A stretch of DNA of 64,000 bases from Clostridiales bacterium (GTDB lineage: Bacteria > Bacillota > Clostridia > Lachnospirales > Lachnospiraceae): positions 1-64,000 of the forward strand of contig JAQXNU010000135.1 of assembly GCA_029098165.1 (NCBI GenBank), read 5' to 3'. The notes beneath the pieces were generated by a model. That model was given only the letters and a program-made list of their open reading frames with translations. It was not told where the DNA came from and did not search any database. The position numbers and the translations under genes are program-made. Every line of letters starts with the position of its first letter. Within the stretch, counting starts at the first letter, position 1. Of this stretch, positions 1-64,000 are shown piece by piece.

Positions 1-1
1 T

Positions 2-91
2 GCCTTAAAGTTAGGAGTGGATGATTTCTTAACAAAGCCATATGAATCAGAAGAAATTGTTTCGACTATAATGAGAGTAATCGATAAATAA
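2..91 (+). CDS. C-terminal end of a response regulator receiver domain (truncated by window start)
   Basis: Frame 2 reads ALKLGVDDFLTKPYESEEIVSTIMRVIDK*, with the typical REC 'DDFLTKP' motif. Confidence 0.75.
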   Translation, partial: ALKLGVDDFLTKPYESEEIVSTIMRVIDK

Positions 92-110
92 TAGTAGTAT
101 AGTACATAGC

Positions 111-274
111 AAAAACGGGGCTGTGATAAGACCGCAAAAAAATAGCGTGGAGAGGCGGGGAATCACATTAGAATTTGGCTGCCTTTCCCTTTCGGACGGA
201 CTTAGCCAAATTCTAATATGATTTCCTGCCTCTCATGCTCATCTCTTATGCGGTTTTACCACAGCCTTTTTTGC
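111..274 (+). repeat. Long-hairpin repeat, copy LR1 (core TTAGAATTTGGCT..loop..AGCCAAATTCTAA)
   Basis: Imperfect inverted repeat: gcaaaaacggggctgtgataagaccgca ... tgcggttttaccacagccttttttgc. Core and loop shared with four other copies in the window. Confidence 0.9.
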
Positions 275-364
275 ATGATATGTTAAATTGACAAAATATT
301 GTATGTTCCTAGTAAATATGTTAAAATAATTCCAATTCAAGTTGCTATTTTAAAGGAGTTTATT

Positions 365-1714
365 GTGGATTACTTTAATATCAAACAATACAATACAACT
401 TATCGCTCGGAGATATTTGCAGGATTATCTACTTTTATGTCCATTGCATATATCTTAGTTCTAAATCCGACTATTTTAAGTCAGGTAGGGATGGATCGCT
501 ATGGTGTTTTTGTTGCCACTGCATTGTCTATAGCAATTACAACTACAATCGCAGCTTTCCATACTCGAATGTCTCTTATTTATGCTCCTAATATCGGATT
601 AAGCTATTTTTTTATTATTTTTTGTACGGAACAATTCGATGGAAACTGGGGAATTGCTTTACTTGCTGTTTACTTGTCAGGGATTGGAGTACTGATTTGT
701 ATTCGTTATAGAATCTGTAAACGTATTCTTGAAACAATTCCAGAATGTGTTGTTCACGGGATAAAAGTCGGAATGGGTTTTTGTTTGATCAAACTTGGCC
801 TTTTATCATGTGGAGCATTGAAAAAAGTTGGTTCTTTATATAGTTTTGGTCAGTTTGATACATTGGAATGTGTGTATAGTTTTGTTGGACTGATCATTAT
901 TGGTTTATTTCTAAGGTTTAAGAAGTATTATGGCTTAACTTTTGGTTTTGGAAGTGTCTACATATTAGGGATTATCCTGACATTTATTATAAATTATATT
1001 AATGTGGGAGGTCCGTTTCTTAATTACATAATTGAAACTTTGACACATAGATCGAGTTTTCCAAACTTAACAGAGGTAGCGTTTCATTTTCCACCGATCG
1101 AAGGAATTTTTAAAGATAGTAAACTAATTTTTCAACTGATCATCACCGTTTTGTTGATGACAGTAATTACTCTTGTTAATGCTCAAGATTTAATTAGAAC
1201 AACCGCTCAACGATTAAAAGATGACAATGACAGTTATTACAAGGACTATCTTACACGTTGTTTAAGAATGAACGGAATTGGGAATATCATTAGTGCTAGT
1301 TTGGGAAGTTCACCAATTACAGTCTGTCCAGAGAATGATATCAATTCAGAATGTGGGGCTAAGACGGGAATTAGTTCCTTGACGGTTTCAATTGCTATGT
1401 TAGTGACACTGATTTTTGGCCCCCTATTTAACATTGATAATATGTTCTTATCCGCTCCATTGTTACTATTCGTTGGTGGAATGATCATAAAATCAGTGAA
1501 ATTAGATAAGATTTCCAGCCCAATTGAGCGATTATTATTTATCATAATCACAGTATATTTAGGGTTAACATTTGAACTTGTAAATGCCATTTTATATGGT
1601 ATAAGCATATATATCATTATGAAATTGCTTGCAGGAAAAAAAGAGCAATTGGATCATTCGATGATATTTTGGATCTTGTGTTTTATAGTCTATTTAGTAA
1701 TTCAACTTATATAG
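365..1714 (+). CDS. NCS2-family (AzgA/PbuG-like) purine permease
   Basis: Polytopic protein with 'RSEIFAGLSTFMSIAYILVLNP'. GTG start at 365 preferred because of the upstream aaaggag; the ORF track starts at 299. Confidence 0.8.
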   Translation: MDYFNIKQYNTTYRSEIFAGLSTFMSIAYILVLNPTILSQVGMDRYGVFVATALSIAITTTIAAFHTRMSLIYAPNIGLSYFFIIFCTEQFDGNWGIALLAVYLSGIGVLICIRYRICKRILETIPECVVHGIKVGMGFCLIKLGLLSCGALKKVGSLYSFGQFDTLECVYSFVGLIIIGLFLRFKKYYGLTFGFGSVYILGIILTFIINYINVGGPFLNYIIETLTHRSSFPNLTEVAFHFPPIEGIFKDSKLIFQLIITVLLMTVITLVNAQDLIRTTAQRLKDDNDSYYKDYLTRCLRMNGIGNIISASLGSSPITVCPENDINSECGAKTGISSLTVSIAMLVTLIFGPLFNIDNMFLSAPLLLFVGGMIIKSVKLDKISSPIERLLFIIITVYLGLTFELVNAILYGISIYIIMKLLAGKKEQLDHSMIFWILCFIVYLVIQLI

Positions 1715-1726
1715 GAGGAGATAAGC

Positions 1727-4714
1727 ATGTCAATTATCTTATCCTTTGTGTTAATGAGTTTTGCAACGATTTCCTTCTTAATCGCATTCAATGTTTTGCG
1801 TAGCTCTGCTAGAGACACAACCCATAATATCTATCTGTTTATTTATTGTATCTCTAGCTGTTTATGGTCGATTAGCTGTGCAGTTATGGGGTTATCAGAA
1901 AATATTGAATACGCATATTTTATGCGAAGTCTTATGTTGGTTGGTGTTTTCCTCGTGCTAAATGTGTGCATTCAGTTATTCTGTATTTGGCTGGATCATG
2001 GACATAAAAAGATAATATTTTATCGAAATTTACTGATTTTATTAAGTTTAGTTGTATTTCCAATGATAATCACGAAAAACAATGTGGAGTTTGTTGATAC
2101 TCCTTATGGCAAGTATTATAGATATTCTGGTATCACTTTTGGACGAGGACTTTTTACGCTTTATCTTGTATGCTGGACAGTTTTTGTCCTATGTATCACG
2201 TTATATGGATTACATAAAAGTACATTGAAGCGAAAGAAATTCATGGGACGAATTATTTTATTATGTCTGGCTATGATGGTATTCGGTAGCATATCGGATA
2301 TCTTTCTTCCGATGTTTGGGTTTGCGGTTTTTCCAACATGCGCAATGGAACAGTTTTTTTCTGTTATCTTAATTTATATTGTCTCGAATTACTATAATGT
2401 GTCACAGATAACTATCAAAAATATATCAGAGTATATTTATCGTGTCGTAGAAACACCAATGGTAGTGACTGGAGAAGATGGAGCCATCGAAATAGTGAAT
2501 GCAAGCGCTGCTAAATTTTTTGAAGTGGTAACCGATCGACTCATAGGAACTGATTTTTTAAGTCTTTTTGAAATTTCAGAAAAAGATAGTGTAAGAGCTC
2601 GACGAGAAGGAGTTATGAGTGTTCATACTGATGGGAGATGCTTGTTAAATGGGGCTCGATGTTCGCTTAGTATCAGTCATATTTATGACCGTTTCGATGA
2701 TTTAATAGGAGATATTATTGTAATTACGGATCTGACAGATAAATTGGAAATGATTGATGAATTGAATCGAAGCAGAGAAAAAGCAATCCAGGCAACAGAA
2801 GCAAAGAATGCTTTTTTGGCGAATATTAGTCATGAAATCCGTACACCTCTTAACGCCATCATTGGTATGAGTGAGATTTTGATGAATCGGCAATTACCAT
2901 ATGAAATTAGAGATGAACTGAAAAGTATTTATAGCGCGAGTAAAAGTTTAACAGCGACGATCAACGATTTCTTGGACTACTCTAAGATTGAGATGGGACA
3001 TTTCGAAATTGTTGAACGAGAATACGAGTTTAGTGAACTTATGTTTGATATTATCAATATCATTAGTATGCGTTTGATTGGAAAACCAGTTTATTTTTTT
3101 GTTGAGGTTCAGTTTGGAATTCCCATGAAGTTAATTGGAGATGATATTCGAATTCGCCAGATACTGATCAATATCCTTGGAAATGCGGTTAAATTTACAA
3201 GCAAAGGATATATCAAACTTTTGATCAGCATGGAACGCCAGGAGGATGACAGAATAAAGCTACAGATGACAGTTGAGGATACTGGGATAGGAATTAGAGA
3301 AGAGGATCTTCCGATGCTATTTCAGAGGTTTAGTCAGGTAGATCAGAAACGGAATAGTTATATTACTGGTACTGGACTAGGGCTGGCAATTACGAAAGAC
3401 TTGGTAGAGATGATGGATGGAAACATCCAGGTAGAGAGTACTTATGGAAAAGGGACAACGTTTTGTTGGACAATATACCAAAAGATAGAAGAATTGCCGG
3501 ATTATGAACAACTTCAAATTCATTGGGACCGTTCTTTTATCGTATATGAAGAAGAGAAAACGGTAAAAGAGTATCTTATGTGGATCATGAAGCAACTAAA
3601 GATAGAGTATACGATCATTGACAGTAAAGATTACATCAAAGGAATGGATAAAAAAGTATACTTTATGACTCGAAATATCTATTATGATAAGTTGGCACCA
3701 TTACTAAAACCTTATCACCTAGGAAAACATTTGATTGTCATTCTTGGAATCGGTGACAGTAAGAATAAGAAATTGAATGAACATCATCAGTTTTTTATGC
3801 CTTTATTACAAAAAGAACTAAAAGATCTTTATCTTTCTATATGTTCAGATCCTAATGTTTGTAAGAGAAAAGAAGAGTCCAAAGATATATTATCCTTGCC
3901 TGACGCAAAAGTCTTAGTAGTCGATGATAATGAAACCAATCTTGTAATCGCACAGGGATTGTTATCTTCTTATCAGATACAGGCTGACCGAGCGATGAGT
4001 GGAAAGGAAGCCATTGAGATGGCGAAATGTAAGAAGTATCATCTCATCTTTTTAGATCAGATGATGCCAGTTATGGATGGATTTGAGACACTCATGCAAA
4101 TACGGAGGATACCAAGTGGTTATTACCAGCGTGTTCCAATTATTGCATTAAGTGCATATGCAATGAAAAATGCAAAACAGCATTTCATGGAGCAGGGATT
4201 TACAGATTTTCTAGCTAAGCCAATTGAGATACGGCATTTAGAGCACCTCTTAATGATTTATCTAGAAAATCATGAGGAGTTACAGAATGAGGAACGAACG
4301 AACGTAAATCAGAGCGATAATAGGGTAGAAGACCAGGTGGCAGTAGCATTGGAGGATGGAGTTAATATGAATCAAGCGGGACGAATTGATATGGTTTTGG
4401 CAATGGAAGCATTAGGAGGAAATGAAACCTTATACCGAATGATATTAGATACTTATTATAAGGATCTTTTAGTGAAAAGAAAAGAGATTCCACAAATCAT
4501 TGCACGGGAAGATATTCATTTATTTACGATACAGGTACATGCAATAAAGAGTGCATCGAAGAGTGTAGGAGCTAAGGAACTTGCCATCGTAGCAGAATAC
4601 TTTGAAGGATTGGGGAAAGAGAATCAAACTACTTTGATCTTATCTGAAATTCATAAGTTATATCAAGAGATGGACGAATTAATACCAGAGATAGAAAGAA
4701 TCTTAGAAATATAG
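1727..4714 (+). CDS. Hybrid sensor histidine kinase: 7TM N-terminus, PAS, HisKA (NISHEIRTPLNAI), HATPase, receiver (VVDDNETN..LDQMMPVMDG), HPt
   Basis: Motifs in the 995-aa ORF; RBS aggagg at 1713. Confidence 0.92.
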   Translation: MSIILSFVLMSFATISFLIAFNVLRSSARDTTHNIYLFIYCISSCLWSISCAVMGLSENIEYAYFMRSLMLVGVFLVLNVCIQLFCIWLDHGHKKIIFYRNLLILLSLVVFPMIITKNNVEFVDTPYGKYYRYSGITFGRGLFTLYLVCWTVFVLCITLYGLHKSTLKRKKFMGRIILLCLAMMVFGSISDIFLPMFGFAVFPTCAMEQFFSVILIYIVSNYYNVSQITIKNISEYIYRVVETPMVVTGEDGAIEIVNASAAKFFEVVTDRLIGTDFLSLFEISEKDSVRARREGVMSVHTDGRCLLNGARCSLSISHIYDRFDDLIGDIIVITDLTDKLEMIDELNRSREKAIQATEAKNAFLANISHEIRTPLNAIIGMSEILMNRQLPYEIRDELKSIYSASKSLTATINDFLDYSKIEMGHFEIVEREYEFSELMFDIINIISMRLIGKPVYFFVEVQFGIPMKLIGDDIRIRQILINILGNAVKFTSKGYIKLLISMERQEDDRIKLQMTVEDTGIGIREEDLPMLFQRFSQVDQKRNSYITGTGLGLAITKDLVEMMDGNIQVESTYGKGTTFCWTIYQKIEELPDYEQLQIHWDRSFIVYEEEKTVKEYLMWIMKQLKIEYTIIDSKDYIKGMDKKVYFMTRNIYYDKLAPLLKPYHLGKHLIVILGIGDSKNKKLNEHHQFFMPLLQKELKDLYLSICSDPNVCKRKEESKDILSLPDAKVLVVDDNETNLVIAQGLLSSYQIQADRAMSGKEAIEMAKCKKYHLIFLDQMMPVMDGFETLMQIRRIPSGYYQRVPIIALSAYAMKNAKQHFMEQGFTDFLAKPIEIRHLEHLLMIYLENHEELQNEERTNVNQSDNRVEDQVAVALEDGVNMNQAGRIDMVLAMEALGGNETLYRMILDTYYKDLLVKRKEIPQIIAREDIHLFTIQVHAIKSASKSVGAKELAIVAEYFEGLGKENQTTLILSEIHKLYQEMDELIPEIERILEI

Positions 4715-4717
4715 TAG

Positions 4718-4756
4718 ATTACAGATAAGGGTGCTTATGCACCCTTTATCTGTAAT
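4718..4756. terminator. Bidirectional hairpin terminator between convergent genes
   Basis: attacagataagggtg cttatg caccctttatctgtaat. Confidence 0.8.
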
Positions 4757-4937
4757 ATCCACAGTCTTTACAACTTCTACTAGCTAAGGAATTGTTCGTC
4801 TGACATTTCGGACAAATCCAGTAATCTTTTGGCTGGTTTTGATTCTCAGCGCTTTGTATGGATACTTCCTTTTCTTTTTTCTTTTTTGAGAATAAACTCA
4901 TACCTAAGCCCCCTATATTTTTATTATCTACTTGCAA
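4746..4937 (-). CDS. Small zinc-ribbon / RanBP2-type zinc finger protein
   Basis: CPKCQTNNSLASRSCKDCGYYR C-terminus; likely starts at the internal Met 'MSLFSKKKK'. Confidence 0.6.
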   Translation of the reverse strand: MQVDNKNIGGLGMSLFSKKKKEKEVSIQSAENQNQPKDYWICPKCQTNNSLASRSCKDCGYYR

Positions 4938-5068
4938 AATAAGGACAAAGTCCTTATTCTAATATATGGTACATATTTTTGTGATATGACAAAAGTGCCA
5001 TACTTTTAACAAAGGTAATTGATAAGATTTATCGTGTGAGTAGAACGTCGGAAAGAAGGACATAAGAG

Positions 5069-7048
5069 ATGAAAGATAGTAAGAAACAGCATAAAACCAT
5101 AAAAAAGATCATCGCATTTGGTTTTGCTTCTTTATTTATTGTGAGTGCATTGCCGAGCGCTGCAGTTGCTGATAATAAGAGTGCGGAAAGTAAGGAGGAG
5201 TTTCTTGCTCGGTCACTTGATCAACCTAAATCAGAGGAACAGGTTATCTTTAGTAGAATGCCTGTTATAGCAAAGAAGATCTCGAGCGATAAATTTGTTA
5301 CAACAAATCATATTCATACAGAAAATCAAGCATTTATTATGAATATGACAACTGGAGAGTTATTAGCTGATGCCAATCAGAACCAGCATATGAATGCATA
5401 TGATGTACTTAAACCTTTGGTTGCACAAATTTTTATACGGAGAAATAATTTGGATGAGGTAGTTACGGTAAAAGCAAAATCCCTTAAAAAAGTGGACCCA
5501 GATGCGAATGTTTTCGGATTAAAGTCAGGGGATCAGATTACCATTCGTGATTTATTGAGTATCTATTTGTTAACGGATTCAGCAGATACATATCGAGTTT
5601 TAGTTGATTACGTTTCTACTTCAGATTTTAGATTTGTTACGTTATTAAATAAGACATGCCAAGCAATGTCAATGGATCAAACATCATTTTCGAATGTCTA
5701 TGCTTCCTATCAGGATGGACAATATTCATCAATGTATGATGCCTATCAGCTATATCATTCGTTGATGCAGAATAATTGGTTTATGAATACGATTAAATCT
5801 AAAAAAATGGTCATAACATATAAAAATTCGAAGAATAAAATTGAAAAACAAACAATAGATAACCTAAATGCAAGCTGGTGTACCAATGTTACAGTTGGAA
5901 AAGGTTATAAATATTATGCTCAGATCAGTATGAGAGGGGATAATGATAAAGATGGTCAGTTCGTTATCTTCTTGGATGATTTGGATCAATATTATTTATC
6001 CTATCTTGGAAATGTAAATAGCCTTCGTAGGATTAGTTCGGAGTCTGGGAGATTGATCCGTACATTATCGGGTAAGGAGTTTAGCGATGCTGAAATCATT
6101 GCAACGCCAACGCCGACACCAACCCCAAGACCAACGGCAACCCCGACTCCAAAGCCAACGCCAAAGCCGACTCCAAAACCAACGGCAACTCCGACCCCAA
6201 CGCCAACCCCAACACCATCTACTGGAAAGTCAGGTTTACCGATCTCAAGTAACAATGCTAGATACCAGTACATCTTTGGCTCAGACTATAAAGCGTATAC
6301 AATGAGTGATCGTCCAGTGGGCTATCGTTCCGCAACCGAAGCAGCAGCGAATATGACAACATTTACAGTACCAGTTTGGAAGATGAATTCTAATGGAACA
6401 AAATATGCTTCCCAGATGACAATCACGATTCATAAAAAACTCGCTGATTCTGTGAAGAAAATATTCAATGAGGTTTATGCGTTAGATTGTAAATTCCCAA
6501 TTAAGGTTTTAGTTGGCTACAGCTATCGTAAGGTAGGTGGGGTAGGGTTAGTAAATTCAACCTTAATGTCAGCACATGCTTTTGGGTGTGCAATTGATAT
6601 CAACCCAGGAGATTATGATAATGATTATTTCCTTGGAAAGGGGAATGATTTAAGAAATAAGAAAAATCCTTACTGTATCCCGGATGAAGTTATTGAGATC
6701 TTTGAAAAGTATGGGTGGAACTGGGGCGGAAACTTTGAGATTTGTTCCGATACGATGCATTTTCAGTATTTAGGACTGGAATTCTTAACGTATCAAGGAA
6801 AAAATAATTTCCGTGAATTAAAGTATAATTCCGGAAAAGTTATGAGTGGAGCAGATGTTAAAAATCTTCAGCAAAGACTTACAAAGCTAGGATTCTCAGT
6901 AGCAGCAACTGGCCAGTATAATCAAGCAACCAGCAATGCAATCAAGAACTTCCAGAAGAAATATAAACTACCAGAAACAGGTGTTGTAAATTATAAAACA
7001 TGGGAGACATTGATCAATGCAACCCACGATATGTCATATGTATTCTAA
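5069..7048 (+). CDS. Secreted cell-wall protein: degenerate S11/PBP-like domain, Pro-Thr linker, M15 (VanY-like) peptidase, PG_binding_1
   Basis: Signal peptide; 'SAHAFGCAIDINPGD' and 'DTMHFQY' M15 motifs; C-terminal 'DVKNLQQRLTKLGF..TGVVNYKTWETL' PG-binding repeat. Confidence 0.85.
   Translation: MKDSKKQHKTIKKIIAFGFASLFIVSALPSAAVADNKSAESKEEFLARSLDQPKSEEQVIFSRMPVIAKKISSDKFVTTNHIHTENQAFIMNMTTGELLADANQNQHMNAYDVLKPLVAQIFIRRNNLDEVVTVKAKSLKKVDPDANVFGLKSGDQITIRDLLSIYLLTDSADTYRVLVDYVSTSDFRFVTLLNKTCQAMSMDQTSFSNVYASYQDGQYSSMYDAYQLYHSLMQNNWFMNTIKSKKMVITYKNSKNKIEKQTIDNLNASWCTNVTVGKGYKYYAQISMRGDNDKDGQFVIFLDDLDQYYLSYLGNVNSLRRISSESGRLIRTLSGKEFSDAEIIATPTPTPTPRPTATPTPKPTPKPTPKPTATPTPTPTPTPSTGKSGLPISSNNARYQYIFGSDYKAYTMSDRPVGYRSATEAAANMTTFTVPVWKMNSNGTKYASQMTITIHKKLADSVKKIFNEVYALDCKFPIKVLVGYSYRKVGGVGLVNSTLMSAHAFGCAIDINPGDYDNDYFLGKGNDLRNKKNPYCIPDEVIEIFEKYGWNWGGNFEICSDTMHFQYLGLEFLTYQGKNNFRELKYNSGKVMSGADVKNLQQRLTKLGFSVAATGQYNQATSNAIKNFQKKYKLPETGVVNYKTWETLINATHDMSYVF
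6100..6220 (+). repeat. Low-complexity tandem repeat encoding (T/P/K)-rich linker
   Basis: TPTPTPTPRPTATPTPKPTPKPTPKPTATPTPTPTPTP. Confidence 0.9.
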
Positions 7049-7082
7049 GTTTTTACGAGAAGTGATTGAATAAATATGAATA

Positions 7083-7133
7083 AAACTCCTAAGATGAATT
7101 TAAGCATACGCTTAATCGATCTTAGGAGTTTTT
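7083..7133. terminator. Hairpin terminator between convergent genes
   Basis: aaactcctaagat ... atcttaggagtttttg. Confidence 0.8.
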
Positions 7134-7136
7134 GCA

Positions 7137-7820
7137 TTATAAATGAAATCTTCGTTTTAATTCATCTTTCGTCTCTTTGGTTGAAAAGAAACAAAGACCA
7201 AAGATAACAACGACACTATATAGGCCACAAGTTAGTGCTGGCCACGAATAACTGAGCTGCTGTAAAAAAAACAAAATTAGCGGTATTAGACCAAGAAAAG
7301 ATGTAATCAGACTATAAATTGCAATATCATGTAACGCCTTTCTTTTACGAGCTAAGAAATTAATTGTCAAGCAGATATTAATTGCAAACAAACACAACGG
7401 AAGGATAAAATCAATTGCCCATACAGAGTCGGTTCCAAATAATCCAATGACTAATAGGAAAGCAACCGAAGCATAGGCAGCAGAAGTAATCTTCTTTATC
7501 TTTTTTTCTTTTCCCGCAAATACTAAGCCTACATACAGTACATAAAGTAAACTTGAGTTGGTATATAGTGACCAGGTAAGACCTTTGCCAGTGACGGTAA
7601 GATCGAGGAATAAGCAGGTAAATACTGCGACTAATACAAGAAAAATCAATATTTTTCGGAAATATTTCTTTGCTTTCTTCTGACGCTGAAATGGAGGGTA
7701 ATGATAATCTGACTCCGACGGAGAAGTTACATCATTTCCTTCTAACTGACTATTACAAAACAGACAGTGGGACAGAGGGGCGCTATAGAATAAATTACAT
7801 GTTTTACAATATTTCATCAA
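7137..7820 (-). CDS. Zinc-ribbon plus multi-TM membrane protein (DUF6320-like)
   Basis: N-terminal YCKTCNLFYSAPLSHCLFCNSQL, then several TM segments; overlaps the upstream acyltransferase gene. Confidence 0.6.
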   Translation of the reverse strand: MMKYCKTCNLFYSAPLSHCLFCNSQLEGNDVTSPSESDYHYPPFQRQKKAKKYFRKILIFLVLVAVFTCLFLDLTVTGKGLTWSLYTNSSLLYVLYVGLVFAGKEKKIKKITSAAYASVAFLLVIGLFGTDSVWAIDFILPLCLFAINICLTINFLARKRKALHDIAIYSLITSFLGLIPLILFFLQQLSYSWPALTCGLYSVVVIFGLCFFSTKETKDELKRRFHL

Positions 7821-9072
7821 ATCCCTCCCTATAGTTTGTATCGATTGTGACTGGAATTTTGCCTAAACTTAAATGATGCAAAAAGCAATGGATCATACTT
7901 AAATCTTTTTGTTCCGTGTTAAGACAGATATTCGTATAGCCGTGACTGCTTACGATCGCCATACTGGTCCCGCCTATGGAAAACTCAATATCCTTAATCA
8001 AATCTTGCATCTGAGATGGTAAGTTTACGTTTCCAAGATTGGAAATCGCATACGTATTAATATTCTCTGCTAAATAATGATAGCTGAGCTGAAATGCTAT
8101 GTTTTTTATAAATAATGGTATGAGTTTGATTGCGTAATTTTTTTCAATTCCGACATTGGAATTAATGCGACTATGTAAATCTTCTTTGGTAAGTTGTTGC
8201 TTAAACTGTTTTTTAGTTTCTTCCAACATACGTTCAAAAGTCCAGGTTTCACGTCCGGAAAAGGTCGCTTTAATATATAAAGAAAAGTTACGTAGCGTCT
8301 GCGATGGGAAGAAGCGACGTAAATTTACTGGAACAAAGATTTTAATCGGTTTCTTTGTATTGTGGCAGCCAATCTGAGTTTTATAGATGCTGAATGCGAC
8401 AAGAGCAGTGATATACTCACCAATGGTAGCTTTTTTGCTTCTTGTAAGTTTCAATAGTTCCTCGGTAGGGACCTTAGCTCGAATCATTAAGGAATAGTGG
8501 TCTGCGAAGCGTTCCCCATCTAAGTGAAATGCAGGTTCTTCTTTTAATGTTTTTTTCTTTGATTTATCGTAGGAATCACAGAACATATCACAAGTTTCAT
8601 CGATATCAAATGGTAAGTTGCCTTTGATGATGCCTTCCGGGTCGAGTTTGAGACCACCAAGCTGATAATAACGGAAGGTGATGGATTTTAAAAATTCCAT
8701 TGCTCCAGTGCCATCACTGATACAATGAAAGGTTTCTAATGTTACTTTATTATGATAGTAATAAACCGTAAAGAGATAGCCATGATTTGTGGATGCGGGA
8801 ACGTACTTACAGATGATCGGCGATTCTTCTACAACAACTGCTCGCTGATGGTTCTTGGACAGGTAGTTCCAAAAGAGCCCGCTTTTTAACTCCACAGCAA
8901 ACGTTTCAAAACGTGGAAGCACATCATTTACAGCTGTTTCTAAACGTTCTGGATCAATAGCTTCATTCAGATAAAACGATATTCGGAATACAGAACTTCG
9001 ACTATCTTTGGACACGGCAGGAAAGATTTTACCAGCATTGTCGACCGGATACCAGTAGTTATTACGTTTCAT
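7804..9072 (-). CDS. Condensation-domain/alcohol acetyltransferase-like protein
   Basis: 'TFHCISDGTGAMEFLKSI' (HxxxDG-like motif) and a C-terminal 'NLGNV' segment typical of this superfamily. Confidence 0.65.
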   Translation of the reverse strand: MKRNNYWYPVDNAGKIFPAVSKDSRSSVFRISFYLNEAIDPERLETAVNDVLPRFETFAVELKSGLFWNYLSKNHQRAVVVEESPIICKYVPASTNHGYLFTVYYYHNKVTLETFHCISDGTGAMEFLKSITFRYYQLGGLKLDPEGIIKGNLPFDIDETCDMFCDSYDKSKKKTLKEEPAFHLDGERFADHYSLMIRAKVPTEELLKLTRSKKATIGEYITALVAFSIYKTQIGCHNTKKPIKIFVPVNLRRFFPSQTLRNFSLYIKATFSGRETWTFERMLEETKKQFKQQLTKEDLHSRINSNVGIEKNYAIKLIPLFIKNIAFQLSYHYLAENINTYAISNLGNVNLPSQMQDLIKDIEFSIGGTSMAIVSSHGYTNICLNTEQKDLSMIHCFLHHLSLGKIPVTIDTNYREGFDEIL

Positions 9073-9348
9073 ATCATTCCTCCTCTTTCTTTCTAAATTA
9101 TATTATACAACTAAGGTAGCAATTACACAATGCAATATAGTAACGAAAACCACCTTAAATTGTATTTAATACGACAATATAATGCTCGAGAAGAATACAT
9201 AAAAATCAGCTTATGATGTGAATTAGTAGAAATAGTTACCATTTGAATAATGGGTAAGATAATCTTATACTTTAATTTGAATCATATATTATGACAAAAA
9301 AATAGTACGTATTTTTTGTCGATTTACTAGAATGGAGAATATTAACGA

Positions 9349-10206
9349 ATGAAGTCAATGCACAAAGGTATCTTATGTATCCTGTTATCGGCATTGTGTT
9401 TTGCACTGATGAGCACATTTGTCCGTTTGGCAGGGGATTTACCGTTTATTCAAAAAAGCTTTTTCCGTAATTTTGTAGCACTGTTATTTGCGGTAGCAGT
9501 AATCTTAAAGAAAGGAGAGTCCTTTCGTTGGAGACGAGAAGATTTTAAATACTTAGTCCTGCGTTCAGCTTTAGGTACCATGGGGATGTTATGTAATTTT
9601 TATGCAGTGGATCATCTTGTATTATCGGATGCCTCCATGCTTAATAAGATGTCTCCTTTTTTTGTCATCGTGCTAAGTTATCTCTTCTTAAAAGAGAAGA
9701 TCAACTTTGTACAGACTTCAGCTGTCATAGTAGCATTTATGGGAAGTTTATTCATTATTAAACCAACCCTTGCTAATATGGATTTAGTTCCTTCCTTAAT
9801 CGGATTATTAGGTGGTTTAGGTGCTGGTGCAGCCTATACGACAGTACGCTATCTTGGTAGCAGAGGAGTCAAAGGACCATTAATTGTGTTCTTTTTCAGT
9901 GGATTTTCTTGTCTGGTAACCTTACCTTCCTTTATTCTGCATTATCATCCTATGACAGTAAAACAGGTCATCATACTGCTATGTGCGGGACTTGCAGCAG
10001 CAGGCGGTCAGTTTGCAATCACAGCGGCTTATACATTTGCTCCTGGAAAAGAGATTTCTGTTTATGATTATTCTCAAGTTGTATTTTCGGCATTCTTAGG
10101 ATTCTTTATCTTTGGACAGATTCCAGATGGATATAGTATCTTAGGATATGGAATCATCTGTTCCACAGCAGTAGGAATGTTTTTCTATAACAAGAAAAAA
10201 TTATAA
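9349..10206 (+). CDS. DMT-family (EamA) transporter
   Basis: Ten-TM pattern with two EamA-like halves: 'GILCILLSALCFALMSTFVRLA'. Confidence 0.85.
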   Translation: MKSMHKGILCILLSALCFALMSTFVRLAGDLPFIQKSFFRNFVALLFAVAVILKKGESFRWRREDFKYLVLRSALGTMGMLCNFYAVDHLVLSDASMLNKMSPFFVIVLSYLFLKEKINFVQTSAVIVAFMGSLFIIKPTLANMDLVPSLIGLLGGLGAGAAYTTVRYLGSRGVKGPLIVFFFSGFSCLVTLPSFILHYHPMTVKQVIILLCAGLAAAGGQFAITAAYTFAPGKEISVYDYSQVVFSAFLGFFIFGQIPDGYSILGYGIICSTAVGMFFYNKKKL

Positions 10207-10216
10207 GAATATAAGG

Positions 10217-10261
10217 AAAAGACCATTCATCATCGTTAAGCGATAAGAATGGTCTTTTTTT
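10217..10261. terminator. Hairpin terminator
   Basis: aaaagaccattc ... gaatggtcttttttt. Confidence 0.8.
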
Positions 10262-10283
10262 AGCAGATTCTTGAAAACAGATG

Positions 10284-11444
10284 TTAAGCTGTCTGATTTC
10301 TTCTATGGGAGATGACTAGAGCAACTCCAAATAGTGCAACTGTAAATGCAAGCTGAATAAGGATACCGAAATTTACATCAGTTAAGTTCTGACCGATCAG
10401 CTTATTGTTTTGAGATAGAATGCCGGAGTTGATCGAGTACCAATAGGTTGGAAAGAATTTGCTGATATTAATAACTGCCTTTGGCATAATGGAGAGTGGA
10501 ACAAAGATACCTCCTAAGAAATTCAATCCAAGTGCAAATGTTGTACTAAATACAGCAACATGTTCTACCTTTTTACTAATGAGTCCGATCAGGAATCCGA
10601 GTGAAGTTGAAAACAGCATCATAACAACCGCATTTAAGATTAAGTAGATATAATTATTATCGTGTAACATATCCGTGCCATACATTAGGAGTGGAAGAAT
10701 CAATAGGATCAACATAACGGCTACAGCGATTGTAAGGCTACCAAGACTTAGCGAAAGATTTCTTTTTCTTAATGGATAAGAGGAACATATTGTTCGCTTC
10801 CTTAAATCTTCTTCATTAAATGCTAGCAATACCATGGCTAGAACACTAACCATAATACCCATAAGAGCATAAGGCATCAAAGCAAAATAGTTATAATACT
10901 TAGGTACGGAATCAACTGCAGTTTCAGAAGCCTGAATGGACACTGGTGTCTGCTGACTCATAAGATCATTGGTTTTTTGCAGTGCTTCCTGTGGGTTAAT
11001 TCCTAGAGTTAAGTAATTCTTTAACGTACTTAAGTATTGTTCCAACTGTAATTTTACATAGATACCGTCCGTAGAGTTTGGAACAACAATGCTTTCGAGA
11101 TGTATGTCCTTACCAGCAGTAAGATCAGTTTCAAAGTTTTCAGGTATGATGATGATTAGATGTACATTACGATAGAATAGTTCATCTTGAAAAACTTCTT
11201 TGTCATCGTCTAAATTTTTTAACTTTTGTGTCTGATCTAAATAATCATAGATTCCTTGACTAGTTGCGGTATGATCACGATCAATGACAGCCATTGATAT
11301 CTTAGAAGCTTCAAAGCTGCCTACCGATGGCTGAACGCCAAAACTAGCAGATACGAGGGAAACAGCAACAAAGATTCCAATGTACATAAAGATTGTGCCG
11401 AGATTCTTTTTTACAATCTTCATAAATGTACTATATACTTTCAT
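10284..11444 (-). CDS. ABC-2 type transporter permease
   Basis: YhgE/ABC-2-like topology; adjacent to a second permease and an ATPase. Confidence 0.85.
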   Translation of the reverse strand: MKVYSTFMKIVKKNLGTIFMYIGIFVAVSLVSASFGVQPSVGSFEASKISMAVIDRDHTATSQGIYDYLDQTQKLKNLDDDKEVFQDELFYRNVHLIIIIPENFETDLTAGKDIHLESIVVPNSTDGIYVKLQLEQYLSTLKNYLTLGINPQEALQKTNDLMSQQTPVSIQASETAVDSVPKYYNYFALMPYALMGIMVSVLAMVLLAFNEEDLRKRTICSSYPLRKRNLSLSLGSLTIAVAVMLILLILPLLMYGTDMLHDNNYIYLILNAVVMMLFSTSLGFLIGLISKKVEHVAVFSTTFALGLNFLGGIFVPLSIMPKAVINISKFFPTYWYSINSGILSQNNKLIGQNLTDVNFGILIQLAFTVALFGVALVISHRRNQTA

Positions 11445-12567
11445 ATCTTTCCCTCCTTACAAAAAGAATAGTTGCAGTTAATAGGATAACAGCGATGATC
11501 ACTAAGGTTATCAGGCTGCGAAAATATCTTGTGTAGTCATCAAATACGGATAAGCTATAAAAACAATCGGTAATAAGGGCTGCAGGATTAATACGGTTGA
11601 TGATTGGAGCGTTCTTCTCAATGATATCTTTTATATTGGCAAACATAAGTCCACTTAAAAAACTTAAGATTAAGCTGACAGAAGTACAGATACCGTCTTT
11701 TGCATTCTCGGAGCATCGAATTGCAGCGCTTAAGAACTGTCCAATTAGGATACCAATTAAGCTGCCGATAAAGCAAGTTAAGAAGAATAATAATAGTTTG
11801 TGGCCTAAATCAACTCCAATGAGCTGCAAGTAGAAGAAAACGATAACAATTTCTAAAAAATGAATTGTTAAAGCAGCAAAAGTATCAGCAATAATCAGGG
11901 TGATCTTCTTGCTTGCTGAAACACATCTTCTTGCTGCAACTGCAGATAAGTTTGCCTGAATGTCTTTCGCATTCTGGATTCCTAAATAGCTACCAAACAT
12001 ACATACCATAGCAATCAATGCATAGAAATACTGTGTATTATAGGACATCTCGGAACCTGCTAAGGAAGTGGTTTGTACCAAGTCCATACTTTGAGTAAGG
12101 TTTGCAACGGCCTTTGGAAGATCTTCTGGATGATTGGTTGCGATATCGGTAATGTAACTTTCGGAACGAAGATACTGATTTAAAAACTGTTGGATGATAC
12201 TTTCATTCATACCAGAGCGAGCGACAATCAAATCTCGTTGATTGGAAAGTGTGATGATACCATATACATCATCTTTACTAAGAAGCTCATCGGCATCTTT
12301 TCTTGTGACTTCTTTAACATCAAACATGTAATCCCCATTCTCAAATGTCAATGAGTTCATCATAGTTAAAAACTGCTTATTTGTATCATTTTCTTGTTCA
12401 ATCACTATAGCTACAGGGATTGTTTCAAACGTATCATAGTTTCCTTTAGAACCAAATGTACACTGGAACAAAGTCCCTAATATGATAGGAAAGACTAGAG
12501 CCCAGAACATTACAGTTGGCATCTTTAAAAAGAATTTAATTCGGTATTTATACTGATGAAAGAACAT
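11431..12567 (-). CDS. ABC-2 type transporter permease
   Basis: ABC-2 membrane topology; overlaps the downstream permease gene. Confidence 0.85.
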   Translation of the reverse strand: MFFHQYKYRIKFFLKMPTVMFWALVFPIILGTLFQCTFGSKGNYDTFETIPVAIVIEQENDTNKQFLTMMNSLTFENGDYMFDVKEVTRKDADELLSKDDVYGIITLSNQRDLIVARSGMNESIIQQFLNQYLRSESYITDIATNHPEDLPKAVANLTQSMDLVQTTSLAGSEMSYNTQYFYALIAMVCMFGSYLGIQNAKDIQANLSAVAARRCVSASKKITLIIADTFAALTIHFLEIVIVFFYLQLIGVDLGHKLLLFFLTCFIGSLIGILIGQFLSAAIRCSENAKDGICTSVSLILSFLSGLMFANIKDIIEKNAPIINRINPAALITDCFYSLSVFDDYTRYFRSLITLVIIAVILLTATILFVRRERYESI

Positions 12568-12576
12568 ATTTGCCTC

Positions 12577-13509
12577 CTAGTCTCTTAATTCGGTTCCTGT
12601 GATCTCCAGGAATACATCGTTTAAGGTTGGCAACTCGGAATAGACTCTGCCAAAATGAATATCTTCATTTTTAAGGTAATCAAGAACACGGATTAAATTG
12701 TGCTTGCCGCCGCTGCAGATTACTTTCAATTTGGATTTTTCATATGTAACCTGGTATACATGAGGTAATTGCTTGATGTTCTCAATATTTTCACGAGAAA
12801 GATTTAATACATCGATTAAAATAGTCTCACTCATTTTGATCATTGCCTTTAATTCTTCTTTGGTTCCCATGGCAACGTTTTTACCTTTATCAATGATGGC
12901 GATTTTTGTACAAATCTGTTCTACTTCCTCCATATAGTGAGAAGTATAGATGATGGTAGCTCCCTGACGATTTAATTCCACAATACCTTCAAGAATCTTA
13001 TTACGGCTTTGTGGATCGACTGCAACGGTTGGCTCATCTAAGATGATCAGGTCAGGTTTATGTGCAATACCACAAGCGATATTTAATCTTCGTAATAAAC
13101 CACCAGATAGTTTTTTCGGATAAAACTTCTTAAAGTCTTCCAAACCAACAAACTCGATCGCTTCTTCGACATATTTTTTGCGCTTTTCTTTATCCTCAAC
13201 ATATAGTCCGCAAAAATAATCGATGTTTTCATAAACAGTTAACTCATTAAATACAGCAACATTCTGTAAAACAACACCGATGCGACGTTTTAGGTCATAA
13301 CTGCTTGGATTCATTGGCTTATCAAAAATTTTAATGTCACCTTTATCGTATTTTAGAAGTGATAATAAGCAGCCGATGCAAGTTGATTTACCAGAACCAT
13401 TTGGTCCTAATAATCCAAAAATCTCACCTTCTTCGATTTCTAGATTCAAATGGTCTAAGGCTACTAAATCTTTATAACGTTTCACTAAATTCTCAATTTT
13501 GACTACCAT
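12577..13509 (-). CDS. ABC transporter ATP-binding protein
   Basis: Walker A GPNGSGKST, signature LSGGLLRR, Walker B LIILDEPT. Confidence 0.93.
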   Translation of the reverse strand: MVVKIENLVKRYKDLVALDHLNLEIEEGEIFGLLGPNGSGKSTCIGCLLSLLKYDKGDIKIFDKPMNPSSYDLKRRIGVVLQNVAVFNELTVYENIDYFCGLYVEDKEKRKKYVEEAIEFVGLEDFKKFYPKKLSGGLLRRLNIACGIAHKPDLIILDEPTVAVDPQSRNKILEGIVELNRQGATIIYTSHYMEEVEQICTKIAIIDKGKNVAMGTKEELKAMIKMSETILIDVLNLSRENIENIKQLPHVYQVTYEKSKLKVICSGGKHNLIRVLDYLKNEDIHFGRVYSELPTLNDVFLEITGTELRD

Positions 13510-13717
13510 AAAAACTCCTTTCTAAAACCACAACATTTATCATCTAGTCTCAGTATATAGAATTTTAGTTTGCATGGTAAGTGCCGTTTGTCAGATGTAA
13601 TTGTGACATTTGTCATAAGTGAATTATTTTTTGTCATTTCGCAATTGTTCCTAGCTTGTATGTAAAAAAATATCATGCTATAATCGAATTTAGAATAGTA
13701 ACAAGGAGGACCGAAGG

Positions 13718-14785
13718 TTGCTTGGAATCATTGACCGTCTACTATTGTTAGTGGGCTGTTCTTTCTTATTAGACTTATCCGGTCAGATGAAACTATCCTT
13801 AGTGGTCATACTGACAGCAGTGATTATTTCGGAATTTACTTATGTCATACAATGGAACTGGCTTTTTCATAGCACCACGATAGCGTATTTAGTTGCATGT
13901 ATTGCAGAACCTGAATTTCTTTGGCCTTTACCTTTAGTGCTTTATGAATCACTTAAAAGAAAAAAGATTTATTATGGAATCTTTGGAGGAATCCTGTACT
14001 TCTATAATTTCCCGCATATGACAACGTTTGATCGATTCTATCTTTTCTTTGTATTCACTTATATGGTGATTATTGCAATTCGAACGATGAAACAAAACCA
14101 GTTACATAAAAAATATATTGAGTTATTAGATGATTCTAGACAAATGGAAATTATTATGAATGCAAAAAATAATGAGATTGCTGCGAAACAGGATACGGAA
14201 ATCCATCTTGCTACCTTACAGGAGCGAAATCGAATTGCCAGAGAGATTCATGATAATGTAGGACATATGCTGTCACGTTCCATTCTGATGGTTGGAGCAG
14301 CTACTGCAATCAATAAAGATGAGAATCTAACGGAATGTTTAAGTGAGTTGAAGAATACGTTAGATCAGGCAATGACCTCCATCCGGACCTCAGTGCATGA
14401 TTTACATGATGATTCCATAGATTTAGAAGAAAGCGTGAAAAGTCTTGTTTCAGAGTTTACTTTTTGCCCGATGACTCTCGATTATGATATGGGGAAGGAT
14501 GTGGAACGTAAAGTTAAGTTGTGCTTTCTTGCGATTCTAAAAGAGGCAATGGCGAATATCATAAGGCATAGTAACGCAACAAGGGTTGAGGTTGTCCTTA
14601 GAGAACATCCAGCAATCTATCAGTTGCTGATCAGCGACAATGGTACATGTAGTAAAAATGTTTCCTCGGATGGAATTGGATTAAGCAATATGAAAGAACG
14701 AGTTAATGGATTGGATGGTAAGATAACAATTACGAAAGAACATGGTTACCGTATTTTCGTTATGATTCCTAAAATGAATAAATAG
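13718..14785 (+). CDS. NarL-class sensor histidine kinase (HisKA_3)
   Basis: 'ERNRIAREIHDNVGHMLSRS' and 'DNGTCSKNVSSDGIGLSNMKERV'; TTG start after aaggagga. Confidence 0.88.
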   Translation: MLGIIDRLLLLVGCSFLLDLSGQMKLSLVVILTAVIISEFTYVIQWNWLFHSTTIAYLVACIAEPEFLWPLPLVLYESLKRKKIYYGIFGGILYFYNFPHMTTFDRFYLFFVFTYMVIIAIRTMKQNQLHKKYIELLDDSRQMEIIMNAKNNEIAAKQDTEIHLATLQERNRIAREIHDNVGHMLSRSILMVGAATAINKDENLTECLSELKNTLDQAMTSIRTSVHDLHDDSIDLEESVKSLVSEFTFCPMTLDYDMGKDVERKVKLCFLAILKEAMANIIRHSNATRVEVVLREHPAIYQLLISDNGTCSKNVSSDGIGLSNMKERVNGLDGKITITKEHGYRIFVMIPKMNK

Positions 14786-14792
14786 TAAAAGA

Positions 14793-15437
14793 ATGATTAA
14801 GGATGGTTGCCAAATGAGAGTATTAGTTGTAGATGATGATAAGTTAGTATGTATGTCGTTAAAAATCATATTGGAAGCAGATAAAGAGATTGAGGTTGTT
14901 GGAATCGGGCACGATGGAACAGAGGCAATTGAGTTATTTCAACAGTATGAGCCTGACATTTTGTTGATGGATATTCGTATGAAGAATATGACAGGAATCG
15001 ATGCAGCTAGTAAGATATTAGAAAAGAAAAGAGATGCAAAAATTTTATTTCTTACCACATTTACAGATGATGAATACATCATCAAGGCGCTTAAAATCGG
15101 TGCAAAAGGGTATTTATTAAAGCAGGATTATGATAGTATTATACCAGCACTACGAGCTGTCAATATTGGACAGAGCGTATTTGGAAGTGATATTGTCAGC
15201 AAGATACCGAATCTAGTTTCGGGAGAGAAGAAAAAAAATTATCAAGATTATGATCTGACAGCAAAAGAATTTGAGATGATCGAACTGATCGCAGATGGGC
15301 AGAGCAATAAAGAAATTGCAGATACGATGTTTCTAAGTGAAGGAACCGTTCGTAATTATTTAAGCAATATTCTGTTAAAACTAGATCTTCGAGATCGAAC
15401 ACAAGTGGCTATCTTTTATTATCGACAATTGAAATAA
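14793..15437 (+). CDS. LuxR/NarL-family response regulator
   Basis: REC domain (VVDDDK..LLMDIRM) plus LuxR HTH 'LTAKEFEMIELIADGQSNKEIADTMFLSEGTVRNYLSNIL'. Confidence 0.92.
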   Translation: MIKDGCQMRVLVVDDDKLVCMSLKIILEADKEIEVVGIGHDGTEAIELFQQYEPDILLMDIRMKNMTGIDAASKILEKKRDAKILFLTTFTDDEYIIKALKIGAKGYLLKQDYDSIIPALRAVNIGQSVFGSDIVSKIPNLVSGEKKKNYQDYDLTAKEFEMIELIADGQSNKEIADTMFLSEGTVRNYLSNILLKLDLRDRTQVAIFYYRQLK

Positions 15438-15448
15438 CTGTATGTAGG

Positions 15449-15487
15449 GAGCTGATGTAACCTTTGTTGGTACAGCAGCTCATTTTA
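15449..15487. terminator. Imperfect hairpin between convergent genes
   Basis: gagctgatgtaac cttt gttggtacagcagctc followed by atttta. Confidence 0.5.
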
Positions 15488-15490
15488 TTG

Positions 15491-16078
15491 TTATTTTGGT
15501 GGTATAAGAACAGGCTGTAACTGGATTCCGTCTAATGCAGCTTTTAAGGATGGAATAATCAGCTCCGTATCAGCAATCATGGAGTTAGGTTTCTTTACGT
15601 AATCATCTTGGCCAAACGGAACAAAATATATATTTTTATTTGGATACAGCATCCCTACATTTTTAAAATTAAATCCTAGTGCATCATTGGTTGCCAGGGA
15701 AATCACGAGTGGTTTTTGATTTCTTAGATGTCCTTTTGCCGCCATTAATACTGGAGTATCTGTGATTCCATAAACAAGTTTTGCTAATGTATTACCGGTG
15801 CAAGGCGCGATGATTAGAATATCCAGCTTATTTTTGGGACCGAGAGGTTCGGCGTCTTCAATGGTTTTAACTGGAGCGTTGCCCGTGATTTCCTGAATTC
15901 GATCCATAAAATCGATAGCATTGCCGAATCTAGAATTTATTGTTTGAGCATGGTATGAAAAAATCGGAATTACATTAGCATGTTCATTGACCAGATTTTC
16001 AATTTGTTTTATTACTTTCGCATACGTACAGAAGGAGCCGGTGAGTGCGACTCCAACCGATCGACCATTTAGTTCCAT
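15491..16078 (-). CDS. dpaB: Dipicolinate synthase subunit B (flavoprotein)
   Basis: 'VGVALTGSFCTYAKVIKQIENLV', 'IIAPCTGNTLAKLVYGITDTPVLMAAKGHLR'; adjacent to dpaA. Confidence 0.9.
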   Translation of the reverse strand: MELNGRSVGVALTGSFCTYAKVIKQIENLVNEHANVIPIFSYHAQTINSRFGNAIDFMDRIQEITGNAPVKTIEDAEPLGPKNKLDILIIAPCTGNTLAKLVYGITDTPVLMAAKGHLRNQKPLVISLATNDALGFNFKNVGMLYPNKNIYFVPFGQDDYVKKPNSMIADTELIIPSLKAALDGIQLQPVLIPPK

Positions 16079-16100
16079 AAAATCACTTTCTTTCCTGGCA

Positions 16101-16979
16101 TTACGAGGAGATAAGGCTGCTTAAGTCGGATAGTAAAGCTTCGTTTAAAATATTGGCAGAAGTCTTAGCCGCATATTTACCAGGAAGAGCAAGACAAAGA
16201 TGAGCATTAATATTCATCTGCTTGCAGTATTCGTAATTAATTCCGCCTGGCGCAGATGCGATATCAATGATTGTTACATCTTTTTGTACATAACTTAGGC
16301 TTGCGGCATCCATAATAAGGGAAGGTACTGTATTAAAGATAAATGGAAACTCTGCTAGATATTTATTTATGTCAGCAAGTGGAATTGTTTGAAATCCATA
16401 TGCTGCAGCCATGGATAGCGCTTCTTTGGAACGAGCCGTGATTGTTACCTGTGCACTAAGTCCCTTCAGTTTATCTGCGAGTATTTTGGCACAACGACCA
16501 TAACCATAGATTAGACATTGACTCTTGTGCAGTGTGATTGCACTAAGCTTAATCGCTTCTAATATGGCACCTTCTGCAGTAGCAACTGCATTCGCGATGA
16601 CAACACTCTCATCCTTCATTAAATCAAAACAGTGAACCTTTTTTTTCATACAGAATTCTTTGATGAAATTAGGAATGCAACCACCATACAGGACGTGATT
16701 TTCTGTGAGATGGGAGAGAAAATCATCGATGGTTAAGTCATCAATGATGGAATGTGCAAAAATATTTTTACAGTTTTTTGAGAAAGGAACAGGACATATG
16801 ACGATATTTCCAAAGGACATGGCTTCTGTGATAGAACTTGCCTCATAGATGACAGGCTTTAAGTCTTTCATATCAAGGCCATAAACGGCTACTGGAAAGT
16901 TAAGACGATGAAGCTGTTCTACCATAAAATATTGTCTACAATCTCCACCGAGAACGACAATTTTACTTATCTGAGACAT
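16101..16979 (-). CDS. dpaA: Dipicolinate synthase subunit A
   Basis: 'VVLGGDCRQYFMVEQL', 'CLIYGYGRCAKILADKLKGL', 'IIDIASAPGGINYE'. Confidence 0.9.
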   Translation of the reverse strand: MSQISKIVVLGGDCRQYFMVEQLHRLNFPVAVYGLDMKDLKPVIYEASSITEAMSFGNIVICPVPFSKNCKNIFAHSIIDDLTIDDFLSHLTENHVLYGGCIPNFIKEFCMKKKVHCFDLMKDESVVIANAVATAEGAILEAIKLSAITLHKSQCLIYGYGRCAKILADKLKGLSAQVTITARSKEALSMAAAYGFQTIPLADINKYLAEFPFIFNTVPSLIMDAASLSYVQKDVTIIDIASAPGGINYEYCKQMNINAHLCLALPGKYAAKTSANILNEALLSDLSSLISS

Positions 16980-17061
16980 AGTTAGCTACCTCCTTCTTTT
17001 ATAATATATGAGGAAAGCAATAAATGTTTACGAGTTATTTTTAAGGAGTATAAGAGAAGTT

Positions 17062-17613
17062 ATGAATGTATATGTAGAATTATTCTTATCTTTTGCTAAA
17101 ATAGGTATTTTGACCTTTGGAGGTGGACTAGCTATGCTTCCAATGCTAAAGTACGAATTAGTCTATAAACGGGAGTGGGTAACCGAGGATGAAATTCTGA
17201 ATTACTATGCCGTTGGACAGTGTACCCCTGGGGTGATTGCAGTCAATGTTGCTACGTTTATTGGTCATAAGAAAGCAGGAATCGTAGGTGGAATTATTGG
17301 TACGTTGGGCATGATCACACCTTCCGTTATTCTGATCACAATTTTAGCAACAATCCTGACCAATATTATGGACCAGCCCATTGTGGCAAGTGCTTTGGTT
17401 GGGATTCGTGGAGTCGTATGTGCTTTACTGATCAATACCGTTTATATTCTTGCAAAAGCAAGCATTGAGGATATCTGGTGTGGAATCATCTTTGTTATAG
17501 TAATCTTGGCAGGATTTTTCTTACAACTTCCTTCGGTTGCAATTGTAATCATCTCAGGGATACTTGGAGTTCTCATTCAGAAATTCCTTAAGAAAGGGGA
17601 AATAAATCGATGA
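17062..17613 (+). CDS. Chromate transporter, N-half type
   Basis: 'LFLSFAKIGILTFGGGLAMLPMLKYELV', 'AVGQCTPGVIAVNVATFIG'. Start at 17062 preferred; the ORF extends to 17008. Confidence 0.88.
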   Translation: MNVYVELFLSFAKIGILTFGGGLAMLPMLKYELVYKREWVTEDEILNYYAVGQCTPGVIAVNVATFIGHKKAGIVGGIIGTLGMITPSVILITILATILTNIMDQPIVASALVGIRGVVCALLINTVYILAKASIEDIWCGIIFVIVILAGFFLQLPSVAIVIISGILGVLIQKFLKKGEINR

Positions 17614-18164
17614 CTTATCTGATTTTAGTCTACGAGTTTTTTAAGATAGGGTTGTTTGCAATTGGTGGCGGTTCAGCAACTTTGCCTTTTTTGATGAATC
17701 TAACAGAAAAATATGACTGGTTTACGGCAACTCAGTTAACCGATCTTGTTGCAATCAGTGAAAGCACTCCAGGACCCTTGGGCGTCAATATGGCTACCTT
17801 TGCAGGTTACCATGCAGCTGGCATACCAGGTGCGATACTTGCAACGTTATCCTTGGTATTTCCGAGTGTTGTAATTATATTAATTATCGCTAAGTTCTTA
17901 GAGAATTTTAGTAAGAATCAAACAGTACAGAGCATCTTTTACGGAATACGTCCGGCAGTTGCAGGCTTGATTGCAGTCGCGGTTTATGAACTGCTAAGAA
18001 TTTCATTGATCGTTATGCAAAATGGGAAGACAAGTTTACGCATTCCAGTTGCTATCATGTGTCTTGTGGTACTAGTTTTATTGCAAGTGAAACAATTAAA
18101 AAAGCTACACCCAGGGATATGGCTGCTTGGTGCAGCAATCGTAGGTGTAGTTCTCAGATTATAA
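17610..18164 (+). CDS. Chromate transporter, partner half
   Basis: 'FFKIGLFAIGGGSATLPFLMNL', 'ISESTPGPLGVNMATFAGY'; 4-bp ATGA overlap with preceding gene. Confidence 0.88.
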   Translation: MTYLILVYEFFKIGLFAIGGGSATLPFLMNLTEKYDWFTATQLTDLVAISESTPGPLGVNMATFAGYHAAGIPGAILATLSLVFPSVVIILIIAKFLENFSKNQTVQSIFYGIRPAVAGLIAVAVYELLRISLIVMQNGKTSLRIPVAIMCLVVLVLLQVKQLKKLHPGIWLLGAAIVGVVLRL

Positions 18165-18944
18165 TAACAATTTCTCTAACTCATCCTCCACTAACTTACA
18201 CTTGAGTGGAAATAGTTGCTTTAATTCATCTACTGCATTCTCCATAATATAGCCACATTCTACTTCTTGCAACATCTCGATATCGTTGTAGTTGTCACCG
18301 AAAGCGTAAGTATCTTCTTTGGCAATATTGAGTGATTTCATGAGGGTGAGAAGAGTCGAACCTTTGTTAACATCGGGATTGACAAAGTCAAGCCAGCCGT
18401 AGCCAGAAACGGTGCATTTGACTTTATCCTGCCAGGTTTGGATAAAATAGTCGGCAGAATGTTCTACGATGCCAGCTTTTTCAAAAACAGAAATCTTTAC
18501 GATTGGCTCAGGGACTGCTTCAAAGTCATCAATTACAACTACATTATTTTTCACTTTGTTTCTCATATGATCAAGATAAGCAGGATCTTTTGGCATTAAA
18601 TACGAAGTCTCTTTTCCAGAGATTAATACTTCACAGCCAGAACGATTCTGTATATCGTTACATATTGCCATGGCTAATTTGTGTTCCATGGGACTTTCAA
18701 AAAAAAGTTCATCTTTATAGAATAGGACAGCACCGTTCTCACAGATAAATGCCATGTCATCGGCTGCATCTTTAAATTGACGTCTTAGATTAGGATACTG
18801 ACGTCCACTAGCTGCAACGAATAAATATCCTTTTTTTGATAATTCCTGTATTAATTGTATGGCACGGTCACTGACTTGCTGTGAGTTATTCTGTAATAAA
18901 GTACCGTCCATATCACTTGCGATTAATTTCATAATGTCCTCCAT
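18159..18944 (-). CDS. Cof-type HAD-IIB hydrolase
   Basis: 'LIASDMDGTLLQNN' and 'AFGDNYNDIEML'. Confidence 0.9.
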   Translation of the reverse strand: MEDIMKLIASDMDGTLLQNNSQQVSDRAIQLIQELSKKGYLFVAASGRQYPNLRRQFKDAADDMAFICENGAVLFYKDELFFESPMEHKLAMAICNDIQNRSGCEVLISGKETSYLMPKDPAYLDHMRNKVKNNVVVIDDFEAVPEPIVKISVFEKAGIVEHSADYFIQTWQDKVKCTVSGYGWLDFVNPDVNKGSTLLTLMKSLNIAKEDTYAFGDNYNDIEMLQEVECGYIMENAVDELKQLFPLKCKLVEDELEKLLL

Positions 18945-19080
18945 ATGATGTTAAAAATCAATTATACAAAGTAAACTTTGAAAATTATACCAATAAAATA
19001 AAAAATTTGCAAATAAAGGTTGAAATTTAGTGAAAAACAGTGGATAATAATTCGATAACGAAAGAAAAAAGGAAGGCAAT

Positions 19081-20409
19081 ATGTTTACAAAAAAAGACCT
19101 ACATAAGTTGATCATTCCGTTGATCATCGAACAATTTTTAGCCGTTTCCGTCGGAATGGCAGACACAATTATGATAACATGCCGTGGAGAAGAAGCAGTA
19201 TCGGGAATATCCATCGTAGATTCCATAAGTATTCTACTAATCGGCTTGTTTTCAGCTTTAGCAACAGGAGGCGCCGTTGTCACTGCACAGTATCTTGGGC
19301 ATAAAGAAAAGGAGAATGCAAAGACAGCTAGTAATCAGCTTGTATTAAGTATTGGGGTAGTATCACTGATTATTATGATGGTCACTTTAATTGGAAATCA
19401 TGCAATCTTAAGACTGATTTATGGTAAGGTTGATCCTTTGATCATGAAAAATGCGAGAATTTATTTCTATCTATCTTCACTGTCCTATCCGTTTATCGCA
19501 TTATACAATGCGGGGGCTGCGCTATTTCGTGCAATGGGTAATTCTAAGGTTTCTATGCGTGTATCCTTTTACATGAATTGTATCAATGTAGTTGGTAATG
19601 CATTGTTAATTTATGTATTTAAGATGGGAGTGGAAGGCGCTGGTATATCGACATTATGTTCTCGTATGATCGCAGCAGTCATTGTAATTGGAATGTTGAT
19701 GCAAAAGAAATACGAAGTAGGCATTGATCCTCACTTAAGATTGGGCTATCAGCCGAAGATGATCAAACGAATATTAAGCATTGGCATTCCGAATGGATTA
19801 GAAAATAGTATGTTTCAATTTGGAAAAATCCTAGTTAGTGGGCTTGTGGCTTCGTTTGGAACGATTAGTATCACAGCCAATGCTGTAGGAAATTCCGTTG
19901 CTAGCTTTAACTGTATTCCAGGTAATGCAATTGGCTTAGCAATGATCACGGTGGTCGGACAATGCGTAGGGGCAGGAGAATTGGGCCAGGCAAAAAAATA
20001 TACAAAGAAGCTGCTCTTAATGGCATATGCTTCTATGACTGTATTAAATCTAGGAATGCTGTTGTTGATGCCAGATATTGTGAGTATGTTTAACTTACAA
20101 GCAGCAACACAGGCTTTAGCTACCAAATTATTGATTTATCACTGCATTTGTAGTATTTTAATCTGGCCATTGTCATTTACATTACCAAATGCCTTACGTG
20201 CAGCAAATGATGTGAAGTTTACGATGCTTACCTCTGTCATCTCGATGTGGGTATGTCGTGTGATCTTAAGTTTTGTTCTTGCGAAGACGTTTAAGATGGG
20301 AGTGTTTGGTGTCTGGGTTGCTATGACAATCGATTGGGTATTCCGTTCCCTGTTTTTCGTCATTCGCTTGAAAACGGATGGATGGAGAAAACATGCGTTG
20401 ATTAGTTAA
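19081..20409 (+). CDS. MATE-family efflux transporter
   Basis: Twelve-TM ORF with 'EQFLAVSVGMADTIMI' and 'IGIPNGLENSMFQFGK'. Confidence 0.9.
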   Translation: MFTKKDLHKLIIPLIIEQFLAVSVGMADTIMITCRGEEAVSGISIVDSISILLIGLFSALATGGAVVTAQYLGHKEKENAKTASNQLVLSIGVVSLIIMMVTLIGNHAILRLIYGKVDPLIMKNARIYFYLSSLSYPFIALYNAGAALFRAMGNSKVSMRVSFYMNCINVVGNALLIYVFKMGVEGAGISTLCSRMIAAVIVIGMLMQKKYEVGIDPHLRLGYQPKMIKRILSIGIPNGLENSMFQFGKILVSGLVASFGTISITANAVGNSVASFNCIPGNAIGLAMITVVGQCVGAGELGQAKKYTKKLLLMAYASMTVLNLGMLLLMPDIVSMFNLQAATQALATKLLIYHCICSILIWPLSFTLPNALRAANDVKFTMLTSVISMWVCRVILSFVLAKTFKMGVFGVWVAMTIDWVFRSLFFVIRLKTDGWRKHALIS

Positions 20410-20499
20410 AAATCCAGTTTTTTTGATCTACATAAACTCGATATGTAATTTACATATGAAACAAATTTATGACAATCTAAATAGAAAGGAAGAATAATT

Positions 20500-20739
20500 A
20501 TGGGTGATCCTCGTTACAGTTATATGAAACCTTCAAAGAAAGAAGAGAAAAAGCCAGCAAAGAAAAAACCAAATATTTTGGGAATTGTGTTTACCGTCTT
20601 CGGTATTGTAAATCTCATTATATTGATTTTGTCTATTATCGTAAAAGAAAGTGGAAATAAGATTTTATTCTGGTCCATTGCAACTGCATTATGTGCCGGA
20701 GTAGCAGTCGTCATGTTTGTCTGCGGGAACGATGAATAA
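20500..20739 (+). CDS. Small two-TM hypothetical membrane protein
   Basis: RBS aaaggaag before ATG, Lys-rich N-terminus, two TM segments. Confidence 0.6.
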   Translation: MGDPRYSYMKPSKKEEKKPAKKKPNILGIVFTVFGIVNLIILILSIIVKESGNKILFWSIATALCAGVAVVMFVCGNDE

Positions 20740-20755
20740 AAATATGTGAAATAGA

Positions 20756-20805
20756 AAAAGGAGCTTGAAATCAGATTTTTACGAAAATCTGATTTCAAGC
20801 TCCTT
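20756..20805. terminator. Long perfect hairpin terminator between convergent genes
   Basis: aaaggagcttgaaatcagattttt acg aaaatctgatttcaagctccttt. Confidence 0.85.
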
Positions 20806-20817
20806 TCTTAATCTAGA

Positions 20818-21342
20818 TTACATTTTTTCTGGTTCTGGATAATCAACACCGAAAGTTTCAACAGTAACATTAGCCATTCTCTGAACTTTCTGAGGACGAT
20901 CGCTGTAGTCAGTTGGAACTTCAGCAATTTTATTAACAACATCCATACCTTCAACAACTTTACCAAATGCAGCGTAAGAACCATCTAAGTGTGGAGCGTT
21001 CTTGTGCATGATAAAGAACTGAGAACCTGCAGAGTTTGGCATCATGGAACGAGCCATAGAGAGAACACCTTCTGTATGAGCCAAGTCATTCTTGAAGTTA
21101 TTCTGTGCAAATTCACCTTTGATGGAGTAGCCTGGGCCACCCATACCGTTACCTTCAGGGCAACCGCCCTGGATCATAAACCCTTTAATGACACGGTGGA
21201 AGATAAGCCCGTTATAGTAACCTTTTTTAATCAGTGAAATAAAATTGTTTACTGTGTTTGGAGCAATCTGAGGATAAAGTTCAGCTTTGATCTGATCACC
21301 ATTCTCCATTTCAATCGTAACAATAGGATTTTGTTCAGCCAT
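20818..21342 (-). CDS. Cyclophilin-type peptidyl-prolyl cis-trans isomerase
   Basis: 'IFHRVIKGFMIQGG', 'NSAGSQFFIMH'; start at MAEQNP preferred over the longer ORF (to 21444). Confidence 0.93.
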   Translation of the reverse strand: MAEQNPIVTIEMENGDQIKAELYPQIAPNTVNNFISLIKKGYYNGLIFHRVIKGFMIQGGCPEGNGMGGPGYSIKGEFAQNNFKNDLAHTEGVLSMARSMMPNSAGSQFFIMHKNAPHLDGSYAAFGKVVEGMDVVNKIAEVPTDYSDRPQKVQRMANVTVETFGVDYPEPEKM

Positions 21343-21591
21343 GTGAATCTCCTTATTTAATCTATATTTCTGCAACCATGGTTTTATTATATCCTGGCAG
21401 AGTGAAAATATTATAGCACAGTTGGATAAATAAAACAATCTCATGCAATCTTTCTTATGATTCCCTATTGCATTTTATGTAAAGTCTGCTAAAATCTATT
21501 TTTGGTACGTAAATGAAATGCTGTGAATCGTAAATCACAAGCAGTAATTCTTTGATTGCAAAAAGCAACCATAAAGAGAAAGAGGTTCATG

Positions 21592-22788
21592 ATGAAAGAT
21601 CATATATACATAAATCCTGAGTTATCTGCGGATAGTAGTTCAACGTTAACGACTGGTCAAAAGTTTGGTCCAGGCAATTTTCTAACGATTTTTTGGAAGC
21701 ATTGTAAATCTCAGATGGTACTAACGATTGCAGTGATTGCAATGTTAGTAACTTGTTGTTTTATTCCACCAGATAAACAGTACATTGGATACTTCAATAT
21801 GAGAACGCTAGCAACCTTATTCTGTACGTTAGCAGTGGTGAATGCGTTCGCTCATATCCATATCTTTGAATTTATCAGTAAAGCGATTGTCATAAAACTT
21901 CATAACTTACGGAATGCAACAATTGGGCTAGTACTGATTACTTATGTAGGTTCCATGCTTTTAGCCAATGATATGGCTCTTCTAACTTTCTTACCGTTAG
22001 GATATTTTGTTCTAAGTAAGACGGAGAATAAGCAGGCAATGGCATTTACATTTATCATGCAGAATATTGCTGCCAATCTCGGAGGAATGATCACTCCATT
22101 CGGAAATCCACAGAATCTTTACCTGTATTCTTACTTTAAGATTAATACAGGGGAATTTATGAAGATCATGTTCCCGTCCTTTTTTGCAGCTACGATTATG
22201 ATCTTAGTATGCTGTTTGTTAGTAAAGCCAACGCCTTTGACTTTGAAGAACGATGAGGCGTATACGTTCAATATAAAACGTATGATCATTTATTCCATTC
22301 TGTTTGTAGCAAGTATTCTAATCGTATTTCGTGTGGTTCCTTATACATGGGGAACAGTTGCAATTACGATTGCATTGATCTTACTAGATAAGGAGAGTAT
22401 TAAAGAAGTTAATTATCCATTGCTTGCAACATTTTGTGTATTCTTTGTATTCAGTGGCAATATGGCAAGAATTCCAGCCGTAAGTAATTTCTTTGAGTTT
22501 CTGCTTCCAAAGAATACCTTATTATTCGGTATCTTGTCTTGCCAGTTTATCAGCAATGTTCCAAGCGCAGTATTGTTGTCTCACTTTACGAATAATTATG
22601 CTAGTTTACTGCCTGCTGTGAATATTGGTGGATGTGGTACGTTAATTGCATCTTTGGCAAGTTTGATCACATTTAGTGAGTTTAAGAAACATAATCCAGA
22701 GAAGTCAAAAAGTTATATTGTATTATTTTCGGTGATAAATTTCAGCTTCGTTATAGTACTATATTTGTTACAATACTTTATAGCATAG
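21592..22788 (+). CDS. SLC13/ArsB-like anion permease
   Basis: Polytopic; 'LLANDMALLTFLPLGYFVL', 'GGMITPFGNPQNLYLYSY'. ORF track starts at 21556. Confidence 0.75.
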   Translation: MKDHIYINPELSADSSSTLTTGQKFGPGNFLTIFWKHCKSQMVLTIAVIAMLVTCCFIPPDKQYIGYFNMRTLATLFCTLAVVNAFAHIHIFEFISKAIVIKLHNLRNATIGLVLITYVGSMLLANDMALLTFLPLGYFVLSKTENKQAMAFTFIMQNIAANLGGMITPFGNPQNLYLYSYFKINTGEFMKIMFPSFFAATIMILVCCLLVKPTPLTLKNDEAYTFNIKRMIIYSILFVASILIVFRVVPYTWGTVAITIALILLDKESIKEVNYPLLATFCVFFVFSGNMARIPAVSNFFEFLLPKNTLLFGILSCQFISNVPSAVLLSHFTNNYASLLPAVNIGGCGTLIASLASLITFSEFKKHNPEKSKSYIVLFSVINFSFVIVLYLLQYFIA

Positions 22789-22996
22789 AGTCATTTTGAT
22801 TCTAAATCTACTTTATGCTGCAGATTATATACAGGTTTTAGCTGACGACTTCCTATGGTTCTAGATTTATTTGGAAGAAAACGATGCTTGGGTATTAAAA
22901 AGGAAATTTCACCGTAAATACCCAATTTAATACAATTATGAATCGATATTTTTTATATCCCTAATTAAGTCCTACCATAAGAATACTCACATGCTA

Positions 22997-23932
22997 TTAA
23001 AAAACTTTCTCAAGCATCTCTCTAGCCCAAGCATATTGCCCTTGATCTTCATACTCTCTATAAAAAACCTCAATCATCATAGTTAGATAAAGAATAATAT
23101 CATACCACCTTATTCGCTTTAATTCATCTTCTGAAAATGATGTTTTACCAAAACCTTTGAGAAATGCTTCGCACTTATTATGATATCGGAAGCGGTCATC
23201 CATAAATGGTTCTCCCCATAAAGCTCTTTCCCAATCGATGATTCCGGATATATGTCCATCTTTGACAAACACATTTCCTTCCCACAGATCCCAGTGAACT
23301 AAAGATGCTGTTTGTACCTTTTCAAAGGCAGATTTATCGTTTTCTAATTGATTGATCAAGGTAGCTGCATCATAAACAATATCAATCTTTCTCTTTTGGG
23401 CATCTGAAATCAGATTTGTAAGCATTAACTTTACAAAATCATATAAGGAATGATATCTTTTCTCATCCCCTAAGAATCCAAATTCAGAATTTTGAATACA
23501 GGTAAGTTCTTTCGAGTTTTTTCCGATTTCTTCATATATTTCTGAAATCGTTTTTTCTGACAGTTTTTCTTTGACAAAATAGAAATTGTCACCCCACAAT
23601 TTTTCCATGAAGAAATAATCTCCATCACATATTGTTCTTGATACATCATAATATTGAACTTTTGGTACTTTGAAAGAACAATGCTGTAATACAAGACTCA
23701 TCGCCTCGACTTCCGCTTTCATCAAGTTAATCTCATTTGATGTATTTCCACTTTTATCTTTTGATGCAATTTTGAGAATACTCTCACTGCCATCCTGATA
23801 TGTAATACAGTATGCTACATTGCACATTCCCTCTGTTAACTCTTTTATATTTAATACTTGCTTATTCGGGAATGCTGCTTTTGCCATATGAATAATAGTT
23901 TCATTTGTTTGTATGTTTTTTGTTAACGTCAT
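22997..23932 (-). CDS. Aminoglycoside phosphotransferase-family kinase
   Basis: 'SLVHWDLWEGNVFVKDGHISGIIDWERALWGEPFMD' (HxDxxxxN + IDWE). Confidence 0.88.
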   Translation of the reverse strand: MTLTKNIQTNETIIHMAKAAFPNKQVLNIKELTEGMCNVAYCITYQDGSESILKIASKDKSGNTSNEINLMKAEVEAMSLVLQHCSFKVPKVQYYDVSRTICDGDYFFMEKLWGDNFYFVKEKLSEKTISEIYEEIGKNSKELTCIQNSEFGFLGDEKRYHSLYDFVKLMLTNLISDAQKRKIDIVYDAATLINQLENDKSAFEKVQTASLVHWDLWEGNVFVKDGHISGIIDWERALWGEPFMDDRFRYHNKCEAFLKGFGKTSFSEDELKRIRWYDIILYLTMMIEVFYREYEDQGQYAWAREMLEKVF

Positions 23933-24020
23933 TTGGTTCCTCTCCTCATCGCTCTTATTTCTGTTTATTAACTGACAAATTTTATCCTGTCAGGTTATTG
24001 GTAATGGAACTCGTGCAGTG

Positions 24021-24791
24021 TTACTTTCTCACTTTGCGTACCTCTTGATATTCAATCACATCACCATAATAAGCTTTTAACTGTTTTGCCATACAGTCCA
24101 CTTTATGATTCCAGTTCTTCTTCCGTGGATCGGTATGAGCGCCACCGTAGATACCCATGATCTTAGCACCATTCAGCTGATCATACATTTTGATGAAGTT
24201 CTCAGTCATAGCATTTTCACGATACACGTCATCATTAGTTTCATAGTAGTTTTTTCCTTGGTTGATCGTATTTTGGGCAATCTGATATTTTTCTGAGTTA
24301 TCTTCTCCACTTTGTTTTAAGTAGTTAAGATAGCTCTCACCGATAGAACCGTACTGATGGCCAACATCAGTTCCCAAAAAGATAGTCTCTGGACAATAAG
24401 TTTTTATTTTTTTATAGAACTCTTTTACTTCTGGAACATGAGTAGCAGTTCCTTCCCAACAAGCATAGAGCTGATCCAGTATGTCATCATCATCTCTTGT
24501 CATCCATAGATTTAAAAACTCGGCCGTATAGTATGGTTGTTCCATAAATAGATAGCGCATGCCATCATGTTCATAATAATGTTGCCAAAGTTCAAACTCT
24601 TTCTCATATAACTCTTTTTCCCCATGTTGTTCTCCATAGAGAAAAATCTGTGCAGGCTTGGATGGTATGTATGGAGTATATCTTATCTTATTGTATATGA
24701 CGAAAGCTAAGATCAAGCTAAGAACCATCAAAGTACTTAATACGATTGCGAGTTTTTTTCTTTTGTTCAGTTTATTAAAAGGTACGCTCAT
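24021..24791 (-). CDS. Membrane-anchored ChaN/erythromycin-esterase-like hydrolase (tentative)
   Basis: N-terminal TM; 'IFLYGEQHG', 'YLFMEQPYY', 'IMGIYGGAHT'. Confidence 0.45.
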   Translation of the reverse strand: MSVPFNKLNKRKKLAIVLSTLMVLSLILAFVIYNKIRYTPYIPSKPAQIFLYGEQHGEKELYEKEFELWQHYYEHDGMRYLFMEQPYYTAEFLNLWMTRDDDDILDQLYACWEGTATHVPEVKEFYKKIKTYCPETIFLGTDVGHQYGSIGESYLNYLKQSGEDNSEKYQIAQNTINQGKNYYETNDDVYRENAMTENFIKMYDQLNGAKIMGIYGGAHTDPRKKNWNHKVDCMAKQLKAYYGDVIEYQEVRKVRK

Positions 24792-24831
24792 TCTATCATC
24801 CTTTCTCTTTCTACAATGTTATCTTGCTTTA

Positions 24832-25137
24832 TTAATCTAGGTTTTTCTTTAAACGTAACACTTTCGAGTAATCACAATGAGTTTCCGATATCACTTGAAA
24901 TCCATGCTGTTTAAAGTAAGAAGGCAGATCTCGCTTGATCACTGTCTTAAATGGCTTTGCTTTAGCAATCTTTAGTGCATTGGTTGCGGTACCAGTGCAT
25001 AAATCCAGTACTCGATCCGAATCATCGATGGAATGAAAAACTACTCTTCGTGGGCTTTTTTTGTGATTTCTAAAATAAATAACATCAAGCAGATCATAGA
25101 AGCCAGCCATTGCTTTATAAAATAATTGAGAATTCAT
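24832..25137 (-). pseudogene. SAM-dependent methyltransferase with a large internal in-frame deletion
   Basis: Motif I (DRVLDLCTGTATNALKIAKAKP) runs directly into a family-type C-terminus (FKTVIKRDLPSYFKQHGFQVISETHCDYSKVLRLKK). About 100 aa of the methyltransferase core appears absent. Confidence 0.65.
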
Positions 25138-25391
25138 AATTGTTACCTCCATATTGTATATTAAATATAGTGTATTCTAATATCCATAAGTTTTAGAGTT
25201 GATTCAACTTATTATATAATCGAATAGGAGGAAAAGTACAGTAAAAAATCGAAGAACGAATTATTATTTTGGGAAACTTAATTCTTGTCGGAATGACCAT
25301 TATGTTGTATTATAGTTTTGTCATTAAACTTTTATGTTATGGATAAGTTAACTATAAAAAACTATAAACTAAGGCATTAGGAGGTCAAATT

Positions 25392-26087
25392 ATGCTTGAA
25401 GAGTTAAAACAAAGAGTATATGAAGCCAATATGGAATTAGTAAAAAAGGGTTTGGTTATTTATACTTGGGGAAATGTCAGTGGAATCGATCCAGAAACAA
25501 AATTAGTAGTTATCAAACCGAGCGGAGTGGATTACGATACTATGAAACCAGAGGATATGGTCGTACTTGATTTAGATGGTAAGATTGTAGAAGGAGAGTA
25601 TCGTCCATCTTCGGATACTCCAACTCATCTGGAATTATATAAAGCTTATCCTTCCTTAGGAGGAATTGTACATACTCATTCTACCTATGCAGTAACTTTT
25701 GCACAGGCAGGACTTGAGATCCCACCGCTTGGAACAACACATGCAGATTATTTTTATGGTGGAATTCCTTGTACTCGTTCTTTAACTTCGGCTGAAGTGG
25801 AGAATGAATATGAGAAGAATACTGGTAAAGTAATCATCGAGACAATCAAAGACAAAGATCCAATGGAAGCACCAGCGATCGTTGTTAAGAATCATGGTCC
25901 ATTTTCCTGGGGTAAGTCACCAGAAGATGCAGTCTACCATGCCGTTGTTTTAGAAGAAGTGTGTCGAATGGCTTATCAGACCATGACGTTAAATCCAAAC
26001 GTTAACCGAGCTCCACAGTATTTACTCGATAAACACTACTTCCGTAAACATGGTGCGAACGCTTACTATGGTCAGGAGAAGAAATAA
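25392..26087 (+). CDS. araD: L-ribulose-5-phosphate 4-epimerase
   Basis: '[23 protein letters not shown]', '[29 protein letters not shown]', 'NHGPFSWG'. Confidence 0.93.
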
Positions 26088-26197
26088 TCCAATTTGATTA
26101 TATCTAAGGTGGAGGATATTTCTCATGCTTGATACTATCTTGAGTATTTCCAACCTAAGTATGCTTAACCAAAGAAATAAAAAGAATACATAGAAGC

Positions 26198-26351
26198 CTG
26201 TGAAAAAACAGCAAAAACAATGAGCGTGAGAGGATGGTGGGGAATAGTATTAGAATTTGGCTAAGTCCGGCCGCAAGGGAAAGGTAGCCAAATTCTAATA
26301 CTATTCCCCACCATCCTCTCTCCTCATTGCTCTTTTGCTGTTTTTTCACAT
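26198..26351 (-). repeat. Long-hairpin repeat, copy LR2 (reverse orientation)
   Basis: ctgtgaaaaaacagcaaaaacaatgag ... ctcattgctcttttgctgttttttcaca; core ttagaatttggct/agccaaattctaa; loop is the reverse complement of the other copies. Confidence 0.93.
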
Positions 26352-27268
26352 ATATGATCGGTATAAAATGCTTTGACTCGAATTGCCTGATTATAGTCTC
26401 CGAAATTCTCACCGAAGAGAGTAAAGCCACCACAGTTTGCAGCATCTTTTGGAACTTCAAAGCGAAAAGAGATGGAACTGATATAGTTGATCTCTAGCTC
26501 TGTAATCGTAGTATCACTAATCTTATCGCTACCATCGATAAAAGTACCCTCCTTATTGATGATCAACGTTTTTAGCAGTCCATATTGGTTTAAGGTATCT
26601 GGCCACCAGTTTGGAGTTACAAATCCTTTTCGTTCGCCATAATCGCCAGGGCTAACATAAAGCCCTAATGAGATACCATTGATGGAAAAATAAATATCGG
26701 ATGGATAATCATTATTAAACCCAGGATACTCCGAAGAAAGCTCAAAAGAGATCTGAAGTTCATCTAATGTCTGTCCTGCTTTTAGATGATTGGGCAGATT
26801 GTACTCGATAAAACCGCTTCCAAACCAGAGAATCCCTGCGTCAAAACGTTCTGAGAAATTGAAGAATCTTGGATCGTCAAATGTACCGATAATCTTTGTC
26901 GGCGTTGCAATCCCACAGGTCGGTGTGATCTGATAATTTGAATAATGACCAACTCGGATATCATCTTGATAGAATGTCCGAGTTTCTTTTATCGGTGCTA
27001 AGTCGATCATCATTCGGCTATGATTAGGCTTTACAATCTTTAGATTTCCTCGTTTGCCGGCTTTTGTCTGTATCGTTACAAGACCAGCCTGTTCTAATTT
27101 GCTCACATGCATTGAGATTGCACTGTTGGTTAAATCTAATGCCTCTGCTAAATCATTCATGCTCCACTCTTTATCCTCATAAATCATTTCCATGATCTTT
27201 AGACGCATCGGTGCACTTAATGATTTAAATACGTCTTCTGCCTCATTTAGGGACTTTATGTATAGCAT
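26324..27268 (-). CDS. ArsR-like HTH regulator with C-terminal sensor domain, possibly of the arabinose genes
   Basis: 'MRLKIMEMIYEDKEWSMNDLAEALDLTNSAISMHVSKLEQAGLV'; divergent from the GH51 gene, near araD. Last codons lie in repeat LR2. Confidence 0.8.
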   Translation of the reverse strand: MLYIKSLNEAEDVFKSLSAPMRLKIMEMIYEDKEWSMNDLAEALDLTNSAISMHVSKLEQAGLVTIQTKAGKRGNLKIVKPNHSRMMIDLAPIKETRTFYQDDIRVGHYSNYQITPTCGIATPTKIIGTFDDPRFFNFSERFDAGILWFGSGFIEYNLPNHLKAGQTLDELQISFELSSEYPGFNNDYPSDIYFSINGISLGLYVSPGDYGERKGFVTPNWWPDTLNQYGLLKTLIINKEGTFIDGSDKISDTTITELEINYISSISFRFEVPKDAANCGGFTLFGENFGDYNQAIRVKAFYTDHICEKTAKEQ

Positions 27269-27538
27269 TTGGAAACCTCCATTAGGTTAAATTCTTCATA
27301 ACAGTTTTTTATCTGCCTAAATTATAGTCATATGTTTTCAGAAAGTCAAATGCTTCATTGAAGAGCGAAGCTTTCGTTAAATTTGCTGTAAAATCAGTAA
27401 AAACGATATTGACGATAGTATAGATTAGTGGTATTTTATAGTAAATGTTAATTCATTTATTAAATACTTAAGCAAATAGTGAAATAAAAGTACTACTTTA
27501 TAAGTGAATAATGAAATAGTAAATATGGAGGGCTTTCA

Positions 27539-29044
27539 ATGAAACTGTATATTAATCCAGACATTAAAAAAGGTCATATCAACAAAGAAATTTACGGTCA
27601 TTTTTCTGAACATCTTGGAAGATGTATCTATGAAGGAATCTATGTAGGAGAGGATTCCAAGATTCCGAATACAAATGGTATGCGTAATGATGTAGTAGCT
27701 GCTTTAAAGAATTTACATATTCCAGTTCTTCGCTGGCCAGGCGGATGTTTTGCAGATGAATATCACTGGAGAGATGGAATTGGACCAAAAGAAACAAGAA
27801 AAAAGATGATCAATACTCACTGGGGTGGAGTTGTGGAAGATAACAGCTTCGGTACTCATGAATTTATGGAATTATGCCGTCAGTTAGGCTGTAAGACTTA
27901 CGTTAATGGTAACATGGGCAGTGGAACTGTTCAGGAAATGTCGGAATGGGTAGAATATTTAACTTATGATGGCGTTTCTCCGGTGGCTAAGTTACGTGAA
28001 CAAAATGGTCACAAAGAACCATTTACGGTGGATTACTTTGGTGTTGGTAATGAAAACTGGGGATGTGGCGGTAATATGCTTCCAGAGTATTACGGTAATG
28101 AATACCGCAGATATTCTACTTATGTAAGAAATTATCATCCAGAGAAACCAATCTATAAGATTGCGTGTGGTGCGAATGTTGATGATTATGAATGGACAGA
28201 AAAGGTACTTGAGACGGCATTTAAACGTGCACCAGAGAATGCACATGGTTTTATGGATGGTATGTCTCTTCATTACTATACTGTTCCTCATAACTGGGAC
28301 CATAAAGGAAGTGCCACTCAATTTGATGAGAAAGAGTACTATATGACAATCGCAAAGACTTGGTATATGGAGACTCTTGTAAAACAACACGGGGAAATCA
28401 TGGATCGATTCGATCCGAAGAAGCAACTTGGAATGATTGTTGATGAATGGGGAACTTGGTATGATGTGGAGCCAGGAACCAACCCAGGTTTCTTATATCA
28501 GCAGAATACAATGAGAGATGCCATCGTTGCAAGTATTAATCTAAATATCTTCAACGCGCATTGTGATCGCGTTAAGATGGCAAATATTGCTCAGATGGTT
28601 AACGTGTTACAGTCCGTGATCTTAACCGAGGGTGACAAGATGATCTTGACACCAACTTACCATGTATTTGATCTATATAAGAATCATATGGACAATGAAT
28701 TAGTAGACAGCTACATTAATACAACAAAGATTGGTCTGGAAGAAGAGTATATGGTTCCAAATCTATCACAGTCCGTTTCCCAAGGCCCAGATGGTAAACT
28801 TCAGCTTACAATCAGTAATGCTTCTCTCACAGAAAGCTATGATGTAGAGTCGATCATTGCGGAATATAGGGTTAAGGGAGCAGTAGGCAAGATATTATGT
28901 GATAAGATGGATGCACATAATACATTTGAAGCTCCAGAAACCGTAAAACCAGTGGATTTCTTAGACTTAAAGATCAATGATAAAGGTGTGGCATTTTCAA
29001 TTCCTGCATGTTCCGTGGTTCAACTTGAGATTGAATTAGCGTAA
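27539..29044 (+). CDS. Alpha-L-arabinofuranosidase, GH51
   Basis: '[20 protein letters not shown]', '[20 protein letters not shown]', '[18 protein letters not shown]', '[30 protein letters not shown]'. Confidence 0.95.
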
Positions 29045-29063
29045 TTAAAGATCACGAAACGAT

Positions 29064-29324
29064 ATGAATCATGATATGTTAACCTGCAAGAAATGTCTGC
29101 TGTATGAGATGCCCGATGCCAAACGGTATCAGAATATGTATGATTATATTGCAAATCTGGATGATGATGTGAAAGTACCAGAATCAGTATATCAGCAACG
29201 GCTATCTATCTGTAAAGAGTGCGATCAGCTGTTAGCTGGTATGTGCCGTATTTGTGGCTGTTATGTAGAGATGCGTGCGGTGATGAAGCAGCGAAGTTGT
29301 CCGGCAGTAGATGCAAAATGGTAA
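29064..29324 (+). CDS. Small Cys-rich protein (DUF6171-like)
   Basis: 'CKKCLLYEMPDA', 'RLSICKECDQLLAGMCRICGCYVEMRAVMKQRSCP'. Confidence 0.65.
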   Translation: MNHDMLTCKKCLLYEMPDAKRYQNMYDYIANLDDDVKVPESVYQQRLSICKECDQLLAGMCRICGCYVEMRAVMKQRSCPAVDAKW

Positions 29325-29335
29325 AGAACTAATCA

Positions 29336-29502
29336 GAAAAGGGGCTGTGAAAAAACCGCAATAAAGTTGAACTAGCGAGTCGGGGAATCACATTAGGATT
29401 TGGCTGCCTTTCCCTTGGGTACATGCTTAGCCAAATTCTAATGTAATTCCCCGACTCTTTCCTCGTTATTCTATTTTTGCGGGTTTTTCACAGCTCCTTT
29501 TC
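29336..29502 (+). repeat. Long-hairpin repeat, copy LR3
   Basis: gaaaaggggctgtgaaaaaaccgca ... tgcgggtttttcacagctccttttc; core ttaggatttggct/agccaaattctaa. Confidence 0.92.
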
Positions 29503-29664
29503 GTATCTACATTATGAAACGTTAATACCTTGGTAGCGAGGTACTAATAAATTCTATGATAAGTTCCATTTTATTTGGATTAATTCCAACACAGATTGTA
29601 AAAAAGTAATCTACATTTATTGTAAAACATGTTACAATGGTAAAAAAAGGAGGAGCGAAATGAC

Positions 29665-31503
29665 ATGAAAAATTTAAAGAGGATACTATTTTTGGCATTT
29701 GCTTTACTATTCTTATGCTCGATACCAATCTCAAGTGTAGAAGCAGCCAGTAAGGTAACGGCAAAAAAGGTGCTGAAAGATGCATTATATAGCAAACAGG
29801 GTAAGAACGATTTAGTTGTAGTTAGTATTAATGTATCTGCAGATATCAAGAGAAAGGAAATGATGGAAATAACGAAAGAGAAAATGCATGGTTATCGTTC
29901 CGTGCAAGTTAAAGGAAAGGATTTTGTCTGTGTTCAACATTATAAAGATACTTTTGGTGATTTCATAAATGAGTCCCACTATTATGAAACGTACGACTCA
30001 AAAAAACAAAAACGAACTAGCCTTTATAGTGAAGGTGATACCAATACATATGACAGAGCGGACTTTGTTGGTGTAGAGACTGATCTCAAAGCATATGATT
30101 ACAAGAATATGTTCAAGTATATGTCAGATATTAAATTTGTAAAAAAGGATACCCTCAAAAATGGTCAAAAAGCATATTGTGTTTCAGCAAAGTTTGATTG
30201 TGCTAGTTATCTAGGCAATAGAGAGCATTGTGAAGAGGTTTTTACAAGCAATATTCTTGCATTTTATCCGTATATGGATAATATGAAGAATGTCTATGCA
30301 AAAGTAACAGCCTATATCAATCAAAAAACTGGTAAGCTGATCAGCATGAAATTTAATATGAATGATTATGTAAAAAACCTGGAAAAGGAAGCATTTCAAT
30401 TGAGTATAGGTAAGGTGGACAATGATAAGGACTATTCTATTCAGGTGAACTCAACGAAATCTTATATGACGATTGAAGTTAATCCAAAGAATTACAAAAA
30501 GATTACAATGCCAAGTAATTATACGCAGTATAAATTTGATTATGAAAATGGAATTGAATCAAAAATTATTTATGAGAAAAATAAAAAAGTAAAAGAGATG
30601 CGTTATTCGGAGGAAGGATTTGAATCAGCAACTTATGATAAAAACGGAAAACTAGTAAGTGAAATCAAGACCAAATATGCAGATGAATATTCAATCAGCA
30701 AACAGTATAAGAACGGTAAGTTGACGAATACAACTAAAATAGATCGTGTAGATAGTACAACGGTTTCAAATGTAAATCAGCTTATGAATGCGATAGGAAC
30801 CTACAATCTAATCTATTTAGAAGAGGGAGAATATAATCTCTCAGATTTAGAGGCGTTGCAAGATATAGGATATCTTGCAAATGTTTATGCAAATTCTACA
30901 TATGATGGAGTGGAATACGTATTACATGCTGTCAACCACCTTACTCTGATTGGTAAGGGTAATGTTTCGATTGTAATTGAGCCTCGGTATTCCAATGTAA
31001 TTAACCTTGATGGTTGTAGGGATATAACATTTAAGAATCTGACCATTGGACATACCAAAGAGAAAGGATATTGTGAAGGTGGTGTATTGCATATTACAAA
31101 TTCCGATAAGATTACAATTGATTCCTGTAACTTATATGGTTGTGGGACATACGGTATTATCACGGACTATGTAGATAATCTAAAGATGGTAAATACCCAG
31201 ATTTATGAATGTACCTATGGAATCATGGAATTAACTAATACGACAAATGCCCAATTTTCTAATTGTAAATTTAAAGATAATGTCGGTTATGATATGATCT
31301 TCTTAGATGGATGCAGTTCCATTACTTATGATAAATGCCAGATTTACAATAATACTGTTGATTATGAGGTTTTCAATTATTTTATTGTAAGCAATAATAA
31401 TCAAAAGATCACATTTAAAAATTGTGACTTCCATGATAACACAAAAGAGTGTGAATTAACAAATGATGATGGAATTCAGTTTAAGGATTGTAAATTACAA
31501 TAA
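29665..31503 (+). CDS. Secreted protein with C-terminal right-handed parallel beta-helix repeats
   Basis: Signal peptide; C-terminal NosD-like repeats 'DCRDITFKNLTIGHT..ITNSDKITIDSCNLYGCGTYGI' (by eye). Confidence 0.75.
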   Translation: MKNLKRILFLAFALLFLCSIPISSVEAASKVTAKKVLKDALYSKQGKNDLVVVSINVSADIKRKEMMEITKEKMHGYRSVQVKGKDFVCVQHYKDTFGDFINESHYYETYDSKKQKRTSLYSEGDTNTYDRADFVGVETDLKAYDYKNMFKYMSDIKFVKKDTLKNGQKAYCVSAKFDCASYLGNREHCEEVFTSNILAFYPYMDNMKNVYAKVTAYINQKTGKLISMKFNMNDYVKNLEKEAFQLSIGKVDNDKDYSIQVNSTKSYMTIEVNPKNYKKITMPSNYTQYKFDYENGIESKIIYEKNKKVKEMRYSEEGFESATYDKNGKLVSEIKTKYADEYSISKQYKNGKLTNTTKIDRVDSTTVSNVNQLMNAIGTYNLIYLEEGEYNLSDLEALQDIGYLANVYANSTYDGVEYVLHAVNHLTLIGKGNVSIVIEPRYSNVINLDGCRDITFKNLTIGHTKEKGYCEGGVLHITNSDKITIDSCNLYGCGTYGIITDYVDNLKMVNTQIYECTYGIMELTNTTNAQFSNCKFKDNVGYDMIFLDGCSSITYDKCQIYNNTVDYEVFNYFIVSNNNQKITFKNCDFHDNTKECELTNDDGIQFKDCKLQ

Positions 31504-31576
31504 AAGGGAATCTTAAGGAAGCTACTATTATTTTGTCTAGTTTCTCACGATGGTACATAATTTGGAACTTTCTAGC

Positions 31577-31607
31577 CAGAATTTTGGACCCTGGGCCCAA
31601 AATTCTG
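31577..31607. repeat. Inverted repeat downstream of the secreted protein
   Basis: cagaattttggacc ctg ggcccaaaattctg (one mismatch). Confidence 0.7.
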
Positions 31608-31660
31608 ACCTTTTGGTATAAGTTGCTTGTTAGAGGAAAGGGGGATAAAGAATAGGGATT

Positions 31661-32278
31661 ATGAAGAAAATAGTAATTGTTCTGATCATTCTTTTCTTGG
31701 GGGTTATGGCATTGAATAGTTATGTTATTTCTTTTGGAGATGACATTGATCAAAAGAAAATGGAAAAGATCAAGGAAAAGGAAAAAGAAAAAGAATTAAT
31801 GGAAGAGGCTTTACTAAAGAAGTGTCAACAAGCCAAAACAGCAATGGATTTGAAAGAGGAACTATGCAAGATGATAGGCGATGAGATAGTATATTGTGAG
31901 ACAGAGGAAACAAACGATATTCTTATGTATTATCCTTTATTGGACAGTAGAGATGAATACATTATTTTGTCACAAGGAGAGAAGGAATATGTGTTGTTCT
32001 ATTATTGGATGTCTTCCTACGGAGAGAAATTGAAGGATATTGTTTCAATAACAAAGGAATATACCTATCCGAACCAAACAACGTTACAGCTGAATGTTGA
32101 AACGAAAACAAGTAAGATAAAATCAAGAGGAGACTTCCCACATTTCTCTTATGCCCGTTGCTTGATCGAACTAGATAGAAAAATCACCTGTCTTGTAGTA
32201 AATGGTGTTCCCTACCATCAATATGATGGAGGAATAGGCATTACGTGCTATTCCTTTATTTTTATGTTCCAAATTTGA
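31661..32278 (+). CDS. Hypothetical membrane-anchored/secreted protein
   Basis: N-terminal TM 'IVIVLIILFLGVMALNSYVIS', Lys/Glu-rich linker. Confidence 0.6.
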   Translation: MKKIVIVLIILFLGVMALNSYVISFGDDIDQKKMEKIKEKEKEKELMEEALLKKCQQAKTAMDLKEELCKMIGDEIVYCETEETNDILMYYPLLDSRDEYIILSQGEKEYVLFYYWMSSYGEKLKDIVSITKEYTYPNQTTLQLNVETKTSKIKSRGDFPHFSYARCLIELDRKITCLVVNGVPYHQYDGGIGITCYSFIFMFQI

Positions 32279-32439
32279 AATACTTTAGTTAGTGATAAAT
32301 TTACATAAGTGGGTATAAAATGATTATTAATACCACAAAATATGATATAATAACTATCGATTTGAAGTGTTCAAAAAACTTTTTTGTACGTAGTAGTGCT
32401 TATATGGAATACCATTAACATTGAAAGGAATTGATACAT

Positions 32440-33417
32440 ATGAGGATACTCTATCTTGTAATTCCATGTTATAACGAGATGGAAGTTTTACCTAAAACGA
32501 GTGGTATTTTTCAACAAAAGATAAAGGAATTAATTGAAAAGAACATCATTTCTAAGGAGAGTAAAATATTATTTGTAAATGACGGAAGTAAGGATGACAC
32601 ATGGAATGTCATAAAAACTCTCGTACATAAGGATCCCATTTTTATAGGAATCAGCTTAAGCCGAAACCGCGGGCATCAAAATGCATTATTAGCAGGTTTG
32701 ATGGAAGCAAAAAAATATTGTGACATTACAATCTCTTTGGATTGTGATGGACAAGATGATATACAGGCTATTGATAAGATGTTAGAAGAATATGAGAATG
32801 GAAGTGACGTCGTCTATGGCGTGCGTTCCGATCGAAAGAGTGATTCATTCTTTAAACGACATACAGCACAAGTTTATTATCGAATTTTACGAAGACTTGG
32901 AGGCGACATTGTTTATAATCACGCAGACTATCGTTTGATTTCTTCTAAAGTATTGAATGAATTGGAGAACTTTAAAGAAGTAAATCTATTCTTGCGTGGA
33001 TTAATTCCATTGGTAGGATTTCGAAGTTCTTGCGTGTATTATGAGAGAAAACAGCGAATTGCTGGTAAGACACATTATTCCCTTCATCATATGTTTGCAC
33101 TTGCGTGTGAAGGGATTACCAGCTTAAGTATTCGACCATTACAATTAATTACTCGACTTGGGATTCTAATTGCTACGATTAGCTTTATTGGAGTCATATG
33201 GTCAATTGCTTCGTATTTTTCTCATCGTACCGTTTCTGGGTGGACAAGTATGACTTGTATTGTTTGCTTAGTCAGTGGAGTACAGTTAATCGGTATGGGT
33301 GTTATTGGTGAGTATATAGGTAAAATGTATATGGAAACAAAGCATCGTCCAAGGTATATCATCAGTGAACGAACGAGTGTAGATCAAGTGGAGGAACAAA
33401 TGGATGAAACAAAATAA
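32440..33417 (+). CDS. Family 2 glycosyltransferase (GtrB/DPMS-like) with C-terminal TM helices
   Basis: 'LVIPCYNEMEVLPKT', 'NDGSKDDTW', 'ISLDCDGQDD', 'HADYRLIS'. ORF track starts at 32431. Confidence 0.92.
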   Translation: MRILYLVIPCYNEMEVLPKTSGIFQQKIKELIEKNIISKESKILFVNDGSKDDTWNVIKTLVHKDPIFIGISLSRNRGHQNALLAGLMEAKKYCDITISLDCDGQDDIQAIDKMLEEYENGSDVVYGVRSDRKSDSFFKRHTAQVYYRILRRLGGDIVYNHADYRLISSKVLNELENFKEVNLFLRGLIPLVGFRSSCVYYERKQRIAGKTHYSLHHMFALACEGITSLSIRPLQLITRLGILIATISFIGVIWSIASYFSHRTVSGWTSMTCIVCLVSGVQLIGMGVIGEYIGKMYMETKHRPRYIISERTSVDQVEEQMDETK

Positions 33418-34615
33418 ACTATCATTTCAATTTGAAAGAGATTTTCTTTCATGGGTTACAAAGCATTTGAATGTAATTACATTTCTTGCTATAACATTTT
33501 TTGGATTAGTATTAAGATATATGTTACGCAATCAGACGAGTGGAGATTTAGAATTATGTTTGCTCCCGTGGTTTGATAAGATCAATGACAACGATTTTAG
33601 GACAAATTTGTTAACTCAGGTTGGTAACTATAATTTACTGTACCAATTATTTATATCTATTCTGACATATATTCCGTTACGACCAATTCTGTCGTATAAG
33701 TTATTATCTTGCATATTTGACTTTTTACTTGCGCTTATTGTAATGAAATTCGTCTATATATTACAAACAAAAGAAAGCAATGTGAAAAAAGAAAAGGCAA
33801 CGGAAGTAGCACTCTTTGCTTATGCAGCGATTGTTTTTTGCCCAATTGTCTTCTTGAATTCAGCTGCCTGGGGGCAATGTGATAGTATTTATGTATTTTT
33901 TATTGTATTTTCGCTCTATCAATTATATCAAGAACGATATGCTAAGGCTTTTATTTTGCTAGGACTATCATTTGCATTTAAATTACAGATGGTATTTATT
34001 TTGCCATTTTACTGTTTTATTTATCTTGTAAAAAAGGATTTTAGTATCTTATACTTCTTCTTAATTCCACTTACACATTTAGTAACAGCAATACCTAATT
34101 TACTTGCAGGAAGGTCAGTTTTAGACCTTTTGAAGATATACTATCATCAAACCAATACTTTTCGGAAAATAACGATGAATTATCCTGGTTTTTGGTCAAT
34201 TACGAATGCAAATTATGATAATTTCTCCAGGCCAGCTATCGTTATTACAATTGTGATTCTTGGTTTACTTATGTATTACTTTATGAAGAAAAAAGTAACA
34301 TTGACGGGAGATCATATGTTATATATTGCGTTCTTGTTAACGTTTGCTTGCATACTATTTTTACCTGCAATGCATGAACGGTATGGTTATTTGTATGAGA
34401 TACTTGCATTTATACTTGTTTTTCGTTATCGTAAAACACTACCTTTATTAATTGGACTAGTGTTAATCACAATTCGTACTTATTCTCATTATCTTTTTGG
34501 AATTCAAATTCGACTTGATCTCTTGGGGATAATTAATATTACTATATTCTTATGTTATCTTGTATATTTTAATTTCATAATGAATAAAGAGGAAGTGACT
34601 CAATACCAAAATTAA
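33404..34615 (+). CDS. Polytopic GT-C-like mannosyl/glycosyltransferase
   Basis: Many TMs; 'SGDLELCLLPWFDKI', 'WGQCDSIYVFFIVFSLY', 'FKLQMVFILPFY'; overlaps upstream GT2. Confidence 0.75.
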   Translation: MKQNKLSFQFERDFLSWVTKHLNVITFLAITFFGLVLRYMLRNQTSGDLELCLLPWFDKINDNDFRTNLLTQVGNYNLLYQLFISILTYIPLRPILSYKLLSCIFDFLLALIVMKFVYILQTKESNVKKEKATEVALFAYAAIVFCPIVFLNSAAWGQCDSIYVFFIVFSLYQLYQERYAKAFILLGLSFAFKLQMVFILPFYCFIYLVKKDFSILYFFLIPLTHLVTAIPNLLAGRSVLDLLKIYYHQTNTFRKITMNYPGFWSITNANYDNFSRPAIVITIVILGLLMYYFMKKKVTLTGDHMLYIAFLLTFACILFLPAMHERYGYLYEILAFILVFRYRKTLPLLIGLVLITIRTYSHYLFGIQIRLDLLGIINITIFLCYLVYFNFIMNKEEVTQYQN

Positions 34616-35083
34616 TCATGATTCGTGGAAAAACAAGTGTTGCAAAGGCATTGCAACGAAATTTGGGAGAAATACTCTTATGATTCCGCAAGATATTATT
34701 CGACGAGAAATGTTATGGGCAAATGACGGAATCGATACAGCAGCACTACCAATGCTCATTTCATTATTGCAATATGGTTATGAGAATAGTGAAATTACGA
34801 TTATTGAAAGTATTTTTAAATCCGTTTGGTATTGGCCGTTATTTGAAAAGGCAGTTCAGATTTATGGTGAAAATATTTATGCTTATTACTATGAATTGCC
34901 ATTTGAAGAAACATTCAAACGCCACGAAACAAAAAGTAATCGATTTGATTTTGGTGAAGAAGAAATGCGAAGCTAGTGGAATGAAAAGGATTACATAGGA
35001 TTTATAAAGGAAAAAACACTGACTAAGGAAATAACATTAGATGATGCGGTTAATCGTATTTATTCTGACGTGTTATATAGTTA
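34616..35083 (+). pseudogene. Decayed P-loop nucleoside/zeta-like kinase
   Basis: KLIMIRGKTSVAKALQRNLGE (frameshift) MIPQDIIRREMLWANDGIDTAALPMLISLLQYGYENSEITIIESIFKSVWYWPLFEKAV...EEEMRS (TAG) WNEKDYIGFIKEKTLTKEITLDDAVNRIYSDVL. Walker A glycines absent. Confidence 0.7.
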
Positions 35084-35109
35084 GTGAATTTGGGGGTGTA
35101 GGTCAAAAA

Positions 35110-35403
35110 ATGAAGAAAAGTTTTTATGCAAGTGCCTGCATACAAGGAATTCATGGAGGAGCCATAAAGTTAACAGACGATGCATTTTATTTTGTATGTC
35201 AAAAAATTACGATTCCTAATGATTATAAAATGCTAAAAATTCCTTACGAAAATATAGAATTGATTTCATATCATATGTTTGCGTTGATATTTCCAATTGT
35301 TAAAATAAAAGTGAAGACAGGAAAAAAATATAAGTTTGTTATTTTTAATAAGAGAAAGTTTCAAAGATGTATTAATGAATTAAATGATAGTGATTTACGC
35401 TAA
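35110..35403 (+). CDS. Small hypothetical protein (possibly PH/GRAM-like)
   Basis: Start 'MKKSFYASACIQGIHGGAIKLTDDAFYFVCQ'; family is a guess from pattern. ORF track starts at 35041. Confidence 0.45.
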   Translation: MKKSFYASACIQGIHGGAIKLTDDAFYFVCQKITIPNDYKMLKIPYENIELISYHMFALIFPIVKIKVKTGKKYKFVIFNKRKFQRCINELNDSDLR

Positions 35404-35448
35404 CTTCAAGGATATCTTAGCCCTTCCAATTTTGGGTAAAGAATATAC

Positions 35449-35493
35449 AAACTATTGGATTATCTATTTACGATTAAATCCAATAGTTTTTTT
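35449..35493 (+). terminator. Hairpin terminator
   Basis: aaactattggatt atctatttacgatta aatccaatagttttttt. Confidence 0.8.
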
Positions 35494-35531
35494 ATAGCTA
35501 TATGATAAACAAAATTAGATAGTAGATATTT

Positions 35532-35591
35532 ATTTACCAACATTAATGTAAATTTACCAACATTAATGTAAATTTACAAACTTAAATGTAA
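35532..35591. promoter_or_regulatory. Three tandem 20-bp repeats, candidate operator array
   Basis: atttaccaacattaatgtaa x2 plus atttacaaacttaaatgtaa; the first two contain the perfect palindrome ACATTAATGT. Confidence 0.75.
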
Positions 35592-35752
35592 CTTATCACA
35601 ATTATTAGAGAAAAATTAGAATCACATTAACCATATTGACATTATAATATTATACGATGTATAGTATTGTCATCGAAACAATATTACAACTGAAATAGCA
35701 ATAAACAAGTTCAGAAAATACTTGTTTAATCTATGGCAAAGGAGTTGATTAC

Positions 35753-36070
35753 ATGGTATTTAATACAGGCTCAGCGTTACTGGATGCAATCGTATTAGCA
35801 GCTGTATCGCGAGAACCAGAAGGAACTTATGGATATAAGATCACACAGGATGTCAGAGAAGCAATTGAAATTTCAGAATCCACATTATATCCAGTACTTC
35901 GAAGATTACAAAAAGACAATTGTTTGGAAGCATACAATCAAGAAATTGCAGGTCGCAATCGACGATATTATAAAGTTACTCCACAGGGGCGAAGTCAGTT
36001 ACAACTTTACTGCTCTGAGTGGAAAAATTATTCAGATAAGATTGCAAAAATATTTGAGGGGGTGGCTTAG
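35753..36070 (+). CDS. PadR-family transcriptional regulator
   Basis: 'LDAIVLAAVSREPEGTYGYKITQDVREAIEISESTLYPVLRRLQKDNCLEAYNQE..GRNRRYYKVTPQG'. Confidence 0.95.
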   Translation: MVFNTGSALLDAIVLAAVSREPEGTYGYKITQDVREAIEISESTLYPVLRRLQKDNCLEAYNQEIAGRNRRYYKVTPQGRSQLQLYCSEWKNYSDKIAKIFEGVA

Positions 36071-36964
36071 TTGAACCGTATAGAATTTATGAATCAGTTG
36101 GAACAGTTGTTAGTTGATATTCCGGCTGAGGAAAAGCAAGAAGCATTAGAGTTTTATACAAACTATTTTGAAGATGCAGGAGTAGAAAACGAAGATCAGA
36201 TCTTACGAGAACTTGGAAGTCCAGAACGAGTAGCCCGTACAATTAAAGAGGACCTATCTGCTAATGGCGAGTATTCAAAGGACGGGGAATACACCGAGCA
36301 TGGGTATAAAGATGCGAATGATTCTAAAGACAGCATCATCAAGGTGGAACCTTCTGTTACAGGACAGCAAAGAACAGAGGGTAACACCGAACAAGCAAAC
36401 AGTTCTTTTGTAAACTTAAATAAAGAAACACAGAACCAAAACACAAATACTCAGTATGAGCAGCAGCACCAGAATAATGGATATGCACAGAATCAGAACC
36501 AGTATCAGGGTGGATATGCTCAAGGCCAGAATCAAGGTGGATACAATCCAGGTCAAAACCCATATCCAAATCAAAATAGATATGAACAAAATCAGTATGG
36601 TTACGAGAAACCAGCAAAGACAAATGTAGGATTATTGATTTTAGTATGTATCTTTGCAATTCCATGTATCATTCCACTCACAATTGCAGCTTTTTCAACT
36701 GTGTTTGGTTTAGTTATTGGTTTTGGTGCAGCTGGAATCGGATGTACCGTAGCTGGAGTTGCAGTATTTCTTTGTGGTATCGTGGAAGTTGCTTCCGTTC
36801 CTGCAATTGGCATTGTAGCAATCGGCGGTGGATTAATATGTTTTGGATTAGGTATTCTATTCTTCTTATTAACATCAACAATTGCAAAGGTTATCCCAGC
36901 AGTTTGCAAAGCGGTAGGAGCAATTTTTAGAGCTCCATTTGGTGGAAGGAGAGTGACAGCATGA
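36071..36964 (+). CDS. DUF1700 (HAAS)-domain membrane protein with Gln/Asn-rich linker
   Basis: 'FMNQLEQLLVDIPAEEKQEALEFYTNYFEDAG'; TTG start next to PadR stop; C-terminal TMs. Confidence 0.88.
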   Translation: MNRIEFMNQLEQLLVDIPAEEKQEALEFYTNYFEDAGVENEDQILRELGSPERVARTIKEDLSANGEYSKDGEYTEHGYKDANDSKDSIIKVEPSVTGQQRTEGNTEQANSSFVNLNKETQNQNTNTQYEQQHQNNGYAQNQNQYQGGYAQGQNQGGYNPGQNPYPNQNRYEQNQYGYEKPAKTNVGLLILVCIFAIPCIIPLTIAAFSTVFGLVIGFGAAGIGCTVAGVAVFLCGIVEVASVPAIGIVAIGGGLICFGLGILFFLLTSTIAKVIPAVCKAVGAIFRAPFGGRRVTA

Positions 36965-37821
36965 AACGAGTAACAAGAATATTTCTTGGAATAGCTTGTG
37001 CTAGTATCGGAATCGGATTATTGCTAGCGATCATAGGATTTGTACTCGGTGGCAAGATCGTTTCTCATGGCGAAAATACTTACGATTATTCTTATAAAGT
37101 TGAGAATATTAAATCGATTGACCTTGATGTTGAATACGGATATGTTAAAATACTGAAAGGGGATGAATTTACAGCAGAAGTTGAGAATGTTGTAGAAAAT
37201 GGTTTTCAGGGATATGTAGAAGGTGATACATGGCATTTAAAACAGAATGGAAAAATCACGGATACTTTAAATATTTTTGGACTGAATATTCCATTTAGTT
37301 TTGGATGGTTTGGTCATCATGATAGCGATTATCCTAAGATTACGATTACTGTCCCAGAAGATTTTATCGCAGAAGAGTTTGAGATTGAATTGGGCGCCGG
37401 TGAAATTAAGGTAGAAGAAATGGATACCAAGGTTGCAGAAGTCAGCATTGGTGCCGGAAAAATGGATGTCAGAAATATGAACGTTACTGATGAGATTTCC
37501 TGTGATGTTGGTGCTGGAGAATTGATCATCAGAGAACTCGATACGAAGAAAGCGAAATTCGAGTGTGGTGTTGGCAGTATCAAAGTAGATGGCAAGGTGG
37601 CAGGTGATTTGGATGCGGATTGTGGAATGGGTGAAATGGATATCATTCTAAATGGCAACGAAGAAGAGTACAATTACAATGTCAGCTGTGGTGTTGGTAA
37701 CATTAATTTAAATGGCCACAATTACTCATTCTCTTCCAATAACCGAATTAAGAATGAAAGTTCCATTGGTACGATTGATTTAGATTGTAGTGTTGGTTCT
37801 TTAAAATTGAGATTTAAATAA
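36961..37821 (+). CDS. DUF4097-family putative adhesin-like beta-repeat protein
   Basis: Repeating beta pattern 'FEIELGAGEIKVEEMDTKVAEVSIGAGKMDVRNM'; ATGA overlap with upstream gene. Confidence 0.85.
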   Translation: MKRVTRIFLGIACASIGIGLLLAIIGFVLGGKIVSHGENTYDYSYKVENIKSIDLDVEYGYVKILKGDEFTAEVENVVENGFQGYVEGDTWHLKQNGKITDTLNIFGLNIPFSFGWFGHHDSDYPKITITVPEDFIAEEFEIELGAGEIKVEEMDTKVAEVSIGAGKMDVRNMNVTDEISCDVGAGELIIRELDTKKAKFECGVGSIKVDGKVAGDLDADCGMGEMDIILNGNEEEYNYNVSCGVGNINLNGHNYSFSSNNRIKNESSIGTIDLDCSVGSLKLRFK

Positions 37822-37846
37822 TATAGAGGAAAGAAGGATATTAATT

Positions 37847-38023
37847 ATGCAGAAAAGATTAACAAAATCAAGAACAAATCGTAAGATTGCAGGTGTATGT
37901 GCAGGTATTGCAGAGTATATTAACATTGATCCAACGGTAGTACGTATTTTATGGACAATCTTTGCTTTTTGCGGTGTCGGATTTTTCGCTTATATTGTTT
38001 GTGCTTTTGTAATGCCAGACTAG
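37847..38023 (+). CDS. PspC-domain small membrane protein (absent from supplied ORF track)
   Basis: MQKRLTKSRTNRKIAGVCAGIAEYINIDPTVVRILWTIFAFCGVGFFAYIVCAFVMPD*, RBS gaggaaagaagg. Confidence 0.92.
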   Translation: MQKRLTKSRTNRKIAGVCAGIAEYINIDPTVVRILWTIFAFCGVGFFAYIVCAFVMPD

Positions 38024-38068
38024 AGGTAATTCATTAGTACTAACAGTAAATTATATTATTTACTTGAT

Positions 38069-38229
38069 AAAGGGGCTGCGAAAAAACAGCAAGGAAATAA
38101 TCATGAGAGTCGGGAAATCGTATTAGAATTTGGCTGCCTTTCACTTTCGACCGGACTAAGCCAAATTATAATATGATTTCTCGACTCTCTCCTCATTATT
38201 CTTTTTGTTGTTTTTTCACAGCCCCTTTT
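38069..38229 (+). repeat. Long-hairpin repeat, copy LR4
   Basis: aaaggggctgcgaaaaaacagcaa ... ttgttgttttttcacagccccttt; core ttagaatttggct/agccaaattataa. Confidence 0.93.
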
Positions 38230-38389
38230 ATATTTACTCAAAATCTGCTTCATAATAATATGAAACGGGGATTATTTGAAAATAGCGCTATTTCTTGACT
38301 GTGATTCGTTTCCAGACTCTTTACAAGGTATTTTAATTGTGTTAAAGTAAGTCTAACGTTTTTTATGGATGAGAGATACGGAGGCAATA

Positions 38390-40171
38390 ATGATTAAAGT
38401 AATCGATCAATTAACAAGTATATTTACAAAAGCATTCACAGAATGTGGATATGAAGAGAAGTTTGGTACTGTAACAGTATCGAACCGTCCAGACTTATGT
38501 CAGTACCAGTGTAATGGTGCATTGGCAGCAGCGAAGCAATACAAAAAAGCTCCGATCATGATTGCCAATGAGGTTGTAGAAAAGTGCAAAGATAATGCAA
38601 TTTTCTCTGAAATCACTGCAATTATGCCTGGTTTTATTAATATTAAACTTAACAATGAATTTTTAGCAGAATATCTACAGAACATGACAACGGATGAAAG
38701 ACTTGGCTGTGATAAAGTAGAAAATCCAACAACTGTGGTAGTTGACTATGGCGGACCTAACGTTGCAAAACCACTTCATGTAGGTCATTTACGTCCAGCA
38801 ATCATCGGTGAAAGCATTAAGCGTTTAGTACGTTTTATGGGTCATAACGTGATTGGTGATGCTCATCTTGGCGACTGGGGGCTTCAGATCGGTCTAATCA
38901 TCACAGAGCTTAAGAAGAGACAGCCTGAGTTGGTTTATTTTGATGAATCCTTTACAGGAGAATATCCAGAAGAAGCACCATTTACAATTACAGAATTAGA
39001 AGAAATCTATCCTTATGCAAGCGGATATTCGAAAGAACATCCAGAATATAAGGAAGAAGCTAGACAGGCGACTTACCTGTTACAGAACGGACATCGTGGA
39101 TACACTGCATTATGGAAACACATTATGACAGTTTCCGTAAATGATTTAAAGAAAAACTATGAAAACTTAGATGTTCATTTCGATATCTGGAAGAAGGAAA
39201 GTGATGCTCAGAAGTACATTCCTGATATGGTTAAATATCTAAAAGAAAACGGATATGCTAGAATCAGTGATGGTGCGTTAGTAGTTGATGTTAAGGAAGA
39301 GACAGATACGAAGGAAATGCCTCCATGTATGATCTTAAAATCCGATGGAGCAAGCCTTTATGATACAACGGACTTAGCAACATTAGTAGAGCGTATGGAA
39401 TTATTTAAACCATCTTCTGTAATCTATGTTGTAGATAAACGTCAGGATTTATACTTTGAGAGAGTATTCCGTTGCGCGAAGAAGACAAAGATCGTTCCAG
39501 AAGATGTTAACCTTAAATTCTTAGGTTTTGGTACTATGAATGGTAAAGACGGTAAGCCATTTAAGACAAGAGATGGCGGCGTTATGCGTCTTGAAAACTT
39601 AATTTCCGGTATCAATGAGGAAGTTTACAAGAAGATCATGTCCAATCGTGAGATGCCAGAAGATGAAGCTAGAAGCATCGCGAAAACAGTTGGTTTAGCA
39701 GCTTTAAAATATGGTGATCTTTCCAATCAGGCAAACAAAGATTATATCTTTGATATCGACCGTTTTACTTCTTTTGAAGGAAATACAGGCCCATACATTC
39801 TTTATACCATGGTTCGTATTAAGTCCATCTTAGCGAAATATAAAGAAGTTAAGGGTGTTACTGACTTTGATAGCTTAAAGATTCAGGGCTCTACACGTGA
39901 ACGTGGGGAAAGCGAAATCAATCTTATGTTATTATGTAGCAAGTTCAATGATGTAATGGAACATGCTGCAGCTGAGATTGCTCCACACAAAGTATGTGCG
40001 TATATCTATGACCTTGCCAATGCGTTCAATGGTTTCTACCATGAAAATAAGATCATTGCAGAAGAAAACGTTGAAAAACAGCAGGAATGGATCGCTTTAA
40101 TCGTATTAGTGTTAAAGATTTTAAATACTTGCATCGAACTCTTAGGCTTTAGTGCGCCTGACAAGATGTAA
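38390..40171 (+). CDS. argS: Arginyl-tRNA synthetase
   Basis: 'VDYGGPNVAKPLHVGHLRPAIIGESIKRLVRFMGHNV', 'KPFKTRDGGVMRLENLI', C-terminal 'YDLANAFNGFYHENKI'. ORF track starts at 38369. Confidence 0.96.
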   Translation: MIKVIDQLTSIFTKAFTECGYEEKFGTVTVSNRPDLCQYQCNGALAAAKQYKKAPIMIANEVVEKCKDNAIFSEITAIMPGFINIKLNNEFLAEYLQNMTTDERLGCDKVENPTTVVVDYGGPNVAKPLHVGHLRPAIIGESIKRLVRFMGHNVIGDAHLGDWGLQIGLIITELKKRQPELVYFDESFTGEYPEEAPFTITELEEIYPYASGYSKEHPEYKEEARQATYLLQNGHRGYTALWKHIMTVSVNDLKKNYENLDVHFDIWKKESDAQKYIPDMVKYLKENGYARISDGALVVDVKEETDTKEMPPCMILKSDGASLYDTTDLATLVERMELFKPSSVIYVVDKRQDLYFERVFRCAKKTKIVPEDVNLKFLGFGTMNGKDGKPFKTRDGGVMRLENLISGINEEVYKKIMSNREMPEDEARSIAKTVGLAALKYGDLSNQANKDYIFDIDRFTSFEGNTGPYILYTMVRIKSILAKYKEVKGVTDFDSLKIQGSTRERGESEINLMLLCSKFNDVMEHAAAEIAPHKVCAYIYDLANAFNGFYHENKIIAEENVEKQQEWIALIVLVLKILNTCIELLGFSAPDKM

Positions 40172-40186
40172 TCCATAAGGGAAGCC

Positions 40187-40396
40187 CGGGGTGTCGCAGG
40201 AGTCGACAATTGTGTGCTTGTGGTTAGCCATGTATTTTCGTTGCCTACTACAGGAGATGAAAAATGTTTGACTTTCACATACAAATAAATGCGTTTGTAT
40301 GTGACGTTCAAACATTTTTCATCTTCTGTAACGGCAAATAAAATACATGTTGCTAATCCACAAGCACACAATTATCGACGCCTACGACACCCCTCA
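40187..40396. repeat. Long inverted repeat with ~100-bp arms, unrelated in core sequence to LR1-LR5
   Basis: ggggtgtcgcaggagtcgacaattgtgtgcttgtgg...acatacaaa (taaatgcg) tttgtatgt...ccacaagcacacaattatcgacgcctacgacacccc. Confidence 0.9.
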
Positions 40397-40556
40397 TTTC
40401 TATGATGTTTTTCAGATGGGATTACAAGCTTGTGAATAAGGGCGTAGTATTTAAAAGCTTCGTTTTGCACATTTATATAATTTTCTTGTGCAGATGATAA
40501 AGTAGATACATAAAAAATAAGCATTTATAAACTTCATGAAAGAGGGCATACATATC

Positions 40557-41867
40557 ATGTATAAATTGATATCTAAATTAGTAATTTATCGTAATTTAGG
40601 AGAAGACAGTATCTTAGTGAAATTAGCGAATATTATGGAGAGCTATGATCGAAAAAAGAGTACGAAGGAGGAAGCGACAGCAGGAATTTATACGGAGATT
40701 CATCGTTTGCTTGATGTGGCAACGGAATATGGATTTGATGAAAATCTGTGGCAGAATTATTTAGCGTATCTGTTAGCTACGATTGAGAATCCATTTAGCA
40801 TGACATGTGAGAAACATGGAGCAAGTGAGGGCACGGTCAATCAGTTCGCTAAGGGTGATTTTGAGATTTTCCGACAACTGTTGCACTATGATTTTACAAA
40901 GTTAGAAAAAGAGTTGGACATCGATTGTTTTCGTATTGTGACAAATTATAAGTCCATTCAAAAGAGTGGAAAACGTTATAACAAGAACGTTAGCGATAAA
41001 GTAAAAGAATTGAGTAAAGCGATTTCTGCAGCAAAGAATGCAGATGAGATTTTTACGTATGTCACAGAGTTCTATCGTGACTATGGTGTCGGTATGTTCG
41101 GCTTAAATAAGGCGTTCCGTGTGATCAAGGATAATAGCAAAGTCGTTTTACAGCCAATCTTAAATACCGATATGGTCCTATTAGATGATCTGATCGGATA
41201 TGAGATTCAAAAGAAGAAGCTAGTTGATAATACCAAAGCATTTGTAGAAGGTAGAAAAGCAAATAACGTTCTTTTATTTGGTGACAGTGGTACTGGTAAG
41301 TCTACCTCCATTAAGGCAATCTTAAATGAGTACTACCCACAAGGGCTTCGTATGATCGAAATTTATAAACATCAGTTTGAGGATCTGTCAACTGTTATTA
41401 CGATGATTAAAAACCGAAACTATAAGTTTATTATTTATATGGATGATCTGTCTTTTGAAGAGTTCGAGATTGAGTATAAATACTTAAAAGCAGTTATTGA
41501 AGGTGGTCTGGAGACCAAGCCAGATAACGTACTAATTTATGCGACTTCTAATCGTAGGCATTTAATTCGTGAGACATGGAGTGACCGTTCCGATATGTCT
41601 CAGGATGAGTTACATCGTTCAGACACGATGCAGGAGAAGTTATCCTTGGTTGCACGTTTTGGTATCTCCATCAATTACTCGGCCCCAACACAGCAGGAGT
41701 ACTTTGAAATCGTTACCGAGCTCGCGAAAAAATATAATAACTTTGGCATAAGTAAGGAAGAACTATTACAGAAGGCAAATGCTTGGGAATTAAGTCATGG
41801 TGGTCTGTCAGGACGTACTGCAGCTCAGTTCATTATTTACATGATCAGCCAGACGAAAGAAGAGTAA
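40557..41867 (+). CDS. DUF815-type AAA ATPase
   Basis: '[24 protein letters not shown]', '[27 protein letters not shown]', 'ATSNRRHLI'. ORF track starts at 40536. Confidence 0.9.
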
Positions 41868-42027
41868 AGGAACGTAGGAGAATAAATGAATGAGTTTAAA
41901 ATCTACTCATGAGAATAACCTTTAATAACATATAATACAAAATAGACATTGACAAATCAACTAACTCGCGTTATAGTAATTAATAAATTTTGGAACATCA
42001 TGAAAGAATTAGAAAGGAGAAATAACA

Positions 42028-42078
42028 ATGATTCAATTTTCATCCCATCGTCATCAGCATCACAAGAAGCAATTGTAG
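42028..42078 (+). CDS. His-rich leader peptide MIQFSSHRHQHHKKQL (candidate his attenuator leader)
   Basis: ATG with aaaggag RBS; 4 His codons in 6; followed by alternative stems and a terminator before hisD. Confidence 0.85.
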   Translation: MIQFSSHRHQHHKKQL

Positions 42079-42206
42079 CTTATGAGTAAGTCATAGGTGC
42101 AATTGCTTGTTGTGGTTGTGCCTATGATGGTGGGAGGAATAGGAAGTTGCTATATCTACATTTCTATTTAAAGACCATTTAGGCATAACCTAAATGGTCT
42201 TTTTTG
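42067..42206 (+). promoter_or_regulatory. Transcription attenuator region with mutually exclusive stems and terminator, upstream of hisD
   Basis: A 42067-42085, B 42091-42108, C 42119-42131, perfect 12-bp terminator stem agaccatttagg/cctaaatggtct at 42172-42200 plus T-tract. Confidence 0.8.
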
Positions 42207-42257
42207 TGGTTTGGAAAAGATTAAGAACTTAAAATCAAAATTAGGGAGGATAGTTTT

Positions 42258-43580
42258 ATGATAACAATTAGTAAGTTTTCAAAAGATAATGAACGATATC
42301 AGGCACTGCTGGATCGAGAACAGGAAATTCCTGCAAAGATAATGGAAACTGTAGATTTAATATTAGCAGATGTAAAAGAAAATGGCGATTACGCAGTGAA
42401 AAAATATATGAAACAGATCGATAATGCCAATCTTGATGAAATCGGCTGGAAAGTAACGAAAGAAGAGTTTGAAGAAGCTAAGAATAACATCGATCCAGAG
42501 TTGGCAAAAGCAATCAGGGAGGCCTGTGATAATATATATGCCTATCACAAAAATCAGCTTCCAAAAGAATACACGCAGAATTATGACTGGGGCACACAGT
42601 TAACTCGTAAATATGTGCCATTATCTAGAATTGCGGTTACAGTCCCAGGTAATATTTCAGCTCTTGTCTCTACACTTTATATGAGCGTTATCCCAGCAAA
42701 AGTTGCAGGTGTACCAGATATCAATATCATGACAAAACCAAAGAACGGTAAGATCGATGCGAATCTTCTTTACGCAGCCGATTATCTAGGCGTCAATAAT
42801 GTGTATAAAATTTGTGGAGTACAGGGAATTGCGGCATTTGCGTATGGAACAGAGATAATTGAACGAGTGGATGCCATTGTTGGACCAGGCAATAATTACA
42901 CTCAGATGGCAAAAAAACGACTATTCGGTACTGTGCGTATTGATTCCATTGCAGGTCCATCTGAAATTGTGATCATAGCGGATCAAACAGCCAATCCAAG
43001 ATTCGTAGCAGCCGATCTATTATCGCAGGCAGAACACGGCACTGGCTTTGAAGCTTCTACAGCACTAGTTTTTAGTGAAGAACAGGCACTAGCAATTCAG
43101 TCGGAACTAGAAACCCTAGTAGCAGAAAACAATTTAACAATTGTTCAGAAAGCACTAAACGCTTATGGTAATATTTTTATTGTATCCTCCATGCAGGAAG
43201 CAATTGATATTGCTAATAATATTGCCCCAGAACACGTAGAATTAATGACCCAAAATCCAGAAACCATCGCCGACAAAATAACAAAAGCAGGCACAATCTT
43301 TATTGGTTCCTATAGCCCAGAACCAGTTGGTGATTACTACTGTGGCACGAATCACATCCTACCAACCTGTGGAACCGCCCGATTCTCTTCAGGCCTAAGT
43401 GTCAACGATTTCATGCGAGGCTATAGTGTCATTAACTACGCCAAAGAATCTCTCCACAGAAATTCCACTTCCATTGAACGCCTAGCAACCTCGGAACACA
43501 TGACTGCACACGCCCTCTCCATCCGCGTCCGCTCCGACTACACCAAACAGACCTTACCCCAACATACATTAAAGAAGTAA
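42258..43580 (+). CDS. hisD: Histidinol dehydrogenase
   Basis: 'VGPGNNYTQMAKKRLFGTVRIDSIAGPSEIVIIAD', 'LLSQAEHGTG', 'GTNHILPTCGTARFSSGLSVNDF'. Confidence 0.95.
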   Translation: MITISKFSKDNERYQALLDREQEIPAKIMETVDLILADVKENGDYAVKKYMKQIDNANLDEIGWKVTKEEFEEAKNNIDPELAKAIREACDNIYAYHKNQLPKEYTQNYDWGTQLTRKYVPLSRIAVTVPGNISALVSTLYMSVIPAKVAGVPDINIMTKPKNGKIDANLLYAADYLGVNNVYKICGVQGIAAFAYGTEIIERVDAIVGPGNNYTQMAKKRLFGTVRIDSIAGPSEIVIIADQTANPRFVAADLLSQAEHGTGFEASTALVFSEEQALAIQSELETLVAENNLTIVQKALNAYGNIFIVSSMQEAIDIANNIAPEHVELMTQNPETIADKITKAGTIFIGSYSPEPVGDYYCGTNHILPTCGTARFSSGLSVNDFMRGYSVINYAKESLHRNSTSIERLATSEHMTAHALSIRVRSDYTKQTLPQHTLKK

Positions 43581-43780
43581 GCAATATATGAAATATCTAG
43601 GGCACCAATCTGAAAAACCTACACATCATCATCCATGCTACTTAAAGACTTTTGGCGCAAAAGAGACTTATTCTGAAATACAGTTAACGCTATTAAAGTT
43701 AATTTAGAATACCAGTCAAAACTATATTTATATATAATACATACATTCTATGCTATTCAAAGTAACAAAGAAAACCTTGC

Positions 43781-43825
43781 ACGTTATTTTTCACATATTT
43801 TCAACCTACCTGTGCAAAATAACGT
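43781..43825. terminator. Hairpin between convergent hisD and PQQ-like gene
   Basis: acgttatttt ... aaaataacgt, with extra gcac/gtgc complementarity. Confidence 0.5.
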
Positions 43826-43833
43826 CCCAACAT

Positions 43834-45612
43834 CTATTTCACTTTAATACCATAGATCTGTTTCCCTTTTGCGCCAAGGAGTTCAGCTTTGGTACCAACC
43901 CCACGAGTACCAACAACAATCGTATTTCCGAATGCGGAAGGAGTAGCTTCAATATTAGCTCCGCCAAGGTTGATTCGATCATACAATTCGCCAGTTAAAC
44001 CATTGATCAAGAACATATTACCCTTGGAATCGCAGAGAATGACATAACCTGTACCATCTTCTGTGTAAAGAGCAATCGGGCTGGACCATGTATAGTATTC
44101 CATATCAAGATGCCATACTTCCTTACCAGTTTTCTTATTGATGGCAACCATTTTACCCTTATCCAATCCGCCAGTTCTGGCAATCGTAAAGTAAACAAGA
44201 TCGGATAATTCATTTTGTCCAAGTAAAGCAGTGGACTGAACACCACCAGAAATCTTGTTGACTGTCTGACATTCATATGGAATTTCCCAAACAGTCTCAC
44301 CAGTAGCGGCATTGATCTTCTGAAGTTTTAACGTACCAGAATTACTATCGTCCTTTGTAAAGTGTAAGGAAGAGGAGATATAGATATATGCGGTACCATC
44401 TTCTTCATTTACCTCAAATACTGGAGAGCCATTCGTATCATCGATTGTATCAGCCATCCATACGGTCTGCATCGTATTGAGATCGAGACAGATTAAGTTG
44501 GCATTATTATCTGCGATATAAAGGTAGTTCTTCCAGATGGAAGCAGAAGATTCCATACCAAGGTAATATTCATCATCTCTTGTATGATTAGTTGTATATC
44601 TGTATTTTACAACTTCCTCAGGATTGATGTTAACAGACTTACCATCATAAACGGTATTTAATTTCATTGTATAAAGGATACCGTTTTCTCCAGGCTGGAT
44701 TAACGTATCCGTAGTTACGTCAATAAGTGGTGAAGAGTCAAAAGCAGCAAAGTTATTATTATCCGTACGCTGAGAAAAATCATCATCATAGCCATACTCG
44801 TAAATAACTTTACCCTGAATCAGATCCACGATAAATGCGCGAGCACCCTGATCTCCCATAGCATCACCGGCACCTACGAAATAAAGAGGAATTTCATTCG
44901 GATAAAGGCTTCCTGTCCCCTTAATTGGGAAACCTAAGCTAATCTTATCACGAGTTGCACTACCATCATCTAAATCAAGGAAGTAGATGTTACCATCAGT
45001 TGTTGCATAAATGACTTCCGTTAGATTCTCTTTTTGTTTTTTCTTATCGTAGATGTTCATAGCCATTTTGGTTTCGTCTTTCCAACGAACGATCAAAGGT
45101 TGTCCAGTCCAACAGCTGCCAGACCATTCCCCTTCTCCATCACCAACGGTTTTGTGTAAAGCTCCAGTTGTGATGTTCCATTTCTTCTCGAGCTGCTTTT
45201 TGGTAATGTCGGCAACACCATAAGTACCCCCAGTACGGTAATTGTTGCCTCGGAAAGTAATGACCCCTTGCATTTCAGTATACTGATTGCTGAAGTTAAT
45301 TGGGTCTTTACGTGTAAATGAATCTACAATCTCACCATTTACCATTAAGTCCGACTGCAATCCAAATAAAAATGGATCCGATACTGCACTTACGGATGGA
45401 AAACCTTGCGTTAATAATTTTTGTTCAGGTGATATTGCCTCATTTAAAAATACGGTTTGAGATTCCTCAGTTGTAATTGGTTTTGATAATGGATGACGGC
45501 TACCAGACGCTAATATACCAGAATTGCGGACTACTAGGCCAGCTACCCCAATCACAACGATACCAGTGGTGACTCCTATTGCAATTTTTTTCTTTTTCGA
45601 AGTTTTTTTCAT
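43834..45612 (-). CDS. Membrane-anchored PQQ-like beta-propeller repeat protein
   Basis: N-terminal TM; repeats such as 'GKMVAINKKTGKEVWHLDMEYYTWSSPIAL'. Confidence 0.85.
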   Translation of the reverse strand: MKKTSKKKKIAIGVTTGIVVIGVAGLVVRNSGILASGSRHPLSKPITTEESQTVFLNEAISPEQKLLTQGFPSVSAVSDPFLFGLQSDLMVNGEIVDSFTRKDPINFSNQYTEMQGVITFRGNNYRTGGTYGVADITKKQLEKKWNITTGALHKTVGDGEGEWSGSCWTGQPLIVRWKDETKMAMNIYDKKKQKENLTEVIYATTDGNIYFLDLDDGSATRDKISLGFPIKGTGSLYPNEIPLYFVGAGDAMGDQGARAFIVDLIQGKVIYEYGYDDDFSQRTDNNNFAAFDSSPLIDVTTDTLIQPGENGILYTMKLNTVYDGKSVNINPEEVVKYRYTTNHTRDDEYYLGMESSASIWKNYLYIADNNANLICLDLNTMQTVWMADTIDDTNGSPVFEVNEEDGTAYIYISSSLHFTKDDSNSGTLKLQKINAATGETVWEIPYECQTVNKISGGVQSTALLGQNELSDLVYFTIARTGGLDKGKMVAINKKTGKEVWHLDMEYYTWSSPIALYTEDGTGYVILCDSKGNMFLINGLTGELYDRINLGGANIEATPSAFGNTIVVGTRGVGTKAELLGAKGKQIYGIKVK

Positions 45613-45854
45613 ATCTATCCTCCAATGTAAATAATTATTTCGCCTGTGTTTTAGTATAACACAGGATTATATATTTAAATAATAAAAATCCTTAAGAAAT
45701 CCTTAATATAAAAAAGAAATAATTATTTTGACAATCATTTCACTCACTGATACAATGGTACTATATATGAAAATTGTTGTTTATTGTCATAAATGGATAA
45801 AACAAGAAGTTTATTATAGAACGAATGCTACATTTGTAGAAAGCGAGGAATATC

Positions 45855-46910
45855 ATGAAGAAGTTTATGTTAGGAGTATGTCTCTCCTTATCAGTTTGCT
45901 TGATTCAGACATCTACTATTTCACCAGCATATGCTGCTACAGAAACAAAGCAAGAAAGTGAAATAGATTATGAATATTATGAAGGTAAAGTAACAAGCAA
46001 TGTAAATGTTAGAAAAGGTGCTGGAGCAGATAAACCGAAAGTTACGGTTAACGGAAAAGGGGTAACTTTAAAAGCAGGTACGATTGTTACAATCATAGAT
46101 ACAAAGAAGGTAGGAGAAAAGCCTTGGTATAAGATTAAATTTACATATGAGGGAAAAGAGGAAGTAATTGGGTATGCAACAAGTAGTTACATCGAAAAGA
46201 CAGGAAATGTAATTACTCCAATTCCTACACCAGAACCTACAATTGAGCCTACAATTGAACCAACGATCACGGTAGAACCTACGATAGTACCGGTAGCTAC
46301 ATCTGTACCGGAACAAAAATCAGATGCTTCAACTAACAAAGCTTCCAAAAGCAAAACACTTATTTATATTGGGCTTGTGATTCTTCTTGGCGGTGGCATT
46401 GCAGGAGCATATTATTTCGTTAGTAAAAAGAAAAAAGACTCCGATGAGGCGGAGCATGTATCTGAGAAAGTAGCTAAGCTAAAAGATATGGTCATTGGTA
46501 GTAATGAAGAAACTACTCGTAAAAAGCAAGAACATCATCAAGGAGAGGTTAAGAAAAAACCAGAGATTCGTGTCAGCAAGGGCAATCAGGTTTTAACTAG
46601 ATCAGAACTAATGCATGAGAATAAGGTTTATGTTACAAAGTCAGCAGAGGAAGAAGTTGCAGCTACTATTGAATTTGATGGAGAAGAAATGAGTAATCAA
46701 AGCTCCGAAAAGAAAGCACTGAGAGCTGCAATCAGTAAATTAAGAGACCATGACATCATCATCCATAAATATTTTGGTAAGGGTGAAGTATATGATAATT
46801 CAGATGTGAAACTAATCGAGATTCGCTTTGGACAAGATGTTCGGTTTTTAAATAAGGATCAGCTGGCGATGAAAAAGTTAATTGAAATTACAAACGAACA
46901 TAATAGGTAG
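45855..46910 (+). CDS. Secreted/membrane SH3-domain protein with Pro-Thr linker and cytoplasmic tail
   Basis: Signal peptide, 'GKVTSNVNVRKGAGADKPKVT', PTPEPTIEPTIEPT linker, TM 'LIYIGLVILLGGGIAGAYYFV'. Confidence 0.75.
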   Translation: MKKFMLGVCLSLSVCLIQTSTISPAYAATETKQESEIDYEYYEGKVTSNVNVRKGAGADKPKVTVNGKGVTLKAGTIVTIIDTKKVGEKPWYKIKFTYEGKEEVIGYATSSYIEKTGNVITPIPTPEPTIEPTIEPTITVEPTIVPVATSVPEQKSDASTNKASKSKTLIYIGLVILLGGGIAGAYYFVSKKKKDSDEAEHVSEKVAKLKDMVIGSNEETTRKKQEHHQGEVKKKPEIRVSKGNQVLTRSELMHENKVYVTKSAEEEVAATIEFDGEEMSNQSSEKKALRAAISKLRDHDIIIHKYFGKGEVYDNSDVKLIEIRFGQDVRFLNKDQLAMKKLIEITNEHNR

Positions 46911-47047
46911 AGAAAGAGATGAACGTGATACGCAAGGAATCATATTAGAATTTGGCTGCCTTTCCCTGACGGCCGGACTTAGCCAAATACTTATATGATT
47001 CCTTGCTACTTACGTTCATCTCTTTTTTGCTGCTCTTATCACATCAC
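46911..47047 (+). repeat. Long-hairpin repeat, copy LR5 (left outer arm missing)
   Basis: agagatgaacgtgatacgcaaggaatcatattagaatttggct ... agccaaatacttatatgattccttgctacttacgttcatctct, then tttttgctgctcttatcaca (outer-arm-like). Confidence 0.88.
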
Positions 47048-47116
47048 TTATTTAATTATATAGAATTGTAAATATTTCATTGCTTATTCCGTCATGAGAT
47101 ACACAAGTAGATTCGG

Positions 47117-47830
47117 TTACTGAATTGATGGTAAGGACTCTACGAATTCATAAAATTGTTCCATTGTACCATGTAAGATATCTGAGATATCAGTGTCGTT
47201 TTCATTGATCAGACAATCGGTGATCAAGTATCGAGCAAGTCCAAGCTTATGAACTTGCATATCTTCCTCAACATTATTGCCAACCATCATGCAGTCCTCA
47301 GGTTTTTTTTTCATTCGATCTAGGATTTCCGTATAGTAGGCTAAATTCGGCTTACAGTACGTGCAGGTCTCGTACGTAGTAACATAAGAGACATCGGAAG
47401 GAGAAAATCCAGCCCAATCAATTCGGTTATAGGTAGCAATCTGAGGAAATAGTGGGTTGGTTGCAATGATGATATCATAACCTTTTTGTTTTAGTAGGTT
47501 TATGATCTTAGCAGTATAAGGACTGGTCTTTGTGGAAGCCTTAGCTTCATGAAAGCTTGTACGATAGAAATCTATAAAAACAGGTTCTAGCTTTCGTATA
47601 TCGTCCCCAAGCTTACTAGCAAAAGCACTCCAAAACCTTTCCTCGTTCGAAATCGTACCATCATTTAACACCATGGCGCCAGTACCGTAATTTACGGCTG
47701 AGATTAAATCTTCTGGCAAGATGTGATAGGGTTGAAGATGTTTTATGAGACCTTTGAAATATAGCTTTATAAATAAATCCTGATCCATTGGTAGTAGTGT
47801 TCCATCTAAATCAAATAAAAATGTATTCAT
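47117..47830 (-). CDS. HAD-family hydrolase
   Basis: 'TFLFDLDGTLLPMDQD', 'CMMVGNNVEEDMQ'. Confidence 0.9.
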   Translation of the reverse strand: MNTFLFDLDGTLLPMDQDLFIKLYFKGLIKHLQPYHILPEDLISAVNYGTGAMVLNDGTISNEERFWSAFASKLGDDIRKLEPVFIDFYRTSFHEAKASTKTSPYTAKIINLLKQKGYDIIIATNPLFPQIATYNRIDWAGFSPSDVSYVTTYETCTYCKPNLAYYTEILDRMKKKPEDCMMVGNNVEEDMQVHKLGLARYLITDCLINENDTDISDILHGTMEQFYEFVESLPSIQ

Positions 47831-47923
47831 AAATTCCTCCAGATGATAGCATTGGAATTATTATAACCAATTTCTTCGAAAAATGAAAGAAGATTAAAAA
47901 TAAATTAGAATAATCTAACTGCA

Positions 47924-47969
47924 TTGACATATATAACCAATTAGTGTACTATGTAACTAGTTCACTAGT
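47924..47969 (+). promoter_or_regulatory. Promoter TTGACA-N17-TACTAT with overlapping inverted repeat ACTAGT-TC-ACTAGT
   Basis: -35 at 47924, -10 at 47947, palindrome 47956-47969, directly upstream of the GntR gene. Confidence 0.7.
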
Positions 47970-48016
47970 AGAAAGTATTACATAAGAGAATTGATACTAT
48001 ATGGAAGGAGGATTCA

Positions 48017-48367
48017 GTGGAATTTAATAATAAAATGCCAATTTACTTACAAGTGATTCAGGAGATTAAAAAAGAGATTGTGAATGGAGAGTTAAAGCTT
48101 GGAGATAAGCTTCCTTCAGTTAAGGATCTAGCAATCAAGTATCAAATCAATCCTAATACATCAAGCCGAATCTATCGGGAGATGGAGCAGATGCAGATAT
48201 GTTATACGAAAAGAGGGTTAGGAACTTTTGTTACCGAGGATGAAGGAAAACGTATCGAGATGCGTTCGGAAATGGCAAGTGAAGTAATTGATGCATTTAT
48301 ACGTGAGATGAAGGATCTTGACTATTCCAAAGAAGACGTGATCGAGGTTATTAATAAAAAATATTAA
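48017..48367 (+). CDS. GntR-family (YtrA-type) regulator
   Basis: 'MPIYLQVIQEIKKEIVNGELKLGDKLPSVKDLAIKYQINPNTSSRIYREMEQ'. Confidence 0.93.
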   Translation: MEFNNKMPIYLQVIQEIKKEIVNGELKLGDKLPSVKDLAIKYQINPNTSSRIYREMEQMQICYTKRGLGTFVTEDEGKRIEMRSEMASEVIDAFIREMKDLDYSKEDVIEVINKKY

Positions 48368-48385
48368 TTGTGAAGGAGAGAATGT

Positions 48386-49081
48386 ATGTTATCGACGAGA
48401 GATGTTGTGAAACGTTATTTAGGGAAAGTAGCAGTAGCCGGTATTAGTTTTGATGTAGAGCCGGGAAAGATTTATGCTTTATTAGGACCAAATGGTAGCG
48501 GTAAAACAACCTGGATGAAGATGGTGGCAGGTCTGATCAAACCAACGATGGGAACAATTACGTATAATAATATCCCGATTGGTGTGGAGACCAAGAAACA
48601 TATTGCGTATATGTCAACGGAACCATTTTTCTACAATTATATGACTGTGGACGATGTAGGAAAATACTATGAAGATTTCTTCGAAGACTTTGATCGTGTG
48701 AAATATAATGAGATGACCAAAATGATGGGACTTGATTTAAAAGATAAATCAAAGAATCTCTCTTCTGGTCTTGCTGCTAAACTGAAGATTGCAGCAACTT
48801 TATCAAGAAAAGCAGAAGTGTATTTGTTGGACGAACCATTAAATGGAATCGATATCATAGCAAGAGAACATATCATTAATGCAATTTTGGAAGCGGCTAC
48901 GGATAATGCAACGCTCATTATCTCAAGTCATTTAGTAGATGAACTTGAAAAAATCATTGATTGTGCGGTATTTATTAAGCAAGGTAATCTGGTGCTTGCA
49001 GGAGATGCAGAACAGATCCGTCAACAGAATCAGAAATCAATCGTTGATCTATATAAAACTATTTATGCGGATATGAATTAG
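48386..49081 (+). CDS. ABC transporter ATP-binding protein
   Basis: GPNGSGKTT, LSSGLAAKLKIA, VYLLDEPLNGID. Confidence 0.93.
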   Translation: MLSTRDVVKRYLGKVAVAGISFDVEPGKIYALLGPNGSGKTTWMKMVAGLIKPTMGTITYNNIPIGVETKKHIAYMSTEPFFYNYMTVDDVGKYYEDFFEDFDRVKYNEMTKMMGLDLKDKSKNLSSGLAAKLKIAATLSRKAEVYLLDEPLNGIDIIAREHIINAILEAATDNATLIISSHLVDELEKIIDCAVFIKQGNLVLAGDAEQIRQQNQKSIVDLYKTIYADMN

Positions 49082-49093
49082 GAGGGGGCTAAT

Positions 49094-49840
49094 ATGTTTA
49101 AATTAGTGAAATATGAGTTGAGAAAACAGCTATTTTCTAAAGTCGTAATTTTGACATTACTTGCATTACTTGAGATAGGTTTTTTAGTTGGATTATTTAC
49201 AGAAAATAACGATATTCTTGCGACTAGTGCCGGACTATTCATTTTCTTATCGATTGTAACGGTGTGTTTTGTAGCATTTGAAAGTATTTTTACATTTTCC
49301 AATGACTTAAAAACAAAACAAAGTTATATGTTATTTTTAACTCCAAATTCTACTTATAAGATCGTCGGAGCTAAGATCTTAACATCAATGTTAACCATCA
49401 TTGTAACAGCAGCAGCTTTTCTTGCTGTCATTCTACTCAATGTGACAATTGCACTAGCAAAGTATGAAATGATTGGTGATTTTGTAAAAGTAATACAGGA
49501 ATTCATGAAGCAAATGATGAATGCAGAGGTTAACTATGCTTTAGTAATTGCTTATGTATGCTATATTGTATTTAACCTGATCAGAATCTTGATTGTAGGT
49601 ATGACATCCATTACATTAAGTGCTACCTTCTTATCTAATACCAAGGTAAAAGGTATCGTAAGCGTTGCTTTCTTCTTTGGTATAAACTATCTTACTTCAA
49701 AGCTTGCAAGCTTATTAATACCATCACTGACAGCATTTGATACAACTCCTTTCTATTATCATTGTCTGTGGACACTTGGCGTAGTCGGTGTATTCTATTT
49801 ACTAACATCCTTTATGTTAGACAAGAAAGTAAGTGTCTGA
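49094..49840 (+). CDS. ABC-2-like permease
   Basis: Six-TM pattern; follows GntR and ABC ATPase. Confidence 0.8.
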   Translation: MFKLVKYELRKQLFSKVVILTLLALLEIGFLVGLFTENNDILATSAGLFIFLSIVTVCFVAFESIFTFSNDLKTKQSYMLFLTPNSTYKIVGAKILTSMLTIIVTAAAFLAVILLNVTIALAKYEMIGDFVKVIQEFMKQMMNAEVNYALVIAYVCYIVFNLIRILIVGMTSITLSATFLSNTKVKGIVSVAFFFGINYLTSKLASLLIPSLTAFDTTPFYYHCLWTLGVVGVFYLLTSFMLDKKVSV

Positions 49841-49851
49841 TCAAAAAATAG

Positions 49852-49935
49852 AGCTGTCGCACTAAGTTATAGATGGTTTCTTAAAGTACACGGGGCGCTT
49901 AGAGATTTATCTGATTAATAAGCGCCCCCCGCGTT
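49852..49935. mobile_element. Putative IS end remnant: gctgtcgcactaag followed by a stable hairpin
   Basis: Same 'ctgtcgcactaagtt' plus hairpin layout as 52212-52287; hairpin ggggcgctta...taagcgcccc. Confidence 0.5.
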
Positions 49936-50363
49936 ATTTTAGTTTGTCTCATATGACAGGGGATCTGCTTTGGAACTTTCTGGACAGTATTGTGGGCCAT
50001 TGGTCAAAAGTCTGGCGATTTGATCCAAACCATATTGTTTTTGAACTATTTAGCGTAGATGAATAAGGTATTTTCTTGATGTCCTAAAGCAAAGCAAATC
50101 CAACACATTACCACATTATGCTATCAACTGGTATACAAGTTTATATGATACGAATGATTACGGGTAAACTTATGAAAATTGGGTGAATTACATGCAAATC
50201 CGATTAATTGAGTTCAACAAATCATGATCGTACCATTTCAGTGGCTAAACTTATCATAGTCAGACATGTATCTGCCCAAAACGGCAAGAAATCATTCTGT
50301 TACTTAAGATAAGCATTAAAATTTTGTTATAAATAAAAGCGCACTCCCTTCTTTTTTGTAACT

Positions 50364-50744
50364 TTATTTTATGATCATACTCTGGGTTAGGTCCATATTA
50401 TCTTCGCAGAAATATCCACCACAGTTTAGTACAATGTATTTTAAGATTGGAAGTACAATATCAAAATCAGCGCCATCAAAGCTTACCATATAGAGGGTAT
50501 GAATATCATTGTTTTTAAGATATTCGTTGCCTTCTTTATCTTTAAACATAGGCTGTAGCATCTCGAAATCAATACTTTGTTTTTCGCTGTAGTTGATTTC
50601 AAGGACGCCAGCACCATCCCAGATTTCAATATCTAATTTATTATCTGCCTTGATTTTGTCATAAATCTCACGAACAGTTATTTCTTTTTGATTCATATAG
50701 AACCATTCACCAGATGCGGTTATAGCAGGAATATTTTTTTTCAT
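50364..50744 (-). CDS. Hypothetical protein
   Basis: 126-aa ORF with Met start and upstream aaggag on the minus strand; no family recognised. Confidence 0.55.
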   Translation of the reverse strand: MKKNIPAITASGEWFYMNQKEITVREIYDKIKADNKLDIEIWDGAGVLEINYSEKQSIDFEMLQPMFKDKEGNEYLKNNDIHTLYMVSFDGADFDIVLPILKYIVLNCGGYFCEDNMDLTQSMIIK

Positions 50745-50954
50745 ATTAAACTCCTTATAGCATAATTATTTGTAACAAGGATAAGTTTATTTTTACTTGA
50801 ACTTGCATTAATACCTTTATTATATCATGATAAGTTATGGAAAAACCACTATTTTTTTATTCGCTTTTCACACCGGAAAGCAACAATCCGTACTATAGAC
50901 AAAAAAGATAGTCTATAGTACAATAACTAGAAAAATATTTAGGAGGATAAAAAG

Positions 50955-52190
50955 ATGGCAACAATTCAACCATTTCAGTGTGTCAGACCCAATAGGGAAT
51001 TAGTAAGCCGTGTTGCAGCATTACCTTATGATGTTTACAACCGTAAAGAAGCATATCAGGAAGCAAAGAAAGACTCATTATCTTTTTTGAATATTGACCG
51101 TCCAGAAACACAGTTTGATGAATCTATGGATATGTACGATGAAAAGGTATATCAAAAAGCAAGAGAACTCTATGAGGACCGATTAGCAGATGGTACTTAT
51201 ATCAAGGATACCGATCAGAGTTATTACATATATGAATTGATCATGAATGGCAGATCTCAAACTGGCATCGTTGCCTGCGCCTCCATTGATGATTATCTAA
51301 ATAACGTAATTATGAAACATGAAAATACAAGAGAAGAAAAGGAACAGGATCGTATTCATCATGTTGATACGATGAATGCTCAGACAGGTCCAATCTTTTT
51401 AGCATACCGTTCCAATGAAGTAATCAGCAATGTTGTTCAACAAGTTAAGCAAAATCCAGCTTTATATGCATTTACTTCAGAAGATGGGATCACCCATAAC
51501 GTATGGAAAGTAGAGAAAGCTACGGATGTTGCGACAATACAACACGAGTTTGCAAACATCTCACAGATTTACATAGCAGATGGACACCATCGTGCAGCAT
51601 CTGCAGTTAAGGTTGGTTTAAAAAGAAGAAAAGAGAATCCAAACTATACTGGCACAGAAGAATTTAATTATTTCTTATCCGTTTTGTTCCCAGAGGATCA
51701 ATTGATGATTATGCCTTATAATCGTGTGGTACGAGATCTGAACGGATTGACAAAGAGTGAATATTTAAAAAAAGTCAGCGACTATTTTGAAGTGATTAAA
51801 GAAAAGGAAGCAGTTGCACCAAAGACAAAATGTACGTTTGGAATGTATCTGGATAACGAGTGGTATCTGCTGACAGCAAAAGAAGAGATTGCAAGCCAGA
51901 AAGATCCTGTGGCTGCATTGGATGTATCTATCTTGCAGAATTATCTTTTAAATCCAATTCTAAATATTCAAGATCCAAGAACCGATAGTCGTATTGACTT
52001 TATTGGTGGAATCCGAGGTCTTAAGGAATTAGAAAGACGTGTGGCAACTGATATGGTAGTGGCATTTTCTATGTATCCAACAACAATCCAGGAATTATTT
52101 GCAGTTGCGGATGCAAAGCAGCTTATGCCACCTAAATCCACTTGGTTTGAACCTAAGTTAAGAAGTGGTATTTTTATTCATGAAATCTAG
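50955..52190 (+). CDS. DUF1015-family protein
   Basis: 'QPFQCVRPNRELVSRVAALPYDVYNRKEA', 'YIADGHHRAASAVKVG'; RBS aggagg. Confidence 0.9.
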   Translation: MATIQPFQCVRPNRELVSRVAALPYDVYNRKEAYQEAKKDSLSFLNIDRPETQFDESMDMYDEKVYQKARELYEDRLADGTYIKDTDQSYYIYELIMNGRSQTGIVACASIDDYLNNVIMKHENTREEKEQDRIHHVDTMNAQTGPIFLAYRSNEVISNVVQQVKQNPALYAFTSEDGITHNVWKVEKATDVATIQHEFANISQIYIADGHHRAASAVKVGLKRRKENPNYTGTEEFNYFLSVLFPEDQLMIMPYNRVVRDLNGLTKSEYLKKVSDYFEVIKEKEAVAPKTKCTFGMYLDNEWYLLTAKEEIASQKDPVAALDVSILQNYLLNPILNIQDPRTDSRIDFIGGIRGLKELERRVATDMVVAFSMYPTTIQELFAVADAKQLMPPKSTWFEPKLRSGIFIHEI

Positions 52191-52210
52191 AACTGATATG
52201 GTGAAAGGAA

Positions 52211-52480
52211 GGGGCTGTCGCACTAAGTTTAATGATAGTTCCGGAAAACCACAAAAGCCAGGCTTCGAGAAGCCTGGCTTTTGTGGTATAATATAAATAT
52301 GCGACTACCTATATTATTACATAAAGATTATACAAAGAATATCAATTAAAACTTCCATTAAATATTGGAAACAATCATTCCGACAGATGATTCAGTGCGA
52401 TTACTAAGTCAGTTTGTGGAGGGCATGGATTTAACTGACCTATATTCTACCTACATTCATAAAACATTATCTATAGTCAT
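52211..52480 (+). mobile_element. Degenerate transposase N-terminus (IS1182-like) with terminal sequence and protective hairpin
   Basis: ggggctgtcgcactaag end; perfect 18-bp hairpin 52248-52287; frameshifted MRLPILLHKDYTK / YQLKLPLNI / ETIIPTDDSVRLLSQFVEGMDLTDLYSTY. Confidence 0.65.
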
Positions 52481-52639
52481 TTGCTGAAAGTCGGCTAAAG
52501 GATTGGCGAAACTTTTGCTGAATATTGTGCCAAAACATTTTCCGAAAGTCTTCTAGACTTTGGTTAAAATATGTTTTTTAAAGGGGATGATGATAAAAAT
52601 CAGATCAATCTCTTTAAATAAAAAGGGTCAATCATTTTT

Positions 52640-53225
52640 TCGTGGGATTGACACTACCACGGTTTAAGTCTTCTATGTCTTCTGCTTTGAAGGCACTCTT
52701 GATGCTTCTGAGGAAGACTTAACCTGTTCCTGTGGTTGTAGGATGCATGTGAATAATCACCCGGGTATTAAACTGCGTCACCTGCCCTTTGGTATATTCA
52801 CAAAGGAAGCAGTCTATTCAAAACTGATAACATCGTACGTAAGGAAGGCTACGAGGAGCGCTATGATAATCTCCTTAAAGAGAATCAGCTTCTCCTTACC
52901 CTTGATATCATCAAAGAGAAACTAACATTGGCTTATTCACGTACTGATGAGGCTCGTATGGCAGAGGATATCATCGAGATCATGGACACCTGCAAGGCTG
53001 TTGGTAATCCGCATCTGTTATGGTTTGAAAGACTGATTGATAAACATTTTGAGGGCATTATTGCCCATGCAACGTATGATATCTCAGCTGCAAAGATTGA
53101 AGGTATCAATAACAAAATCAAGACTCTACGCAGACAGGGATATGGGTATCCGGATGACGAATACTTCTTCCTGAAGCTATTCGTCATGAGTCGTCGGAGC
53201 TACGAGCGGAATCCTAAATCCCACA
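52640..53225 (+). mobile_element. ISL3-family transposase remnant (zinc-ribbon N-terminus and C-terminal third, middle deleted)
   Basis: 'CFEGTLDASEEDLTCSCGCRMHVNNHPGIKLRHLPFGIF' then 'AEDIIEIMDTCKAVGNPHLLWFERLIDKHFEGIIAHATYDISAAKIEGINNKIKTLRRQGYGYPDDEYFFLKLFVMS'. Confidence 0.75.
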
Positions 53226-53229
53226 AAAT

Positions 53230-53427
53230 TTGTGATTGAGCCTCATTTTCTGCAATTAATAATAAATTACTTCCATCGATTGCTTCTTGGATCATATTCT
53301 TAGTCGATTCTAAATTCTTTGTTCTCTCATTAGGTTCGTACATCATAAATTTCGTTTCTTTATCTAACTCAAATTGCATATTCCAAAAAGAAGCTGCATC
53401 GCTCATCTCAATCTCTCTTATAACCAT
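53230..53427 (-). pseudogene. GNAT acetyltransferase N-terminal fragment truncated at the ISL3 remnant
   Basis: MVIREIEMSDAASFWNMQFELDKETKFMMYEPNERTKNLESTKNMIQEAIDGSNLLLIAENEA then IS-derived residues. Confidence 0.65.
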
Positions 53428-53565
53428 AATTGATCACCCTTCATATGTAATAAATACTGTCTGCATAATGTGCTACCAACAGACATTATTATATATCATG
53501 CACCTATGATAGCAAAGAAAAGAATTCGATAGAACTTCACAGGACAAAAAAATTATTGTAACCTA

Positions 53566-53629
53566 TTGACAGCGTAACAATGTTATGTTACGATACAGAT
53601 AAATAAAACAAAACAATGTTACGTTACGA
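53566..53629 (+). promoter_or_regulatory. TTGACA plus two 18-bp direct repeats AACAATGTTAYGTTACGA, candidate MerR-type operators
   Basis: Repeats at 53576-53593 and 53612-53629; the first lies in the inverted repeat CGTAACA-N6-TGTTACG. Confidence 0.65.
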
Positions 53630-53643
53630 AAGGAAGTGATGGT

Positions 53644-54267
53644 TTGTATATTTCAAAAAAAGATTTACTTGCAATCACAGGAATCTCTTATGGACAGCTG
53701 TATCGATGGAAGCGAGAACGTTTAATACCAGAAGAATGGTTCATCAAGCAATCCTCCTATACTGGACAGGAAACCTTTTTTCCACGGGAGCAGATGCTGA
53801 GCAGAATACGATCCATTTTGGAACTAAAAGATAAATACTCATTAGAAGAGTTAGCAAGAATGCTGTCACCAGAGATTGCAAATGGAAGCTATCATCCATC
53901 GGATTTGGAAGGCATGAATGAGATCGATCCGCTTATCATATCAATATTTCGAGAGATTGCTAATAAAGAGGAGTATGGCTATAGCGATATTGTACTTATG
54001 ATTATTGTTTCGGAGATAAAAGCACAATTGAAACTGACGAAGGAAGAAAGCAAAACGATCTTAGCATCCACTTTACTGGGAGTTTCCAATGCTTCTACCA
54101 TGGAACTGACGATTGGCGTATTAAAGCTAAATGAACATTATCTTGCCTATGTAGTTTCGGCAAATGCTTATCTATATTTGGATCATATGACAAATATCGT
54201 GTACAAAAGAAACTATGTAGATGTATCCAATCAGATTAAAATTAAGTATCAGAAAAAATTTCGTTAG
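53644..54267 (+). CDS. YhbD-like (DUF4004) protein with MerR-like HTH
   Basis: 'MYISKKDLLAITGISYGQLYRWKRERLIPEEWFIKQSSYTGQETFFPREQMLSRI'; next to a bactofilin-like gene, as in Bacillus yhbD-yhbE/F. Confidence 0.75.
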   Translation: MYISKKDLLAITGISYGQLYRWKRERLIPEEWFIKQSSYTGQETFFPREQMLSRIRSILELKDKYSLEELARMLSPEIANGSYHPSDLEGMNEIDPLIISIFREIANKEEYGYSDIVLMIIVSEIKAQLKLTKEESKTILASTLLGVSNASTMELTIGVLKLNEHYLAYVVSANAYLYLDHMTNIVYKRNYVDVSNQIKIKYQKKFR

Positions 54268-54279
54268 GAGGATTTCAGT

Positions 54280-54927
54280 ATGAGAGATTATAGAATTGAA
54301 GGAATCGGATCAATTCAGGGTGGAGAATTCGATGAACTTACAGTGAGTGGTGTTGGTAGTAATCAGGGAGATATTAAAGCAGATAAGATCATAATTGAAG
54401 GAGTATTTAAAAGCACTGGTAATATCGAAGCCAATTTAATCGATACCGAGGGTGTTGGAGAGATTGAAGGCAATATCCGAGCAAAGAAAATTACGGTTGA
54501 GGGAGCCATGAATATAAAGAATCAGCAAAAAGTCGAGACGGAAGAATTATATTGTGAGGGCTGCTTTACAACTAAGGGTGATCTGTACGCAGATGTCGTT
54601 CAAGCAACGGGATGTATTAAGGCAAATGGCATTTATGGAGATAATATTCAAATCAATAGTTTTGGACTAAAGGTCAATGGCTTTAAAAAGTTGATGGCAA
54701 AACTTAATCTAACAAGCAGCACGAACGGAAGTAAAGTTTCCATCATAGAAGCAACGACCATCAATTTATCTGGAGTACAGGCAGAAACGATTAATGGGCA
54801 TGATATTGTTATCGGACCTGGCTGTACGATCGATACCGTTGATTGTTCTGGAATATTAAAGGTTCATGAAACGAGTCATGTGGGGAAAATTCTAGGTGCA
54901 ACTGAACAGACGAAAGAAATAATTTAA
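54280..54927 (+). CDS. Bactofilin-like polymer-forming protein
   Basis: Short beta repeats 'GEIEGNIRAKKITVEGAMNIKNQQKVETEELYCEGCFTTKGDLYADVVQATG'. Confidence 0.8.
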   Translation: MRDYRIEGIGSIQGGEFDELTVSGVGSNQGDIKADKIIIEGVFKSTGNIEANLIDTEGVGEIEGNIRAKKITVEGAMNIKNQQKVETEELYCEGCFTTKGDLYADVVQATGCIKANGIYGDNIQINSFGLKVNGFKKLMAKLNLTSSTNGSKVSIIEATTINLSGVQAETINGHDIVIGPGCTIDTVDCSGILKVHETSHVGKILGATEQTKEII

Positions 54928-55007
54928 CAGACAAGATTCATGATAGATGCAAGGAATTGGCTATCGTTGGGGTATAGGACTAAAAAGAGGAATGAAGGAG
55001 AATCGAT

Positions 55008-56162
55008 ATGGTAATTGAACCAAAGGTACGAGGATTTATTTGTACAACGGCACATCCAGATGGATGTCGGGAAAGTGTACAAAGACAGATTAACTATGTA
55101 AAACGCCATGAGAGAAAAGAAGGACCAAAGAGAATATTGATCATCGGTTCCTCCACGGGATATGGCTTAGCCTCAAGAATTGCAACGACTTACACCTATG
55201 GTGCAGCAACACTTGGTATTATGTTTGAAAAAGAAGCAACCGAACGACGTACAGCGACACCTGGTTTTTATAATACAAAAGCATTCGAAGAACAAGCAAA
55301 AAAGGATGGGTTTTATGCGGAAACGATCAACCAAGACGCATTTTCTGATGAAACAAAAGTGATGGCAATCCAAAAGATCAAAGAGAATCTCGGGCAGGTT
55401 GATATGGTAATTTACAGTCTCGCTGCTCCTAGAAGAACCGTAGGAGATGTTACATATTCTTCGGTGCTAAAAACGATTGGGGAACCATTTACAAATCGTA
55501 CGCTTGATCTGAAGACGAATGAGCTATCGGAAGTTACCATACCAGCAGCAACGTTAGAGGAAATCGATGCTACGGTTCATGTAATGGGTGGCGAGGACTG
55601 GAAATTATGGATGCAGGAATTAATGAAAGCAAATGTGCTAGCAGATGGAGTGATTACAATTGCTTATTCCTATGTGGGACCAAAGCTTACCTCCCCAATT
55701 TACAGCGAAGGAACAATTGGTAAGGCGAAACAACATCTTTATGAAACAAGTTTAGAGCTTAGTAAAGAGTTAAGTGATATTCAAGGGAAAGCATATATTT
55801 CCGTCAATAAGGCGTTAGTAACTCAGGCAAGTGCAGCAATACCTATCGTACCACTTTATATCAGTTTATTATATCAGGTGATGAAGAAAAAGGGATTACA
55901 CGAAGGCTGTATTGAGCAGATGGATCGTTTGTTTGCCGAACGTCTTACGAGGAATCCAATACCAACAGACGAAAAAGGTCAGATTCGTATGGATGACTTT
56001 GAGTTGAGCAAAGAAGTACAATCAGAAGTAGAAGAGGCTTGGAATAACGTAAATGCAGACAATCTTCACGAATATGCAGATATTAAAGGATATTGGGAAG
56101 AATTCTACCATATGTTTGGTTTCCACTATGATAATATCGATTATAGCAAAGATGTAAAATAA
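55008..56162 (+). CDS. fabV: trans-2-enoyl-CoA/ACP reductase, FabV type
   Basis: 'VIEPKVRGFICTTAHPDGCRESVQRQI', 'ILIIGSSTGYGLASRI', 'YSYVGPKLTSPIYSEGTIGKAKQHLY'. Confidence 0.95.
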   Translation: MVIEPKVRGFICTTAHPDGCRESVQRQINYVKRHERKEGPKRILIIGSSTGYGLASRIATTYTYGAATLGIMFEKEATERRTATPGFYNTKAFEEQAKKDGFYAETINQDAFSDETKVMAIQKIKENLGQVDMVIYSLAAPRRTVGDVTYSSVLKTIGEPFTNRTLDLKTNELSEVTIPAATLEEIDATVHVMGGEDWKLWMQELMKANVLADGVITIAYSYVGPKLTSPIYSEGTIGKAKQHLYETSLELSKELSDIQGKAYISVNKALVTQASAAIPIVPLYISLLYQVMKKKGLHEGCIEQMDRLFAERLTRNPIPTDEKGQIRMDDFELSKEVQSEVEEAWNNVNADNLHEYADIKGYWEEFYHMFGFHYDNIDYSKDVK

Positions 56163-56214
56163 TAAAAAAGATGATTGACATAATTGCCACGATATGGTAA
56201 TATAATCAAAATTA

Positions 56215-56535
56215 ACAAGAAGAACTGTTAAAGTCTTCTTATATAATGCAAAGGTTATGAAGAGGAGAGTAGGTATTACAAACCTGGTGCAGAGAGTCTC
56301 GGTTGCTGGAAAGAGATGCAGGTGTAATATTGAAGCAAAGCCTTGGAACTGCGTATCGACTGAGTTAGAAGTAGGTTGACTCTGAGAATACGATGGGAGT
56401 GCCCATTACAGCACCAGAGTATCGATGAAAATCTGTACTTGCAAAGGTCTACATTGTGAGATGTAGATGAATTAAGGTGGTAACACGGAATTATAGTCTC
56501 GTCCTTGAAGAAATTCGGGGATGGGGCTTTTTTTT
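56215..56535 (+). ncRNA. T-box riboswitch upstream of dapA
   Basis: T-box sequence AAGGTGGTAACACGG (56474-56488) followed by a terminator and T-tract; Stem I features (gaagagga..agta, gcagagagtctcggttgctggaaagagatgcag). Confidence 0.9.
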
Positions 56536-56638
56536 CGTAATCTTTTGCACAAAACAAAGTGTGCAATCAAAAGAATTTCATTGTGAGAGTACATAACACA
56601 CACTTTGTTAGATCAATTACTCAAGGAGGATATAAACT

Positions 56639-57535
56639 ATGGCAGTATTTACGGGAGCTGGAGTCGCAATTGTAACTCCGATGAAAGAAAATGGTGAGGT
56701 TGATTTTGAAACACTTGGTAAGATGATTGATTATCAGGTAGAGAACGGTACAGATGCAATCATAGTCTGTGGTTCGACGGGAGAGGCTTCGACACTAAGT
56801 CATGAGGAACATATTGAATGCATCCGTCAGGCGGTTGTATTTACAAAAAAGCGAGTACCAGTAATAGCTGGCACAGGTTCTAATAGTACAGAAACTGCAA
56901 TCTATCTGTCTAAAGAAGCTGACAAAGCAGGAGCAGATGCTATACTTGTTGTTTCTCCATATTACAACAAAGGAACCCAAAAAGGTATAGTTACCCACTT
57001 TACCAAAGTGGCTCAGTCAGTAGATATTCCGATGTTGCTTTATAACATTCCAGGAAGAACTGGAGTTAATGTACAGCCTAAAACAATAGCAGAACTTGTT
57101 CATAATGTAGATAATATCCTTGGTGTGAAATCCTCTGTAAGTGACATAAGTCAGGTGGTGGAAACTATGGATTTATGTAATGGCGATATTGATATTTATT
57201 CCGGGGATGATGCAGTAACACTTCCTTACCTTTCCGTAGGTGCCAAGGGAGTCATCTCTGTATTGAGTAATATCGCACCAAGAGAGACACATGATATGGT
57301 TATGAAATTCTTAAATGGGGATACCAAAGGAAGCTTAGAACTACAGTTAAAGTACCATAAGTTAATTCATGATTTATTCCTAGAAGTGAATCCGATTCCA
57401 GTGAAAGAAGCATTAGAGATTTGCGGATGGCCAAAGAGCTATCTTCGTCTGCCATTAACTAAGATGGAGACTGAGAATGCGTTGATTCTTGCAAAAGAGA
57501 TGGAAAGAGTAGCAATTAAGAAAGTAAATGCATAA
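56639..57535 (+). CDS. dapA: 4-hydroxy-tetrahydrodipicolinate synthase
   Basis: 'GVAIVTPMKENGEVDFETLGKMIDYQVENGTDAIIVCGSTGEASTLSHEEH', 'LLYNIPGRTGVN'. Confidence 0.96.
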   Translation: MAVFTGAGVAIVTPMKENGEVDFETLGKMIDYQVENGTDAIIVCGSTGEASTLSHEEHIECIRQAVVFTKKRVPVIAGTGSNSTETAIYLSKEADKAGADAILVVSPYYNKGTQKGIVTHFTKVAQSVDIPMLLYNIPGRTGVNVQPKTIAELVHNVDNILGVKSSVSDISQVVETMDLCNGDIDIYSGDDAVTLPYLSVGAKGVISVLSNIAPRETHDMVMKFLNGDTKGSLELQLKYHKLIHDLFLEVNPIPVKEALEICGWPKSYLRLPLTKMETENALILAKEMERVAIKKVNA

Positions 57536-57568
57536 GAGATTGAATTTTATATATGCAATCATGAATAA

Positions 57569-57611
57569 AAAAATGAGGTTGTTGCAAACTAGCAGCAGCC
57601 TCATTTTTTTT
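57569..57611. terminator. Hairpin terminator between convergent genes
   Basis: aaaaatgaggttgttgc aaacta gcagcagcctcattttttttc. Confidence 0.8.
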
Positions 57612-57668
57612 CTTATGTTTAAAAGTATATTAAACGATTAATGTAGAAGAAATGAGCGGTACGTAAGT

Positions 57669-58700
57669 TTATAAGGATGGAATCCATCCATCTTTTCCGC
57701 GTAGTACACGTTCTTTCGTATAATTTAATGCTTCTTCATCCGTTAACTGTCTCGAGAAAGATGCACGTTTTTGACGAGCAACACCATCGGCTCCAGCGCC
57801 TGTGTTATGATATTCTGCATAGAGAATAGTTTCATGCGCCTCTGGTTTATTCCAGTCACACCATCCTTCATCTCGGATATGGTCTCCTAGTTCACAATTT
57901 AAGAAAACTGTTTTCGCATAGTTTCTCCATGGACGTCCAAGATAAACGCTCTTTCTAGGACAGTCGCTGGTTAGTTGGCAATTAGAGAAAACATAGCCAT
58001 ATTCCTGATCTTTTGGTGTACTTGCAGCAGTCACATATCCATAAATTTTCTGATCTTCTAAATGTTTGGCTGGAGGAAGGTCATCATTTTTTTGAGAAAA
58101 GATTTCGCAATTATCAAAGTAAGCGGTTGCACTTCCGAAAATGAAATCAACATCACCACGAATGTAGCATTTATGGTAGTAATGGCGACCGTTGACACGA
58201 GGAGCAAATTCCTTCGGTCCGGTAAAACCACCTGGTTCATGAGGGGTTGGTGGAAGAGGGGCCGTAAATAATGTATCCTGACTACCTAGCATTTTACAGT
58301 CATCAAACACAATACGATCACCATCTACATAAAGTGCTAATGCCTGACCAACCTTATTACCAAATCCAGCACTATTTTGGAATGTGAGATTTCTTGCGAT
58401 GAAATCATGCGTGTTTATGAATACTGTTGGAGTTCGAAAAGTTCCGCGCTTTACACCATCCTCCATCATCATCAATGCATAGTCATCGTAGGTAATAATG
58501 GTCTCATTTGCATCTTCACCTAAAAAGCAGATGAATGGGCGATCAACAACTAGTTTTTCGCGGTAGGTGCCTTTACGTATAAAGATAGTAATGTATTCCG
58601 TGTTATCGACAGGAACACTTTTGATTGCTTCAGCAATGGTAGGAAAATCGTTTGGAAAGTGTCCATTTTCGTTATGGGACACGTAACGTACCGTTTGCAT
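57669..58700 (-). CDS. Pectinesterase (pectin methylesterase family)
   Basis: 'ALALYVDGDRIVFDDCKMLGSQDTLF', 'GDVDFIFGSATAYFDNCEI', 'YLGRPWRNYAKTVFLN'. Confidence 0.95.
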   Translation of the reverse strand: MQTVRYVSHNENGHFPNDFPTIAEAIKSVPVDNTEYITIFIRKGTYREKLVVDRPFICFLGEDANETIITYDDYALMMMEDGVKRGTFRTPTVFINTHDFIARNLTFQNSAGFGNKVGQALALYVDGDRIVFDDCKMLGSQDTLFTAPLPPTPHEPGGFTGPKEFAPRVNGRHYYHKCYIRGDVDFIFGSATAYFDNCEIFSQKNDDLPPAKHLEDQKIYGYVTAASTPKDQEYGYVFSNCQLTSDCPRKSVYLGRPWRNYAKTVFLNCELGDHIRDEGWCDWNKPEAHETILYAEYHNTGAGADGVARQKRASFSRQLTDEEALNYTKERVLRGKDGWIPSL

Positions 58701-58910
58701 GAGTTTCTCCTTTCGAATTCAATGGGTATTAAACTATGTAGCTTGAATAAATTTAGGTTGCCAAGCCAACGAGGAACTATTATATCATAACAATATTGAA
58801 ATGACTATAGCATAATTATGTAAAAAGTGATACGAAAAGGAAACATTTTCTTTCGTAGACTTTTAATCAAAGAAACGATATAATAATGGTAATCTATGAT
58901 AACGAGGTAA

Positions 58911-60416
58911 ATGAAAATGTTAAGGGAAACCTTTCAAAATATAGTAAATGATATTGAAGTTCGAAAAAACCTGATTAAGTTAAAAGAGTTATTACGTGAA
59001 GATGAGACAAAGAATAGCCATAATAAAGAGGCACTGCTTTATCTGATGGCAGGTGATTATCGTGTGTTTGAACGTTTGTTAGCACATGAGGACGCAAAGG
59101 TAAGAAAAAATACAGCTTTAATCCTAGGTGAACTTGCGATTCCTTCCTTTCTTGATCTACTTTATCAAAGCTATCAGAAGGAACAGCAGTTATTTGTAAA
59201 GAGTTCTTATCTAACAGCAATCAGCAACTATGAGCATGATTCACTTATGCCTGAATTAAAAAATCGTTATCAGGAACTTATTGCTACTCAGCTGACAGAC
59301 GAGAATAAAAAACATCTGACAGAAGAAATCCGTTTGATCGAACAACTCATGTACGATAGCTCAGATCAAAAGAAGCATAAGTTTGTTGGTTATGAGTGTG
59401 TGAACGAATTAGTTCTTTTATGCAATCGTAATCATATTCATATTACAAGTGAACAATTAGGACGAATTCCGAAGAAAGAATTTACGGCCGGCATTATGGT
59501 AAAAACAACGCAGTTAAAGGATGTGTTAGCAATTCGTACGTATCGAGAAATGCTATTTGCGGTGGAAGGTATGAAGACGGTTCCAAACGATGTAGTGGCA
59601 GCAGCCAAGATGATTTCGGATGGGACGATCTATCAGTTTTTACAAAAACGTCACAAAGGAGATGATGTCTTTCATTTCCGTTTAGAAGTCAAAGCAAAGA
59701 TGGATCCAGAGAAAAAAGTTGCATTTGTTAAACGTCTGGCAACAGAAATCGAGCATTTATCCGAGCGTAAATTATTAAATTCAGTAAATAATTATGAGGT
59801 AGAGATTCGTCTCATTGAGAATAAAGAGGGCAAGTTTAACATTTTATTACGTTTATATACCTTAGAAGACAAGCGTTTTGCTTACCGTAAAGAGGTTATC
59901 GCATCCAGTATTCATCCAAGCAATGCAGCCCTTTGCGCGATGCTTGTAAAACCATATTTAATGGAAGACGCTCAGGTATTAGATCCATTCTGTGGAGTTG
60001 GAACAATGTTAATCGAGAGAACGAATGCAGTGCCTGCTAAGACAATGTATGGTTTAGATATCTTTGGTGAAGCAATCGAAAAAGCGAGAGTGAATACAAA
60101 AGCTGCAGATATGATTGTGAATTATATCAATCGTGATTTCTTTGATTTTAAACACGAGTATCTATTTGATGAAATCTTTACAAATATGCCAACCACAGGA
60201 AATGGCATGAGTGAACGAGAATTATTTGGATTGTATGAAAGATTTTTTGTGAAAGCGAAAGAACATCTTAAGGAGAATGCAATTCTTATTTTATATTCTC
60301 ATAACCGTGACTTTGTTCGCAAACTTGCCAACAAAGCACCATATAAAATTGAAAAAGAATATGAGATTTCCATGATGGAAGGAACTTATGTATATGTGAT
60401 TCGATATACAACATAG
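58911..60416 (+). CDS. HEAT-repeat plus RNA methyltransferase-like (THUMP/TRM11-RlmL-type Rossmann) protein
   Basis: 'KVRKNTALILGELA' repeat region and 'VLDPFCGVGTMLIERTNA..GLDIFGEAIEKARVNT'. Confidence 0.75.
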   Translation: MKMLRETFQNIVNDIEVRKNLIKLKELLREDETKNSHNKEALLYLMAGDYRVFERLLAHEDAKVRKNTALILGELAIPSFLDLLYQSYQKEQQLFVKSSYLTAISNYEHDSLMPELKNRYQELIATQLTDENKKHLTEEIRLIEQLMYDSSDQKKHKFVGYECVNELVLLCNRNHIHITSEQLGRIPKKEFTAGIMVKTTQLKDVLAIRTYREMLFAVEGMKTVPNDVVAAAKMISDGTIYQFLQKRHKGDDVFHFRLEVKAKMDPEKKVAFVKRLATEIEHLSERKLLNSVNNYEVEIRLIENKEGKFNILLRLYTLEDKRFAYRKEVIASSIHPSNAALCAMLVKPYLMEDAQVLDPFCGVGTMLIERTNAVPAKTMYGLDIFGEAIEKARVNTKAADMIVNYINRDFFDFKHEYLFDEIFTNMPTTGNGMSERELFGLYERFFVKAKEHLKENAILILYSHNRDFVRKLANKAPYKIEKEYEISMMEGTYVYVIRYTT

Positions 60417-60441
60417 AGATTAGGACAATTGGAGGAAAGAT

Positions 60442-61347
60442 ATGTTAAAGATTGGTTCCCATGTAGGGATGAATGGAAAAGAGATGTTTTTAGGTTCAGC
60501 GAAAGAAGCAGCATCCTATGGGGCAAATGCATTAATGGTATACACAGGTGCACCTCAGAATACAAGAAGAAAAGCGTTAAGTGAATTACGCTTAGAAGAA
60601 GGATTTCAATATATGAGGGAACATGGCATTAACGATGTGATCATCCATGCTCCTTATATCATCAATCTTGGCAATACAGAAAAACCAGAAACATTTGAAC
60701 TCGGAGTACAGTTCTTAGCTTCTGAATTAGAACGTTCTGCCGCATTCCATAGCAAGTATATGGTGCTTCATCCAGGGTCTCATGTAGGCGCTGGTGTGGA
60801 TGCGGGAACAGAACAGATTATTAAGGGATTGAATGAAGTGCTGACTTCAGATACCGAAGTTTGTGTCGCACTGGAAACGATGGCTGGAAAAGGCAGCGAG
60901 GTGGGACGTAGCTTCGAAGAAATCGCGCGTATTTATGATGGCGTAAAGTATAATGATAAACTTCGTATATGTTTTGATACATGCCACATTCATGATAGCG
61001 GATACGACATTGTCAATGACTTTGATGGTGTGATCGATCAGTTGGATCGTATCATTGGAAAAAATCAGATTGCAGTATTCCATATCAATGATAGCAAGAA
61101 TGTTATGGGAGCTGGGAAAGATCGTCATGAGAATATTGGTTTTGGTCATATTGGATTTGAAGCATTAAATTATATCGTTCATCATAAAGACTTTGAAGAT
61201 GTAGTGAAAATCTTAGAGACACCTTATGTAAGTCTTCCGGATTCCAAGGATAAATCAATCGCCCCTTATAAATTTGAGATTGAGATGCTAAGAAATCAGA
61301 AATTTGATCCAGATTTAATTACCAAGATTCAAAATAGTAAACAATAA
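60442..61347 (+). CDS. nfo: Deoxyribonuclease IV (AP endonuclease 2 family)
   Basis: '[42 protein letters not shown]', '[14 protein letters not shown]', 'FHINDSKN'. Confidence 0.95.
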
Positions 61348-61391
61348 AGAGCAAGTATTTATAGTCTTCATAGGATGGAATGGAGTGGAAC

Positions 61392-62123
61392 ATGAAGGTT
61401 CGAAAAATCGTTGGCATCCTCATCATCTGTATCGGGGTGGGGATTTGCTCTTATCCAATGATAAAACAAGCATATTCAAGTCATCGTCAGGCGGAATTAA
61501 AAGAAGCTTTTGAGGAATTGTTAGAACAGAACCAGTCGATGTCTCCAACGAAGGATACTTCTCCGACGGAGATACAAGTTCCATCAGTGACAGCATCACC
61601 TGAGACAACGGTCGTCTCAGGTGATAGCATCACGATAATGGATGGAACTGATTCAGAATACATAGATTTGGAAGAAAATAATGTAGTATCAGACAGTCAA
61701 ACTGCAGATAATATCAAAGACCGCTTAAAAGGACAAACGGTTATTGGATTAATCGAGATTGAAAAAATTGATCTGATTTATGCTATTGTGGAGGGGACGA
61801 GTGATTCCAATCTAGGAGTGGCAATTGGACACATGAGAAATACAGCTGCCATCGGAAATGAAGGAAACTGTGCACTAGCAGGTCATCGGGGAGGCACGAG
61901 TGGACCATATTTTAAGAACATTCATAAACTTAGTAGCGGGGATAAGATAAAGATTACCGATATCTATGGCAATGAATATACTTACGCAGTTACAGAATCC
62001 TTTGTCGTGGAGCCTAACGATATGTCTGTAATAAAGGATATTTCAGAACAAAAGATACTCACGCTGATTACGTGTCAGGATAGTGGAACGAAGCGATTAA
62101 TTGTTCGTGCTGTCTGCAAATAA
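61392..62123 (+). CDS. Class D sortase
   Basis: 'CALAGHRGGTSGPYFKNIHKL' (His) and 'KILTLITCQDSGTKRLIVRA' (TLITC, Arg). ORF track starts at 61380. Confidence 0.9.
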   Translation: MKVRKIVGILIICIGVGICSYPMIKQAYSSHRQAELKEAFEELLEQNQSMSPTKDTSPTEIQVPSVTASPETTVVSGDSITIMDGTDSEYIDLEENNVVSDSQTADNIKDRLKGQTVIGLIEIEKIDLIYAIVEGTSDSNLGVAIGHMRNTAAIGNEGNCALAGHRGGTSGPYFKNIHKLSSGDKIKITDIYGNEYTYAVTESFVVEPNDMSVIKDISEQKILTLITCQDSGTKRLIVRAVCK

Positions 62124-62145
62124 TGGAGTAAAGGAGTCTTTTCTT

Positions 62146-63180
62146 ATGAGAAATCAGTTATTACATCCAGGTAAGCTTTTAGATGATCAAGGGTACCTTA
62201 CGGAAACAGGTTATGCTACGTCTTTAGTAAAGGAGTATAGCAGAGCTGATATCAAGGCAGGAAATCTAAAGATTAAGGAATGGGATTATTACCTGATCTA
62301 TAATGAACATTATGGGGTTGCATTGACCTATGCTGATAATTCTTACATGGGTCTGATCAGTGCTTCGGTAATTGATTTTAAGAACAAAAAAGAAAAGACA
62401 ACAAGTGTAATGGCTTTCATGCCACGAGGTAAATCTGATATGCCGAATACGACAGATCAAGGAAACATTACATTTGAAAATAAACGTGTCAGAGTTTTAT
62501 TTGATAACGATGGTAGAAGACGACATCTTCACTTTGTGATGAAACAGTTTGACGGAGAACAGGATTTTTATGCAGATTTTGTACTTACAAGACCTGCGAA
62601 CAGTGATCAGATTGTAGTAGCGACTCCGTTTGAGCAGAAAAAAACAGCATTTTATTATAATACCAAGATCATAGGAATGAATGCGACGGGCCATGCGGCA
62701 GTTGGCAATCACATTTATTCGTTTCATGAAGACAGTCAGGCACTCCTAGACTGGGGACGTGGGGTTTGGACCTATAAGAATACTTGGTATTGGAGTGCAG
62801 CCTATGGAAAGGTGAATGGAAGACGGGTAGGCTTTAATTTGGGATATGGATTTGGGGATACGAGCAAAGCCACAGAGAATGCTATCTTTTATGATGGTAA
62901 ACTCCATAAATTAGACGATGTAACCTTTCATATACCAGCGGATGAAAAAGGTGTCTTAATGTATGAACAGCCTTGGACATTTACCTCATCAAATCATCGA
63001 TTTGAGGCTGTTTTCACCCCGATTATCGATCGCGCTACATGTACGAACCTAGGAATGATCTGTAGTGATCAACATCAAGTATTTGGTCGTTTTACGGGAA
63101 CTTTGGTCTTAGATGATGGAGCGGAAGTAAAGTTGAATCATTTTCTAGGATTTGCAGAGAAAGTTTTTAATAGATGGTAG
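62146..63180 (+). CDS. DUF2804-family protein
   Basis: 'YWSAAYGKVNGRRVGFNLGYGFGDTSKATENAIFYDGKLHKLDDV'. ORF track starts at 62101. Confidence 0.85.
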   Translation: MRNQLLHPGKLLDDQGYLTETGYATSLVKEYSRADIKAGNLKIKEWDYYLIYNEHYGVALTYADNSYMGLISASVIDFKNKKEKTTSVMAFMPRGKSDMPNTTDQGNITFENKRVRVLFDNDGRRRHLHFVMKQFDGEQDFYADFVLTRPANSDQIVVATPFEQKKTAFYYNTKIIGMNATGHAAVGNHIYSFHEDSQALLDWGRGVWTYKNTWYWSAAYGKVNGRRVGFNLGYGFGDTSKATENAIFYDGKLHKLDDVTFHIPADEKGVLMYEQPWTFTSSNHRFEAVFTPIIDRATCTNLGMICSDQHQVFGRFTGTLVLDDGAEVKLNHFLGFAEKVFNRW

Positions 63181-63190
63181 GAGAAAATAT

Positions 63191-63973
63191 ATGATAGAAC
63201 TTACAATAGATGAGATGAATCGAATCGCAAAATACTATGAAAATGCAACGGATTCCTGTATACAGTCAGTACTACAAGGATATATGGGACGTGCATTTGT
63301 AGAAGACAAATCGGATTGTACACTGTCAATCTTATTACAGGGGGATTTTGTATTTCCCTCTGGGGATGAGGAACAGTTTGACGAAGCAAAAGCAAAGAAG
63401 ATGTTGGAGGAGTTTAGAACATTAGATCATTCTGAAGAGTTTCTTTATGTCCCGCAGTCAGAGAAATGGCATGACTTTCTAAAAAAACAGGAAGACCTTA
63501 AGATTATTCAACGGTATACTTTAAGTAAGATGAAGCTTTCAGATTTTGATGTGAGCAATCTGAATTATATAGCAGGCCAGCTGCCAGAAGGATATCAGTT
63601 TGCAAGAATTACGGAATCTATTTACGAGCAGATGATTGCAACAAAATGGTCAGAGGATAATGTGAATAATTTTAAATCCGCATCTGACTTTGTAAACCGT
63701 GGCTTTGGAATTGTTATCTTGCAGAAGGATAAAGTAGTATGTGCTGCGTCCTCATATACGGTCTATGATCGAGGAGTTGAAGTTGAGATTGCAACGGATC
63801 CTGAATATCGACGTCAAGGCCTTGCAACAATGTGTGGAGCTCGATTTGTGTTGGAATGTATCAAAGAGAATAAGGTTCCAAACTGGGATGCAGCCAATAT
63901 GATGTCCGTACATATTGCCAAAAAATTGGGATATACATTTTTGGGAGAATATGATACCTTTGTTTTGAAATAA
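63191..63973 (+). CDS. GNAT-family N-acetyltransferase
   Basis: 'VEIATDPEYRRQGLATMCGARFVLECIKENKVPNWDAANMMSVHIAKKLGYTFLGEYDTF'. ORF track starts at 63152. Confidence 0.85.
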   Translation: MIELTIDEMNRIAKYYENATDSCIQSVLQGYMGRAFVEDKSDCTLSILLQGDFVFPSGDEEQFDEAKAKKMLEEFRTLDHSEEFLYVPQSEKWHDFLKKQEDLKIIQRYTLSKMKLSDFDVSNLNYIAGQLPEGYQFARITESIYEQMIATKWSEDNVNNFKSASDFVNRGFGIVILQKDKVVCAASSYTVYDRGVEVEIATDPEYRRQGLATMCGARFVLECIKENKVPNWDAANMMSVHIAKKLGYTFLGEYDTFVLK

Positions 63974-64000
63974 AAAGATAGGAGAAGAGAATGATAAATA

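Follow-up and report, generated by a model that had tools for sequence, protein, structure and literature searches.

A putative ribosome-mediated attenuator before a second hisD gene has its core in common with leaders of other Lachnospiraceae genes

The leader of a second histidinol dehydrogenase gene (hisD2) in a Lachnospiraceae bacterium is very probably a ribosome-mediated transcription attenuator, belonging to a small family in Lachnospiraceae with a shared core of three RNA arms, A, B and C. The gene lies within a stretch of 64,000 nucleotides (hereafter the window; positions 1 to 64,000 of contig JAQXNU010000135.1, assembly GCA_029098165.1). With somewhat less confidence, we favor a modular family in which one A/B/C core has spread between unrelated Lachnospiraceae genes, its specificity having been reset by codon exchange.

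Results

Anatomy of the hisD2 leader

A promoter-like site, TTGACA-17-TATAGT (41949-41977, plus strand), matches the consensus at 11 of 12 positions, and its location places the inferred transcription start near 41984. Downstream, a ribosome-binding site that can be read directly (AAAGGAG, 42013-42019) precedes by 8 nt the ATG of a leader ORF (MIQFSSHRHQHHKKQL, 42028-42078), which has 16 codons and His at codons 7, 9, 11, and 12. The stop codon of this ORF lies inside arm A (42067-42085), the partner of which is arm B (42091-42108). Arm B can pair instead with arm C (42116-42136, with 42119-42131 as its central part), joining 42092-42102 to 42116-42126, where the sequence of C is TTGTGCCTATG. 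Arm C has three alternative partners in constrained folds, depending on the position of the ribosome. An intrinsic terminator (42170-42202) of 14 pairs and a T run was the one hit of a terminator scan in which 0.1 was expected, and C pairs with its 5′ arm (42174-42185) when the antiterminator forms. All of these arms and signals are on the plus strand and present in the sequence, and the preliminary description of this region had placed the leader ORF, ribosome-binding site, stems, and terminator correctly. Taken together, there is a translatable ORF with a cluster of His codons, hisD2 downstream of it, and an intrinsic terminator between the two, with stems that are mutually exclusive by computation.

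The gene that follows (42258-43580, plus strand) scores 454.6 bits against TIGR00069 (cut-off 243.8), and among solved structures its product is closest to histidinol dehydrogenases. HisD2 keeps the zinc and catalytic residues, with the roles that these have in E. coli HisD. By family score and key residues, the protein is a predicted HisD. An identification as sulfopropanediol dehydrogenase was rejected, as the scores for it fall under those for histidinol dehydrogenases.

Compared with shuffled sequences, the leader folds with z = -11, or -9.3 if the terminator is left out. His-rich ORFs of this kind are rare. In 85 kb of the organism's own sequence, 113 short ORFs are preceded by a ribosome-binding site, and of these the window leader alone has at least three His in six codons. 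The 317 kb around 80 other his operons contain 1747 ORFs of this type, none of which reaches four His in six codons.

Ribosome position and the choice of hairpins

The transcript was folded with a ribosome footprint moved codon by codon, before and after the 3′ terminator arm exists. On a ribosome-free transcript, the fold contains the A:B stem, a duplex of the His-codon region and C, and the terminator. A ribosome on the stop codon covers A, and the fold then contains B:C together with the terminator. When the A site is at about codons 6-10 (the range depends on the footprint, and includes the His codons 7 and 9), A:B is present and C stays paired to the 5′ terminator arm, even at equilibrium; only in this range was stable antitermination of the window leader computed. 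For His codons 11 and 12, this pairing of C is limited to the stage at which the 3′ arm does not yet exist. Constrained folding therefore gives the logic that had been proposed at the outset, both for a ribosome stalled at the early His codons, where A:B frees C to antiterminate, and for one at the UAG, where covering of A leads to B:C and the terminator.

A long hairpin alone yields a good z-score, as would be the case if the ORF and stems were accidental and a long inverted repeat folded well without regulating anything. We regard such an accident as very improbable. When the ORF and terminator were held fixed and the region between them was shuffled with its dinucleotides preserved, none of 400 shuffles showed the full ribosome-dependent switch and three showed a partial one; the His codons lie among those at which a stalled ribosome frees C; and the core recurs before hisG and an aspartate-tRNA(Asn) ligase gene with matching codons. 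By the fold score, the rarity of His-rich ORFs, and the shuffles, the arrangement exceeds chance.

Equally, a T-box or a proteobacterial-type His leader might be thought to control the hisD2 region, as both control his genes elsewhere (PMC9413887). The window has no Rfam match at gathering score, and we consider this explanation close to impossible. Searches at E up to 10 gave no match of the leader to the T-box (RF00230) or to the His leader (RF00514) with which a comparison had been suggested beforehand. The leader does not match RF01743 either.

In the mechanism that we propose, RNA polymerase would start near the inferred site and a ribosome would translate the leader. With ample charged His-tRNA, the ribosome would reach the UAG and cover arm A, B:C would form, the terminator would fold, and transcription would end before hisD2. 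If His-tRNA were scarce, the ribosome would stall on the first His codons, A:B would form, and the free C would pair with the 5′ terminator arm, such that hisD2 would be transcribed. An untranslated leader is predicted to be off by default, because its His-codon region itself pairs with C. This switching is modeled by folding, and the leader is predicted to respond to histidine in the cell.

The same core in two other genera

A BLAST search of the leader against 214 genomes of the family gave one further match, at locus L153, with 85% identity over 41 nt of A and B; its E value is 2.6e-5 for one genome, or about 0.006 on sequence alone once multiplied by the 214 genomes. Locus L153 (positions 129-450; G165:C193) has an Asp3 leader ORF (MYILLLTQLKGDDDR) that ends directly upstream of the three arms, and a gene for an aspartate-tRNA(Asn) ligase comes next. 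In folding, a ribosome on the Asp codons leaves A and B paired and C available to the terminator arm, and a ribosome at the stop codon gives B:C; switching as in the window leader is seen before the 3′ terminator arm is made. The identity between the window and L153 exceeds what pairing needs (TTGTAGC.TATGAG, TCATAGGTGCAAT).

A covariance model built from these two cores picked out a third locus, L024 (G096:C20; E 0.011 in 604 kb), at about 3720-3560 on its minus strand. It includes a His5 leader ORF (MFCIFNHHHHHGITRL), the core, and a terminator, followed by hisG and, further on, hisD. The leader has five His codons starting at codon 7, and its switching logic in folding is the same as that of the window leader. 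The two His leaders have in common their length of 16 codons, the position of the first His codon, and a stop codon inside arm A, and a scan of all collected loci for His-rich ORFs returned only these two. Folding of both L153 and L024 lets the terminator win at equilibrium, and for this reason antitermination there would be kinetic.

The window, L153, and L024 have only standard pairs at the 15 A:B and 11 B:C positions. In the three-way alignment, one and two pairs, respectively, are changed on both sides, and control structures slid along the alignment keep 24-53% of cells. Covariation was equally high in 94 of 500 and 325 of 500 column shuffles, and is thus not significant with three sequences. 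A lack of conservation in relatives was to refute the preliminary description, and the A:B/B:C core, intact in two other genera, speaks against such a refutation. The leader is absent at the hisD2 orthologs.

It is possible, though in our judgment unlikely, that the window leader is a true His attenuator that arose alone in this species, with its core resembling those of L153 and L024 by convergence or chance. The core is short, the hisD2 orthologs and nearly all other his operons are without the leader, and an independent origin is assumed for many leader attenuators, as PMC2965389 argues for Firmicutes. A separate origin is harder to reconcile with an identity to L153 beyond the needs of pairing, or with L024, which was found by the model of the other two cores and not selected for its leader, yet has one. 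The agreement of the window and L024 in leader length, first His codon, and stop codon position also counts against it. We infer instead common descent of the three cores. In this modular family of three members, His codons would serve hisD2 and hisG and Asp codons the aspartate-tRNA(Asn) ligase gene, with the RNA switch unchanged. The core recurs before other genes, once with Asp codons, and therefore looks like a reusable switch with a trigger set by the codons.

Further searches covered his regions, the organism's own genome, and mobile elements. No His leaders were found before the hisZ-first operons of 29 relatives, nor around the his genes of 80 additional genomes, where some stretches were short or ended at a contig edge; at most one of about 110 further his operon regions has the leader. 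There was no leader or core at the weak BLAST matches inspected in the rest of the genome, and plasmid and phage collections contained no relevant match.

A weak match of the core model at position 37028 of the window was rejected, as it lies inside a coding region. Elsewhere in the window, a long imperfect inverted repeat (aaaggggctg...cagcccctttt, 38069-38228) lies between two genes, upstream of an arginyl-tRNA-ligase-like gene, and may be a small mobile repeat.

Other his genes of the genome and HisR

The hisD gene of the window was initially described as stand-alone. This is correct as to its position, but the genome has another hisD as well, in a separate hisZ-G-D-B-A operon on contigs C226 and C108, which makes hisD2 the second copy. 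The other his loci of the genome had been named as a point of comparison, and no attenuator was seen in front of this operon. A putative HisR-like site, CACGTTACTACACTAAAGCA, similar to the published HisR operator, lies about 87 bases before the start of hisZ (L062). Its match of 11 of 14 positions is weak alone, and we accept the site because it is similar to those of relatives (CACGTTAATACGCTAAAGTG and CACGTTAATACAATAAAGTG; relatives L114 and L133 share its form). A HisR-family gene is found on contig C69 (146.7 bits, cut-off 42.2). Part of the his operon occurs in two nearly identical copies on these short contigs (C226 and C108; L062 and L063), which suggests either that strains are mixed in the assembly or that this part is duplicated.

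Given this gene and the HisR-like site that the main his operon shares with relatives, HisR, a TrpR-type repressor, might also control hisD2, in which case the hairpins would merely terminate an upstream transcript. We find this hardly plausible: no HisR-like site was found by motif before hisD2, the terminator follows a promoter and a leader ORF that belong to hisD2 itself, and the three arms would be left unexplained. The preliminary description had named T-boxes as the frequent regulators of clostridial his genes; according to PMC9413887, HisR sites are the more common control of these genes in Clostridia.

A different element at hisD2 orthologs

About 26 Lachnospiraceae genes (56-64% identical) group with hisD2 in a separate branch. 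Congeners yielded only the ordinary hisD, and no hisD2 was found in most of the sampled order and class, in which no closer relative exceeds 57% identity. None of the orthologous genes has a His leader. Instead, 24 of the 26 have a conserved element of about 70 nt directly after the promoter, composed of a small hairpin, a nearly invariant linker (TGATCCACG), and a terminator, the 5′ arm and loop of which (TGTTAGGGAAAAT) are conserved beyond the needs of pairing.

A model of this element also matches upstream of genes for YitT membrane proteins, with two congeners among the genomes concerned, and of one guanine-deaminase-like amidohydrolase gene. Lachnospiraceae loci with the element, before one or another of these genes or hisD2, include L005 (1399-1470), L034 (4788-4859), L037 (4759-4830), and L085-L094 (about 1501-1570). 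Those matches outside the family that were inspected look like unrelated terminators. The element has no Rfam match, and it could be a riboswitch or a protein-bound attenuator of a kind not yet described. GA-cis RNA (RF02987) was rejected as its identity, as GA-cis adjoins the element in L091; there, it scores 41.8 bits at 1421-1502 on the minus strand, directly after the element and before yitT. T-box leaders also occur near two of the relatives' loci (L037, 497-720; L093, 2608-2875). Because most orthologs carry another terminator element, hisD2 seems to be generally an attenuated gene, with the sensor swapped in this species.

Discussion

The mechanism put forward in the preliminary description is supported by the anatomy of the leader, by folding, and by the presence of the core in two further genera, and its function in the cell is predicted. 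That description also singled out attenuation here as worthy of attention. Such attenuators had already been predicted in Firmicutes: in Bacillus, for hisZ and hisS* (PMC2965389), and in the B. cereus group, Peptostreptococcaceae with Lutispora, and Erysipelotrichales (PMC9413887). They resemble the window leader in lying before histidine genes of Gram-positive organisms and in combining a short His-rich leader ORF with attenuator, antiterminator, and terminator hairpins. Their targets are the main his operon or hisS/hisZ, whereas the window leader precedes a second hisD. In addition, PMC9413887 sought His attenuators only where HisR and T-boxes are absent, whereas the genome studied here has a HisR-family gene. 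The HisR-regulated his operons of Clostridia treated in the same source belong to the same pathway, with a DNA-binding repressor there and an RNA here.

The E. coli-type His leader (RF00514) is similar in its His codons, its mutually exclusive stems, and a default off state when translation is absent. The E. coli his leader has seven consecutive His codons, in contrast to the four spread His codons of the window leader. The leu/phe leader of Lactococcus (RF01743) is one leader family used with Leu or Phe and is, to our knowledge, the nearest known precedent for one leader family serving different amino acids; it differs from the window leader in genera, amino acids, and genes. This leader is listed in PMC2864571.

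A shared core with exchanged codons is not described in the available text of PMC2965389 or PMC9413887, and an attenuator family with exchanged regulatory codons is apparently undescribed. What would be new here is one modular core that carries either His or Asp codons, in three members. These can be used as a search model for further members.

A HisR-carrying bacterium would also have a separate RNA-based histidine sensor on its second hisD, a gene where most orthologs have a quite different element. Leader-peptide attenuators are usually viewed as arising per operon and sharing little sequence. If true, a core found in three genera with two amino acids would mean that such switches can be moved between genes and re-aimed by codon exchange.
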